From IMG/VR virus record IMGVR_UViG_3300032116_000312, positions 1 through 49,900 of that record: DNA of 49,900 nucleotides; one strand, given 5' to 3'. Made by a program: the position numbers and the translations under genes. This document shows positions 1 to 49,900 of this stretch, in pieces (the first letter of the stretch is position 1; every line of letters starts with the position of its first letter). The DNA comes from a virus. Below the pieces are notes generated by a model. That model made no database searches. It was not told the origin of the DNA and worked only from the letters and a program-made list of their open reading frames with translations.

Positions 1-2
1 CG

Positions 3-3000
3 GGCGAGGTCAGGTTTGATCCGCGCGAGCTTGTTGTGCCTCCGCAGTTCCGCGCCATTCCGCAGGACACTGGCATATCTGTTGGCGGCGAGGGCAAGCG
101 TCAGCTTGGCGAGCTTACCACGGCCGCATTCGCGCCCAGCCTCGATGTTGGCCCGGTCTCCGGCGGCCCGCTGCTCGTTGGCGTGAAGGACTACGACCAG
201 CCGATCGTCGGCTATCAGGCCAGCGCCGCGCTGCCCGAGGGGTTCCGTGTTAGCTATGGCTCGTCACGCCCGGCCGACGTGCCCTCCAAATACTCCTCCG
301 ACACGCTGTCGCTTGCCAAGGACATCCTCGGCACGCAGGTGGCTGCGCAGATGATGAAGCAGGGCGACAAGACCGGCTACGGCGCTTCGCTGTCGCGTGG
401 CAACAGGGACGGCGCAACCTACCTGAGCGTCTCGCGCCCGCCGATGGGCGGCATTTCGGTGATGGGCGGACGGGAGTTCCGCTTTGCCGACGGCGGCGAG
501 GTCTACCAGTCCACTGGCGAGAAGCTTGTCGATGACGGCAAGATCAACTGGGGCGACCCGAACGAGGCCCGCGACTTCTTCCGTGCCGACGCCGAGATGA
601 TGCGCCGCATGAAGGAAGAGGAAGACGCCAAGAAGACCACGTCCGTCCTGCCGAGCGGCGCGTCGTCCTATGCGTCTGTTGGCGACCTGCGCAATGCCGA
701 CCCTATCCTCGGCGCTATTCGCATGGCCGAAAGCTCCAACAACGTCAACGCGCAGAACGCAAAGTCGTCTGCAGGTGGCTTGTTTGGTTTCATTGACAGT
801 ACATGGGTCAACACGCTGCGCCGCATGGACCCGCAGCGTTATGGCAACATGAGCGACGCACAGTTGGTCGCGCTCAAGAAGGGGCCGCAGTCTGCGGCCA
901 TTCAGCAGGCGGCTGCTGACTATCACTTGCGCGCAGACATTGCCCCGACACTGTCCGGGGCCAACATTCCGCTGACGCCGGGCAACATCTATCTCGGCTG
1001 GTTCCAAGGGCCGCAGGGCGCTGTGACAGCCAATACCGCGCCTCCTGACGCGCGCGTGGCTGACCTGTTCCCGAAGACTGTAGGGCCGAATGCCAATGTC
1101 CGCTTCAACGGAAAGCCCTATGCCGAGTGGACGATCGCCGACCTGCGTGCGTGGGCTGACGCCACGATGGCGAAGCGCATGGGGCGTGCTGAGGGCGGCG
1201 AGGTTGTCGAACGTGAAGGGCATTCGGGCGGCAAGAAGGTCGTTGATACTATTCTTGATAAGATCCGCGCATGGCATGGTTCGCCATACAAGTTTGAAAA
1301 GTTTGACCCTGCCAAGTTTCTGACGGGCGAAGGTCAGGCGCGTTATGGTAAAGGTGCATATCTCGCGGAAGACAAAAATTTTGCGCAGCAATTTATGGGC
1401 AATCCAGAAGATCGTTATCGCCGCTTGTCTGGTCAGATGACGCCAAAAGAAGAAATTGCTTTTGATTTTGCAAATCGCCCTGACGCTCGCGACATGGACA
1501 TCATTAGCGCGCTTGCAAAGAAATATGGAAGCGACATTAGCTTTGACGAAGCAAATGAGCTTGCCAAGCAGGCAATGGCGCGTCGCGGTTCTCTTTACGA
1601 GGTGAACGTAAAGCCGGAAATGTCGCGCTTTCTTAATTGGAACCTGCGCCTTTCTGAGCAGCCGGAATATGTTCGCGAACTTATTACGCCAAAGAACCTT
1701 GGGCTGCGCGAAGCTGGTCCGTTTCCCGGTGGTGATCGTTTTGGTTGGGTTGACGAGACGGGCAAGCCCGTTGGCAGCGTGTCCACTGTGCGCGCCCCAG
1801 AAAATCCTTTTGGTGAAGCGTCTGGAGGCCACATCTACAATATGATTGGTCGTGAAGATCAGAACCGCGCGACAGACGTGCTGCGCGATCTTGGCATTTC
1901 AGGCATCACTTATCGTGATCCGTCTAGCTTTGGGAAAATGAACCCAACAAGCAACTTTGTTGTTTTTAGCCCAGACAAAGACATCGACATTGTGAACCGC
2001 TACGCAAGCGGCGGCGAAGTCGATCAGGCCCTGCACATTGTTCGCGAGCATCATGCAGACGGCGAAGCCGTTGGTCCAACGTCGCGCCAGCGCATGCGTG
2101 AAACAATTGGCATGCTCGATCGCAATGAGCCCAGACCCGCAGTTGACCCTGCGGTCGAGGCCGAGAACAGGGCGAACGCTATTCGCCGTTTCCGCGAGAA
2201 CCCGCTGCGCCGGGACGAAGCTTTTGCATATCCCGTCGAGCGCAGTGTGCGCGACATTGTTGGCGGCATGATTGCTGGCGACGAACCTAATAGGTCATAT
2301 GCAACTGAGATGCGCCGCCGTGCTGCCGACTTGCTTGTTGGCTCGACGGGTCTGCCTGACAGCGGGACTGTGGGCTTTGGTGTTGCAGATTTGCCGCGAG
2401 TAACCGGCATCCCGCTGCAGGTTGCCGACGTTGCTCACAGCCTGCAAGAGGGCGACTATGTCGGCGCTGCTGCCAACACACTGCTGCCCGCAGCCATGCT
2501 TGCGCGTAAGCCAATTGCTGACGCCGGTCGTCGTGCGGTTGAAATTGCTCGTGAGTATGTGCCCCAGTATTCGCCGCAGTTGGCAACAGCCGCAGGCGCT
2601 GCTGCTCTGCTGTCGCCTGATGAGGCTGAGGCTGCAAAGTTAAAAATACGCCAGACACCTTCTCAAAGGGTTCGTGGGGCTGAACTTATTATAAGAGATC
2701 CAGAGATTGCCAGCGTAGCTTTGGCAAAACGCGACCTTGGCGGCAGTGACAAAACTGGCATGCTTGCCAAGGATGTTGAATATGTTGTCTCGCCAAAGGG
2801 CGACCTGCAGCCTTGGAAGCCTTTCAATCCAGAAGATATGTACCGCGAAGAAGGATATGTTGTTCCTGCTCTCGGTGACAGGTCTCGCGCTGGCGCAATG
2901 CTGCAAGAGATTAACGATGTTAAATTAACCGAACCTGTTAATCTGCAGGGCGGTGGAGAATTTAAGCGTTCGCTTGAAGACCCAAATGCAACATGGGCTT

Positions 3001-3764
3001 CTCGTAAAGGCGCGACGACCAGCATGTACAAGCGTCTCGGCGATGAGATAAAGGCGCAAAACATTCCAGAAGATGCGCCTATATTTATGTCGCATACAAT
3101 CATGGGTTATCCCTCACTCGACAGCACGCAGATGATGGCTGAAGGCATCTTGCGTCAGATCGAGCCTACGCGCGGAAAGATAGACCTTAAAGCTGCCGAA
3201 ACATTTGACACATTTGTTCGCCGTTCAAACCCTGACTGGCCGGGTATTTTGAACCCCGCAGCAGCAGAGAAATGGCTGAAAACAAATGAGGCCGGAGCCC
3301 GCACATCCTCAATTCTTCAGGCGCTTGATAAGGCATCAGCGCAAACTGGCGGGCTGCCTAATCTTGGCGCTGCTCGTCTTGCTGTGATGGAGCCTCGCCT
3401 CATCAGTGCAGATCAACTTGCATCAGGCTTTGCAGTTTCGAAAATCGATCCGTATAAGCGCGCAAGTGAAACTAAGCACACGACATACACGACGCCAATT
3501 CTTGGTGAATATCGTGGCGGCACAGAATATCAAATCCCTGCGCACTTGATGTTCCCTGATTGGTTCAAGAAAATAAGTCCAACTTATACTGAACGCGCTA
3601 CAGGGACTGTGAAAGAAACAACGCCGACGATGTATCAGCAAGCGTTGATGACACAGTTCCCTGTTCAGAAAACCAATCAAGAGTGGCTCGACAACATAAT
3701 GAAATATGTTGAAGAGCAGGGTAAGAAGTGGGGTTACCGTTTTGGCGGTGTCGCAAACGAATAG
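3..3764 (+). CDS. Polyvalent virion protein (transglycosylase + ADP-ribosyltransferase), 5' partial
   Basis: The frame is open to the window edge, so the true start is probably upstream; the GTG at 36 (residue 1 below) is only the first candidate start seen. A beta-rich N-terminal part ends at about residue 148. A lytic-transglycosylase-like domain spans about 220-375, with the candidate catalytic Glu232 in IRMAESSN and a following GLFGFIDSTW motif. An ADP-ribosyltransferase domain of the ART-PolyVal type spans about 408-655, with AWHGSP, the glycine-rich GEGQARYGKGAYLAE and a C-terminal NFVVFSPDKDIDI strand. A helical region and a large uncharacterised C-terminal domain (VNLQGG motif) complete it. 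The motifs FADGGEV, RAEGGEV and YASGGEV sit at the domain junctions. Family knowledge: such proteins are injected with phage DNA, open peptidoglycan and modify host targets. The ART segment looks more AT-rich than its flanks, suggesting module exchange. Confidence 0.8.
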   Translation, partial: GEVRFDPRELVVPPQFRAIPQDTGISVGGEGKRQLGELTTAAFAPSLDVGPVSGGPLLVGVKDYDQPIVGYQASAALPEGFRVSYGSSRPADVPSKYSSDTLSLAKDILGTQVAAQMMKQGDKTGYGASLSRGNRDGATYLSVSRPPMGGISVMGGREFRFADGGEVYQSTGEKLVDDGKINWGDPNEARDFFRADAEMMRRMKEEEDAKKTTSVLPSGASSYASVGDLRNADPILGAIRMAESSNNVNAQNAKSSAGGLFGFIDSTWVNTLRRMDPQRYGNMSDAQLVALKKGPQSAAIQQAAADYHLRADIAPTLSGANIPLTPGNIYLGWFQGPQGAVTANTAPPDARVADLFPKTVGPNANVRFNGKPYAEWTIADLRAWADATMAKRMGRAEGGEVVEREGHSGGKKVVDTILDKIRAWHGSPYKFEKFDPAKFLTGEGQARYGKGAYLAEDKNFAQQFMGNPEDRYRRLSGQMTPKEEIAFDFANRPDARDMDIISALAKKYGSDISFDEANELAKQAMARRGSLYEVNVKPEMSRFLNWNLRLSEQPEYVRELITPKNLGLREAGPFPGGDRFGWVDETGKPVGSVSTVRAPENPFGEASGGHIYNMIGREDQNRATDVLRDLGISGITYRDPSSFGKMNPTSNFVVFSPDKDIDIVNRYASGGEVDQALHIVREHHADGEAVGPTSRQRMRETIGMLDRNEPRPAVDPAVEAENRANAIRRFRENPLRRDEAFAYPVERSVRDIVGGMIAGDEPNRSYATEMRRRAADLLVGSTGLPDSGTVGFGVADLPRVTGIPLQVADVAHSLQEGDYVGAAANTLLPAAMLARKPIADAGRRAVEIAREYVPQYSPQLATAAGAAALLSPDEAEAAKLKIRQTPSQRVRGAELIIRDPEIASVALAKRDLGGSDKTGMLAKDVEYVVSPKGDLQPWKPFNPEDMYREEGYVVPALGDRSRAGAMLQEINDVKLTEPVNLQGGGEFKRSLEDPNATWASRKGATTSMYKRLGDEIKAQNIPEDAPIFMSHTIMGYPSLDSTQMMAEGILRQIEPTRGKIDLKAAETFDTFVRRSNPDWPGILNPAAAEKWLKTNEAGARTSSILQALDKASAQTGGLPNLGAARLAVMEPRLISADQLASGFAVSKIDPYKRASETKHTTYTTPILGEYRGGTEYQIPAHLMFPDWFKKISPTYTERATGTVKETTPTMYQQALMTQFPVQKTNQEWLDNIMKYVEEQGKKWGYRFGGVANE

Positions 3765-3925
3765 ATGTCGCGCACTGCTATGTCGAGCATCTCATAAAGC
3801 TTATTGATGCGCTCGTCTTGCACGTCTGCATCAAGCTCGCCAATGATGTCAGCGACGTACCCCATGATCTCCCCGTAGAGGCGCTCGGCGTCGTCAAAGG
3901 TCATGGCAGTCTGGTCCGTATCCAT
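3734..3925 (-). CDS. Small acidic protein on the opposite strand
   Basis: A 63-aa acidic, mostly helical protein of unknown function. It is the only minus-strand gene I accept in the first 38 kb. The ATG at 3925 is preferred because GGAG lies six bases before it; an upstream in-frame ATG at 3937 is part of the ribosome-binding module. The leader ATGGAGATCGAAATG closely matches the leaders of genes at 40482 (minus), 43307 and 49339, which supports real expression. It overlaps the 3' end of the polyvalent gene by 31 bp tail to tail, so its mRNA would be antisense to that end. A TATACA-like -10 lies at 3959-3964 on the minus strand, with a weak -35. The plus-strand frame over the same bases looks like a shadow. 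Confidence 0.6.
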   Translation of the reverse strand: MDTDQTAMTFDDAERLYGEIMGYVADIIGELDADVQDERINKLYEMLDIAVRDIYSFATPPKR

Positions 3926-4022
3926 TTCGATCTCCATTTCTAAAACTTACGAATTGAGTGTATATTCACGCCAGCCGCGAGGCAACGGGGACGCCCGGAA
4001 AAAACCTAGCTAGGAGCTGGCA

Positions 4023-5831
4023 ATGAGCGAAATGTCGAAAAAGGCCCGCGCGGCCCTCCGTGAGAAGGCCAAGCGCCTCTCCACAGAGAAAGATGTGAAG
4101 ACCGATAGTTCCAATTGGACCCCCGCAGAGCCGCTTGAGGCTCAGGCCAAGACGGGAATGCGCCCGGTCAGCCGCCGCAACTTTAAGAAGGGCGGCAAGG
4201 TCACGGGCGACCCCTCGGTCAAGCACGCCGGTCGTAAGGCCCGCAAGGCCGGTGGCCGTCTCGTCGCCAATGACAAGACCGAGGCCAAAGACATCGCCGT
4301 CGCCAAAATGAACCGCAACCAGAAGGAAGCGAACCAGAGCCGCGAGGGCATCAAGCACATTGGCGGCCTGAAGCGTGGCGGCCGTGCGGCCTGCAACGTC
4401 GGCGGAGCCCCCACTGGCGTCCTCAAGAAGGCCATTGGCTCCATGATGACCGGCGGCATGAAGAAGGGCGGCACGGTCAAGCGCAAGGGCCACTCAAATG
4501 GCGAGCGCGTTGACGAGATCGGCGAGCTGATCCGCACGCTGCCCGACACGGGCAACACGCCTGAAGCCAACAGCGCCGTCATGCCCCAGCGCGCCCCCGC
4601 GCCCAAGGTTGAAGAGGTCAGCCCGGCCGACGCCGCCCGCATGAAAAGGATCATGGACCTCAACAGTCGCGCAAACATGGAAGCCGAGCGTCAGGAAAGG
4701 GCTCGCCAGCTCTTCAAGCTTCGCGGCTTTAAGAAGGGCGGTGAGGCCAAGGCCCGCAAGGACGGCGGCGAAGTCAATTACGGCCCTGCTGAGAACTACA
4801 AGAGCAAGCCCGCAGTCACCACCAAAGAGCAGATCGCCATCGAAAAGAAGGGCGACGCTGCTTCCAAGCCGACACGCGGCAAGGCCCAGAACTACGCCAA
4901 CGGCGGCGCTCCCGACAGCCGCATGGCGATCGTGAAGCCCCGCATGTTTGACTTCGGTGCTGGCACGTCCGGCTCGCCCTATAAGAAGGGTGGCGCTGCA
5001 AAGCATCCCGACGAGGCCATGGACAAGGCCCTCATCAAGAAAATGGTGAAGCCGGAGGCTCGCAAGGGCAAGGCTGATGGCGGCATGTCTGCGCTCGGTG
5101 GACTGCTTCCCGCTCTCGCGGGCGAAGGCGACAAGGCCGGCTTGAAGGGCCTGCTTGGTTTGGCGGGCGGCATGAAGTCTGGCGGCAAGGCCACAAAGAA
5201 GCGCCCCGGCAAGTTCTACGGCGGCGCTATGAACGGCAACGCTCCCCAGATGATCCCGCCTGCGCCGCAGCAGGGCATGATGCCTCCGGCCGCAATGCCT
5301 CCGGCCGCAATGCCCAATATGGCGGCTAACATGCAGCCCCCTGCTCCCACGCCAATGCCTACCGGCACCCCTTCCGGGTACGCTCGTGGCGGCAAAACTA
5401 AGGGCAAAGGCAAGACGAACATCAACATCGTCATTGCTGCCGGTCAGAAGCCCGAGCAGCCCGGCATGATGCCTCCTCCGGGTGGTCCGGGTGGCCCGCC
5501 TCCGGGCGGTGGTATTCCCGTGCCAATGGCTGCTGGTTCGGGCGCTCCGCCTCCTGCTCCAATGCCGATGCCGGTGCCTATGCCGATGCCTGCTGGCGCA
5601 CCTCCTATGGCCCGCAAGGCTGGCGGACGCATCAGCAAGGTCGCCTCGTCCTACAAGGGCATGACGGCTGGCTCGGGCTCAGGCGAGGGACGCCTGCAGA
5701 AGACAGACATTGCCAAGCGCACGAACCACAAGGCGGGCGGCAAAATCTATCGCTCTTATAAAGACATGGACGCGGGTGCCGGTTCCGGTTTCGGTCGCTT
5801 GGAAAAGACCGAAATTCAGAAGCGCAAATAA
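4023..5831 (+). CDS. Lys/Gly-Gly repeat protein, probably virion-associated
   Basis: A 602-aa, very basic, low-complexity protein with no enzymatic domain that I recognise. It carries about thirteen short motifs of the form [K/R/Y]-x-x-G-G-x-[V/A/I], such as FKKGGKV, LKRGGRA, FKKGGEA, YARGGKT and RKAGGRI. The region around residues 400-540 is rich in Pro, Met and Gly. The C-terminus has two tandem copies of a unit that runs KAGG(R/K)I, SYK-M-AG, GRL-KT-I-KR. Similar SYK/GRL/KT tails are familiar from uncultured aquatic phages, without known function. TAGGAG precedes the start, partly inside the palindrome CCTAGCTAGG. The charge and repeats would suit a DNA- or scaffold-binding head protein, but that is inference. 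Confidence 0.75.
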   Translation: MSEMSKKARAALREKAKRLSTEKDVKTDSSNWTPAEPLEAQAKTGMRPVSRRNFKKGGKVTGDPSVKHAGRKARKAGGRLVANDKTEAKDIAVAKMNRNQKEANQSREGIKHIGGLKRGGRAACNVGGAPTGVLKKAIGSMMTGGMKKGGTVKRKGHSNGERVDEIGELIRTLPDTGNTPEANSAVMPQRAPAPKVEEVSPADAARMKRIMDLNSRANMEAERQERARQLFKLRGFKKGGEAKARKDGGEVNYGPAENYKSKPAVTTKEQIAIEKKGDAASKPTRGKAQNYANGGAPDSRMAIVKPRMFDFGAGTSGSPYKKGGAAKHPDEAMDKALIKKMVKPEARKGKADGGMSALGGLLPALAGEGDKAGLKGLLGLAGGMKSGGKATKKRPGKFYGGAMNGNAPQMIPPAPQQGMMPPAAMPPAAMPNMAANMQPPAPTPMPTGTPSGYARGGKTKGKGKTNINIVIAAGQKPEQPGMMPPPGGPGGPPPGGGIPVPMAAGSGAPPPAPMPMPVPMPMPAGAPPMARKAGGRISKVASSYKGMTAGSGSGEGRLQKTDIAKRTNHKAGGKIYRSYKDMDAGAGSGFGRLEKTEIQKRK

Positions 5832-5865
5832 TTCGCGGCCGGTCGCAAGCAGGCCGTGAATAAGA

Positions 5866-5900
5866 GGGTGGCTGGCACTATCCCCTCGTGCCAGTCACCC
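5866..5900 (+). promoter_or_regulatory. Intercistronic hairpin with anti-Shine-Dalgarno loop
   Basis: A 13-bp stem (GGGTGGCTGGCAC with GTGCCAGTCACCC, one G-U pair) encloses a 9-base loop TATCCCCTC. It lies 34 bases after a stop codon. No T-run follows, so it is a poor terminator. The loop's CCCCTC is complementary to GAGGGG at 5909-5914 and to GAGGGG at 5921-5926; the latter is the ribosome-binding site of the next gene. A pseudoknot that lowers translation, or a simple processing stem, are both possible. Confidence 0.6.
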
Positions 5901-5932
5901 TTACACATGAGGGGACATGAGAGGGGAAACTC

Positions 5933-6136
5933 GTGCTGACGTATAACTCAAAGTTTGAGAAAGAGCTGAAGCAGCTCATTCAGCAGACTATCGAAGAGCG
6001 GAAAGAGCTTCTCGCCAACGGCCTCTCGGTAGTTGATTTCGAAACGTACAAACACCAAGTGGGTATTATCAAAGGACTTCGCATGGCGATCGAGCTGTGT
6101 GATGAGGCGACGCTTTTGATTGAGCGCCGTGAGTAA
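5933..6136 (+). CDS. Small helical phage protein
   Basis: A 67-aa charged protein, predicted mostly helical by eye, with the central stretch YKHQVGIIKGLRMAIE. Small proteins of this type occur in phage head gene clusters, but I know of no function. A GTG start is used, six bases after GAGGGG. That ribosome-binding site is the one complementary to the loop of the hairpin just upstream. The gene precedes the co-chaperonin by 21 bp and is probably co-transcribed with it. Confidence 0.7.
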   Translation: MLTYNSKFEKELKQLIQQTIEERKELLANGLSVVDFETYKHQVGIIKGLRMAIELCDEATLLIERRE

Positions 6137-6157
6137 TTAAAGGAACGTGAGGGGAAT

Positions 6158-6550
6158 ATGTCTAACATTGCAATGGCGCATGACAAAGATCCGCGTGAAG
6201 CTTTGCTGAAAGAAGTCGGCGACCTGAGTGGCGTCGAGATTTTCAACATGCAGGTTCTCGTCGCGGTTTACATTCGTCCCGAAAAGACGAAGAGCGGCAT
6301 TATCCTTTCGGATAAAACCCGCGACGAAGACCGCTTTCAGTCCAAGGTCGGCCTGATTGTGAAGAAAGGCCCGTCTGCTTTCGTCGATGATGACGGCAAG
6401 TGGTTCTCTGGCCTTGATATTAAGGAAGGTGACTGGATCGTTTTCCGCCCCAGCGACGGGTGGAACGTCACTGTAAACGGCACTTTGTGCCGCATGCTCG
6501 ATGACATGTCGATCCGTGGCCGTATCAGCCATCCCGATCAGGTTTGGTGA
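6158..6550 (+). CDS. GroES-like co-chaperonin
   Basis: A 130-aa protein with a Cpn10/GroES-type beta-barrel pattern. The segment starting VLVAVYIRPEKTKSGIIL corresponds to the conserved N-terminal strands and the mobile loop, followed by KVGLIVKKGP, an IKEGDWIVF strand and a C-terminal strand around LCRMLDDMSIRGRI. GroES proteins cap the host GroEL chamber; phage versions such as T4 gp31 adapt GroEL to fold the phage capsid protein. Its place directly before the scaffold and capsid genes supports that role. No GroEL gene is visible, so it would work with the host chaperonin. GAGGGG precedes the ATG. Confidence 0.8.
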   Translation: MSNIAMAHDKDPREALLKEVGDLSGVEIFNMQVLVAVYIRPEKTKSGIILSDKTRDEDRFQSKVGLIVKKGPSAFVDDDGKWFSGLDIKEGDWIVFRPSDGWNVTVNGTLCRMLDDMSIRGRISHPDQVW

Positions 6551-6561
6551 GGAGAAATCAC

Positions 6562-7449
6562 ATGGCAGACAATGACGCACAGCTTGAAATCGAGCTTGAA
6601 GACGACCCGAAGGCCGCAGTAAGCGACATAAAGGTCGAAAAAGTCGATGATGAAGATAAAAAAAGTGAAGTTGGGGCTGATGAGGGCATCAATGACCTCA
6701 AAATGAAGCTCGAACAGGAGCGTCAGGCCCGTATTCAGGCCGAAAAACACGCCCAAATGGCTGCTCAGGCGGCCGCAGAGGCCAAAAACGAGGTGCAAGA
6801 CACCAATTTGCAGCTCGTGAAGAACGCGATCGACACTGTTAAGCGCAACAACGACATCCTGAAGTATAATTACAGCGAGGCCATGGCCGTCGGTGACTAT
6901 ACGAAGGCTGCCGAGATCCAAGAGACCATGTCGATGAACTCCGCCAAGCTCATGGAGCTTGAGCGCGGTCGTCAGCACATGGAAACTGCCCCAAAGTACG
7001 AGGCCCCGCAGATCCAGACCCCGTCTGACCCTGTCGAGGCGGTTGCTTCGCAGCTTACGCCCCGTTCTGCTGAGTGGGTCCGTCGCAATCCTAACTTTGT
7101 GACCGATCCTCGCCTGTATCAGAAGATGGTTGCCGCCCATAACATCGCATTGGCGGACGGCCACTCGCCCGATACGGACGATTATTTTGCCTCGGTTGAA
7201 GAAACCCTGCGCATCAGCAAGCGCGTTGCTGTCGAGGCGGAAGATCCCATGGCCGAAGCGGCAAAGGTCACGCAGCGCCGTGCGCCTCCTGCGGCTCCCG
7301 TCACTCGTTCTGGCACCGGCACGGGCTCACGCCCGAACGTCGTTCGCCTGACGAGGCTGGAGGCTGAGACCGCCCGCGACCTCGGCATGACCGAGGAAGA
7401 ATATGCCCGCAACAAGATGCTCCTTCAAAAAGAAGGCCGCCTGAACTAA
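6562..7449 (+). CDS. Probable capsid scaffolding protein
   Basis: A 295-aa protein with an acidic N-terminus (about residues 1-50), a long charged, alanine-rich coiled coil (about 45-150), a central region with WVRRNPNFVTDP and a basic, Pro/Ala-rich C-terminus. This build, and its place upstream of decoration and major capsid genes, fit a scaffolding protein that guides procapsid assembly through its C-terminus. I chose the ATG at 6562, eight bases after GGAG, over an in-frame GTG at 6544 that would overlap the previous gene. The assignment rests on architecture and context, not on a diagnostic motif. Confidence 0.7.
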   Translation: MADNDAQLEIELEDDPKAAVSDIKVEKVDDEDKKSEVGADEGINDLKMKLEQERQARIQAEKHAQMAAQAAAEAKNEVQDTNLQLVKNAIDTVKRNNDILKYNYSEAMAVGDYTKAAEIQETMSMNSAKLMELERGRQHMETAPKYEAPQIQTPSDPVEAVASQLTPRSAEWVRRNPNFVTDPRLYQKMVAAHNIALADGHSPDTDDYFASVEETLRISKRVAVEAEDPMAEAAKVTQRRAPPAAPVTRSGTGTGSRPNVVRLTRLEAETARDLGMTEEEYARNKMLLQKEGRLN

Positions 7450-7462
7450 TTGGAGATAGGTT

Positions 7463-8029
7463 ATGGTCAGCAAATTTCAGAAAGCCGTGGCCGAAAAGGC
7501 CACAAAAACCGAAGCAGTTGAACGTCCAACGATGAGGCCCGCCATGCGTGAAGACGACCCCCGCGCCCGCGCCGCCGCCCGTGCGGCCCAACTCCGTGAA
7601 CACATTGGTGACCTCGACGAGGGCACTGACGAGTTCTATGTGCCGCCGAGCATGGTGCCGGACGGCTGGACCTACGAATGGAAGCGCCGCACGATCTGGA
7701 ACCAAGAGGATCCGGCCTATACCGTGCAGCTCGCCCGCGACGGCTGGGAAGAAGTGCCGCTCAATCGCGACGCAACTCATCAGGCCATGATGCCGAAGGG
7801 CTGGTCGGGCAACACGATCGAGCGCAAGGGCATGATCTTGATGGAGCGCCCGAAGGAAATCTCGGACGAAATCCGCAACATCGAGCTGCGCCGCGCACGC
7901 CAGCAGGTCCGCATTAAGGAAAGCCAGCTCGCTGGCACGCCTGAAGGCACCCTGTCTCGCGACGCAGATCCGCGTGTCCGCCCGAACATTAAGAAGTCGT
8001 TCGACATGCCGATCCCCGAGGATCTGTAG
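7463..8029 (+). CDS. Conserved head-region protein of unknown function
   Basis: A 188-aa protein with a basic, alanine-rich N-terminus. A recognisable core follows: PDGWTYEWKRRTIWNQ, a GWEEVPLNRD strand, a MMPKGWSGNTIERKG segment and LMERPKEI. Similar cores occur in phage head clusters between scaffold and capsid genes; I recall no assigned function. GGAG lies seven bases before the start. It is the last gene before the tRNA and terminator, so it ends the first head transcription unit. Confidence 0.7.
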   Translation: MVSKFQKAVAEKATKTEAVERPTMRPAMREDDPRARAAARAAQLREHIGDLDEGTDEFYVPPSMVPDGWTYEWKRRTIWNQEDPAYTVQLARDGWEEVPLNRDATHQAMMPKGWSGNTIERKGMILMERPKEISDEIRNIELRRARQQVRIKESQLAGTPEGTLSRDADPRVRPNIKKSFDMPIPEDL

Positions 8030-8036
8030 TCAAAAA

Positions 8037-8111
8037 GCCCTTGTAGCGCAGTGGTAGAGCAACGGTTTTGTAAACCGTAGGTCGTGGGTTCAAATCCTAC
8101 CGGGGGCACCA
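8037..8111 (+). tRNA. tRNA-Thr (anticodon TGT)
   Basis: A complete cloverleaf can be drawn. The acceptor stem is GCCCTTG with CGGGGGC (two G-U pairs). The D arm is GCGC-loop-GAGC with one G-A mismatch. The anticodon arm is ACGGT-TTTGTAA-ACCGT, with TGT in the middle. The T arm is GTGGG-TTCAAAT-CCTAC. The discriminator is A and CCA is encoded. It reads ACA codons and lies between two head genes, eight bases after a stop codon and just before a terminator. Confidence 0.93.
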
Positions 8112-8115
8112 ATTA

Positions 8116-8145
8116 GGGGCGCATTCGTGCGCCCCTTTACTTTTC
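8116..8145 (+). terminator. Rho-independent terminator after tRNA-Thr
   Basis: A perfect 8-bp stem (GGGGCGCA with TGCGCCCC) closed by a TTCG tetraloop is followed by TTTACTTTTC. It begins five bases after the tRNA CCA end and closes the first head-gene unit. Confidence 0.88.
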
Positions 8146-8284
8146 TACGCTACTGGTTGTAGTATGCCCTCACAGGCGACCTTAATTCGCCTCAGACCTC
8201 CCCGGCGTGAGGTCTTAGCACTCTCCGTCTCTTAGTGCCCCCGGTGTGGCATGATGGGACTTCCCGTAAAAAGGAGGATCCGTC
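8146..8284 (+). promoter_or_regulatory. Leader region of the capsid genes
   Basis: This noncoding segment must hold the start or leader of the capsid transcript if the upstream terminator is efficient. I see two small hairpins: AGGCGA/TCGCCT at 8174-8192 and AGACCTC/GAGGTCT at 8194-8215. A weak promoter candidate is TTGTAG at 8157 with CTTAAT at 8181 (18-base spacer). The ribosome-binding site AAGGAGG precedes the decoration gene. Confidence 0.4.
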
Positions 8285-8878
8285 ATGGCGAATACCAATG
8301 CGCCTTTCGGTTTCCGTCAGTATCAGGGCACAGGTTCTGCCCCGACTTACGAACAGGTTACGGCCTCTATCGGCTACAACACGACAAACATCTTCTTTGG
8401 CGACCCGGTCGAGCCCGTCAATGACGGCACTATTGCTCAGGGCGACGGCACGACCGCTGCTGCTGGCATTGCTGGCATCTTCATGGGCTGCGAATACCTC
8501 TCGGTCTCGCAGAAGCGCAAGGTCTGGTCGAACTACTATCCGGGTGGCACAGACCCGGCTTCTGGCACGATCGTTGGCTATGTCTGCAATGACCCGAACG
8601 CTAAGTTCGTTGTTCAGGCTGCGTCGTCCATCTCGGGCGGCATTGTGCAGGCTGACGTCGGCGCGACCGCTGGCTACACCATTGGCTCGGGTAACACCGC
8701 CACTGGTATCTCGGCTGCCACTCTCTCTGGCGTTGGCCCCACAACGGCTACGCTTCCCTTCCGCATTGTTTCTCTCGTGACTGACCCTCCGGGCGCAAAC
8801 GGCACAGAAATTGGCACGTCCAATTATGTGATCGTGGCGTTCAACAATGTCACCACGAAGAACCAGACTGGCATCTAA
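8285..8878 (+). CDS. Probable capsid decoration/stabilising protein
   Basis: A 197-aa protein beginning MANTNAPFGFR, a start familiar from phage head proteins that sit next to the major capsid gene. It is rich in Gly, Thr and small residues, with beta-strand patterns throughout and no membrane segment. A strong AAGGAGG ribosome-binding site suggests high expression. The major capsid gene starts 13 bp downstream, and both are flanked by terminators (8116 and 9807), making a two-gene unit. The role as outer decoration or stabiliser is inferred from position and build. Confidence 0.7.
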   Translation: MANTNAPFGFRQYQGTGSAPTYEQVTASIGYNTTNIFFGDPVEPVNDGTIAQGDGTTAAAGIAGIFMGCEYLSVSQKRKVWSNYYPGGTDPASGTIVGYVCNDPNAKFVVQAASSISGGIVQADVGATAGYTIGSGNTATGISAATLSGVGPTTATLPFRIVSLVTDPPGANGTEIGTSNYVIVAFNNVTTKNQTGI

Positions 8879-8891
8879 GGAGTAAGGCGCT

Positions 8892-9797
8892 ATGGCTGTT
8901 AATCTTTCTGCCATCAAAGACCTGCTCCTCCCCGGCCTCCGTGGGGTTGAAGGTCAGTACGAACAGATCCCGTCGCAGTACGACAAGATCTTCACGAAGC
9001 ACGACTCGAAAATGGCTCTGGAACGCACCGCTGAGATGCGCTTCCTTGGCTACGCTCAGTTGAAGACCGAAGGCGGTCAGACGGCGTTTGACAACGCTGC
9101 TGGCGAGCGTTTCGTCTACAATCAGGAGCACGTCGAAATCGGCTTGGGTTACGCGATCACCCGCAAGGCGATCGACGACAACCTCTACAAGAGCCAGTTC
9201 GCTCCGTCGAACCTCGGCCTGACGATGTCCTTCTCGCAGACGAAGGAAATCTACGGCGCGAACGTCCTCAACACAGCCACCACATACAATGCGGCGGTTG
9301 GCGGTGACGGCGTTGCTCTTGTTTCGGCCTCGCACCCGATCGACGGTGGCGTGATCTCGAACTACACCACGAACGACCTGAACGAAAGCACGCTGCTGAA
9401 TGCGATGATCGCAATCCGCACGAACTTCAAAGATCAGGCCGGTCTGAAGGTGTTTGCTCGTGGCCGTCGCCTGATCATCCCGCCTGCTCTGGAGCCGGTT
9501 GCTATCCGTCTGACGAAGACAGAATTGCGTCCGGGTACAGCAGACAATGACGTGAATGCGATCATGTCCACGGCCGGTGGCCTTCCTGAAGGCTACATGG
9601 TCAACGACTACCTCACCAATGCTCGTGCGTGGTTCCTGCTCACGAACATCGACGGTCTGTCGTACATGGAGCGCATCAAGTTTGAAACAGACCTCCAAGT
9701 CGATTTCACAACTGATAACCTTCTCGTCAAGGGCTATGAGCGTTACAGCTTCGGCTACTACAACTGGCGCTCGATCTACGGCGCTATCCCGACCTAA
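8892..9797 (+). CDS. Major capsid protein, HK97 fold
   Basis: A 301-aa shell protein. The N-terminal part, with LGYAQLKTEGG, a VEIGLGYAITRKAIDD helix and the LGLTMSFSQTKE helix, and the later SHPIDGG and LLTNID strands match the Mu gpT-like branch of HK97-fold capsid proteins as I know them. It has no long N-terminal delta domain, in keeping with a separate scaffolding gene upstream. It lies between the decoration gene and a strong terminator, as expected for the most abundant virion protein. The start is supported by GGAG nine bases upstream. Confidence 0.85.
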   Translation: MAVNLSAIKDLLLPGLRGVEGQYEQIPSQYDKIFTKHDSKMALERTAEMRFLGYAQLKTEGGQTAFDNAAGERFVYNQEHVEIGLGYAITRKAIDDNLYKSQFAPSNLGLTMSFSQTKEIYGANVLNTATTYNAAVGGDGVALVSASHPIDGGVISNYTTNDLNESTLLNAMIAIRTNFKDQAGLKVFARGRRLIIPPALEPVAIRLTKTELRPGTADNDVNAIMSTAGGLPEGYMVNDYLTNARAWFLLTNIDGLSYMERIKFETDLQVDFTTDNLLVKGYERYSFGYYNWRSIYGAIPT

Positions 9798-9806
9798 TCG
9801 GGTATT

Positions 9807-9832
9807 GGCGGGGCTTCGGCCCCGCCTTTTAT
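9807..9832 (+). terminator. Rho-independent terminator after the capsid gene
   Basis: A perfect 8-bp stem, GGCGGGGC with GCCCCGCC, is closed by a TTCG tetraloop and followed by TTTTAT. It starts nine bases after the capsid stop codon. Confidence 0.92.
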
Positions 9833-9908
9833 CTTGGCATCCTGATCGCGCTGACCGGCCAAGCGGACGCTGCACAGACAGTGCGATCGTATCGTGCAGG
9901 AGGTTCCT

Positions 9909-10364
9909 ATGGGAACAACTACATTTACTGGCCCGGTTAGGGCTGGCGACATTCTCAACACCAGCGGCACAACGCTGGGCACTGACGTCGCAAACGTCGG
10001 TTATGTTGTGATGGCGCAGTCGTCTGTGTTTACGCAGGCTTCTGGTGACACATCCATTGTCATCCCCGCAAATAGCCAAGTCCTCAGCATCTCTGCCAAC
10101 GTGACAACTGAGTTCACTGGCGCAGCCACGACATTTGGCGTCGGCACAACTTTGTCCGCCACATTCTTCACGGCTGCTGCTGCCCTTGATGGCGTTGCGT
10201 TTGGTATCTCGGCCGCCGCACCCGGCGACGACGCTACTCGCGCGGCGAACTGGGTCGATGTTGGAACAGTTGACCGCAAAGTTGCTGTCACTTCGACCAA
10301 CACGGGCTCCGGCGTCGGCGTCCTCACTGTCACATACATTCAGGCTATCAACCTGACAGCCTAA
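9909..10364 (+). CDS. Predicted beta-rich structural protein
   Basis: A 151-aa Thr/Ala/Gly-rich protein with alternating hydrophobic strands and few charges, typical of a beta-sandwich head or tail accessory protein. The segment SIVIPANSQVLSISANV resembles the core strands of small capsid-associated phage proteins. I use the ATG at 9909, after AGGAGG, rather than the GTG at 9894, which would place that ribosome-binding site inside the coding sequence. It opens the next transcription unit after the capsid terminator. Its exact role is unknown. Confidence 0.65.
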   Translation: MGTTTFTGPVRAGDILNTSGTTLGTDVANVGYVVMAQSSVFTQASGDTSIVIPANSQVLSISANVTTEFTGAATTFGVGTTLSATFFTAAAALDGVAFGISAAAPGDDATRAANWVDVGTVDRKVAVTSTNTGSGVGVLTVTYIQAINLTA

Positions 10365-10377
10365 TAGGAGAGAGATC

Positions 10378-10623
10378 ATGAAGGGTAAAGCTCCCAAGTC
10401 TGGTGCGATGAAGCACACAGCTTATTCCGGCGGTGACAGCAAGGTCGCTTCGGAAATGATGAAGGGCGATGACGGCTTCAAGCGTGGTGGCAAGACCATG
10501 GGCAAGGCCGATGGCGTCATGTCGAAGGCTCACGCCGGCCGCAAGCCGCGCAAGTCCGGCGGCGGCGTCCTGTCGTCGGCATCTGGCCCCGGCACGCCTC
10601 GTGGCAAGGCTTCGCACTACTGA
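10378..10623 (+). CDS. Small basic Gly-Gly motif protein
   Basis: An 81-aa, strongly basic, low-complexity protein with FKRGGKT and RKSGGGV motifs like those of the 602-aa protein at 4023. It also has SKAHAGRKPRKSGGG, echoed at HAGRKARKAGGR in that larger protein, and ends in a TPRGKASHY tail. No fold is evident. Such short Lys/Gly-rich proteins recur in aquatic phage head clusters with no known function; DNA binding or head packaging would be guesses. A good GGAG-type site precedes it, and a hairpin follows the stop codon. Confidence 0.6.
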   Translation: MKGKAPKSGAMKHTAYSGGDSKVASEMMKGDDGFKRGGKTMGKADGVMSKAHAGRKPRKSGGGVLSSASGPGTPRGKASHY

Positions 10624-10649
10624 GTTCTGTCTCAGTTTTGTAGCTATCT

Positions 10650-10670
10650 ACGGGGGCTTCGCGCCCCCGT
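10650..10670 (+). terminator. Possible terminator hairpin
   Basis: An 8-bp GC-rich stem, ACGGGGGC with GCCCCCGT, has a TTCGC loop. Only ATTTG follows, so termination may be partial. It separates the basic Gly-Gly protein from the next small genes. Confidence 0.6.
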
Positions 10671-10689
10671 ATTTGCAATGGAGGGCGAA

Positions 10690-10929
10690 ATGTCAGGTGC
10701 TTGGACACGCAAGGAAGGAAAATCTCCTTCTGGTGGCCTGAATGAAAAAGGCCGCGCATCTTTGCGCGCTCAAGGCCACGATATTAAGCGCCCGCAGCCC
10801 GAGGGCGGCTCACGCAAAGACAGTTTTTGTGCTAGGATGACCGGAATGAAGCGCAAGCTTACCGGATCTGCCAAGGCTGCTGATCCTGACAGTCGCATCA
10901 ATAAGGCGCTCAGGAAGTGGGACTGCTAA
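10690..10929 (+). CDS. Small basic conserved phage protein (WTRKEGK/SFCARM type)
   Basis: A 79-aa protein with a signature I recognise from many uncultured phages: AWTRKEGKSPSGGLNEKGR near the N-terminus and RKDSFCARMTGMKRK further on, ending in RKWDC. It has been classed among domains of unknown function. The ATG at 10690 is chosen because GGAGG lies seven bases before it; an in-frame ATG at 10678 contains that site. It is separated by one base from the next gene, which belongs to another widespread small family, so the two are probably translated together. Confidence 0.7.
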   Translation: MSGAWTRKEGKSPSGGLNEKGRASLRAQGHDIKRPQPEGGSRKDSFCARMTGMKRKLTGSAKAADPDSRINKALRKWDC

Positions 10930-10930
10930 A

Positions 10931-11329
10931 ATGACTTCAAAGCCTCAAAATTCCGGTTTGTGGGGCCGCGCAAAGGCAGCCGCCAGAGCCAAGTTTGATG
11001 TTTACCCGTCGGCCTATGCAAATGCTTGGGCCTCGAAGTGGTACAAATCACATGGCGGCCGCTGGTCTGGCGACGACAATCGCGTCAACAAGGCCGAAGG
11101 CGGTGGCCTCGGAAAATGGTTTGCCGAAGATTGGCGTGATGTAAAAACCGGCAAAGAATGTGGTAGGATAGAAGGCGAAAAGGGCAAGCGTCCGTATCCT
11201 GCATGCCGTCCTGCTTCTGCCGCCTCTTCAATGACAAAAGGCGAAAAAGCTTCGATGGCTAAGAAGAAGACAGGCCCTGCAAGAAAGTCTTGGCCTGTTT
11301 CGCCGTCAGGCGCAAAGAAGGAAAGTTGA
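10931..11329 (+). CDS. Conserved small basic protein, DUF5872-like
   Basis: A 132-aa protein whose first part has the pattern LWGRAKAAARAKFDVYPSAY followed by ANAWASKWYK, then GKWFAEDWRDVKTGKECG and YPACRP. I associate this pattern with DUF5872, a family seen in tailed phages and large viruses, with no known activity; the family name is from memory. The C-terminal 40 residues are Lys/Ser-rich and look disordered. It contains one KAEGGGL motif of the Gly-Gly type. Its place among head genes suggests a virion or assembly role. Confidence 0.7.
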   Translation: MTSKPQNSGLWGRAKAAARAKFDVYPSAYANAWASKWYKSHGGRWSGDDNRVNKAEGGGLGKWFAEDWRDVKTGKECGRIEGEKGKRPYPACRPASAASSMTKGEKASMAKKKTGPARKSWPVSPSGAKKES

Positions 11330-11330
11330 G

Positions 11331-11651
11331 ATGCAGTTTAAAGACCTCACAAAAACTGGAACGGGTCGCAGCGCCATCTGCGTTGTTGACGACTTCCAGA
11401 CCCCCTTCAACGTCGGCGTCGCAGTCACGCTCAGTGCAACTGCCACCTTCACTGTCGAGTATTCGCTCGACGACCCAAATGCTGAAGGCTATTCGGCAGG
11501 TTCCGCTTCGTGGTTTGTTGCTCCCGGCTTTACGTCTGGGTCGGCAGCAATTGCTGGCGCGCTCACAATCCCCTGCCGTGCGATCTGCCTCAACGTCTCC
11601 GCCAATACCGGCACTGTGACGGCGAAGATTGTTCAGGCTGGCCCTGTCTAA
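11331..11651 (+). CDS. Predicted beta-sandwich structural protein
   Basis: A 106-aa protein with alternating hydrophobic residues throughout, including FTVEYSLDDPNAEGY and TSGSAAIAGALTIPCRAICL. It looks like a small all-beta head or neck protein. It begins one base after the previous stop codon and lies ten bases before the head-tail adaptor gene, so a neck or head-completion role is plausible. I do not recognise a named family. Confidence 0.6.
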   Translation: MQFKDLTKTGTGRSAICVVDDFQTPFNVGVAVTLSATATFTVEYSLDDPNAEGYSAGSASWFVAPGFTSGSAAIAGALTIPCRAICLNVSANTGTVTAKIVQAGPV

Positions 11652-11661
11652 GGGATAAACA

Positions 11662-12372
11662 ATGGCAACGAGCGGCACATACGCTTTCAATCCGTCACTT
11701 GGTGAGCTTACGCTCTATGCGTATAACCTCATTGGCGTGCGGAATACTGCGCTCCTGCAGGAGCACATGGAAGCCGCTCGCATGGCCGCGAACCTCCTGT
11801 GCTCAAACTGGAGCAATAGGGGCGTAAACCTTTGGGCCGTCGATCTCGTTACGACGCCGCTTGTTCAGGGGCAGTCGTCTTACAACGTGGATCTCAACAC
11901 TGTTATGATCCTCGACGCCTACATCGAGACGACGTCCGGTGGCCAGCCGATCGACCGCATCATCATGCCCGTGAGCCGCACGGAATACGCCAGCTACCCA
12001 AATAAGGATCAGCAGGGCTTTCCGACTGTGTTCTGGTATGACCGCCTGATCGGCACTGTCTCGCCAAATAGGCCGACTGTCACGATCTGGCCCGTTCCAG
12101 ACGGACAAAGCGCGCAGACGCTGAAGTATTATCGCGTCCGCCAAATCCAAGACGCCCAGATTTCGAATGCCACGCAGGTCGAGATCCCTTACCTCTGGCT
12201 CGACGCCTTTGCGTATGGTCTCGCCGCGCGGCTGGCTCTCATCTGGGCACCCGACAAAACACAAGTTCTCAAGCCCCTCGCTGACGAGGCTTATACGGTC
12301 GCCGCCGAGCAGAACATCGAGCAGGCGCAGCAGTATATTTCTCCTCAGATTATGGGCTACTTCAGGCCATAA
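11662..12372 (+). CDS. Head-tail adaptor, P22 gp4-like
   Basis: A 236-aa protein resembling the P22 tail accessory factor gp4 group. It has an N-terminal helical part (LGELTLYAYNLIGV, then a helix ending in CSNWSNRGVNLWAV), a central beta part with DRIIMPVSRTEYASYPNK and TVTIWPVPDG, and a C-terminal helical part with LDAFAYGLAARLALIWAP. Adaptors of this type bind under the portal ring after DNA packaging and form the platform for the short tail. This supports podovirus-like architecture, although no portal is visible in the window. Confidence 0.78.
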   Translation: MATSGTYAFNPSLGELTLYAYNLIGVRNTALLQEHMEAARMAANLLCSNWSNRGVNLWAVDLVTTPLVQGQSSYNVDLNTVMILDAYIETTSGGQPIDRIIMPVSRTEYASYPNKDQQGFPTVFWYDRLIGTVSPNRPTVTIWPVPDGQSAQTLKYYRVRQIQDAQISNATQVEIPYLWLDAFAYGLAARLALIWAPDKTQVLKPLADEAYTVAAEQNIEQAQQYISPQIMGYFRP

Positions 12373-12381
12373 GGGGGCTTT

Positions 12382-12894
12382 ATGGGTTACGCCTCACGTT
12401 CCGGCCGCGCATCTACAAGCGCAACAAATCCGCAGGCTCATGCGATATGCGACCGTTGTGGCTTTCGCTACAACCACGTCAGCCTGAAGTGGCAGTACGA
12501 CTGGCGCGGCGCTTCGCTTCAAAACATTCGCCTGCTGGTCTGCAATAGCTGCTACGACGAGCCGCAAGAGCAGCTCCGCGCGATCATTATTCCGGCGGAT
12601 CCTGTGCCGATCAATCAGCCGCGCCTGCAGGACTTTGTTGCTGCTGAAAGCAACACCCGCGTCACATCCGGTTTGAACTCGGTTGATCCAGTTACCGGCA
12701 TTCCTGTGCCCGGCGGCAACACGCGCATTACGCAAAACAACAACACGCGCGTCACGCAGCAGACTGGTGAGCCCCCGAACGGCCTCAACGAGCTTCCGGG
12801 CACAAGCCCGACAGTTCCGAATGATGCTGGTGGAAATGATCCGGGCCTTCCGTATAATAACACTGACGTTCCAGAGACAGGGCCGCTGACATGA
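12382..12894 (+). CDS. Zinc-ribbon virion protein
   Basis: A 170-aa protein with two CxxC pairs, Cys23/Cys26 (CDRCGFRY) and Cys54/Cys57 (CNSCYDEP), forming a probable zinc ribbon around a KWQYDWRG strand. The C-terminal half is Asn/Thr/Pro/Gly-rich, contains TRVT- and TRIT-type repeats and looks like an extended linker. It follows the adaptor and overlaps the start of the giant fibre gene by four bases (ATGA), so it may attach the fibre or complete the neck. Its function is not established. Confidence 0.65.
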   Translation: MGYASRSGRASTSATNPQAHAICDRCGFRYNHVSLKWQYDWRGASLQNIRLLVCNSCYDEPQEQLRAIIIPADPVPINQPRLQDFVAAESNTRVTSGLNSVDPVTGIPVPGGNTRITQNNNTRVTQQTGEPPNGLNELPGTSPTVPNDAGGNDPGLPYNNTDVPETGPLT

Positions 12895-15800
12895 GCAATG
12901 TGCAAATCCCGAACCTTCCCGCCGCAACGGGCCTCAGTGGCTCTGAGCAGTTTGAAGGTGTCCAGAGCGGAACTTCAGTTCGCATTTCTGCCAGTCAGAT
13001 CGCCACTTACATTTCGTCCGCCTACCCGGCTCCGGGCATCGCCAGCGTCGATGGCGCGGCTCCGATTGCTGTTAGCACGGTTGGCAATGCCGCCACGGTC
13101 TCGCTTGATCTGCAGGGCGTCACAAATGCCTACATGGCGACGATGCCCGCTCGCACGGTCAAGGCCAATGTCACGGGCGCTTCTGGGGCTCCGACAGACG
13201 CGACTGTCAGTCAGGTTCTGGACACGTTTGGCACCACAAAGGGCATGATGCTGTACCGTGACACGACCTCTTGGGTCGCGCTCACGTCTGGAACCGCCGG
13301 GCAGGTTTTGACCGCACAGGGCACGACTGCCGCTCCGATTTGGTCAACTCTGTCTATTTCTCCCGGCAGCATCGCGCCGACAGGGGTTACGGCTGGCACT
13401 TATGGCTCGGCCTCTACGGTTCCTCGCTACACAGTCCTTGCCAGCGGCCAGTTGAGCGCGGCCTCGAATGTGGCGATTGTTATCCCCAGCACGTCAGTGA
13501 CTGGCCTTGGCACGATGGCGACACAGAATGCCAACACGGTTGCTATTACCGGCGGCAACATCGACAGCACGACGATCGGCGCTTCTACGCCTGCGGCTGG
13601 TTCTTTTACGACACTGACATCCACTAGCTCGACCAACCTCGGCACTATTTCGTCTGGCGTTTGGAACGGCACGCCTATTGCTGTTCTTTATGGCGGCACT
13701 GGCGCTACGACGGCCTCTGGCGCTCGCACTAATCTTGGTGCGGCGGCGTCTGGCGCAAACAGCGACATCACCAGCCTGTCTGGCCTGACCACGCCACTTT
13801 CGACCACGCAGGGAGGCACCAGCTTTGGGTCTTACACCACAGGCGACCTCCTCTATGCCAGCACGTCAACTGGTTTGGCGCGGCTTAATGATGTGGCTAC
13901 CGGAAACTCTCTTATTTCTGGTGGTGTTGGTGTTGCACCATCTTGGGGAAAGATTGGGCTGACGACGCATGTCAGCGGCACTCTGCCGGTGGCAAATGGC
14001 GGGTCTGGCGCGACGACCCTGACGGGCTTCCTCAAGGGCAACGGAACTGGTGCCTTCACTGCCGTTGCAACCATCCCGAACTCAGGCTTGACCAATAGCA
14101 GCATCACGGTCGGCAGCACCAGCATTGCTCTTGGCGCTACATCGACGACGCTTGCTGGCCTGACCACCGTCACGCTGACGCAAGACCCGACTGCCGCGCT
14201 TGAGGCTACGACAAAGCAATATGTCGATGGTCAGATTTCAACTGTTTCCAACACGACATTCCACGCCGCGTCTGGTTACGCCACGACTGCTGATCTCGGC
14301 ACGGTGACGTATAGCAATGGCACGGGCGGTGTTGGCGCTACCCTCACGCAGTCTGGCTCGCCTTCGGTCCTCATCATTGATGGCTACACTTTCACGGCCA
14401 CTGATGTCACAAATGCGACCCGTGTTCTGGTTAAAAACCAGTCGTCTGGACTGCAAAACGGCATTTATGTCGTCACCAATGAGGGTTCCGGCGCTGCCAA
14501 TTGGCAACTGACGCGCTCGTCCGACTTCAACACAGTCGGCACGGGGCCTGACCGCATTCAGACCGGCGCTTCTAGCTTTGTTTCCGGCGGCGCTGTTAAC
14601 GGCTCCACTAGCTGGGTGATGAACACGACCGGCACTATTACCGTCGGCTCTACGGCGCTCGTTTGGGCTCAAACATCGTCTTCCGCCAGCGTCACGGTCA
14701 CTTCGCCGCTGACAAAGGTTGGCTCTGTGATCGGTCTTGGGACCGTTCCAACCACATTTGGCGGGACTGGCCTGACCACGCTGACGCAGTACGCCGTCAT
14801 GCTTGGCAATGGCACGGGCAACGTGGCCTTTGCTTCTCCCGGCACGACAGGCTATCCGCTGCTTTCTACCGGCGCGTCGTCCAATCCGGCCTTTGGTCAG
14901 CTTTCGCTGTCCTCTGCTGTCACGGGGACACTCCCTGTTGCCAACGGCGGCACGGGAACGTCCACTGCCTTCACGGCTGGCTCTGTCATCTTCGCTGGCG
15001 CGTCCGGCACATACAGCCAAAACAACAGCGAGCTGTTCTGGAATAACTCCAGCAACTTCTTGGGCATTGGAACAGGCACTCCCGACGCGCCCGTGACCCT
15101 CACGGCCCCCACCCAGACGTCTGTGACGGCTGGAACGCTGCCCGCTGGCACTGACTTGCACATTGTTGGCGCTAACAGCGCCATCACCCGCATCACGCAG
15201 GACTCCTTTGGAACGGGCAACTACCCGGCCTACACGGGGCGCTCGGCGCGTGGGACAGCAGCCACGCCAACCGCTACTCAATCTGGTGACATTCTCTCCC
15301 AGTACGGCGGTCGTGGTCGTGGGGCGACAGATTACTCGTCCTCTTCGGTTGCCCGCATTGACCTTGAGGCTGCTGAAAACTTTACTGACACGGCGCAGGG
15401 GTCGTTTATCTCGCTCCACACGACTGCTCTTGGTACGGTAAGTCAGAACGAGCGTTTCCGCGCCGGTCCTGCGGGCCAGTGGGGCATTGGCGGTGCAAAC
15501 TACGGCACGAGCGGCCAAGTTTTCACCTCTGGCGGCGCTTCTGCGGCTCCGTCGTGGGCCTCAATTAGCGTTTCGTCGGTCACTGGCACGCTGCCTGTTG
15601 CCAATGGCGGTACGGGCCTGACAACCTACACGATCGGCGACCTGATCTATGCGTCGGGCGCGACCGCGCTTTCCAAGCTGGCTGACGTTGCAACTGGCAA
15701 CGCCCTGATCTCTGGCGGCGTGGGTGTTGCGCCTTCGTGGGGCAAGATTGGCCTGACCACGCATGTCAACGGCACACTGGCTGTTGCCAATGGCGGCACT

Positions 15801-17903
15801 GGCGCGACCAGCCTCACGGGCTATGTGAAGGGCAATGGCACGAGCGCCATGACCGCCTCTTCGACCATTCCCAGCGGTGACATCACCGGGCTTGGAACGA
15901 TGGCGGCGCAAGATGCCAACGCCGTTGCCATTACGGGCGGCACAATCAATGGAACCGCGATTGGTGGGACAACAGCGGCTGCTGGCACGTTTAACGCTCT
16001 GACTGTTAACGGCGATGCGGTCATTAGCACAAGCTCTGTTAATGCTGCTCTCCGCATCACGCAGACAGGCACTGGCAATGCCATCCTTGTTGAGGATAGC
16101 GCGAACCCGGACGCTACGCCGTTTGTTGTAAACAATGCGGGTCAGGTTCTTGTTGGTTCAACGACATCACCTTTCGGCTCGACTACTATTGGCCTGTTTA
16201 GCAATACAGTAGACGCCGTTCCCCCTTATCAGGACTTCTTCAAGAACCGCGCTGGTGCCGTCGTTGCTTCTGGTGACGTACTTGGTCGCCAGCGGTTCTT
16301 TGGTTATGACGGCGCGGCATACCTTGAGGCTGCCCGTATTGATGCGGTTGTTGACACCACTCCCGGCTTAAACGACATGCCGGGCAGTCTCCGTTTCTAT
16401 ACAATGACTGACGGCACGACCACGCTTACGGAGCGGATGCGTATTGATAACGCTGGTCAGGTTGGAATTGGTTCCAGCTCGCTTACTGCTGGCCGCACTC
16501 TTTCGGTGTCTAAAAACATTACTGGAGCTACAAGCTCTTATGGTGTCTTTGCCTTTGGCGCAATCCAGTCGGATGTAACAACGCAAGCTGTTATGTTTCG
16601 CACGGCTCCAACAGTTGCGGCAGCATCGTTTACTTTGGGTAGCCTTATTCACTTTGACGCCAATCAGGGATCAATTGGTGCGGGCGCAACGCTAACAAAC
16701 CAATATGGCCATGTTGCTGGTTCCACTCTTATCGGCGCAGCCACCAATTACGGCTTCTTTGGTAACATGGCGGCTGGCACAACCCGCACAATCACCAACG
16801 TGGCGCGCACCAGCAACGTGGCTACGATTACCACCAGCGTGGCGCACGGCTATTTGGCGGGTCAGTCCGTCACGGTTGCTGCAACGACAAACACGAGCCT
16901 GAATGGCACGTTCACGATTACTGGCGTCCCGACAACAAGCACGTTTACCTATGATCAGGTCGCTGCGGATATTCCGTCTGCTGCCGATACGGGTTCCACA
17001 GTCGTTGTGGGCCGCTGGAACTTCTACGCCAATGGCACAGCGCCGAATTACTTCGGTGGCGCAACGACCGTCAGCACAAGCAGTACGGATGCCGCACTTC
17101 GTGTGACGCAGACGGGCGCTGGCAATGCATTGTTGATTGAGGACAGCACGAACCCGGATGCTACGCCGTTTGTGGTAGATGCGACTGGAAATGTCATTGT
17201 TGGCTACACAACAACTGTCAGCGTTGCTGGAGGAACAAGACCGCTTACCGTAAACGGCGCTGGTCAGATTTTAGTTCGCGCAACAAACGATACTTCCGGC
17301 CCAATCTTAGCTATGGGCAAAACTCGCTCCACTTCTTTGGCGTCAAATACTATTGTGCAGAGCGGCGATCAACTCGGCGGCATTTTTTTTACTGGTGATG
17401 ACGGAACGAACATAAATACTAGCGGCGCATCAATCGTTGCCGTTGTAGACGGCACTCCCGGCGCAACCGACATGCCCGGTCGCCTTGTGTTTTCCACAAC
17501 GGCTGACGGCGCGGGTTCGCCTTCGCCGCACATGACGATTAGCTCTTCTGGTCGTGTTGGCATTGGCACGACGACCCCTGCGGTCAAGCTGGCAATCTCC
17601 AGCACAGACGCGATCCTTGTCCCGGTTGGCACGACGGTCGAGCGCCCCACTGGGGCAACCGGCTACCTGCGCTTCAACAGCACGACAACCAGCTTTGAAG
17701 GCTATAACGGCACGGCTTGGGGAAGCATTGGCGGCGGGGCTACAGGTGGTGGCACGGATCAGATATTCTACCAAAACGGTCAGACTGTAACGACCAACTA
17801 CACCATTACGGCAGGCCAAAACGCTGGCACGTTTGGTCCAATAACTGTAAACTCCGGCATAACCGTTACCGTTCCTGTCGGATCAACTTGGAGCATTGTC
17901 TGA
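12891..17903 (+). CDS. Giant tail-fibre protein with internal repeats
   Basis: A 1670-aa Gly/Thr/Ser-rich fibre. The N-terminus has short modules of the LPVANGGTG / TTLGNALISGG type typical of trimeric phage fibres. A block of about 70 residues around DNA 13846-14065 returns at 15637-15853 (GGVGVAPSWGKIGLTTHV core). A second module, with the core NPDATPFVV, occurs at about 16030-16155 and 17080-17200. A NVATITT...HGYLAGQSVTV module (about 16800-17000) resembles an insert in the nozzle protein at 24685. Fibres bind the host surface. No S74 chaperone domain is visible at its C-terminus. Its stop codon overlaps the next start (TGATG). Confidence 0.85.
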   Translation: MSNVQIPNLPAATGLSGSEQFEGVQSGTSVRISASQIATYISSAYPAPGIASVDGAAPIAVSTVGNAATVSLDLQGVTNAYMATMPARTVKANVTGASGAPTDATVSQVLDTFGTTKGMMLYRDTTSWVALTSGTAGQVLTAQGTTAAPIWSTLSISPGSIAPTGVTAGTYGSASTVPRYTVLASGQLSAASNVAIVIPSTSVTGLGTMATQNANTVAITGGNIDSTTIGASTPAAGSFTTLTSTSSTNLGTISSGVWNGTPIAVLYGGTGATTASGARTNLGAAASGANSDITSLSGLTTPLSTTQGGTSFGSYTTGDLLYASTSTGLARLNDVATGNSLISGGVGVAPSWGKIGLTTHVSGTLPVANGGSGATTLTGFLKGNGTGAFTAVATIPNSGLTNSSITVGSTSIALGATSTTLAGLTTVTLTQDPTAALEATTKQYVDGQISTVSNTTFHAASGYATTADLGTVTYSNGTGGVGATLTQSGSPSVLIIDGYTFTATDVTNATRVLVKNQSSGLQNGIYVVTNEGSGAANWQLTRSSDFNTVGTGPDRIQTGASSFVSGGAVNGSTSWVMNTTGTITVGSTALVWAQTSSSASVTVTSPLTKVGSVIGLGTVPTTFGGTGLTTLTQYAVMLGNGTGNVAFASPGTTGYPLLSTGASSNPAFGQLSLSSAVTGTLPVANGGTGTSTAFTAGSVIFAGASGTYSQNNSELFWNNSSNFLGIGTGTPDAPVTLTAPTQTSVTAGTLPAGTDLHIVGANSAITRITQDSFGTGNYPAYTGRSARGTAATPTATQSGDILSQYGGRGRGATDYSSSSVARIDLEAAENFTDTAQGSFISLHTTALGTVSQNERFRAGPAGQWGIGGANYGTSGQVFTSGGASAAPSWASISVSSVTGTLPVANGGTGLTTYTIGDLIYASGATALSKLADVATGNALISGGVGVAPSWGKIGLTTHVNGTLAVANGGTGATSLTGYVKGNGTSAMTASSTIPSGDITGLGTMAAQDANAVAITGGTINGTAIGGTTAAAGTFNALTVNGDAVISTSSVNAALRITQTGTGNAILVEDSANPDATPFVVNNAGQVLVGSTTSPFGSTTIGLFSNTVDAVPPYQDFFKNRAGAVVASGDVLGRQRFFGYDGAAYLEAARIDAVVDTTPGLNDMPGSLRFYTMTDGTTTLTERMRIDNAGQVGIGSSSLTAGRTLSVSKNITGATSSYGVFAFGAIQSDVTTQAVMFRTAPTVAAASFTLGSLIHFDANQGSIGAGATLTNQYGHVAGSTLIGAATNYGFFGNMAAGTTRTITNVARTSNVATITTSVAHGYLAGQSVTVAATTNTSLNGTFTITGVPTTSTFTYDQVAADIPSAADTGSTVVVGRWNFYANGTAPNYFGGATTVSTSSTDAALRVTQTGAGNALLIEDSTNPDATPFVVDATGNVIVGYTTTVSVAGGTRPLTVNGAGQILVRATNDTSGPILAMGKTRSTSLASNTIVQSGDQLGGIFFTGDDGTNINTSGASIVAVVDGTPGATDMPGRLVFSTTADGAGSPSPHMTISSSGRVGIGTTTPAVKLAISSTDAILVPVGTTVERPTGATGYLRFNSTTTSFEGYNGTAWGSIGGGATGGGTDQIFYQNGQTVTTNYTITAGQNAGTFGPITVNSGITVTVPVGSTWSIV

Positions 17904-18856
17904 TGCCAGTTTCAATTAAAGGCTCTGGCGGTGGTGGCGTTACGCTTGATGCGGGCGCTGCGGCTTCTAATACGACGCTGACCTTGCCAAATGTGAATGG
18001 CACGGTCTTGCAGTCTGGAACGGCTGTCACGCCTGCGCAGGGCGGCACGGGGCTCACTTCACCGGGAACCAGCGGGAACGTTTTGACCAGCAACGGCTCT
18101 GCTTGGACGAGCGCGGCTCCTCCTGTCATAAACACGCAGACCTTTGACATTGTTGGCCCTAACACATGGACGAAGCCTTCTGGATACAGCGCAAACAGCC
18201 GTGTTTTCATTCAGGCTTGGGCCGGTGGTGGTTCTGGCGCTAGACATACAACTGCCGCTAGTGCGTCTGGTGGCGGCGGTGGCGGATATAGCGAGCGGTG
18301 GGTTAATCTATCTCAATTGGGAGCAACTGAAACGGTCACCATTGGTGCTGGTGGCGTGTCCAGAACAGGCTCCAATCAAAGCGGCGATCAAGGTGGGAAC
18401 ACGAGCGTCACTATTACTACGGGCGGTACTTTTACAGTCTATGGAGGGGCTGGAGGAATCCAAGCGGGAAACGGCGGCGGCGGCGGCGGGCAGTTGTCGG
18501 CGGCCTCCGGTTTCACTCCCGGATTGCCAAATTTTTTAACAGACGCTGGTGGCGCAAGGCAGGGTCAGGGTGATACCACTACCCAGAATGATGGCGCTGC
18601 TATGTTTCATGGTGGCGGTGGTGGGTACACCACAAACGCTCCCGGTAAAAATAGCGTTTGGGGCGGCGGCGGCGGCGGTGGTGCTGGCGCTAGTGGGGCC
18701 ACAGTCGCTGGTACATCAATTAATGGTGGGTCTGGAGGAACTGGCGGCGCAACTGGCACGGCAGGCACACAGCCCGCTGGCGGCGGTGGTGGAGGTACAA
18801 CCACATCAGGCGCTGGCGGCGCTGGCCGCGTAATCATCACTGTCTTCCCGGCGTAA
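17903..18856 (+). CDS. Glycine-rich tail tip/receptor-binding protein
   Basis: A 317-aa protein. The N-terminal 90 residues carry fibre-type motifs (TPAQGGTGLTSPG, GNVLTSNGSAWTS) shared with neighbouring fibre genes. The rest is dominated by polyglycine runs and ends in GAGRVIITV. This matches the glycine-rich domains of phage tail tips, where polyglycine helices present variable loops to receptors, as in the S16 gp38 adhesin. The ATG at 17903 overlaps the previous stop codon; the longer open frame begins inside the fibre gene and is rejected. A similar gene lies at 37567. Confidence 0.75.
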   Translation: MPVSIKGSGGGGVTLDAGAAASNTTLTLPNVNGTVLQSGTAVTPAQGGTGLTSPGTSGNVLTSNGSAWTSAAPPVINTQTFDIVGPNTWTKPSGYSANSRVFIQAWAGGGSGARHTTAASASGGGGGGYSERWVNLSQLGATETVTIGAGGVSRTGSNQSGDQGGNTSVTITTGGTFTVYGGAGGIQAGNGGGGGGQLSAASGFTPGLPNFLTDAGGARQGQGDTTTQNDGAAMFHGGGGGYTTNAPGKNSVWGGGGGGGAGASGATVAGTSINGGSGGTGGATGTAGTQPAGGGGGGTTTSGAGGAGRVIITVFPA

Positions 18857-18866
18857 GGAAATAAAA

Positions 18867-20168
18867 ATGAGCACGGTCACTGTCGTAAACGTCAAGCACC
18901 CGTCTTCCGCGAGCAATAACATTGTTCTGGACGCCAGCGGCAATACAGCAGTCAGTGGAAGTTTGACCGTTGGCGGCGTTGCCGCTGTCTCTGTTGCTCC
19001 CGGCACGGCAGGTAACGTCCTGACCAGCAATGGCTCGGCTTGGACGAGTTCCGCGCCTGCTGTCGCAACTGGCACGGTCATTGGTTATGGCTCGTCTAGC
19101 CCGCCAAGCGGGTTCCTCGCTTGCGACGGGAGCACCTACAACGATGCTTCTTACACTGCGCTTTCAACGGTGCTTGGGAACATCCGGTCAAACGTCTTTA
19201 CTAACAACTTTTCTTCTACTCTTTCGTCAGGGGATAATACGGCTGTAGCCAATTCAAGAATATTTATTCTGCGGTCTGACAGCGACACGGCTTCCTATTT
19301 CTCTGCTGACTCTGGAGCTACTTGGAGTTCAACAACTTCTTCGCTTGAGGGAAATGTTGTCTGGACTGGAACAAATTATGTTGCGGGGCACAGCGCCAGT
19401 TGTAGCGGGTCGCTTGGTATTAGGTACAGCTCAAACGCTACGTCTTGGACGCAAGTTACAACCAACATAAACTGGACCGTTAGCGGCATTGCGTGGAGCG
19501 GTAGCCGTCTAGTAGCGGTTGGGCAAAACATTGCCAACAATGCGTACAGCACCAATTCAGGGGTAAACTGGACCGCTGGTGGCGCAATCGGCTTTAACAC
19601 TATTGACGTGGCGTTTGGTGCGAGCCTTTTTGTCGCTGTTGGAATTTCCGGTAGCTCTGGTCGTATTTCCACATCGACTGATGGAACTTCTTGGACAACC
19701 CGCACAGTTCCAACAGGGTTTGCAACCTCCGTTGGTATTAAATCGGTAAGTTTTGTAAACAGCCGTTTTGTTGCGGTGGATCAAAACTGCAATATTGCCA
19801 GCAGCACCGACGGAATTACATGGACTTTGAGTTTCTCAACGGGCAACAGGATTGCTTCTCCATTCGTAACTACAACGACAGGTGAGAGGAACCGTGTTGC
19901 CTACTCAACTTCGGACAGCAGCTACTATGTGTTGGACTGCTATAGTACCGATCTTGCAAGTTGGACCCGCGTTCCAAGAGCGGCAAATTATGGAACAGCG
20001 ATAACTGGAAGCTTAAATATGAATGCCGTGTCATCGGATGGAACTCGTGTCTACAACAGCGCAGGAACTGTCTACAACCCAATTCCGTACACCACAGGGA
20101 CACAGTTCCTCGTTCCAAACCTGCAAACGGTCAACTCTGCGGGTGTGTTTTACCACATCAAAACGTGA
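18867..20168 (+). CDS. Tail-collar protein with inserted beta-propeller
   Basis: A 433-aa protein. After a fibre-like N-terminus (GNVLTSNGSAWTSS), residues 70-105 (VIGYGSSSPPSGFLACDGST) form the first half of a phage tail-collar domain. Residues of about 110-395 hold repeated SW/W-T/G-S-LVAVG patterns (DGTSWTTRT, DGITWTLSF, SGVNWTAGG) of a BNR/sialidase-type propeller. The collar resumes only at the C-terminus (FLVPNLQTVNSAGVFYHIKT). The propeller therefore appears to be inserted inside the collar fold. It probably binds a surface carbohydrate; no sialidase catalytic set was identified. Confidence 0.72.
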   Translation: MSTVTVVNVKHPSSASNNIVLDASGNTAVSGSLTVGGVAAVSVAPGTAGNVLTSNGSAWTSSAPAVATGTVIGYGSSSPPSGFLACDGSTYNDASYTALSTVLGNIRSNVFTNNFSSTLSSGDNTAVANSRIFILRSDSDTASYFSADSGATWSSTTSSLEGNVVWTGTNYVAGHSASCSGSLGIRYSSNATSWTQVTTNINWTVSGIAWSGSRLVAVGQNIANNAYSTNSGVNWTAGGAIGFNTIDVAFGASLFVAVGISGSSGRISTSTDGTSWTTRTVPTGFATSVGIKSVSFVNSRFVAVDQNCNIASSTDGITWTLSFSTGNRIASPFVTTTTGERNRVAYSTSDSSYYVLDCYSTDLASWTRVPRAANYGTAITGSLNMNAVSSDGTRVYNSAGTVYNPIPYTTGTQFLVPNLQTVNSAGVFYHIKT

Positions 20169-20176
20169 GGCTCGCG

Positions 20177-20416
20177 ATGTATGTAATTTATCAGTACAAC
20201 GCTTTCTCTGTTTATGAAGGTGTGAACAGGGAAATCGCGGACACGCAAGGCTGCCCTATGGGGTGGACAACTGTGCAGCCGCCGACCATTCCGCAAGGCA
20301 AGTTTGCCTACTTCCGTGGGCCGGATTGGATCATCATTGATGAGTATCCGGGGACATATCCTGTGCCAGAGCCATCGACAGATGCGCCCGTCAATGAACC
20401 GCCGACAGTCGCATGA
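20177..20416 (+). CDS. Small fibre-cassette protein
   Basis: A 79-aa protein with an N-terminal beta-rich part (YVIYQYNAFSVYEG, GKFAYFRGPDWIIIDEYPG) and a Pro/Glu-rich tail. It lies between a receptor-binding gene and a cupin gene, overlapping the latter by four bases. Small genes at this place in fibre cassettes are often fibre chaperones or attachment factors, but no family match can be claimed. The ATG at 20177 is chosen; the longer frame begins inside the previous gene. Confidence 0.55.
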   Translation: MYVIYQYNAFSVYEGVNREIADTQGCPMGWTTVQPPTIPQGKFAYFRGPDWIIIDEYPGTYPVPEPSTDAPVNEPPTVA

Positions 20417-20682
20417 CCTTGGAAAACAAACCACTCAGCTTTGGAAAGCTGTCTGGAACCATATACGACGCGCCTGACGTTGGAGACATTCTTCCCATGC
20501 ACACACATGGCGAAAAAGACGTCCACATCACCGTTGTCGCCCGTGGGTCTTTCAGGGTCCACGGCGATGGTTGGGAAATGGTTGCCAAAGCTGGTGATGT
20601 GTTAGATTGGAAGCCGGGCCAAGCGCATGAGCTTATCGCTCTTGAGCCGAACAGTAGGTTTGTGAATATCGTGAAGGGCTAA
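20413..20682 (+). CDS. Small cupin-domain protein
   Basis: An 89-aa single-domain cupin. Motif 1 is HTHGEKDVHITVVARG, with His30, His32, Glu34 and His38 as candidate metal ligands. Motif 2 is GDVLDWKPGQAH, ending with His72. It consists almost entirely of the barrel. Cupins bind metal ions and act as isomerases, dioxygenases or simple ligand binders; the substrate cannot be read from sequence. It overlaps the upstream gene by four bases inside the fibre cassette, so it may be a virion part or modify a surface sugar, which is inference. Confidence 0.78.
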   Translation: MTLENKPLSFGKLSGTIYDAPDVGDILPMHTHGEKDVHITVVARGSFRVHGDGWEMVAKAGDVLDWKPGQAHELIALEPNSRFVNIVKG

Positions 20683-20694
20683 AGGAGAAACACA

Positions 20695-21702
20695 ATGACC
20701 CTCGTTTTAAGTGGCTCCAACGGCCTTTCTGACGTTGATGGCTCGGCTGCAACTCCTGCCATTCGCGGCACGGACGCAAACACCGGCATGTTCTTTCCTG
20801 CGGCTGACACGATTGCATTTTCTGAGGGCGGTGCGGAAATAATTCGCATTACAAGCACAGGCCGTGTTGGTATTGGCCTGACCTCCCCGGCGGCAACCTT
20901 TTCTGTTTTGGGAACTTCGTCCCTTGAAACGGCCCGCTTGGAAAACAACAATTCTGATGCGTATTTGGTTATCAATCAGACACAGACAGGCACATCAACT
21001 CGCGCAGCATTAAGCATGAGAAAGGCTGGGAATGTTGTTTTCAACATCTCCAACGATGGCGAAGCAACTGGTGGTGCAACCTACTACGAAGCTTTTAATG
21101 CAAACGGCCAACATATATTTTATTCAAACGGGACAGAGCGCGCCCGCATTGACACCAGCGGCAATTTGTTGGTGGGGACGACGAGCAACAATGGCGTTGT
21201 TACTTCATTTACCTCTAGCACCACAGGCCGCGCTGGATTTTTTATGGTAAATGCTGCTTCAAGTTTGGCGGCGGACGCTCTTGGGGTCTCAAAGTTTGAT
21301 AACAACACAACCACCTCTCAGGTGTTTGTGAAATTCTTCATCAACAACAATGCTGCGGCATCAGGTCTGATCACTGCAAATGGCGCAAACCAAGCCGCGT
21401 TTACAAGCTCGTCTGATGCGCGACTGAAAGAAAACATTGCACTTCTGCCTTCCCAGTTGGAAAAAATTTGCGCTCTGAAGCCGTCTGAGTTTGATTATAA
21501 AGACGGAACGGGCCATCAAATTGGTTTCATCGCGCAAGAGATGCAGGAAGTTTATCCAGACTGTGTTGGGGAAGATGCAAACGGAATGCTTTTAGTGAGC
21601 GGTTGGTCAAAGACAGAGGCTTGCCTTGTCTCTGCCATCCAAGAACTCAAAGTTCAGAACGACGATCTCAAGGCCCGCGTGGCCGTATTAGAGGGGAAGT
21701 AA
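20695..21702 (+). CDS. Tail fibre/spike with C-terminal S74 chaperone domain
   Basis: A 335-aa fibre protein. The N-terminal part has GVGIGLTSPAATFSVLG and ARIDTSGNLLVGTTS modules like those of the giant fibre. The C-terminal domain starts at about Ser240 in SDARLKENI and continues through HQIGFIAQEMQEVYPDCVG to a coiled coil. This is the peptidase S74 intramolecular chaperone: it trimerises the fibre and then cuts itself off just before the serine. The Ser240/Lys245 dyad matches the S-D-x-R-x-K pattern of active members. AAGGAG precedes the start. Confidence 0.88.
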   Translation: MTLVLSGSNGLSDVDGSAATPAIRGTDANTGMFFPAADTIAFSEGGAEIIRITSTGRVGIGLTSPAATFSVLGTSSLETARLENNNSDAYLVINQTQTGTSTRAALSMRKAGNVVFNISNDGEATGGATYYEAFNANGQHIFYSNGTERARIDTSGNLLVGTTSNNGVVTSFTSSTTGRAGFFMVNAASSLAADALGVSKFDNNTTTSQVFVKFFINNNAAASGLITANGANQAAFTSSSDARLKENIALLPSQLEKICALKPSEFDYKDGTGHQIGFIAQEMQEVYPDCVGEDANGMLLVSGWSKTEACLVSAIQELKVQNDDLKARVAVLEGK

Positions 21703-21703
21703 A

Positions 21704-21916
21704 ATGGAAAACACGCAGATCACACTGACCTTGACGGTCAATCAGTGCAACATCATCCTGAATGCGCTTGCCGCCCGCCCTTATGCGGAAGTGGCGGATG
21801 TCATTGCCGCCATTAAGGCTCAGGGCGAGAAGGCTGTCGCAGAGCTTCAGGCTACTGCGGCTCAGGGCGTTCAACCGAAAATTGACCCGCGCGTCCCGGA
21901 CGAAGCGGTGCAGTAA
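21704..21916 (+). CDS. Small phage protein before the lysis genes
   Basis: A 70-aa protein with ITLTLTVNQCNIILNALAAR followed by a helical segment (VADVIAAIKAQGEKAVAELQ). Small proteins starting with this TLTV/ILNAL pattern are common in tailed phages near fibre and lysis genes; no function is known to me. It follows the fibre gene by one base and shares one base with the next start. Confidence 0.65.
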   Translation: MENTQITLTLTVNQCNIILNALAARPYAEVADVIAAIKAQGEKAVAELQATAAQGVQPKIDPRVPDEAVQ

Positions 21917-22152
21917 TGGACCAGCAAACACTCATCAATGCAGCATTTATGATTGCCACTGGCGTTGGTGGGTGGTTTGCGCGTGAAATGTGGGGCGCGG
22001 TGAAAGAGCTTCGCCGCGACCTACATGACATTGAGACAGAACTGCCAAAAACATATGTCATGAAAATAGACTTAGATAAGCGCATGGAGCACATAGAGCA
22101 TATGTTCCAACGCATCTATGACAAGCTGGATGGGAAGGCAGACAAGTTATGA
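21916..22152 (+). CDS. Small membrane-anchored lysis-cassette protein
   Basis: A 78-aa protein with one N-terminal hydrophobic segment (about residues 6-22) followed by WGAVKELRRDLHDIE and a charged helix ending in a DKLDGKAD motif. The pattern resembles small phage membrane proteins found beside holins. It could be a holin accessory or antiholin, but this is positional inference. It overlaps the next gene by four bases. Confidence 0.6.
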   Translation: MDQQTLINAAFMIATGVGGWFAREMWGAVKELRRDLHDIETELPKTYVMKIDLDKRMEHIEHMFQRIYDKLDGKADKL

Positions 22153-22622
22153 GCAGCACTGAAGACAAGCAAGAGAAGATGGCTCTTGAGATGGCAGCGA
22201 ACTCTTCAAAGGGTGCGCTGGTTGAGAAGATTGTCTTCGCTGGTATCCCGATCCTGTTCTCATGCGTCGTTTACCTCATGGGCAGCCTGTCCAACGCGAG
22301 CAACGAACTTATTCAACTCAAGTCCAAGATTGCGGTGGTTGTGAACGCTGAGAACAAAGCGATCCCGCCGCAGGGCACTACGATTGACATGGCTCAGATC
22401 AGAGAGAGTCTGAACGACAAGATTGACAAGGTTGAGCGCGATGCTGCTTTGGCTCGTGCAGCGATGACGCTGGATCGTGAACGGTCTATGGCTGCTATTG
22501 AGAAGAGCCGAATGGACATGACTGCGGACGCCGCTGGTGCTCGTTCTGCTATTCGTTTTGAAATGGAGCGGATGCGGGCAGAGCTTGATAAGCGACTCTA
22601 CCTTTTAGAGCAGAGAAAATGA
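22149..22622 (+). CDS. Membrane protein with long coiled coil
   Basis: A 157-aa protein with a single hydrophobic segment at about 26-46 (KIVFAGIPILFSCVVYLMG) and then a long charged helix of about 100 residues, probably a coiled coil. The build is spanin-like: an inner-membrane anchor with a periplasmic helical arm. However, no classical Rz/Rz1 pair or lipobox is seen. It lies between two lysis-cassette genes, overlapping both by four bases. A spanin or holin-associated role is plausible, not shown. Confidence 0.6.
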   Translation: MSSTEDKQEKMALEMAANSSKGALVEKIVFAGIPILFSCVVYLMGSLSNASNELIQLKSKIAVVVNAENKAIPPQGTTIDMAQIRESLNDKIDKVERDAALARAAMTLDRERSMAAIEKSRMDMTADAAGARSAIRFEMERMRAELDKRLYLLEQRK

Positions 22623-22822
22623 TCACCTCTAAGGTGATCCTCATAGCTTGGATGCTTGATGTTCAAACTACGAATGTCATGTACTTCATGCCAATCATGG
22701 TGATGCAAGATGATGCAACGTGTCAAAGAGCTTTGGTTGACCTTAAAGAAACTCACAAGCGAGGGTATTCATACAATCTCGCAATTCGTGGCGCGTGTAT
22801 TCCGGCGGACATAGGGGGATAG
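22619..22822 (+). CDS. Small possibly exported two-cysteine protein
   Basis: A 67-aa protein with a hydrophobic N-terminus (residues 4-30, interrupted by an Asp) and two cysteines (Cys35, Cys60) that could form a disulfide in the periplasm. The ATG overlaps the previous stop codon (ATGA), and the holin gene follows after one base. Nested in the lysis cassette, it might work with the coiled-coil membrane protein upstream. I recognise no family. Confidence 0.5.
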   Translation: MITSKVILIAWMLDVQTTNVMYFMPIMVMQDDATCQRALVDLKETHKRGYSYNLAIRGACIPADIGG

Positions 22823-22823
22823 A

Positions 22824-23351
22824 ATGGATATTATGAAAGCGGTCGGGCCCCTGCTTGGGCAGATAGCACCGACTATCGCGACGGCTCTTGGTGGTCCATT
22901 GGCCGGTCTTGCCACAAAGACCCTTTCCAATGTCCTTCTTGGCACGGAAGACGGCACTGAGGCCGACATTGCTAAAGCCATGCAGAGCGCCACGCCCGAT
23001 CAGCTTGCTGCCATCAAGCAGATTGATGCTGACTTTAAGGTCCGCATGGCGGAGCTTGAGATTGATCTTGAGCGGATCACGGCAAAAGACCGTGACAGCG
23101 CCCGCAACCGCGAAATCCAAACTGGCGACCATACGCCAAAGATTTTGGCGGCTGCCATTACCGTTGGCTTCTTTGGCATCCTCTTTTGGATGTTCGTGTA
23201 CGGTGTCCCCAAGAACGGAAACGAAGCTTTGCTCTTGATGCTTGGCGCTCTTCAGACCGCATTTACCGGCGTTATCGCCTACTATTTTGGCTCGTCCGCT
23301 GGCTCAAAAGCCAAGACGGATGTGCTTGCTGCAAAGGAAAATGGCAAATGA
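22824..23351 (+). CDS. Holin, GTA-type three-TM family
   Basis: A 175-aa protein. It starts with a hydrophobic, Gly/Ala-rich helix (about 5-40), followed by a charged helix with ATPDQLAAIKQIDADFKVRM. Two clear membrane segments (about 110-128 and 140-160) follow, ending in GVIAYYFGSSAGSKAKTD. This corresponds to the 3-TM holin family described for release of gene-transfer agents in alphaproteobacteria. Holins open the inner membrane to let the endolysin reach the wall. The endolysin gene overlaps its stop codon by four bases. Confidence 0.8.
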   Translation: MDIMKAVGPLLGQIAPTIATALGGPLAGLATKTLSNVLLGTEDGTEADIAKAMQSATPDQLAAIKQIDADFKVRMAELEIDLERITAKDRDSARNREIQTGDHTPKILAAAITVGFFGILFWMFVYGVPKNGNEALLLMLGALQTAFTGVIAYYFGSSAGSKAKTDVLAAKENGK

Positions 23352-23866
23352 AAGAGAACTGGGAAAACGCTTTCGCCGCCGTTCTGAAGCACGAGGGTGG
23401 CTACGTTAATCACCCAAAAGATCCGGGCGGCATGACAAACTTGGGCGTGACCAAGCGCGCTTGGGAGGCTTATGTTGATCGTGATGTCACCGAAGCCGAA
23501 ATGCGGGCTCTGACCCCAGAAGTCGTTAAACCGTTCTATAAAAAAATGTACTGGGACAAGATCAGGGGTGACGACCTTCCATCCGGCGTGGACTACGCAG
23601 CCTACGATCTTGCTGTGAACAGCGGCACGGGCAGGGCCGCCAAGTATCTTCAGGAGATTGCTGGCGTCCCGGCTGATGGGGTTATTGGCCCTAAAAGCAT
23701 CGCCGCCATTCAGGCTTGCCCGGCAGACGAGACGGTAGATGCCCTTTGCGGAATGCGGTTGGATTTTCTGAAGCGTCTGCCGACGTGGGACACCTTTGGC
23801 AAAGGGTGGGGCCGCCGCGTGGCTGATGTAGAAGAGAAGGCTGCGGCTATGGCAAAAAATGCCTGA
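23348..23866 (+). CDS. Endolysin, GH108 N-acetylmuramidase
   Basis: A 172-aa protein. The N-terminal catalytic domain has HEGGYVNHPKDPGGMTNLGV with the candidate catalytic Glu16, as in glycoside hydrolase family 108. The second half (DYAAYDLAVNSGTGRAAKYL, GVPADGVIGPKSIAAI) matches the associated peptidoglycan-binding domain PG_binding_3. It cuts the glycan backbone of peptidoglycan at lysis. There is no signal peptide, so export depends on the holin just upstream. The ATG at 23348 overlaps the holin stop codon; the longer open frame lies inside the holin gene and is rejected. Confidence 0.9.
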   Translation: MKENWENAFAAVLKHEGGYVNHPKDPGGMTNLGVTKRAWEAYVDRDVTEAEMRALTPEVVKPFYKKMYWDKIRGDDLPSGVDYAAYDLAVNSGTGRAAKYLQEIAGVPADGVIGPKSIAAIQACPADETVDALCGMRLDFLKRLPTWDTFGKGWGRRVADVEEKAAAMAKNA

Positions 23867-23901
23867 TCGCGGTATAACAAGGGCATGGCGGAGTTTCCGA
23901 G

Positions 23902-24681
23902 ATGACCACAGGTTTGACATATAACACCTATGTGCAACAAATTTGCACGATGGCTGTCCTGCAGTGGCAGGAAGTTAGCGGTGTTGTGTATCCTGTTGAT
24001 TATCCTGCGGAACCAACCAATCTGCAGTACAACCCAAGTCAAATCCTTTTCCCGCAGATGATCACTTATGCGGAAAACCGCATCTACAGGGATTTGGACT
24101 TTCTGTTTACGTCCGTTTCCACGACGGCGTATGGCCTTTCGGCTGGCAATAGGCAGATCGTGGTTCCGGCTGGTACTTTTGTCGTCCCTGAGCAAATCAA
24201 TCTGATTACGCCCTCTGGGACTACCGACCCGAACGCTGGAACCCGTGTTCCGCTCCTGCCAACAACCAAAGAGTTCTTGGATCAGGTGTACGGCTCCGCC
24301 CTATCGGCCAATTGGGGCGAGCCCAAGTATTTTGCGCCATTCGGTGACTTTACCTTCCTCGTCGGGCCTTTCCCGGCGCTGAACTACACCTGCGAAATCG
24401 TCGCAACTTTCCGCCCTAATAGTTTGTCTGCCGCAAACACAACGACATTCATCAGCTTGTATTTGCCGGAAATCTTCATCATGGCGTCGATGATTTACAT
24501 CAGCGCCTACCAGCGCAACTTCGGCCGCGCCAATGACGACCCGCAAATGGCTATGACATACGAGAGCCAGTATCAGGCGCTCCTCAAGTCGGCCATGATG
24601 GAAGAGAACCGCAAGAAATTCGAGGCTGCGGCGTGGTCCTCGCAGTCGCCATCGACGGCCGCCACACCGACGCGGGGCTAA
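23902..24681 (+). CDS. Neck/adaptor structural protein
   Basis: A 259-aa protein with an N-terminal helical part (TYNTYVQQICTMAVLQW), QMITYAENRIYRDLDFLF, a central beta part and FGDFTFLVGPFPALNY, then a C-terminal helical part (LYLPEIFIMASMIYISAYQ). The order of elements is similar to phage adaptor and head-tail connector proteins. It is followed closely by the nozzle gene. It probably forms part of the tail hub beneath the gp4-like adaptor. The assignment is by build and context. Confidence 0.65.
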   Translation: MTTGLTYNTYVQQICTMAVLQWQEVSGVVYPVDYPAEPTNLQYNPSQILFPQMITYAENRIYRDLDFLFTSVSTTAYGLSAGNRQIVVPAGTFVVPEQINLITPSGTTDPNAGTRVPLLPTTKEFLDQVYGSALSANWGEPKYFAPFGDFTFLVGPFPALNYTCEIVATFRPNSLSAANTTTFISLYLPEIFIMASMIYISAYQRNFGRANDDPQMAMTYESQYQALLKSAMMEENRKKFEAAAWSSQSPSTAATPTRG

Positions 24682-24684
24682 AAC

Positions 24685-26982
24685 ATGCCGCATCAGGCCC
24701 TCAAGCTTATCGCTGGTGTTGATCAAAACAAGACGCCGACCCTCAATGAGGCGGCGATCTCGTTTTCAGAACTCATTCGCTTTGTTCCCGATCGGAACAA
24801 CCTCGGCCTCGTTCAGAAGCTTGGCGGCTGGACGCAATTCTTTACGAACCCGATCAACAGCGTGGTCCGTTGCCTTCTCGCGTGGGAGGACATTAACGGG
24901 CAGGCGTGGCTTGGCATTGGGGCCGAGGCTGCGCTGAACGTCATCACCGGGGGCGGCCTCAAAGACATTACACCTCAAACAACTACAGCCAACCCCGCCG
25001 TTGCCTTCTCGACCGTTTTTACTCCGACGCCAAGCTCGATCGTCACTGTCACGGCCGCTGGTAGTAGCTTGGATGTTTACGATGCAGTGGACATTCAAAC
25101 ACAAGTCAGTGTTGGCGGCCTTGTGCTTTTTGGCGTCTACCCTGTCACGCCAGTCAGCTCCAGCCAATTTCAAATTGTTGCAAGAGACGCCGAAGGGCTT
25201 CCGGTTAATGCAACATCAGACGTCACCAACGGCGGGTCTGTCGCCTCTTTTGCTACGACACTTAATTCTGCTTCTGTCGCTGTGACGCTTGCCGACCACG
25301 GCCTTTCGTTGGGCAGCACGTTTCCAATTCTTGTTGAGACAACAATTGGCAATGTTGTTCTTTCAGGGAACTATATTGTCACGTCCATTACCTCATCTAG
25401 TGTTTTTAATTTTACGGCGGGAACGTCAGCTGCTGCAACACCTTCGGCAAGCGCGAGCGGTGACGGCACCACTGCAACTCTAACCTACTCCACGGGATAC
25501 ACTATCCCAGTTGGCAGCACGATCATCGTCGCTGGCATCACTCCCGCTGGATATAACGGAACATTCACCGTCACAGCATCCTCTGCTGGAAGCGTCTCAT
25601 ATGCCAATGCCACGACTGGTGCGCAAACAGTCGCAGGGACAATTTTTGTCAGTGTGGCAAAGGAAAACGGCGGCAATGCCCGTTTTGTTTACTACAATGG
25701 CATTGGCCCGCTGAATGCTAATTCGGGCTATGGCGTCGGCGGGTATGGTGCTGGCGGCTATGGGTCTGGCATTCCTCCGGCAGCCGGTACTGGCACACCA
25801 ATAACGGGAATTGCCGACTGGACACTCGACAATTGGGGCGAGACACTTATTGCTTGCCCCTTCGGTGGCGGCATTTACGAGTGGTCTCCGACAACCAATA
25901 ACCCTGTCGCAACGCTTATTCCGCAGGCCCCGATCGTAAATGAGGGCGCGTTTGTTGCCATGCCGCAGCGTCAGATTGTTGCGTGGGGATCCACATTTAA
26001 TGGCATTGAAGACCCGCTGCTCATTCGTTGGTGCGACGTCGAAAATTACAATTCTTGGATTGGCCAAATTACCAATCAGGCTGGCTCGTATCGCATCCCA
26101 AAAGGCTCACGCATCCTTCAGTGCATTCAAGGCCCGCAGCAGGGCCTGATTTGGACTGACCTTGGGTTCTGGGCCATGCAATACGTCGGCCAGCCCTACG
26201 TCTATCAGTTCAACGAACTTGGCACTGGCTGTGGCCTCATTGGCCGCAAGGCTGCGGGGTCGATGGGCGGCGTCGTCTACTGGATGGGCCAGAGCCAATT
26301 CTTCAGATTTGCCGGTCAGGGCGTCGAGCCAATCATGTGCCCCATCTGGGACGTGATCTTCCAAGACCTCGACAGGAATAATCTCGACAAAATACGCATT
26401 GCCCCAAACTCGCGCTTCAACGAGATTTCATGGTTTTATCCGACCATGAGCAATGGCGGCGAGATTAACGCCTATGCGAAATACAACATTGGGCTGAACC
26501 AGTGGGACTACGGCACCCTGTCTCGCACGGCGTGGATCAATGAAAGTGTACTTGGGCCGCCGATTGGCGCTGGTATCCTGCCCGGCGGCACAAACAACTT
26601 TATCATTCAGCACGAGACGTCGCCCGACGGTATCAACGCGAGTAATGAGCCCGTGCCGATCGAGGCAAGCTTCCAGACAGGTTATTTTGTTCTGACGGAA
26701 GCAGACGTAAAAATGTTTATCGACCAGCTCTGGCCCGACATGAAGTGGGGATATTTTGGCGGGTCGCAAAATGCCACCGTCAAGCTCACCTTCTATGTGA
26801 CTGACTATCCCGGACAGACCCCGTCTGCATATGGCCCCTACAGCCTCACGCAGGCGACAACCTACGTCACGCCTCGCTTCCGTGGCCGCCTAGTGTCGGT
26901 CAAGATAGAGAGCCAAGACATTGGGTCGTTCTGGCGTATTGGTAATATGCGCTACCGCATTCAGCAGGATGGGAAATACTGA
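24685..26982 (+). CDS. Tail nozzle protein, P22 gp10/T7 gp12-like
   Basis: A 765-aa protein. The N-terminus (DQNKTPTLNEAAISFSELIR, KLGGWTQFF) and the later part (AWGSTFNGIEDPLLIRWCDV, GTGCGLIGRKAAGSMGGVVY, WMGQSQFFRF) follow the pattern of short-tail nozzle proteins that form a six-subunit propeller tube through which DNA leaves. An insert of about 200 residues (about 115-325) of Ser/Thr-rich beta modules interrupts the first part; one module resembles a repeat in the giant fibre. The insert may be a surface-exposed or fibre-docking region. The stop codon overlaps the next start (TGATG). Confidence 0.8.
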   Translation: MPHQALKLIAGVDQNKTPTLNEAAISFSELIRFVPDRNNLGLVQKLGGWTQFFTNPINSVVRCLLAWEDINGQAWLGIGAEAALNVITGGGLKDITPQTTTANPAVAFSTVFTPTPSSIVTVTAAGSSLDVYDAVDIQTQVSVGGLVLFGVYPVTPVSSSQFQIVARDAEGLPVNATSDVTNGGSVASFATTLNSASVAVTLADHGLSLGSTFPILVETTIGNVVLSGNYIVTSITSSSVFNFTAGTSAAATPSASASGDGTTATLTYSTGYTIPVGSTIIVAGITPAGYNGTFTVTASSAGSVSYANATTGAQTVAGTIFVSVAKENGGNARFVYYNGIGPLNANSGYGVGGYGAGGYGSGIPPAAGTGTPITGIADWTLDNWGETLIACPFGGGIYEWSPTTNNPVATLIPQAPIVNEGAFVAMPQRQIVAWGSTFNGIEDPLLIRWCDVENYNSWIGQITNQAGSYRIPKGSRILQCIQGPQQGLIWTDLGFWAMQYVGQPYVYQFNELGTGCGLIGRKAAGSMGGVVYWMGQSQFFRFAGQGVEPIMCPIWDVIFQDLDRNNLDKIRIAPNSRFNEISWFYPTMSNGGEINAYAKYNIGLNQWDYGTLSRTAWINESVLGPPIGAGILPGGTNNFIIQHETSPDGINASNEPVPIEASFQTGYFVLTEADVKMFIDQLWPDMKWGYFGGSQNATVKLTFYVTDYPGQTPSAYGPYSLTQATTYVTPRFRGRLVSVKIESQDIGSFWRIGNMRYRIQQDGKY

Positions 26983-27407
26983 TGCCCGCGTCACTTGATG
27001 ACATCCTAACTACTCAAAAAAACGGCGTTGTTGCGATCAACGGATTGAATGCTATTTTGAAGGGCATTCAGACTGCGATAGAGCAGATTGCGATCAATAC
27101 GGCTCTGTCTCTTCCGTCGTTTATGTCGCCCACAGTTGCGGCCAGCACAACGCAGCTTATTGTTGCTGGTGATGGTCGTTTGTTCGCGGTCTCTATTCCA
27201 ACCCATTCTGGCAGCAGTCAAATTAGGGTTTATGATAGCGCCACGACTGGCGGCATCGCGGCAACCAATCTTATTTTTCAAAGCTTGCCGTCCAATACAA
27301 CTGGCTGGGTTACATATTACACAGTCAACCTTGCCTATACGAATGGCATTGTGATTGATACAGACGCATCAACTACATGCGCCGTCTCTTACACTCCGAA
27401 CCCGTGA
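26982..27407 (+). CDS. Small tail-associated structural protein
   Basis: A 141-aa protein starting MPASLDDILTTQKNGVVAIN, a start I recognise from small phage structural proteins next to nozzle genes. A helical N-terminus is followed by beta strands (TTQLIVAGDGRLFAVSI, SSQIRVYDSATT, GIVIDTDASTTCAVSY). Its start overlaps the nozzle stop codon. It probably decorates the tail; the function is not established. Confidence 0.65.
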   Translation: MPASLDDILTTQKNGVVAINGLNAILKGIQTAIEQIAINTALSLPSFMSPTVAASTTQLIVAGDGRLFAVSIPTHSGSSQIRVYDSATTGGIAATNLIFQSLPSNTTGWVTYYTVNLAYTNGIVIDTDASTTCAVSYTPNP

Positions 27408-27414
27408 GGACACC

Positions 27415-27966
27415 ATGCCCCTGAAGAAAGGTTCCTCGCAGAAGACGATCAGCTCTAACATTAGTGAGCTGGTCGAGACTGGCCGCCCGCAGAAGCAAGC
27501 AGTTGCGATCGCGCTCGACACGGCCCGCAAGGCAAAGGCCGGTGGCGGCATGTTGAAGAAGTCAGAAATGCCGCAGCAGGTGAGCAAGCTCCACATGGGG
27601 CCGATCCACAGCCCGGTGGCTGGCCGCACAGATCACCTGCCCATGCACGTCCCGTCTGGCGCTTATGTGCTTCCGGCCGACATTGTCTCCTCGCTTGGCG
27701 AAGGCAATACGATGGCTGGCTTCCGTGCCGTCAAGTTGATGTTCAAAAACGCTCCCCCAACCGCCCTTGCGACCGGCGGCCATGTGGGTAATCCGGTCCC
27801 GATCGTTGCGGCCGGTGGCGAATATGTGCTGTCTCCTGATGAGGTGATTTGGGCTGGCGGCGGAGATCTCGACGTCGGCCACCGTGCACTTGATCATTGG
27901 GTGAAGGCCACACGCGCCGAACTTATTAAAACGCTCCAGAAACTTCCGGGGCCGAAGAAAGACTGA
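27415..27966 (+). CDS. Virion protein with PQKQAVAIA N-terminal motif
   Basis: A 183-aa basic protein. The N-terminal 45 residues (KKGSSQKTISSNISELVETG, PQKQAVAIALDTARKAK) form a short helical module found in many phage proteins. A loop-rich middle and two Gly-Gly motifs (LATGGHV, VAAGGEY) follow, with GGEYVLSPDEV and a helical end. Similar GGEYV-type segments occur in large phage structural proteins. I use the ATG at 27415 after GTGAGGA. The position between tail and ejection genes suggests an internal or minor virion component. Confidence 0.6.
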   Translation: MPLKKGSSQKTISSNISELVETGRPQKQAVAIALDTARKAKAGGGMLKKSEMPQQVSKLHMGPIHSPVAGRTDHLPMHVPSGAYVLPADIVSSLGEGNTMAGFRAVKLMFKNAPPTALATGGHVGNPVPIVAAGGEYVLSPDEVIWAGGGDLDVGHRALDHWVKATRAELIKTLQKLPGPKKD

Positions 27967-27977
27967 GGGGTCTTAAC

Positions 27978-28469
27978 ATGCAGCCAGAATTGAAAGTTTG
28001 GGTCGGTAATCCCGAAGACGTCCACGACATCATGGACCTTGCGATGCAGGCTTGCGACGAAAATGGTTTTGTCGAGCCGAACCCGACCCGGCTCCTTGCT
28101 GAAATCTGGCCCGCCCTGAACCGTGAAAAGGGCATTGTTGGGCTTGTTGGCGTGCCCGGAGAAAAACCGCAGGGCGCTATCCTTTTGAGGATCTGCAACA
28201 TCTGGTATAGTGATCAAGAGATCCTTGAGGAACGTGCCGTCTTTATTCACCCGGATTTCCGATCTGCGAAGGGGGGTCGTGCTCGGAAATTGTGTGACTT
28301 TAGCAAGAAGGTTGCTGATGAACTGGATTTGCCGCTCACGATCGGAGTGCTCTCTAGCAATAGAACGAAGGGCAAAATCCGCATGTATGAGCGCATTTTT
28401 GGTGAGCCGTCAGGAGCCTATTTCCTCTACGGAACCCGCACCGGGGCTTGGAAACAAGCCGCCGAATAA
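27978..28469 (+). CDS. GNAT-family acetyltransferase
   Basis: A 163-aa protein with a GNAT fold pattern: a helical N-terminus, the strand GAILLRICNIWYS, the strand ERAVFIHPDFR followed by SAKGGRARKL (the acetyl-CoA pyrophosphate-binding loop, close to R-x-x-G-x-A), a helix, and TIGVLSSNRTKGKIRMYERI near the end. GNAT enzymes transfer an acetyl group to an amine of a protein or small molecule. Lying directly before the giant ejection protein, it may modify virion proteins or be injected to act on host targets; the substrate is unknown. Confidence 0.75.
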   Translation: MQPELKVWVGNPEDVHDIMDLAMQACDENGFVEPNPTRLLAEIWPALNREKGIVGLVGVPGEKPQGAILLRICNIWYSDQEILEERAVFIHPDFRSAKGGRARKLCDFSKKVADELDLPLTIGVLSSNRTKGKIRMYERIFGEPSGAYFLYGTRTGAWKQAAE

Positions 28470-28485
28470 AGATTGAGGTAAGGCT

Positions 28486-31400
28486 ATGGGTGGCGGCAAG
28501 GGCACAACACAAACCACGCAAAAGATGGAAATCCCGCCAGAGGTTATGGCGCGGTACAATGCCGTCAATGCGAGGGCAGAAAACGTTGCCCAGCAGCCAT
28601 TTCAGGCTTACAGCAACGATCCGAATGCATTCGTTGCGCCCCTGAACGCCACACAACAGGCCGGTATTCAGAACACGAATATGATGGCCGGAGCCGCGCA
28701 GCCGTTCTACCAGAACGCCGCCGGGTTGACGGCTGCAGGTGCCCAGAATGTTAATCCGCAGGCCCTGAACATCAACCAGTTTTACAATCCGTACACGCAG
28801 GCCGTTGCGGATACGACGATGCAGGCCCTCCAGCAGCAGCAGGGCATGGAGCGTTCCAACCTCGTGAACCCGCAGACGGCCAAGTCTTTTGGCGGCGACC
28901 GTTCCGGCCTCGTGGCAGCCAACTTGGCCCGTCAGCAAAATATGGCTACGGCTCAGGCCATGGCCCCAATTTACCAGAAGGCCTTCACCGACTCCCTCAG
29001 TGCCGCCCAGCAGCAGCAAGGCGTTGGCCTTGCCGCAGAGCAGGCAAATGCCAATCGCGCCCTTCAGGCTGGCGCTCAGTTTGGTCAGCTCGGGACCGGC
29101 TATCAGCAGGCTGGCCTTGCCGGTGCTCAGGCCCAGCTCGCCGCCGGTCAGACCCAGCAGCAGACCAATCAGGCTGGCTTGCAGGCCCTTTACAATCAGT
29201 TTCAGCAGCAGCAGGCCTATCCGTTCCAGATTGCGCAGTTCCTCGCGAATATCGCGATGGGCACCGGCTCCCTGTCGGGCAACACCACATCTGGGACTAT
29301 GGTTGGCGGCGGCGGCTTCTTCTCCGACGAGCGTCTCAAGGAAAACATCGAGAAGGTCGGCGAGACGAACGACGGCCAGAACATCTATCGCTACAATTAC
29401 AAGGGCGACCCCCGCACGCAGATCGGCCTGCTCGCGCAGGAAGTGGCGCAGGATCACCCCGACGCTGTCGGCAAGCGCGACGGCTATCTCACCGTCGATT
29501 ACCGTGACGCCACGGACGACGCCGTTCGCGATCGTAAGGCAGACGGCGGCGCTGAAAACGGCATGGCCGCCTATAACATCAATGCCCCGAGCGCCATGCT
29601 GAAGCCCATGCAGGGCCTGAGCCCCATGATGGCTCCGGGCGCTATGGTTAGCCCCATTCAGGCTGGCCTTGGAGCCATTAATTTCCCCAAGATGGCTGGC
29701 GGCGCTGACACCCCGATCCAGCCCGGCGCGATTAATCCTGCTGCTCAGGGCCTTCTTGCCCCGAAGGCGACAGGCTTTTCGCTTGGGTCCAAGGCTGCGG
29801 CTGAGGCAGAGCTTGCCACCCTGAAGGGTGCCGACCTTAAGAAATCTCAGTCAGGCCAAGAGTACTTTGACTACAAGAAAAATGCTCTTGAAGACTTCCT
29901 TTCTGACTACAACAAGGGCCTCTCCTCGCAGGGCGGCCTCGTGTCTGGCCCCGGCGCGTTCTCTCGCGGCGGCTATGCCGAGGCTGGCTATGTGAACCCG
30001 GCTCTGGCCTTCTACGGCTCCGACAAGAAGCCCGGCCTCGGCTCGGGCGGCCCGTATGGTGCCCTCACGCCGCTCGGCCAGTTCCAATTGGCCCGTGGCC
30101 CGGAACTGAAGTTCCCGCAGCAGAGGAGCGGCGTCGAGCAGGCCAATCAGATCGCGAACCTGACGACAAAGGGCTACGAGCTTTACAAGAACCGCCCCGA
30201 GTGGATGGGTGGCAAGCCGTCTGAAACGACCACGTCAAAGGGCGACCCTGCCGTAAAAACTCCTACCCCCCCGGCTCAGGGCGGCACATCGACTGTTGAA
30301 AAAACTGTCCAGCGCGTTTCTGACGCAAGCATTGACCCCGAGGTCATGCGCAGCTTTGATCCGTCTCTTGGTGCAACACTCGCCGCTCGCGGCGGCCTGA
30401 TTGGCCGCCATTCCTTTTCGGGTGAAGGCTATGTGGGCTTGGGAGATAGCCCGTACGGAAGCCCAGAGAAGGAAAAGGAGAAGGACGAAGGCAGCGGGCC
30501 TCAGGCTCCGAACAATAGCTCGGCACTGGGCAGCGCGCTGACCACGGATCTTCAAAAGTACACGATGGCAACGCCCGGCAAGATGGACATGCCTCAGCAG
30601 TCCAGTGGCTTGCAGGATGCGTCGAAGGCCGTCGGCCTTGCCTCCGCCGGTAAGAACTTGATGGGAATGTTTGGCAAGCTTGGCGGCGCAGGTGCGGCTG
30701 GCGCTGGCGCTGCAGGCGCAGGTGCTGGTGCCGCTGGTGCAGGTGCTGCCGGTGCTGCAGGCGCTGGTGCCGCTGGTGCGGCTGGTGCCGCTGGTGCTAG
30801 TGGCTTGCTTGGCACGCTCGGCTCTATTGCGGGTACTGCTGGTAGTGCCGTTTCGTCTATTCTTCCATTCCTTGCGCTCCTGTCTGACCGCCGCATGAAG
30901 CACGACGTCGAGCGCGTTGGTCGCCTGAATGACGGCCAGCCCGTCTATCGCTTCAAGTATGACGGCGACGACAGGACGCGCATGGGCCTCATGGCTCAGG
31001 ACGTTGAGAAGTATCACCCCGAGGCCGTGAAGGGTCTCGGCGGCGTGAAGATGGTGGACTATGCGATGGCAACAGACGATGCCGCTGGCCTCGCCCCCCG
31101 TCAGCGTTTCCAGCAGGCTGGCCCTGTTGCAGACGTGGACGAGAACGGTCGCCCGATCGTGCGCGAAGCTCCTCCGGCACGCACCGAGCCGCCTGCGCCC
31201 GTTCCGCCGCGCGAGATCCCGGCCAAGCCCCGCACAGAAGAGGCTCCCCGCCGTTCGTTCTCAATTCCTGACGTGGTCGGTGATGCGGCCAGCGGGATTG
31301 GCAAAGCTGCGAGCGGACTTGGCAGCCTGTTCAAAGAAAAGGACGAGACGTTCTGGGTTCCGGCAATTGCTGGCCTTGGTTCCATGCTCGCGTCTCGCAA

Positions 31401-33234
31401 CCCGACGCTTTTCGGTGCAATCGGCGAGGGCCTCGTCGGTGGCACAAGCGCCTACACCAGCCTGCAGAAGCAGACTGCCGACCAGCTCAAGCAGCGTTTT
31501 GATATTGCCAAGAGCGTTTTCAAAGGCCCGACCCTTAACACGAAGGGTCAGTGGGTCTGGGAAGATACGCGCGACGGCGCAATGCTTACTCAGGACGAAT
31601 ATCAGAGCCGCATGAGGTCGTTCCTCGGTGGCGCTGGCGTTTCTTCGACAGCACTTCCCGCTGCGCCTGCGGCGACATCTGCCGCCGCCCCTAAAAGAGA
31701 AGAGCCTGCTGCCGTCACAACTGCCCGCACGGTCGTAGAGCAGCCAGCGCCTCAGCGTGAGCCCGCCGCACGTCCTGCCGCTGTTACGCCTCCTGCTACC
31801 GCTCCCGTCGTTGCAGAAGAAGAGCGCCGCGAGCCTCCTGCTGCTACTGCAACTCCTGCAGTACCCAGCGAAGGGACAAGGCCGCAGTCCGTCCTTGAGA
31901 TGCGCCAGCGCGCTCTTGAGAATGACGCTCTTTGGAGGAACACGGACCCGTCTCGCAATCCTCGTGTCCTGCTCCCGCAGGTCAATTCCCTTGATCAAAC
32001 GATTAAGAAACTTGAGGAAGACGCCGCAGAGGCAAATCGCCTTGCCGCGATTGCGAGCGAACGTAATCCTGAGCAGGGCCGCGTTTATCAGGGTCAGGCA
32101 ACAAACTTCCTTGGTCAGGCGGAGCGCCTGCGCAAGGAGCGCGACGAGAAGATGACCGCCGCGCAGAAGTCGATCGACGACGCCATTGCACTTGACGTCA
32201 AGGCAGCAGAGGCCCGCACGGCCAAAGACGTCGAGCGCGAATATACTGAAGAGTACGACCCTCTCACGGGCGCAAAGGTTCAAATGCCGCCCGGCCAAAG
32301 GCTCCCGCGTCCGACGGCACCTGAGCCGACAGAAGAGCAGAGGAATGCTCCGAGGGTTGCAACGGTCGATGAAAAGACAGGCCAGCTTGTTCTGGCACGT
32401 CCGATTGCACCAGCAAATGGCGGACGCCTCGTTCCAAACTTGCCCGAAGGGGCAAGGATAACGAGCATGCCTAAAGAGGCCGAAGACCAAATGGCGATCG
32501 ACCAACAGTTCATGAAGGACTTTTTGGAGAAAGCCCCGGACGTCAGCAAGGCGCGCGAGCGTTACGCTGCTCTGGTCAGTGCATTCAAGCTCTTCGAGAG
32601 CGGTAGCACCGCAGGTATACGCGGCGGGTGGGCTGCAATTGCTCAGACATTCGGGTTGCCTGACATTGCTCAAAAGATTGCAATCGGTGACCCAGAAGGC
32701 ATCCAATGGGTTGAGAAGATTGGCCCGAACCTTGTCCTTGCAGATCTGAAGGCGGCGACGCCTCGCTTCGCTCAGTCGGAGTTCATGACGCTGCAAGACA
32801 AGGGCACGCCCGAGCCAAACAAGCTGCCGAGGGTCAATTTCCAGATGGTTAAAGAGGGACTTGCGTCGCTCAATCGCGCTGACGCATTTATGCAGGCTTG
32901 GCAGCGCGCGTCACAAGAAGAAGGCTGGCGCAGCCCGTCGGCATATTATGCCGTCTGGTCGAAGGCTAACCCGAATGATGTGTTCCTGCGCGCAGCAGAA
33001 CGTCAGATGGGCAACTTCGCTGGCATGCCGTTGCCGAAGGCCGAAGAGTGGACGCCGGGCGCAATCTACGTTGTCCCACCTAACCTTGCGGGTGAGCAGC
33101 GTACATTCTTTGAGAAGCGCGGCTTGAAGGCTGGCGACACATTCCAGTATGGTGGCTCAGATGCTCCGCCGGATCGTGTCGTTGTTCCGATACCGAAGCA
33201 GCAGCTCTACTCCATTCCGTCGATGAGGCAGTGA
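28486..33234 (+). CDS. Giant ejection-type virion protein with two S74 domains
   Basis: A 1582-aa protein. The N-terminal 270 residues are Gln/Ala-rich helices (QQQQGMERSNLVNP, QQAGLAGAQAQLAAGQ). A first S74 domain begins at Ser280 (FFSDERLKENI, then IGLLAQEVAQDHPDAV). A Gly/Pro-rich region follows with SSQGGLV, FSRGGYA and AARGGLI motifs, then an Ala/Gly run (about 734-777). A second S74 domain begins at Ser800 (LLSDRRMKHDV, then MGLMAQDVEKYHPEAV). The C-terminal 700 residues are Pro/Ala linkers and coiled coils. Both copies keep the S-D-x-R-x-K pattern needed for self-cleavage. Size, helices and the next gene suggest an internal ejection protein. Confidence 0.78.
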   Translation: MGGGKGTTQTTQKMEIPPEVMARYNAVNARAENVAQQPFQAYSNDPNAFVAPLNATQQAGIQNTNMMAGAAQPFYQNAAGLTAAGAQNVNPQALNINQFYNPYTQAVADTTMQALQQQQGMERSNLVNPQTAKSFGGDRSGLVAANLARQQNMATAQAMAPIYQKAFTDSLSAAQQQQGVGLAAEQANANRALQAGAQFGQLGTGYQQAGLAGAQAQLAAGQTQQQTNQAGLQALYNQFQQQQAYPFQIAQFLANIAMGTGSLSGNTTSGTMVGGGGFFSDERLKENIEKVGETNDGQNIYRYNYKGDPRTQIGLLAQEVAQDHPDAVGKRDGYLTVDYRDATDDAVRDRKADGGAENGMAAYNINAPSAMLKPMQGLSPMMAPGAMVSPIQAGLGAINFPKMAGGADTPIQPGAINPAAQGLLAPKATGFSLGSKAAAEAELATLKGADLKKSQSGQEYFDYKKNALEDFLSDYNKGLSSQGGLVSGPGAFSRGGYAEAGYVNPALAFYGSDKKPGLGSGGPYGALTPLGQFQLARGPELKFPQQRSGVEQANQIANLTTKGYELYKNRPEWMGGKPSETTTSKGDPAVKTPTPPAQGGTSTVEKTVQRVSDASIDPEVMRSFDPSLGATLAARGGLIGRHSFSGEGYVGLGDSPYGSPEKEKEKDEGSGPQAPNNSSALGSALTTDLQKYTMATPGKMDMPQQSSGLQDASKAVGLASAGKNLMGMFGKLGGAGAAGAGAAGAGAGAAGAGAAGAAGAGAAGAAGAAGASGLLGTLGSIAGTAGSAVSSILPFLALLSDRRMKHDVERVGRLNDGQPVYRFKYDGDDRTRMGLMAQDVEKYHPEAVKGLGGVKMVDYAMATDDAAGLAPRQRFQQAGPVADVDENGRPIVREAPPARTEPPAPVPPREIPAKPRTEEAPRRSFSIPDVVGDAASGIGKAASGLGSLFKEKDETFWVPAIAGLGSMLASRNPTLFGAIGEGLVGGTSAYTSLQKQTADQLKQRFDIAKSVFKGPTLNTKGQWVWEDTRDGAMLTQDEYQSRMRSFLGGAGVSSTALPAAPAATSAAAPKREEPAAVTTARTVVEQPAPQREPAARPAAVTPPATAPVVAEEERREPPAATATPAVPSEGTRPQSVLEMRQRALENDALWRNTDPSRNPRVLLPQVNSLDQTIKKLEEDAAEANRLAAIASERNPEQGRVYQGQATNFLGQAERLRKERDEKMTAAQKSIDDAIALDVKAAEARTAKDVEREYTEEYDPLTGAKVQMPPGQRLPRPTAPEPTEEQRNAPRVATVDEKTGQLVLARPIAPANGGRLVPNLPEGARITSMPKEAEDQMAIDQQFMKDFLEKAPDVSKARERYAALVSAFKLFESGSTAGIRGGWAAIAQTFGLPDIAQKIAIGDPEGIQWVEKIGPNLVLADLKAATPRFAQSEFMTLQDKGTPEPNKLPRVNFQMVKEGLASLNRADAFMQAWQRASQEEGWRSPSAYYAVWSKANPNDVFLRAAERQMGNFAGMPLPKAEEWTPGAIYVVPPNLAGEQRTFFEKRGLKAGDTFQYGGSDAPPDRVVVPIPKQQLYSIPSMRQ

Positions 33235-33235
33235 T

Positions 33236-36175
33236 ATGAGCCAGCAAGAGATTGAAAGCCTCTTCGGCGGCTCTGCTCCGGCAGCGGCAGATAAAAAAAC
33301 TGTTGCACCAACAACGTCTGCAGAACTGAGCCAAACATTTCCTCAAGGATCTCAAGAAGTCGGCGGTTCAATGTATACCGCCATTCAATTTCCGTCCGGC
33401 TTCAATGCGGCCGCGATGAAGCTGATTGGCATGCCCGTTGACATCGTCAACTGGGGCTTCAGGAAGGTTGGCCTCCCTGTTTCTGAAAAGCCTTTCATGG
33501 GCGAAGACTTTCTCCGCGAGCAGGCGGCAAAGATTGGCATCGAGCCGGACAAGTATCCGGCCCGCAATCTCACGGAGAAGGTTGTTCGCGCAGGCGGCGA
33601 GGCCGCTGGCTATGCGCTCCTTCCGCAGGCCGGTCTTGAGGCGACTGCGAGCCGCGTCATGGGCGCAATCCCGAAGGCCCCTGCGGGCATCACGGCCCGT
33701 GAAACTGCTGAGAAAGTCTTTGGCGCAAGCAGGCCGGGTTCTCTTGCCGCGACTGGCGCTAACATTGCCACCAACGTCGGCGGCGGTGCTGGCGCTGAAT
33801 TGGCAATGGAGATGGTGCCTGAACGCTTTAAGACCCTCGCCGGTATGGCGGGCGGTATTACTGGCGCAGGATTGACGCAGCTCGGCGTCGAGGGCGCAAA
33901 GACATTCCCGAAGATGGGACGTGCCGCCTTTGAGTATCTGCAGCCAATCTTCGACCCTAAAAAGGCGGCAGCGCAGCAGTTCGCCGAAGGCGTTGGCAGC
34001 CGCAATCGCATGCTCGACATCATTGAGAACGAGCAGCAAGAGCTGGTCCCCGGATCTAGGCCGACAACATTCGAGCTGACTGGCGACACCGCCACGGGCC
34101 AAATGCAGCGTCAGGCCGAGACACGCACGCCCGAGAAATTTCTTGAACGTCGCGGCGAGCAGGCTACGGCTCGGCAGGAGGCCCTCGAAGGCGTAGCCCC
34201 GACCGGCTCGCCATTAGAAGTTCCTAAATTTTTCCGCCAAGGTCTGGACGCGATCGAGGCCCGTGAGAATGAAATCATTCAGCGTGCAGAGCAGCGTGCC
34301 CGTGACGCTATTGAGCGCATGGGCGGCGAAGGCACACCCGAAGAATACGGACGTCTTCTTCGTCAATTCACGCAGGAGGCGAAAGATGCAGCCAATAAAG
34401 AACGCCGTGAACTTTATTCGGCAATTGACCCTCAAGGCACACTTAACATCGTTTCTCGCGACGTGCGTGGGGCTGCTGACCGCATTGCGGCAGAGGCTGG
34501 CGCAGATCTGGCACGGCCTCTCGAAGGTGAAGTGGCCGCGATCGTAAATGCCGCTCGGGGCATTGGCGACGTCATCCCGTTTGCAAGCATGCGTGCCCTC
34601 GACACACGCATAGGCGACGCCATGCGCGCGGAACTTCGCACAAACGGCGAGACAAACACCTATCGCCAGCTTGTTCAGATGAAGAACAGCGTCGCCAATG
34701 CAATTGATGACGCTGTCGAAAATCAGATCAAGTATGAAGCGGACACTGCTCTTGCTGGCAAGACGGTGACTGAAGGCACGCTTGAGCCGAACTTGACGCC
34801 TGAAGCGATCAAAAGCCTTGAGGACGCGAAGGCCGCAAACAAGGAATATATTGAAACATTCCGTCAGGGGCCTGTTGGCGAGGCGCTCCGCCCCGGCCAA
34901 AGCCGTGGCCAGTACAAGCTTGCATTTGACGCGCAGGTAGGCCCGAAGTTCTTCCGCGCTGGCGACACCGGCTTCGAGACGGCTCAGGGCTTCATGAAGG
35001 CCGTTGGCGACGACAAGCGCGCCATGGACACAATGAACGACTATATTGTCTCCCGCGCCTTCAATGAGACCAGAGATCCCAAGACCGGACTTGTGGATCC
35101 TAAGAAGTTTGACGCTTGGGTGGACAAGCACGACAGCGCGCTCCGCGCCTTCCCCGACGTCGCCGACAAGCTTTCGTCAGCCGTGAAGATGTCTGAGGCG
35201 GCAATCGATATTGCTGCCCGCTCGCGCGCCACCATCGAGACCGCGCAGAAGAGTGAAGTCAGCAAGCTTATTGGTGCTGCAGACGACCAGTCCGTCTCTC
35301 AGGCAATCGGGAACATCTTCCGCCAGCCAAATGCGCAGCGCACTATGCGCAATTTGGCAGAAGCTGCAGCAGCAAGTCCTGACGCGGCTGCTGGACTTCA
35401 GCGCGCCGTGGCGGACCACATCCGCCAGCGTTTCATCTCGACCGCAGAGGCTGGGACGTCTGATGCCAATCTGATCAACTCCGCCAGCTTCCAGAAATTT
35501 GTTCGCGACAATCGCAGGACGCTTGAGCAGGTCTTTGACAAAGATCAGGTCAATGCCATGCAGGCGCTGGCCGACGACTTGAACCGCAGCGCGCGTTCGA
35601 CGACCGGCAGTGCGCTTCCGGGCCGCTCGACGACTGCTCAGGACATCACGCCGACGATCGCGAAAGGCAAGTCCTATTGGGACGGCCTCGTGCGCGGCGC
35701 TGGAACTCTTTTGGCCCCAATTATCGGCGGTGGCGCTACTAGTGCCGCTGCTGGCCCTGTGGCTGGTGTGGCTGCGTTTGGCACGCTTGTCGGAGCCAAT
35801 ATCATTGGCAGCATGCGTGCGGCTGGCATGCAGAAGGTCGATGACCTCATCACCGACGCGCTCCTGAACCCAACTCTGGCCCGTGAGTTACTCCGTGCGG
35901 CACCCCGCAAGGACACGCCGGAGGCCGCGCGCAGTCTGTCTGAGGCCATTGCGAACACGGTCCTCACGGGCGCAAAGCAGCCCGTCCAGACAATGGGTCC
36001 GCTGACGATCTACGGCCCCGGCGACCGCACGGGCCGCGCGTCTGGCGGCGCTGTTAACCTGATGGCGCTGTCGAAGGCCGCCAAGAAGCAAGTCACGCAA
36101 GTCACCGAGCCTCTCCTGAACGAGAGCGACGACACTGTCGCCCACGCTCTTGAGATCGCCAACAAGCAAATCTGA
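33236..36175 (+). CDS. Large internal virion/ejection protein
   Basis: A 979-aa protein, largely helical, with Gly/Ala-rich hydrophobic segments (about residues 175-225 and 820-860) that could insert into membranes. The middle is a long charged helical region, and the end carries a RASGGAVNL motif and a helical tail (VAHALEIANKQI). It starts right after the S74-containing giant. Such pairs of very large helical proteins at the end of the tail region are typical DNA-ejection proteins that form a channel across the periplasm. No enzymatic motif was seen. The assignment is from build and context. Confidence 0.68.
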   Translation: MSQQEIESLFGGSAPAAADKKTVAPTTSAELSQTFPQGSQEVGGSMYTAIQFPSGFNAAAMKLIGMPVDIVNWGFRKVGLPVSEKPFMGEDFLREQAAKIGIEPDKYPARNLTEKVVRAGGEAAGYALLPQAGLEATASRVMGAIPKAPAGITARETAEKVFGASRPGSLAATGANIATNVGGGAGAELAMEMVPERFKTLAGMAGGITGAGLTQLGVEGAKTFPKMGRAAFEYLQPIFDPKKAAAQQFAEGVGSRNRMLDIIENEQQELVPGSRPTTFELTGDTATGQMQRQAETRTPEKFLERRGEQATARQEALEGVAPTGSPLEVPKFFRQGLDAIEARENEIIQRAEQRARDAIERMGGEGTPEEYGRLLRQFTQEAKDAANKERRELYSAIDPQGTLNIVSRDVRGAADRIAAEAGADLARPLEGEVAAIVNAARGIGDVIPFASMRALDTRIGDAMRAELRTNGETNTYRQLVQMKNSVANAIDDAVENQIKYEADTALAGKTVTEGTLEPNLTPEAIKSLEDAKAANKEYIETFRQGPVGEALRPGQSRGQYKLAFDAQVGPKFFRAGDTGFETAQGFMKAVGDDKRAMDTMNDYIVSRAFNETRDPKTGLVDPKKFDAWVDKHDSALRAFPDVADKLSSAVKMSEAAIDIAARSRATIETAQKSEVSKLIGAADDQSVSQAIGNIFRQPNAQRTMRNLAEAAAASPDAAAGLQRAVADHIRQRFISTAEAGTSDANLINSASFQKFVRDNRRTLEQVFDKDQVNAMQALADDLNRSARSTTGSALPGRSTTAQDITPTIAKGKSYWDGLVRGAGTLLAPIIGGGATSAAAGPVAGVAAFGTLVGANIIGSMRAAGMQKVDDLITDALLNPTLARELLRAAPRKDTPEAARSLSEAIANTVLTGAKQPVQTMGPLTIYGPGDRTGRASGGAVNLMALSKAAKKQVTQVTEPLLNESDDTVAHALEIANKQI

Positions 36176-36185
36176 GGAGCGGCTG

Positions 36186-37565
36186 ATGGCTACGCCAACA
36201 ACCAATAAAAGCATTACAAAGCCTGTCTATAACGAATATGCCTCAGAACCGACGGGCTGGTCTGGGCCGATCAACACAAACTGGGACGTGATCGACGCGG
36301 CCTTTGGCGGCTTTGTCATTAAAAACCCGACTGGATTGTCTGGAACACAAGCCCTTGTGTTGGCCGACTATCAGAAGCTGATCATCATCATTGGCACGTC
36401 TCTTACCGGGACGGCCACGCTGACGGCCAACATCACTTATACAATTCCGGCTGGCGTTGGCGGAAACTGGATTATCTACAACAACACGACTGGCGCGTTT
36501 ACGGTCACATTTGCGCTGGCTTCTGGCGGCGGCACGTCGGTTGTTCTGGGGCAAGGCACGCGCACCCTCCTCTTCTCGGACGGCACGAACGTCAATGTTG
36601 TCTCGGCAATCCCGCTCAATGACAGCATCACCGCCGCAATGCTCCAGACAGACAGCGTCACGACACCTAAAATTCAAAACGGTGCAGTGACGCTTCCCAA
36701 GATTGCCTCGTCCGCTCAAGCAACCTCAGCCGAGTATGTTGCGGGCAATCTCACGGCGTCCTTCAGCGGGTCCATTGGCGGCACGACATTGACGGTAACG
36801 TCTATTACAGCGCCCAATACCGTTGTCGTTGGCATGACGCTTTCGTCGGCGGGTGCTGGTTTCGTTGCTGGAACGACCATCACCGCTTTGTTGAGCGGGT
36901 CGGGCAGTGCTGGCAGCACTTACAGTGTAAGCGCGTCGCAGACTGTCTCGACGACAACATTTACTGGCACGACCAGCAACAAGATTATTCCTGTTTTTTC
37001 GGCGTGGGACTCGGCTGCCGTCGTGCCTCTGACTGACGCGGCCCAGATCACTCCCGACTTCGCAAGGGGCTACAATTTTTCTGTCACGATCGCGGCCAAC
37101 CGCCAGTTAATGAACCCGTCAAACCCTAAGCTCGGCCAGAGCGGTTTGATACAGGTAACCTGCGGGGCTCCTGCCACGACCACATTTACTGGCACAATCG
37201 ACAATACGGCTGGCACGCCCGCCGCTGGCACGACCCTGACGGTTACCGGCGCTTCGTCCTCAACGCTTACAATTGGCACTGTAATTACCGGGGGCACCGT
37301 AGCCGCCGGGACAACCATTACTGCCTTTGGCACGGGCTCGGGCGGCAACGGGACATACACTGTGAATACGTCTCAGCTTGTCACTTCATCATCCCTAGTC
37401 GGAACAACGGGCCGCACACTGACTTACGACACGGCTTACAAATTCCCCGGAGGAGTTGCGCCAGCATTGGATACGACGTCTGGACGATTGAATATCCTGA
37501 CATATTCGGTTTACCAGACGTCTCCCCTCAGCATCGTTGTAAGCTGCCTCAGCGGAGTTCGTTGA
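36186..37565 (+). CDS. Tail fibre-like protein with repeated beta modules
   Basis: A 459-aa protein. The N-terminus (NEYASEPTGWSGPINTNWDV) is a conserved attachment region of many phage fibres. A central beta domain is followed by two copies of a module of about 70 residues with TTLTVT, AGTTITA and GTYTVN/STYSVS cores, at DNA 36750-36970 and 37185-37400. The C-terminal strands end the protein without an S74 domain. The ATG at 36186 follows GAGGAGC; the longer frame overlaps the ejection gene. It pairs with the glycine-rich gene downstream as a second receptor-binding set. Confidence 0.72.
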   Translation: MATPTTNKSITKPVYNEYASEPTGWSGPINTNWDVIDAAFGGFVIKNPTGLSGTQALVLADYQKLIIIIGTSLTGTATLTANITYTIPAGVGGNWIIYNNTTGAFTVTFALASGGGTSVVLGQGTRTLLFSDGTNVNVVSAIPLNDSITAAMLQTDSVTTPKIQNGAVTLPKIASSAQATSAEYVAGNLTASFSGSIGGTTLTVTSITAPNTVVVGMTLSSAGAGFVAGTTITALLSGSGSAGSTYSVSASQTVSTTTFTGTTSNKIIPVFSAWDSAAVVPLTDAAQITPDFARGYNFSVTIAANRQLMNPSNPKLGQSGLIQVTCGAPATTTFTGTIDNTAGTPAAGTTLTVTGASSSTLTIGTVITGGTVAAGTTITAFGTGSGGNGTYTVNTSQLVTSSSLVGTTGRTLTYDTAYKFPGGVAPALDTTSGRLNILTYSVYQTSPLSIVVSCLSGVR

Positions 37566-37566
37566 T

Positions 37567-38250
37567 ATGCTGCCGGGTATCTCCAACGCCGCATTGCTGG
37601 GTGCTGGGGCAGTAAGCCCCGGAACGCAGACGTTCTCGACGGCCGGATCATTTTCTTTTGTCGTCCCCAACTACAACACGATCACCTTCACGCTGAATGG
37701 TGCCGGTGGTGGTGGTGGTGGTTCGCAGGGTAATGACGGGTACAGCGGAACGGCGGGAACGGCCGGTGGAGACACCAGAGTTTCATTTGGCGCAAACACC
37801 TTGAATGCTGGCGGTGGTCGCGGTGGCGGCGTCGGTCTTTATCGCGGCAACAATGGCGCGGGTGGTGCTGGCGGCATTGCCTCTGGCGGCTCTATAAATA
37901 CGAACGGCAATCCGGGAACGACAGGCTTCAACAATTCCAACGGCGGATCGTCTCCAAATGGCGGTGCTGGTGGCGTGGGGGCAAACCGTGCCCAAGCCAC
38001 GCCGGGAGAGGCACCCGGCGGTGGCGGCGGTGCCCCTTACCTTTTTTCTGGTGGTAGCTCTTCCTTCACCCAGTCCGGCGGCGGCGGTGGTGGCGGCGGA
38101 TATGTCTTTGCAAGCTTCACTGCGGGGTTAGGCCCGTTGCCGGGGTCAACAATCACATTGGTTGTAGGGGCTGCTGGTGCTGCTGGCGCGGTGTCTCTTG
38201 GAACTCCGGGGCCGGGCGCTGCCGGTAGAATTATCGTAACAGTAGCCTAG
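37567..38250 (+). CDS. Second glycine-rich receptor-binding protein
   Basis: A 227-aa protein. A short N-terminal part (GAGAVSPGTQTFSTAG) precedes a beta strand (SFSFVVPNYNTITFTLNGAG) and a polyglycine-rich domain, ending in GAAGRIIVTVA. The strand-then-polyglycine build and the GR-I-VTV end match the glycine-rich protein at 17903, so the two are probable paralogues using the same fold for receptor contact. It is the last gene of the late plus-strand block; its stop codon overlaps the stop codon of the converging GcrA-like gene. Confidence 0.7.
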   Translation: MLPGISNAALLGAGAVSPGTQTFSTAGSFSFVVPNYNTITFTLNGAGGGGGGSQGNDGYSGTAGTAGGDTRVSFGANTLNAGGGRGGGVGLYRGNNGAGGAGGIASGGSINTNGNPGTTGFNNSNGGSSPNGGAGGVGANRAQATPGEAPGGGGGAPYLFSGGSSSFTQSGGGGGGGGYVFASFTAGLGPLPGSTITLVVGAAGAAGAVSLGTPGPGAAGRIIVTVA

Positions 38251-38573
38251 CTCTGCTTATTTATAGGGATGTAGCAGAGCTTGTAGTGCTCTTTGCAATA
38301 TGACCGCTTGGCGACTGGCTCGCCGCAAAAGAGAGTGCCGAGATCCTCGTCGCTCCCGGTGACGTACCGGCACGAGTTATAGCGCAGGTCCATGATCGTC
38401 ACCTTTGGCTTCGCGCGAAGCTCCACCCTGCCGCTGATGCGCAGCGTGTAGACGTGATGGCTGACCTCTTTTTTAGAGAGGCCAACCTCAATTGAAATCT
38501 GGGAAAACGACAGGCCGCCTACCCAGAGTTCCAGTATTTTGTTGATTGCATCGCCGCCGCCGTGCATCTTCAT
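38247..38573 (-). CDS. gcrA-like: GcrA-like cell-cycle transcription regulator
   Basis: A 108-aa protein. The N-terminal helix-turn-helix (ILELWVGGLSFSQISIEVGL, then SKKEVSHHVYTLRISGR) and the C-terminal CRY...LFCGEP...SYCKEHYKLCYIP (Cys68, Cys83, Cys93, His96) follow GcrA of Caulobacter and relatives. GcrA binds sigma70-RNA polymerase and activates promoters with CcrM-methylated GANTC sites. This copy is shorter than host GcrA, mostly because the central linker is reduced. It lies 25 bp after the DnaA-domain gene. The start at 38573 is uncertain (TTG at 38576 and ATG at 38567 are alternatives), and no clear ribosome-binding site is seen. Confidence 0.8.
   Translation of the reverse strand: MKMHGGGDAINKILELWVGGLSFSQISIEVGLSKKEVSHHVYTLRISGRVELRAKPKVTIMDLRYNSCRYVTGSDEDLGTLFCGEPVAKRSYCKEHYKLCYIPINKQS
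38249..38281. other. Hairpin at the convergent gene ends
   Basis: A perfect 9-bp inverted repeat, AGCTCTGCT with AGCAGAGCT, encloses a 15-base loop at the point where the late plus-strand block meets the minus-strand arm. There is no T-run on either strand. It lies inside the 3' end of the GcrA-like gene and could slow or end transcription from both sides; this is uncertain. Confidence 0.4.
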
Positions 38574-38585
38574 CAAGCCCGTTAG

Positions 38586-38594
38586 TTATCCAAA
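38586..38594. promoter_or_regulatory. DnaA-box-like site before the GcrA-like gene
   Basis: TTATCCAAA on the plus strand matches the DnaA box TTATCCACA at eight of nine positions. It fills part of the 25-bp gap between the DnaA-domain gene and the GcrA-like gene. Binding has not been shown, and one such match can arise by chance. Confidence 0.35.
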
Positions 38595-38598
38595 GTCG

Positions 38599-39018
38599 CT
38601 AAAGGGCTGACGAAACTAGACTGGGCTCATCGAGAGTAGCGGTACGCTCGGTGAGCCTTTTTTCATGCGTCTTAATCGCGTGCAGTATCGTCGTGTGGTC
38701 CTTGTGGCCAAGAAGCTTTCCGATCTGCTGCAATGTCAGGCCGCGCTCCATGCGCAGGCGGTATGCCGCCTCCTGACGTGCCAGAACATACATCTGCTTG
38801 CGTGACGTCCCCTTGATGTCCGCAAAGCTCACGCCGTGGCTTTTGGCGACGCGGTAGATGATCTGGTCGGGCGGATTGATAAAGGTGGGCTCTTTAAATT
38901 CGATCACTACGGGCTTAGGCGGCGGCTCAAAGCTCTTCTCTTGTTTAAATTTTGATGTGTCGCTGATGCGCGCACGAACTGCGCGGTAGTGGGCATGCAA
39001 TTCTTCCAGCGTTTGCAT
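38599..39018 (-). CDS. Stand-alone DnaA domain IV-like DNA-binding protein
   Basis: A 139-aa protein. Residues of about 50-122 match the C-terminal DNA-binding domain of DnaA: VSFADIKGTSRKQMYVLARQ, YRLRMERGLTLQQIGKLLG and the signature GHKDHTTILHAIKTHEK. The N-terminal 50 residues are charged and unstructured; the AAA+ ATPase domain is absent. It could bind DnaA boxes without initiator activity, thereby competing with host DnaA, or mark a phage origin. The ATG at 39018 follows AGGGAG; an earlier ATG at 39060 would run through the terminator hairpin and is rejected. The GcrA-like gene follows. Confidence 0.85.
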   Translation of the reverse strand: MQTLEELHAHYRAVRARISDTSKFKQEKSFEPPPKPVVIEFKEPTFINPPDQIIYRVAKSHGVSFADIKGTSRKQMYVLARQEAAYRLRMERGLTLQQIGKLLGHKDHTTILHAIKTHEKRLTERTATLDEPSLVSSAL

Positions 39019-39031
39019 TGATTGGCTCCCT

Positions 39032-39060
39032 AAAGAAAAAGTGGGCGCTTTCGCGCCCAC
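39032..39060 (-). terminator. Rho-independent terminator before the DnaA-like gene
   Basis: On the minus strand a perfect 8-bp stem, GTGGGCGC with GCGCCCAC, has a GAAA tetraloop and is followed by TTTTTCTTT. It lies two bases after one stop codon, and its T-run ends four bases before the AGGGAG ribosome-binding site of the next gene. Expression of that gene therefore depends on read-through. Confidence 0.9.
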
Positions 39061-39062
39061 CG

Positions 39063-39353
39063 TCAGTTCTTCTTGTCCATTTGTTCCATGGCCTCTTTGG
39101 CCGCGTCGAAATTGTTCTCAATCAACTTGCGGACGTCGCTCACATAGGCGTCGAGGCCGTCGAGTGCCGCCTCCTTAGTGCGAGCCCCTCCGAACAAGAG
39201 GCCAGCAAGCAGGTTCGTGTTGAACGTGGCGAGCGTGCTGATGTTCTCGTAGGGGTCGCCATTCGGGATGGCGTCGAGCAGCGCGACGGCCAGATGGCGC
39301 AGGCCCTCGTCGGTAAGTTCTATTTCGTTGCCCTTTGTGTCTTCGTCGTTCAC
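39063..39353 (-). CDS. Small acidic protein of unknown function
   Basis: A 96-aa acidic protein, helical by pattern: ELTDEGLRHLAVALLDAIPN, a central TLATFNTNLLAGLLFGG segment and a charged helix to the end. It uses a GTG start that overlaps the previous stop codon (GTGA), with GGAGAG upstream, so it is translationally coupled to the previous gene. The central hydrophobic stretch is short for a membrane helix. No family is recognised. Confidence 0.65.
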   Translation of the reverse strand: MNDEDTKGNEIELTDEGLRHLAVALLDAIPNGDPYENISTLATFNTNLLAGLLFGGARTKEAALDGLDAYVSDVRKLIENNFDAAKEAMEQMDKKN

Positions 39354-39748
39354 TTGTTCTCTCCGTCGTTCTGGACAGGCGCGAACTTGGCGGCCAGATC
39401 CTTGATCTCCTGCTCCATCTCAACGTCAAAAATCTTGACCGTCGGCTGCTTTGGCTGGGGCATCTGCACCGGCACGGGGACGTCGTCACGGACCTGCGCC
39501 GCCTCTGCCGCAAAGGCGAGGTAGTTGATGCCATCGAAGTAGTTGTCGGCCTTCTTGCGATCGGAGCGGATGCGGGCCAGCTTCAGGCAGTGGAGCATCA
39601 TGTTTACCTGATAGGGCGTGATGTCCTCGCCCGTGATCGTGTTGTAGATGACGCAAACACGTTCAGCCGTGTCGTTCACGTCGCCATATTCCAAAGTGCG
39701 ATCAGTAAAGATGGATGCGGATTTGGTGATGATGTCTGCATATTTCAT
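39350..39748 (-). CDS. Phage protein of the TLEYGD/DUF6378 type
   Basis: A 132-aa protein. Its first 90 residues (TDRTLEYGDVNDTAERVCVI, TGEDITPYQVNMMLHCLKLA, then a DNYFDGINYLAFAAEA end) match a common phage family often labelled DUF6378, with conserved YGD, a helical core and a D-x-x-GY/NY motif. The name is from memory and the function is unknown. The last 40 residues are Pro/Gln-rich and acidic. The ATG at 39748 follows AAGGAG; an in-frame GTG six bases earlier is less well placed. Confidence 0.7.
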   Translation of the reverse strand: MKYADIITKSASIFTDRTLEYGDVNDTAERVCVIYNTITGEDITPYQVNMMLHCLKLARIRSDRKKADNYFDGINYLAFAAEAAQVRDDVPVPVQMPQPKQPTVKIFDVEMEQEIKDLAAKFAPVQNDGENK

Positions 39749-39759
39749 TTTCACTCTCC

Positions 39760-40482
39760 TTAATTAATGCGCTTCATCAGATCATTGATGCGCTTCGACA
39801 AGTCACTGATCGCCTGATCAGTGGTAATCTTTTCCTTCTTCAGCTCAGTCAGGACGCGTTCCTGACTGGTCAGAAGGCCCGTAAAATCCCTGATAGACAC
39901 TTCAATCTTCTTTTGAAGTGCCTGTCCTTTCTCAATTACGCCATTCATTTGCAGGACTTCCTGCCGTGCTCCCGAGCCGAACTCTGGCCCGAAATTGTCT
40001 TCCCGGATGCCCTTCACCCACGCAAGTGGAACTTTCAGGCCCTCGGCGACGCGGGTGTCATTCCACCCGGTGTCATAGCCGCGCATCTCGTCGATGTAAT
40101 GACTATCAATCTCAGAGAAAATGATGCGGCGGTCTTCTCTCGTAATTTCCGGCGGCGGGTCTGCTCTCACAGTATCGATCTCCATTTTAATTGCGGGCGC
40201 TGGCCCTTCACTTGTCTTTGGTTCTGTTTTCTTTTTCTTCAATTCCAATTCTTTGGCTATGCATGCCGGGCACAAGTCATCTCTGACCCGGTGGCCGACA
40301 CGCCAGCCCTTCTGAGTGAACTTCTTCGCTGTCACCTCCGGCGGAAGAGAGCCAGAATGCGTGGCATTTGCGATCACTTCTGAATTGGAACAGGCGCGAC
40401 ACTTGATGAGATAACCAGACTTCGCTTTCCCATCTACAATATGCGGCGACCTAATAAATGTTCTCCCATGCGGCACTGACAT
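39760..40482 (-). CDS. Zinc-ribbon/coiled-coil protein, possible DNA-binding regulator
   Basis: A 240-aa protein. An N-terminal zinc ribbon uses Cys28/Cys31 and Cys71/Cys74. A Lys-rich linker leads to a helical segment (EITREDRRIIFSEIDSHYID, then VAEGLKVPLAWVKGIRE) that looks like a helix-turn-helix, and the last 75 residues form a coiled coil. The ATG at 40482 sits six bases after GGAG in the leader ATGGAGATCGATATG. A near copy of that leader occurs inside the gene at 40173-40185 before an in-frame GTG (40170), which could yield a 136-aa form without the zinc ribbon. A regulatory role is inferred. Confidence 0.65.
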   Translation of the reverse strand: MSVPHGRTFIRSPHIVDGKAKSGYLIKCRACSNSEVIANATHSGSLPPEVTAKKFTQKGWRVGHRVRDDLCPACIAKELELKKKKTEPKTSEGPAPAIKMEIDTVRADPPPEITREDRRIIFSEIDSHYIDEMRGYDTGWNDTRVAEGLKVPLAWVKGIREDNFGPEFGSGARQEVLQMNGVIEKGQALQKKIEVSIRDFTGLLTSQERVLTELKKEKITTDQAISDLSKRINDLMKRIN

Positions 40483-40508
40483 ATCGATCTCCATATAATT
40501 TTCTCGAT

Positions 40509-40772
40509 CTACTCCATCGAGCGCGTGACGTTTCCCATTACTTTCACCTTGCCAACGTAGCGGTAATTGATCGCGATCTGACCGACCGGGTAGTAGGACT
40601 CCGCGCCGCGCGGCGCTTCGGTGTCACGATAAAACTCGTCAACGATTAAGAAATCGTTGCTCTGGAGAACATCGACAAATTCCTTCAGGCTTTTTGCTTC
40701 GTTCTCGCAAATAATTTGATGGATTTGCTGACCGGAGCGGGCAGGCATGTTCATTGTGATAAGGAATTTCAC
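40509..40772 (-). CDS. Small protein of unknown function
   Basis: An 87-aa protein with an alternating helix and strand pattern (KFLITMNMPARSGQQIHQII, KSLKEFVDVLQSNDFLIVDE, GQIAINYRYVGKVKVMG). It uses a GTG start six bases after GGAG. It lies between the putative single-strand DNA-binding gene and the zinc-ribbon gene on the early minus arm, which suggests a role in replication or regulation. No family is recognised. Confidence 0.65.
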   Translation of the reverse strand: MKFLITMNMPARSGQQIHQIICENEAKSLKEFVDVLQSNDFLIVDEFYRDTEAPRGAESYYPVGQIAINYRYVGKVKVMGNVTRSME

Positions 40773-40792
40773 ATCATTCTCCGTTGTGGGTA

Positions 40793-40814
40793 GGGGCGAG
40801 CCGAAGCCCGCCCC
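40793..40814 (-). other. Intercistronic hairpin after the SSB-like gene
   Basis: On the minus strand GGGGCGGGC pairs with GCTCGCCCC (one G-U) around a TTCG tetraloop, six bases after a stop codon. TACCCAC follows instead of a T-run, so it more likely protects or processes the mRNA than ends it. Confidence 0.5.
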
Positions 40815-40820
40815 GGTTTA

Positions 40821-41480
40821 TTAGCCGAAATCCTCGTCGTCGGCGGGCGCTGCAGCCTTGGGAGGTGCGGCGCGCGTCGAGCCAGTCGAGGGCGGTGCAG
40901 AGCGGGCGGGTGCCTCTTCGGCCGCACCACCGCGCGAAGGCGCGTCGGCAAGGTCGTTGGGGCGCTTGACCCAGCTAGAGATCTTGAAGACCGGCTGGTA
41001 GTTCGTTGATTTCTTTGCGCCAGCGCCGCTTTCGATCGCGACACTGTCTTCGAGGACGACGACGGGCAGCTTGCCCGGATTGGCCTTCAGGCCGGCAATG
41101 TAGTCATTGTGAAGGAGGTCAATCCCCTTCATCATAGCAGCAGCCGTGCCCGCCAATTCGCGGCAGTCGCCGCCGCATTCCTGCGAAAGCTTGACCACCA
41201 TGCGGATGCCGCGCTTGTGGTTCTCCGACGGCCTCTCCGGGAAGCCGGAGCCGTGTGAGACCATTTGGAAGTCGGGGGCAGACCCCGCGTTAAAAGAAAT
41301 CCAACCAACTTCGAGGTTCTCAAAGTCAAAGACAGCCTTAAAGCTGCGGGTGATGTCAGTGGGTGTTGATACACCATCTTCGCGGTCAACGCGAAAGAAA
41401 CGACCCGCACGGGCGTCGTACTTCACGATCGGAAGGAAGTTGGCCCCACCTGTGCCACCATATTCAAAACCGAGTGCCAT
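40821..41480 (-). CDS. Probable single-stranded DNA-binding protein
   Basis: A 219-aa protein. Residues 1-170 are a beta-rich core (ALGFEYGGTGGANFLPIVKY, then AVFDFENLEVGWISFNAG and YQPVFKISSWVKRPNDL). The last 45 residues are Pro/Ala-rich and end in the acidic tip DDEDFG, like the C-terminal tips of SSB proteins that recruit partners. Phage proteins with this arrangement are commonly annotated as ssDNA-binding. It lies downstream of a recombination-type nuclease, which fits. The ATG at 41480 follows GGAG at eight bases; an earlier ATG at 41504 lies inside a hairpin and is rejected. Confidence 0.68.
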   Translation of the reverse strand: MALGFEYGGTGGANFLPIVKYDARAGRFFRVDREDGVSTPTDITRSFKAVFDFENLEVGWISFNAGSAPDFQMVSHGSGFPERPSENHKRGIRMVVKLSQECGGDCRELAGTAAAMMKGIDLLHNDYIAGLKANPGKLPVVVLEDSVAIESGAGAKKSTNYQPVFKISSWVKRPNDLADAPSRGGAAEEAPARSAPPSTGSTRAAPPKAAAPADDEDFG

Positions 41481-41496
41481 TTGCTTTACTCCATAT

Positions 41497-41516
41497 GAGG
41501 CCATTTGGCTGGCCTC
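41497..41516 (-). promoter_or_regulatory. Hairpin in the SSB-like leader
   Basis: A perfect 7-bp stem GAGGCCA/TGGCCTC with a 6-base loop ends three bases before the GGAG site of the SSB-like gene. No T-run follows. A translational control element is possible. The rest of 41517-41588 shows no feature. Confidence 0.35.
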
Positions 41517-41588
41517 TTGCCTTCGCCCACATGGGCAGAACTGCTTCGACGGGTCGGGCGCAACTCCGACTGGTAACCTCAGCGATCT

Positions 41589-41735
41589 TCACAGTGTCAC
41601 CGTCTCTATCCCTGCTGTGCCACCGGATAGTCGTGTGCATGGGGGCTCGCCTTCAGGTTCCTTCTTTACCCATGAATTATTTGTGTTTCTGCTTTCAACA
41701 CCGCCGTCGAACTCGTCACAGGCCCCACACTTCAA
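41589..41735 (-). CDS. Possible small CxxC protein overlapping the nuclease end
   Basis: A 48-aa frame starting LKCGACDEFDGG, with a CGAC zinc-type pair and one more cysteine near the middle. A TTG at 41735 would be the start, inside the 3' end of the nuclease gene, with AAGG eight bases upstream. The CxxC-x-x-F/W-D-G start resembles small zinc-binding phage proteins. It would fill most of a 235-bp gap on the early arm. Evidence is weak because the start codon is rare and no family is confirmed. Confidence 0.35.
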   Translation of the reverse strand: MKCGACDEFDGGVESRNTNNSWVKKEPEGEPPCTRLSGGTAGIETVTL

Positions 41736-42465
41736 ACGCGGCCTTGCGGGCCATTGGGTCTGCAAAATAGAAACTGTCCACCTCGGGCACGACGTAGGAC
41801 GCCAGTACCTTTGCGTCGTCACTGAGGGACAGGAACCTCTGGATAGTCAGCGCAATCTTTTCCAACGCGAGAAGGTGCTCGCGAGCGTTTTCGAGATTGT
41901 ATGTCGCAGACTTTTTCGGGGTGATGTAGGAAATACGAGCATCGAGATTGTCGCCCCGCGCAGCGCGATACAGTGCAACTTGCCGAGCGTGATTGGTTGA
42001 GATTTTCGACGGCAGCGCATGCGTAGTTTTGATGTCAGTGAGAATGCCATGGTCGGCCCACTCCACGTCATAAAATCCAATCATAGGCACGAGAAGGTCG
42101 TCGAAACGATACTCAATTTTACCCTGCGTTGATGTAGGTTTCCCGTAGGGGCGCAGCTCTTTCAGGCCGGTCAAGACCATGTCCTTGATCGCGCCCTCTT
42201 CCTTTTCGCGGCGCGAGTCGCCCGACAGTGCAGTCAGCGTCTTGAACTCTTCCTGCGCAAGCCTCACGCATTCGTCATCAGACAAACCGTCGAGAATGCC
42301 AGCAACAACTCCGCTCTCCACAGCCGTCCCCCGATGTGCCGCAGCGCCCACCTGTGTGCGGACCTTCATGCATTTCTGCAGGACGAACATGGCGGGGGAC
42401 GAGACAAACAAGTTGCAACTCGACGGGGAAAGATGTTCGATTTCGTAAGCTTCAAAAGGGTTCAT
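41716..42465 (-). CDS. PD-(D/E)XK nuclease, Cas4/RecB-type exonuclease
   Basis: A 249-aa protein. LSPSSCNLFVSSPAMF starts the fold, AHRGTAVE (His44, Glu50) is the helix motif of RecB/Cas4-like nucleases, and Glu118, Asp133 and the DIKT motif (Asp144, Lys146) give the metal site. A QVALYRAA motif follows in the position of the family's Q-x-x-x-Y helix. Such phage exonucleases resect DNA ends for recombination or degrade host DNA. It is the first gene of the minus early arm, started from the operator region; the ATG at 42465 is chosen, because the longer frame runs through that region. Confidence 0.82.
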   Translation of the reverse strand: MNPFEAYEIEHLSPSSCNLFVSSPAMFVLQKCMKVRTQVGAAAHRGTAVESGVVAGILDGLSDDECVRLAQEEFKTLTALSGDSRREKEEGAIKDMVLTGLKELRPYGKPTSTQGKIEYRFDDLLVPMIGFYDVEWADHGILTDIKTTHALPSKISTNHARQVALYRAARGDNLDARISYITPKKSATYNLENAREHLLALEKIALTIQRFLSLSDDAKVLASYVVPEVDSFYFADPMARKAAFEVWGL

Positions 42466-42618
42466 GACGGTCTCAATCTGAATAGGGTTGCGACGATAGG
42501 CTGATTTGCGGAAACCAGTCAACAGACATTTTGTCCATCCACAGGCTTGACGCTTTAGACAAAATGTCTCAACGTCGTCGTCCTGATTTGCATGAGGGGC
42601 CGTCAAGGAATGACTGTG
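42466..42618. promoter_or_regulatory. Divergent early control region with paired operators
   Basis: This noncoding gap lies between the nuclease and HTH genes. Two 11-bp sites, GACATTTTGTC (42525-42535) and GACAAAATGTC (42558-42568), each have GACA-N3-TGTC symmetry and together form a 12-bp inverted repeat; their centres are 33 bp apart, about three helix turns. A leftward promoter candidate has TTGACT (42522-42517) and TATCGT (42498-42493) on the minus strand, spacer 18. Rightward, TTGACG (42547-42552) lies between the sites, with no clear -10. CCATCCACA (42535-42543) resembles a DnaA box at seven of nine positions. Confidence 0.7.
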
Positions 42619-42819
42619 ATGACTAAAAAGGCGATCGATTGGGAGCTGGTGGAGCGTGCTGCACTGCAACTCGGCGTCTCCCAGTTCGCGATCGACAAGT
42701 GGCGTCAGCGCCAGTCGATCCCGCACAAGTGGCGGCCGCAGCTCGTGATCCACACGGGCGGCGTCATCTCGTGGAAACAGTTCGAGCTGCTCGACAAACA
42801 GGCAAGGAAAGTCGCGTGA
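42619..42819 (+). CDS. Small HTH regulator, Cro/excisionase-like
   Basis: A 66-aa protein with a helix-turn-helix pattern, ERAALQLGVSQFAIDKWRQR followed by QSIPHKWRPQLV, reminiscent of Cro/YdaS-type regulators. The ATG at 42619 is preferred because AAGGA lies nine bases upstream; the ATG at 42610 touches that site. It is the first gene of the plus early arm and directly follows the paired GACA-N3-TGTC sites, so it is the best candidate to bind them and control both arms. The stop codon overlaps the resolvase start. Confidence 0.7.
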   Translation: MTKKAIDWELVERAALQLGVSQFAIDKWRQRQSIPHKWRPQLVIHTGGVISWKQFELLDKQARKVA

Positions 42820-43286
42820 TTTACATTGGAATTGACCCCGGCCTGTCTGGAGCTATTGCGGTCTTCGACCTTGAGAAGGGCCACCTGTCAATTATTGACA
42901 TGCCGGTCGTCGAGATCGTCCGCAACGGCAAAAAGAAGCGCGAACTGTCCCCGGCCATGCTCGCCAATGTCCTGAGCCTGATCGAGAAGCCCTCGACGGC
43001 CGTGGTCGAACGGGTCGGCTCAATGCCGGGCCAAGGGGTGTCGAGCGTCTTTTCCTTTGGGCGCAGCCTCGGCTGTGTCGAGGGGGCTTTGGCCGCCCTG
43101 CAGATCCCCACAATCCTTGTCCCGCCCCAGCAGTGGCAGAAGGCCTGCTCGGTGCGCGGCGGCAAGGACGGCTCGCGCCTGCGCGCCGCCGAGATATTCC
43201 CGAATTTCGCGGGCCTCTTCGCCCGCAAAAAGGACGACGGCCGCGCCGATGCGGCCTGCATGGCGTGGTTTGCGGCAACTAAATAA
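42816..43286 (+). CDS. RuvC-like Holliday junction resolvase
   Basis: A 156-aa RNase H-fold nuclease. IYIGIDPGLSGAIAVFD holds Asp7, AVVERVG holds Glu65, and KKDDGRADAACMAW holds Asp141 and Asp145, giving the acidic metal site of RuvC. GVSSVFSFGRSLGCVEGAL is the conserved middle helix. The enzyme cuts four-way junctions in replicating or recombining phage DNA before packaging. A GTG start overlaps the HTH stop codon, with AAGGAAA upstream; the longer frame runs through the HTH gene and is rejected. Confidence 0.85.
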   Translation: MIYIGIDPGLSGAIAVFDLEKGHLSIIDMPVVEIVRNGKKKRELSPAMLANVLSLIEKPSTAVVERVGSMPGQGVSSVFSFGRSLGCVEGALAALQIPTILVPPQQWQKACSVRGGKDGSRLRAAEIFPNFAGLFARKKDDGRADAACMAWFAATK

Positions 43287-43306
43287 CTGACCTTATGGAG
43301 ATCGAT

Positions 43307-44029
43307 ATGTTTAATGAACGTGTGCCGATGTTCAAAATTGCGGCGAATGTTTTCGACGCTTTTTCAGTCGAAGATATTACAAAAACTGCGAAAGATATGG
43401 AGGAGCTTGGCATTTACAAGCCGCCATACGCTAAACTCCATTTGCAATTGAAAACGCACCTCATGGAAAAAGTGGCACGCTCTGACATTTCTAAAGACTT
43501 TAGTTTTTGGGCTGGCGTTGAGAGTGACGTGCCACCAAAAAGCGAACTTCGTTTTTTTTATACTTTCACTGGCAACGGTAATGAATGTATCGTCCATCCG
43601 TATCTATCAATGGACGGTCGGGAGTTCGTCGAGTTTAGCACCAGAAAAGTGAAGCAATATAGCTCGAACAGTTTTTTTGAGTGGATGTGCAATTTCTCTT
43701 TGGCAATGTTGATTGTTTTGCTCGCAACAAAAAACGTCGAGAAAGACGTTGAAGTTTGCAATAAGCCGCATTCACGCAAAACTCGTGAAAAGCGCCTGTC
43801 GCAATACTCTTCTGTTACTACAATCAAAATTGGCAAAATTACAGAAACAGTCCGATCTGCGGGCGGATCAGGCTCAAGCGTTCGTCCACATCTTCGTCGC
43901 GGACACATTCGCAGCCAGCACTACGGCGTGAATAATTCTGAAGTGAAGAAGATTTTTATTCATCCCATTTTTGTAAACGCAGATGACGGCTGGATCGACG
44001 CCAAGAAAACATACCGAGTAGTTTCTTAA
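43307..44029 (+). CDS. Conserved phage protein with RPHLRRGHIR motif
   Basis: A 240-aa protein of unknown function. The C-terminal part SVRPHLRRGHIRSQHYG followed by KIFIHPIFVNADDGW is a motif I recognise from many phage proteins encoded near replication genes, without assigned activity. The middle contains one hydrophobic segment (CNFSLAMLIVLLA). Base composition is clearly more AT-rich than its neighbours, with T-runs not seen elsewhere, suggesting recent acquisition. The ATG at 43307 follows GGAG by six bases in the shared leader ATGGAGATCGATATG. Confidence 0.68.
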   Translation: MFNERVPMFKIAANVFDAFSVEDITKTAKDMEELGIYKPPYAKLHLQLKTHLMEKVARSDISKDFSFWAGVESDVPPKSELRFFYTFTGNGNECIVHPYLSMDGREFVEFSTRKVKQYSSNSFFEWMCNFSLAMLIVLLATKNVEKDVEVCNKPHSRKTREKRLSQYSSVTTIKIGKITETVRSAGGSGSSVRPHLRRGHIRSQHYGVNNSEVKKIFIHPIFVNADDGWIDAKKTYRVVS

Positions 44030-44040
44030 GGAAAATAACA

Positions 44041-46203
44041 ATGTCGCTGCCGACAGATGGAAGTGGTGGAATTAACATGATGAATGCCGCGTTTGACCCT
44101 GATTTTGCCGACCCAAATGAATGGGCGCGCATGTATCGCGCGATTGGCTTTCAGGTTGTTCCTGCAATGACACCTCGTGAAAACCGCCAGCAGTGGAAGC
44201 GCCCTGCTCTGCCGAAGTGGCGCGAGCTTGAACACGAGCGCGTGCCGGACTTCACGTTTGAGCGGTGGTATGGCGAGAATGGTGAACATGCACGCCGCAA
44301 CAACATGGGCGTCATTGCTGGCGCATGCTCCGACGGCCTCATGGTCATCGACCTCGACTTCCAGAAAGATCCGCGCGCACAGGCGTGGTGGATGGATATG
44401 CTCGACCGCCAGCAGCGCGCAGGCGAGCTGGAGACCATTGAGCAGGTGACAGGCGGTGGCGGTGCGCAGCTATTTTTCCGCGTGTCTGCTGGCTTTACGC
44501 CTCCCACCTGCAAGACCTCGATCGGCGTCGATATTCGCGGGCAGGGCGGCTTCGCCATGCTCCCCCCGTCTATGCACGAGAGCGGCACGCCCTACCGCTG
44601 GAAGCCCGGCTGCGAGCCGTGGGACGTGGAAATTGCGGACGCTCCGCAGTGGCTGTGCGACGCAGTCGTCCAGCTTGCCATGGAGCATGGCGGCGCGTCT
44701 GGCGTAAACCCGGTGACAGGGGAGCGCGAACTTACTTCGACCCCGGCGCACGCGATCGACAGCTTCGGCAATATCGTGGACGGCCGCGAGGACTACATGA
44801 CCCGCCTCGTCTGGGCGGCGGTCGTGAACGCCCGCAGGGATGCCCCGATCCCCATGACGTCGGCCGAGAATGCCGAGACCATGATGGCGGCCTTTGCCAA
44901 TTACGAGCGCCACGTCAAAAGCCGGATCCTTGAGCCGGGCACGCCAAATGCTGTTCTGCTTGAGCGTGAGGGCCGTGGCCTCTCGATGTTCCAGCACAAA
45001 TGGGCCAATGCCATGGCCCAGTGGGATGGCAAGGTTGCCGTCGCCGCGAAGGTCGAGAAGCCCTCCCGCCCTTTTGAGATCGAAGCCCCGAAAGAAATCC
45101 AAGGCTATGACTTTAACCCGGAGACGGGTGAACTCACGCCCAAGGCCGTCGAGGCTCCCGAGGGCAGTTTTGAAGTTCTGGACGTTAAGGGGATCAAGTC
45201 TTTGCCCAATCCGAATTACCTGATCGACAAGCTCATGATCGAGACGGCGCTGGGCTTTGTCTTCGGCGCTCCCGGCTGCGGCAAGTCGTTTATCACGATC
45301 GGCATGGCACTCTCGATCGCTGCAAAGCAGGCGCAGTGGTTTGGCCGTGACATCAAGAAGACTGGCCCCGTCGTCTACATCTCCAGTGAAGGCGTCGGCG
45401 ACATGAAATATCGCATCGCCGCGTGGGAGCGCGAGACTGGCATCAACGCGGACGACGTGCCCTTCTACCTGATCCGCCAGACCATTAACTTCATGCTCCC
45501 GACTGACGTCGATCGCCTGATCAAGACGGTCGCCCACGTCGCGCAGCTCACAGGCCAGACGCCTGTCGCCATTTTTGTAGACACCGTCTCTCGCGTGCTT
45601 CCGGGGGCAGACGAAAATCTTCAGAAGGACATGACGCTGTTCATCTCGGCGTGCGACGCGCTGCGCACAACATTTGATGCGACAGTTGTCGGCGTCCACC
45701 ACACGTCGCGCGCCGGTAACCTGCGCGGCTCTACAGTGTTTGACGGCGCTGGTGACTTTTTGCTCGGCATCGAGCGCGAGGAGGGCGAGACTGTCGGTTA
45801 CCTGAATGCGAAGAAGATCAAGTCGGCGCAGGACGGCTGGACGCAGCCGTTCGAGCTGAAGAGCGTTGTCGTCAACGACATCACTGGCGAGGGCTCTCTG
45901 TACGCCTGCCCGTGCGACGAGGTGAAACGCGACGCCAATGCGTGGCCTGCGAAGGACGTCTGCCGCAAGATCCTGCAGGCGATCAGCAAGGCGTGGCATG
46001 ACGGCAAGCCGTGGTCGAGCTACCCGCAGACACGAAAGCAGGGCCGTTATGCGGCGGCGATCATCTCGAAGCAGTTCGACGTCGTCGAGAAGGTTGCCGA
46101 GAACATGATCGACACATGGCTCAACAACGAGGTTCTGTCCTACGAAATGGTGGACAAGAATACGAAGATGCAGGGACTGCGTGTGGTCGGGGGGATTGAT
46201 TGA
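44041..46203 (+). CDS. Primase-polymerase/helicase fusion
   Basis: A 720-aa replication protein. The N-terminal primase-polymerase domain (about 25-215) has WARMYRAIGFQVVPAM, the metal-binding pair Asp104/Asp106 in LMVIDLDFQ, VTGGGGAQLFFRV and GVDIRGQGGFAMLPPS. A linker (about 220-385) leads to a RepA/DnaB-like AAA domain with Walker A GAPGCGKS (Lys415) and Walker B AIFVDTVSR (Asp514), then VVGVHHTSRAGNLRGST. It would unwind the fork and make primers, possibly extending them. No DNA polymerase gene is visible in the window. The methyltransferase start overlaps its stop codon. Confidence 0.87.
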   Translation: MSLPTDGSGGINMMNAAFDPDFADPNEWARMYRAIGFQVVPAMTPRENRQQWKRPALPKWRELEHERVPDFTFERWYGENGEHARRNNMGVIAGACSDGLMVIDLDFQKDPRAQAWWMDMLDRQQRAGELETIEQVTGGGGAQLFFRVSAGFTPPTCKTSIGVDIRGQGGFAMLPPSMHESGTPYRWKPGCEPWDVEIADAPQWLCDAVVQLAMEHGGASGVNPVTGERELTSTPAHAIDSFGNIVDGREDYMTRLVWAAVVNARRDAPIPMTSAENAETMMAAFANYERHVKSRILEPGTPNAVLLEREGRGLSMFQHKWANAMAQWDGKVAVAAKVEKPSRPFEIEAPKEIQGYDFNPETGELTPKAVEAPEGSFEVLDVKGIKSLPNPNYLIDKLMIETALGFVFGAPGCGKSFITIGMALSIAAKQAQWFGRDIKKTGPVVYISSEGVGDMKYRIAAWERETGINADDVPFYLIRQTINFMLPTDVDRLIKTVAHVAQLTGQTPVAIFVDTVSRVLPGADENLQKDMTLFISACDALRTTFDATVVGVHHTSRAGNLRGSTVFDGAGDFLLGIEREEGETVGYLNAKKIKSAQDGWTQPFELKSVVVNDITGEGSLYACPCDEVKRDANAWPAKDVCRKILQAISKAWHDGKPWSSYPQTRKQGRYAAAIISKQFDVVEKVAENMIDTWLNNEVLSYEMVDKNTKMQGLRVVGGID

Positions 46204-47168
46204 TGAACTATATTATATTTGGTGACTGCCGTAACACCATGCGCCAGTGGGCTGCTGACGGCGTTAAGGCTCAGACATGCGTGACAAGCCCGCCCTACTT
46301 TGGCCTGCGCGACTACGGCCACGAGGGCCAGATTGGCCTTGAACAGACGCCGGAAGAATACATCAAGGCGATGGTCGATGTGTTCCGCTGCGTGTGGGAT
46401 GTGCTGGCTGATGACGGTACGCTGTGGCTGAACATTGGCGACAGCTACAGCAGCAATCCGGCTACTGGTAAAAAAATTGGCGGCGAGTCGTATCGTGGGT
46501 CAAGCACCCCTTCGTTAAACACGGAGCAGCAATGTCGTGTTGCCTACCGTGGAAACGGTGTGAAATCAAAAGACCTGATCGGCATCCCGTGGATGTTGGC
46601 CTTCGCGCTGCGCGCTGACGGCTGGTATCTGCGTCAGGACATCATCTGGCATAAGCCGAACCCGATGCCTGAGAGCGTTAATGACCGCTGCACTAAGGCG
46701 CACGAATATATCTTCCTGCTGTCTAAGTCGCAGAAGTATTTTTACGATGCAGAAGCAGTCAAGGAGCCCGTCGCGACCAGCTCTATTGCGCGACTGTCTC
46801 AGCCAAAGCTAAAGGAGCAGACGGGCAGCGCCCGTGTGCCGGGCAAAACCAACGGGAATATGAAGGCTGTTGGAAATGCCGAAGGCCGCAACCGCCGCAG
46901 CGTTTGGACGGTTAACACGAAACCATACAAGGGCGCACACTTTGCCACCTTCCCGCCCGCGCTCATTGAGCCGTGTATTCTTGCAGGTTCTCGCAAGGGC
47001 GACATTGTCCTCGACCCGTTCATGGGCAGCGGGACGACGGCGGCTGTCGCGCTTCAGCACGGTCGCCAGTATCTTGGGTGCGAGCTGAACCAAGAGTATG
47101 AGGCGTTGCAGCAGCAGCGCATCAGTGAGGCAAGCAAGGGTGTGAGCCAGCTTGTGATGTTTGATTAA
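46203..47168 (+). CDS. Beta-class DNA methyltransferase (solitary)
   Basis: A 321-aa methyltransferase. The catalytic motif TSPPYFGLRDYG is N-terminal (residues 28-39) and the AdoMet-binding motif DPFMGSGTTAAVALQHGRQ is C-terminal, the beta-class order used by N6-adenine and N4-cytosine enzymes, including CcrM. It lacks the C-terminal extension of CcrM. No restriction gene accompanies it, so it probably protects phage DNA or marks it for regulation. The target cannot be read from sequence. The ATG overlaps the previous stop codon (TGATG). Confidence 0.85.
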   Translation: MNYIIFGDCRNTMRQWAADGVKAQTCVTSPPYFGLRDYGHEGQIGLEQTPEEYIKAMVDVFRCVWDVLADDGTLWLNIGDSYSSNPATGKKIGGESYRGSSTPSLNTEQQCRVAYRGNGVKSKDLIGIPWMLAFALRADGWYLRQDIIWHKPNPMPESVNDRCTKAHEYIFLLSKSQKYFYDAEAVKEPVATSSIARLSQPKLKEQTGSARVPGKTNGNMKAVGNAEGRNRRSVWTVNTKPYKGAHFATFPPALIEPCILAGSRKGDIVLDPFMGSGTTAAVALQHGRQYLGCELNQEYEALQQQRISEASKGVSQLVMFD

Positions 47169-47188
47169 CTTTAACAGAGGGGAATGGA

Positions 47189-47413
47189 ATGACTGAAGAA
47201 GAACTCCAACATATGAAGCAGGCGGTGCACGACTTGTGCGGAACCGTCTTGCGTCTCCAAATTGACATGCAGGGCAAGCCCAGTTTGCGCGACCAATATG
47301 CGATGGCCGCAATGGCGGGGCTGCTGGCAGACCATACTAAGGATATGTACATTAAAGACTGTGCGGAGTCGGCGTATAAATATGCAGACGCCATGATGGA
47401 GGCGCGCAAATGA
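47189..47413 (+). CDS. Small phage protein (SLRDQYAMAAMAGLL type)
   Basis: A 74-aa protein whose core, SLRDQYAMAAMAGLLA, followed by CAESAYKYADAMMEARK, matches a small family common in tailed phages. Its members end in YxxADAML-ARE and have no known function. GAGGGG precedes the start. The stop codon overlaps the next start by four bases, so it opens a tightly coupled run of small genes. Confidence 0.7.
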   Translation: MTEEELQHMKQAVHDLCGTVLRLQIDMQGKPSLRDQYAMAAMAGLLADHTKDMYIKDCAESAYKYADAMMEARK

Positions 47414-47709
47414 CTAGCAAAGAAATGTGGGTCCTCTGCGGAGACTGTGAACACAGATGGATCGCTGTGCATCTGCCTATGACGATTGAAAAGGTCTCCG
47501 TGATCATGCGGCGATTGATCTGTCCAAAATGCGCGAAGACTAACAAGATTTATATGTGCGAGGCCGCGACACAGGATACGCATGTTTCTGTTGGCAGCGG
47601 TGGCGGCTCTGGTCGTATTAAGACCGGCGGTGGGTCCGTACGCGGCCACATTACTATTCCTGCGGGTGGACCTGAAGGCTGGGCAGGAGAGAAGAAAGAT
47701 GCAGAATGA
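47410..47709 (+). CDS. Zinc-ribbon small protein
   Basis: A 99-aa protein with two CxxC pairs (Cys10/Cys13 in CGDCEHRW, Cys38/Cys41 in CPKCAKTNK) and Cys50, forming a probable zinc ribbon. The last 45 residues are Gly-rich and probably disordered, ending in GEKKDAE. The DNA encoding this end also contains the GGAG ribosome-binding site of the next gene. Small zinc ribbons of this type often bind nucleic acid or RNA polymerase. The role here is unknown. Confidence 0.65.
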   Translation: MTSKEMWVLCGDCEHRWIAVHLPMTIEKVSVIMRRLICPKCAKTNKIYMCEAATQDTHVSVGSGGGSGRIKTGGGSVRGHITIPAGGPEGWAGEKKDAE

Positions 47710-47983
47710 TCTTCTCTTAAGAATGCAAAGCTGGCTGGATGCTCAGCCGCCACAAGATGGCCGCACGTTTGATTTGATGCACCCGGAAGTTCTGATCAGT
47801 TCGGCATTTCAATCGTTGGTCTTGCAAGAGCGGGCGCTGCGCCTTGGCATTGATATGCGCGAGAAGCAGAAAGCTTATTTTAAAAGACGGTTTCAAGACG
47901 TTTTGCTCGATTGCAAGAAGGCCGAGTCTGCTTTTGATAAAGCTGCCATCGCCGCGCTTGCAGGGGAGAAGAAAGATGTCTGA
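47699..47983 (+). CDS. Small helical protein, unknown function
   Basis: A 94-aa protein, mostly helical (RMQSWLDAQPPQDGRTFDLM, IDMREKQKAYFKRRF, CKKAESAFDKAAIAAL). The ATG at 47699 follows GGAGAGAAGAAAG and overlaps the previous gene by 11 bases; the longer frame lies inside that gene. It ends in AGEKKDV, again because the coding DNA carries the next ribosome-binding site. No family is recognised. Confidence 0.62.
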   Translation: MQNDLLLRMQSWLDAQPPQDGRTFDLMHPEVLISSAFQSLVLQERALRLGIDMREKQKAYFKRRFQDVLLDCKKAESAFDKAAIAALAGEKKDV

Positions 47984-48215
47984 GGAGCAGGACGACCTCG
48001 CCCTCGTCTACATGTGGGCGTTCAAGAAGGGCGAGGAGAGCGCGATCGCCCGCGTTAAGGAGTTGGAAACCGCCATATGCGACTGGTGTGACGCGATCGT
48101 CGATATGGAGGGCGTAGATTTTATTGAGTACATAAAGAACCCGGCGTCCCAAAACTTAATCATGAACATCTTAGATGCGCGCGACGCGCAGGATATGGAG
48201 AAGAACAATGCTTGA
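47976..48215 (+). CDS. Small acidic helical protein, unknown function
   Basis: A 79-aa acidic protein, helical by pattern (ALVYMWAFKKGEESAIARVK), with two close cysteines in AICDWCDAI. The ATG at 47976 follows GGGGAGAAGAAAG, almost the same leader as the previous gene, and overlaps it by eight bases. No family is recognised; a phage regulatory or anti-host peptide is possible but not shown. Confidence 0.6.
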   Translation: MSEEQDDLALVYMWAFKKGEESAIARVKELETAICDWCDAIVDMEGVDFIEYIKNPASQNLIMNILDARDAQDMEKNNA

Positions 48216-48411
48216 TATGGACGAACTCGATCGCGACCCGTGGCCCACATACCCGGTCAGCAAAGAAGAGCTGCGCAAGGCCCACGAGGTCATGACAAGG
48301 CTCATCAGGCGGGTGGAGGAGCTGGAGGCAGCCATGCTCCAGATCACTGAAACGCCGCCCTTCGGCAGCCCGCAGGACATCGCCCGCAAGGCACTGAGGG
48401 GCAAGTCATGA
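48208..48411 (+). CDS. Small charged protein, unknown function
   Basis: A 67-aa protein with an acidic start (MLDMDELDRDPWPTYPVSKE) and a charged helix (HEVMTRLIRRVEELEAAMLQ). The ATG at 48208 follows GGAGAAG and overlaps the previous gene by eight bases. Nothing in it identifies a family. Confidence 0.58.
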   Translation: MLDMDELDRDPWPTYPVSKEELRKAHEVMTRLIRRVEELEAAMLQITETPPFGSPQDIARKALRGKS

Positions 48412-48689
48412 CAATCAAGACAGTCAGGCTCTGCGGCCCCTGTGGGAACACGGTTTGCTATCAGCACGGGTGCATCAAGGAGAAGGTGCAGGTGCTCGGC
48501 CCCATGCGCGTTTCGGACATCGCGTTCTGCCTTCAGGTGCTGGCCGACCAGCCCCTGAGCACTGAGGAGGACCACCCGCGCGTCTCGGCCTCCGACTATG
48601 TCGAGGCCATGAAGCAGCAGGTCGAGGAGATGGGCCGCATTGACGAAGCGATCGCCAAGGCCCGCAATATCCTTGGGAGGCCGGCGTGA
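48408..48689 (+). CDS. Small Cys-rich putative zinc protein
   Basis: A 93-aa protein. The N-terminal CGPCGNTVCYQHGC holds Cys9, Cys12, Cys17, His20 and Cys22, enough for a compact zinc site. The rest is helical (VSDIAFCLQVLADQPL and an acidic tail). It overlaps the previous gene by four bases and the next small frame by four. It is one of three Cys-containing small proteins in this run. Confidence 0.6.
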   Translation: MTIKTVRLCGPCGNTVCYQHGCIKEKVQVLGPMRVSDIAFCLQVLADQPLSTEEDHPRVSASDYVEAMKQQVEEMGRIDEAIAKARNILGRPA

Positions 48690-48790
48690 GCGATTATGAC
48701 GTCTGGGCCGCGTGGGTCATCCTCGCGACCATTGGGTTTATCATGTGGTGCGGGACAGGGGGGAAGGATGGGTGTGGTCATGAACGGTAA
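48686..48790 (+). CDS. Single-TM micro-protein (34 aa)
   Basis: A GTG start at 48686 overlaps the previous stop codon (GTGA) and follows GGGAGG at five bases. The product has one hydrophobic segment (VWAAWVILATIGFIMW) and a short tail with two cysteines and Gly/Lys. It overlaps the next gene by 23 bases. It is short, but its spacing and ribosome-binding site match the surrounding coupled genes. It could be an inner-membrane peptide, such as a superinfection or lysis modulator, without proof. Confidence 0.5.
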   Translation: MSDYDVWAAWVILATIGFIMWCGTGGKDGCGHER

Positions 48791-48983
48791 AATGCCCAGC
48801 TCACACGAGCAGGAGCTTGCCATGCGCCTTGAGCAGGAGCGGGAGTTCGAGGCGTGGAGACGCCACCTCCTGCGCAATCGCGTGGAGGCCAGTAAGGTGG
48901 AAGAGGGCAGCGGCGAGATCGTGGCTGCGGCCGTTCTGGTTGCTGCCCCCAGCCTCTTTGGCGGCTCTGGGGACGAGGAATGA
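48768..48983 (+). CDS. Small charged helical protein
   Basis: A 71-aa protein with a charged helix (SSHEQELAMRLEQEREFEAW, RRHLLRNRVEASK) and a hydrophobic end (IVAAAVLVAAPSLFGG). The ATG at 48768 follows AGGGGGG; a second in-frame ATG lies at 48780. The next gene overlaps its stop codon by four bases. No family is recognised. Confidence 0.55.
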   Translation: MGVVMNGKMPSSHEQELAMRLEQEREFEAWRRHLLRNRVEASKVEEGSGEIVAAAVLVAAPSLFGGSGDEE

Positions 48984-49162
48984 CCCTCCGCAAATACCCC
49001 TCCAAACGCCGTTGGAAGACCCGCGCCAAGGCCGGAAAATGGCTTCCATTTTTGGTCGTGATCTGGCTTGAAAACAGCCGCGAAATCTACACCAATTGGG
49101 AGGAGCACCCGACCGAAAAGGGCTTCTGGAAGTTGCGGAGGTCTACGGAGGTCACCTCCTAA
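48980..49162 (+). CDS. Small basic protein, unknown function
   Basis: A 60-aa protein with a very basic N-terminus (LRKYPSKRRWKTRAKAGKW), a short hydrophobic segment (LPFLVVIWL) and a charged end. It overlaps the previous gene by four bases. Its last codons are part of the repeat-rich segment that follows (GGAGGTCACCTCC at 49147-49159). The function is unknown. Confidence 0.55.
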   Translation: MTLRKYPSKRRWKTRAKAGKWLPFLVVIWLENSREIYTNWEEHPTEKGFWKLRRSTEVTS

Positions 49163-49253
49163 GTTATTGAAATCATTGGACGGAACTATATGCGGAAGTT
49201 TGCGGAGGTTATAGGGTAAGTCATTGAAAACATTAGCGGAGGTATGCGGAGCT
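49133..49253. repeat. Imperfect 57-bp tandem repeat with CGGAGGT iterons
   Basis: Two units about 57 bp apart share GGAGGT (49147, 49204), the element AGTTATTGAAATCATT (49162-49177) / AGTCATTGAAAACATT (49219-49234), and a GCGGA end. Six copies of (T)GCGGAGGT or close variants lie at 49134, 49144, 49191, 49201, 49235 and 49245. The segment is more AT-rich than the genes around it. Iterons of this kind occur in replication origins and at binding sites of regulators; which applies here is unknown. Confidence 0.7.
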
Positions 49254-49259
49254 ATTACC

Positions 49260-49299
49260 CCTATACTTCGTATAGGTTGGCGGACCTCCGCCGCCAACC
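49260..49299 (+). promoter_or_regulatory. Two overlapping hairpins, the second with an ACCTCCG loop
   Basis: Hairpin 1 (49260-49276) pairs CCTATAC with GTATAGG around TTC. Hairpin 2 (49275-49299) pairs GGTTGGCGG with CCGCCAACC, a perfect 9-bp stem, around ACCTCCG. They share two bases, so both cannot form fully at once. The second loop is the exact complement of CGGAGGT, the core of the iterons just upstream, and equals the anti-Shine-Dalgarno sequence of 16S rRNA. It lies 40 bases before the last gene and may act on translation or bind iteron RNA. Confidence 0.6.
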
Positions 49300-49338
49300 C
49301 GTAGTACTCTTGTCAGTCGGCAGAAAATGGAGATTGAG

Positions 49339-49900
49339 ATGTCAAAAGCGAAATCGAAAAAAGAGCACAAGGAAATCACTTACCCGGCAGTGCCCCCGTG
49401 GCACCGCTCGCCCGGTTTGTTTATCGCCGGGCAGGAGGAGGTCACGGAGGTCGATCTGGTCGCGGTGGAGATGGAGAGGAGGTGGGGCGTCGATCGCCTG
49501 CGCCTGCTGGTGCCGAGGGAGCTGCGCGAGAAGTTCGACCGGCAGCGTTACCTGTTCTCTCAGGCGATCTGGTGCGGGGAGTTGGAGGACGTCCGCCGGG
49601 AGGCTCGCCGGATGGCCGCTGCGTGGCGGGCGCTTGACCGCGCTGCGACTGAGGCCGGCAAGGCGCAGGCAGCGCCCGAGGTCTGGGAGATTGCCCTGAG
49701 CAACGGCAGGACGGTTGCCCTGCTGCGCAATTGGCAGGACGCCGCGCTATTTGAGGCCCAGCGCAGTGACAGGTCCGCGCAGGTCTACACGATCGAGGAG
49801 GTCGGCAGGCTGATCGAGGCATTCCCAGAGGTCGTGGCGGCAAAGGCAATGTTCGCCGGATCCGAGGTTACCCGCACCAAAGGCCCCGAGCGCGACCCGC
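49339..49900 (+). CDS. Unknown protein, 3' partial at window end
   Basis: An open frame of at least 187 codons runs off the window. It begins MSKAKSKKEHKEITYPAVPP, continues with a charged helical region (MERRWGVDRLRLLVPRELRE) and has WEIALSNGRTVALLRNWQDA further on. The ATG at 49339 follows GGAG by six bases in ATGGAGATTGAGATG, the leader variant seen at 3925 (minus), 40482 (minus) and 43307. No family is recognised. It is the first gene after the iteron and hairpin segment, so a replication or early regulatory role is possible. Confidence 0.7.
   Translation, partial: MSKAKSKKEHKEITYPAVPPWHRSPGLFIAGQEEVTEVDLVAVEMERRWGVDRLRLLVPRELREKFDRQRYLFSQAIWCGELEDVRREARRMAAAWRALDRAATEAGKAQAAPEVWEIALSNGRTVALLRNWQDAALFEAQRSDRSAQVYTIEEVGRLIEAFPEVVAAKAMFAGSEVTRTKGPERDP

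Follow-up and report, generated by a model that had tools for sequence, protein, structure and literature searches.

GcrA of Caulobacter crescentus (structures 7ye1 and 5yix) is a cell-cycle activator of 173 amino acids in which a linker (residues 46–107) separates a helix-turn-helix (HTH) from a sigma70-interacting domain (SID) that binds sigma2 (PMC7403470). It reads m6A-GANTC (PMC3667746) and carries the recognition helix RNAVIGKVHR. Phage-borne GcrA has been known since phiCbK, where it was suggested in 2012 to give the phage a hold over the host cell cycle (PMC3556154), and has also been reported in S. meliloti prophages (PMC12429752) and in a coral phage. The phiCbK protein gp222 and other alphaproteobacterial phage GcrAs match PF07750, combine HTH and SID, and have been proposed to act on the cell cycle; gp222 is a full-length protein whose linker is long, and the stretch of its record that was examined contains no annotated DnaA-like neighbour. 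Lone DnaA domains are likewise known, as the PHROG 27829 proteins annotated in Rhizobium, Synechococcus, and Microcystis phages consist of domain IV without the ATPase. Among small phage proteins acting on host sigma, AsiA, gp39, and P7 are unrelated to GcrA and target sigma region 4, in contrast to the GcrA SID (PMC7403470). Phage control of host replication initiation is exemplified by YfdR (PMC4776307) and a staphylococcal phage DnaI inhibitor (PMC4887207); as described there, they bind DnaA or helicase-loader proteins, and neither is itself a DnaA domain IV, unlike the protein analyzed here.

We analyzed a locus in which a DnaA domain IV (DnaA-IV) gene adjoins a GcrA-like gene. The window spans an entire IMG/VR virus record (49.9 kb); "linear" records of that set are often fragments. 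Virion genes occupy the plus strand up to position 38250, and the pair forms the final two genes of a minus-strand operon running from 42465 down to 38247. The upstream part of this operon (39063..42465, minus strand) encodes, by family matches, a PDDEXK nuclease, a DUF6378 protein, and three plus one small unassigned proteins, in a gene order common to most pair-bearing phages. The DUF6378 protein (39350-39754, minus strand), located next to the pair, matches phage families labelled phosphofructokinase, and almost every relative of the operon retains it. The divergent operon, on the plus strand, includes genes for a small HTH protein, a RuvC-like resolvase, a PrimPol-AAA protein, and a methyltransferase. 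The phage host is probably an alphaproteobacterium; a survey of 385 genomes recovered mainly host DnaA itself and no host for the pair. Several 6-bp palindromes are missing from the window (GGCGCC, 0 vs 33 expected; CCGCGG, 0 vs 29; AGCGCT, 0 vs 22), as if restriction sites were avoided. Within the openly licensed papers that our literature search covered, no report was found of a DnaA-IV/GcrA pairing, of a GcrA reduced to its SID, or of the N-terminal motif described below; because the search was limited to such papers, their novelty is only weakly indicated.

The first gene of the pair (38599..39018, minus strand; ORF 39060-38599) most likely starts at the ATG at 39018, which has AGGGAG upstream. 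Its 139-aa product comprises an N-terminal HYRAVRARI helix, a Pro-rich linker, and DnaA domain IV, as delineated by PF08299, AlphaFold/Foldseek, and family alignment. PF08299 matched residues 64-130 (E 1.4e-17, 63.9 bits against a curated cut-off of 31.5 bits; profile positions 1-67 of 69), and the AlphaFold model reached pLDDT >90 across most of residues 63-143. The top Foldseek matches were DnaA chains, and the model superposes on 1j1v, E. coli domain IV on its box (rmsd 0.8 Å, 75 columns). Sequence matches extended to the DnaA proteins of E. coli, Aquifex, Mycobacterium, and Bacillus; the top two rows of that table were designed repeat proteins, with no stretch passing alone. In a gapless alignment to 1j1v, the protein keeps R399, R407, D433, H434, and T435, which we take to be the box-contact residues of E. 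coli DnaA in its usual numbering. Across 20 aligned phage DnaA-IV proteins, R95 and D121-H122-T123 were invariant and R87 nearly so, and all but a few relatives shared the N-terminal helix H-Y-x-x-V-(R/K)-x-R and a Pro/Glu-rich linker. Relative to the PHROG 27829 proteins, the group thus adds the HYxxVRxR motif, the linker, and a GcrA neighbour. Neither the Pfam search nor the predicted structure of the 139-aa protein contained the AAA+ ATPase domain III of a full DnaA initiator. A preliminary description had proposed a DnaA DNA-binding domain without its ATPase, naming structure prediction and loss of DNA-recognition residues as the ways to challenge it; the profile match, the predicted domain IV fold, and the retained contact residues all bear the proposal out.

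The second gene (38247..38573, minus strand; ORF 38576-38247), with a likely start at the ATG at 38573, lies about 25 nt beyond the DnaA-IV stop, adjacent and co-directional as first described. It encodes a 108-aa protein with an HTH (~residues 7-48), a linker of about five residues, and a SID, assigned from PF07750, 7ye1_G, 5yix_B, and comparison with host GcrAs. The PF07750 match (E 8.1e-12, 46.2 bits, curated cut-off 26.9 bits; profile 88-149 of 155), together with a SID that almost directly follows the DNA-binding domain, agrees with the earlier reading as a shortened GcrA. PDB sequence matches were 7ye1_G, over both domains, and 5yix_B. The AlphaFold model, of moderate quality (pLDDT 77), contains the HTH and found Caulobacter GcrA as its best Foldseek match (7ye1_G, rank 1, E 2e-3; 5yix_B, rank 3, E 6e-2), so the proposed fold was also recovered for this partner. 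The HTH-SID order and the invariant Cys/Cys/Cys/His set of the SID are both shared with Caulobacter GcrA, and the SID, whose core is conserved, may bind sigma70 domain 2. The DNA-reading part has changed. Most positions of the recognition helix (KKEVSHHVYT) differ from RNAVIGKVHR, which is constant in three host GcrAs, whereas full-length phage GcrAs retain a TR..V.G.IHR-like helix. Reading of m6A-GANTC by the window protein is therefore unlikely, judging from its sequence. The preliminary description had host GcrA act through CcrM-methylated GANTC promoters, and the loss of recognition residues that it named as contrary evidence was found here at the sequence level.

The GANTC content of the phage was consistent with an alphaproteobacterial host. 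The window contains 13 GANTC sites vs 190 expected, a stronger depletion than that of any other 2+N+2 motif, and 94 vs 1332 expected were counted over 18 relatives plus the window. A trait peculiar to pair-bearing phages was considered and dropped: observed/expected ratios were 0.10-0.20 in four alphaproteobacterial loci and 0.17 in phiCbK, and depletion was previously described for pelagiphages (PMC9516812). We therefore take GANTC scarcity mainly as a mark of the host. Depletion was stronger in loci whose GcrA lacks the DNA-binding domain (median ratio 0.05 with such a GcrA adjacent vs 0.49 with a non-adjacent GcrA retaining the domain), but the difference tracks phage lineage and no conclusion is based on it. 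GANTC-driven phage promoters were also dropped as a candidate, as there are 13 sites in 49.9 kb and those inspected lie inside genes. The methyltransferase (46200-47168, plus-strand operon), which the preliminary description had pointed to as a beta-class enzyme in the same genome, matches the CcrM core. Its best stretch covers residues 195-259 of the 366-residue CcrM chain 6pbd, MboIIA scores equally, and end-to-end comparison found no counterpart of the CcrM C-terminal domain. Because the match to CcrM is confined to the core and equalled by MboIIA, the enzyme does not count as evidence for a GANTC module, and a methyltransferase-GcrA module was rejected.

DnaA boxes were neither enriched nor clustered in the window or its relatives, and the window contains one strict box. 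With so few host-type sites in the phage, the targets of the pair would lie in the host, or the address would have changed. One improbable alternative is that the DnaA-IV protein serves as an origin-binding adaptor for a PrimPol-helicase replisome, with GcrA as an unrelated neighbouring transcription factor. The label of PHROG 27829, the closest phage family (DnaA-like replication initiation protein), and the PrimPol-AAA and RuvC-like genes in the divergent operon fit this proposal, but neither the two searched regions nor the surroundings of the operators showed iterons or a DnaA-box cluster, the protein has no helicase-loading domain, and the coupling to a SID is left unexplained. The scarcity of sites also bears on a close rival of the joint function that we favour, namely that the two proteins are separate dominant-negative mimics of host regulators, which is near to the preliminary description and which we regard as possible yet doubtful. 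The ATPase-less DnaA-IV protein would occupy host DnaA boxes, blocking initiation and DnaA-driven genes, the SID would compete with host GcrA for sigma70, and both together would keep the host cell cycle in check during phage replication, for which the phage would use its own PrimPol-helicase. Each protein does retain the part that occupies a target and is without the part needed for host function (the ATPase; the methyl-GANTC helix or the HTH), and the phage does have its own PrimPol-AAA protein. Host DnaA, however, is abundant and ATP-cooperative, and high levels of a lone domain IV would be required. Nor does mimicry alone explain why the two genes lie side by side in either order, with overlapping codons in relatives. 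If the proteins are two blockers, they would give phages a compact means of acting on the replication control of Alphaproteobacteria.

The association recurs well beyond the window. A viral-contig search with the DnaA-IV alignment confirmed 321 relatives and retained 80 of them; a GcrA SID profile was then used to look for neighbours. DnaA-IV proteins with the N-terminal HYxxVRxR motif were widespread among viral contigs. An adjacent or overlapping same-strand GcrA-like neighbour was present in 27/41 motif-bearing loci with enough downstream sequence, and a same-strand GcrA-like neighbour in 4/31 loci without the motif. The pair was found in the near-identical contigs G001 and G002 (98-99%) and, at 69% and 79% identity, in G004. 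Both genes are under purifying selection, with dN/dS of about 0.17 and 0.22 between the window and L035. Among DnaA-IV clusters at 70% identity, 13 place DnaA-IV first, as in the window, and 5 place GcrA first; these clusters are not independent events, because most pair-bearing loci share one operon type. That shared operon, together with a poorly resolved SID tree, is what speaks for inherited synteny, in which the genes act singly and adjacency reflects no joint function. We consider this explanation improbable, as the pair remains adjacent in L070, L077, and L086 although most of the shared operon is missing there, and the opposite order, an arrangement separate from that of the window, occurs in L082, L084, L092, L097, L236, and L253. 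The recurrent adjacency in both orders, together with overlapping start and stop codons in relatives, supports a functional link between the two genes.

Three GcrA architectures were distinguished. Class I consists of HTH, linker, and SID (e.g. L039, L043, L066, L068, L070, and L077), and class II of an HTH with a changed helix and almost no linker before the SID (the window, L032, L033, and L035-L037). Class III is SID only (69-87 aa), with ~30-35 residues preceding the first SID cysteine and a start codon (ATG) that falls within the DnaA-IV gene, 4-14 nt before its end. In most relatives the DNA-binding domain of the GcrA partner is gone while the SID is retained, and dN/dS of the SID-only genes is <1. 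Its loss takes five changes on the SID tree, which is poorly resolved and whose firm branches force just one. A reverse search from class III found the MIMDDL/MSDD type adjoined by DnaA-IV wherever sequence allowed. Two of the SID-only loci (L225 and L228) contain zero GANTC. A GcrA-like protein of a Manatee Spring phage (L013:1368-1928) has, by eye, apparently two HTH-like stretches before its SID.

We tentatively favour, at somewhat below an even chance, a role of the pair as an early phage transcription-control module, a two-part sigma70 regulator derived from two cell-cycle proteins of the host. The GcrA-like protein would grip domain 2 of host sigma70 via its SID, and the DnaA-IV protein, presumably touching it, would provide the DNA address at the promoters concerned. 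In the window phage, GcrA would still use an altered HTH of its own; because most relatives have lost the HTH and keep the SID alone, the DNA-binding role would there have passed to the DnaA-IV neighbour. Activation of phage genes appears more likely than shut-off. The pair may work in the manner of T4 AsiA, which has a separate DNA-binding partner, MotA. This arrangement is favoured because it explains adjacency in both orders, the overlapping codons, and the survival of the SID without a DNA-binding domain. Against it, the window GcrA has an HTH of its own and would not have to borrow one, a binding site common to the phages did not emerge from the DnaA-box searches, no fusion of DnaA-IV with a GcrA domain occurred among the loci examined, and the SID-only L222, L225, L228, and L275 have no DnaA-IV within their available DNA. 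A stricter form of the proposal, possible but doubtful, holds that GcrA was cut down to its SID and its methyl-DNA reader replaced by a separate DnaA domain IV, so that a host activator timed by methylation would have become a phage activator addressed to DnaA boxes. The putative takeover module of the preliminary description is partly supported, namely in its domain identities, missing ATPase, short GcrA, and gene link, but not in its GANTC reading and methyltransferase; a takeover of host replication timing may occur. If the pair is one unit, it shows how a cell-cycle activator can be dismantled and redirected to a new DNA address, and would supply small natural tools with which sigma binding by GcrA can be separated from its DNA reading. 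Either as one unit or as two blockers, the pair gives a testable role to short, easily missed genes in dozens of uncultivated phage contigs.

The control region is consistent with early expression of the operon. The gap between the divergent operons (about 42467-42618) contains a twin palindrome, GACATTTTGTC / GACAAAATGTC (42525..42568), 33 bp start to start; L112 and 14 other loci have it at the equivalent place, spaced by 33 or 34 bp. A conserved stretch, TTGAC and GCAAATCAGCCTA-like, follows it. The twin palindrome is likely the operator for the operon whose last genes are the pair, with the small HTH protein (42619-42820) as the candidate protein that binds it, and from its sequence the region looks like an early, repressor-controlled promoter. 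In the window, CCATCCACA, which resembles a DnaA box, lies between the two operators; it was dropped as a candidate because it is not conserved. The contig of L112, which has both pair and twin operator, is binned as an Opitutae genome and is most likely a misbinned phage contig. Within the operon, a scan identified a terminator-like hairpin followed by a T run (39040..39061, minus strand) directly before the DnaA-IV ribosome-binding site. The hairpin is kept in L032, L033, and L035, letter-identical in stem and loop in L035, and is missing from other relatives. It is a possible attenuator of the pair, whose expression, given this conservation within the window lineage, may depend on read-through.
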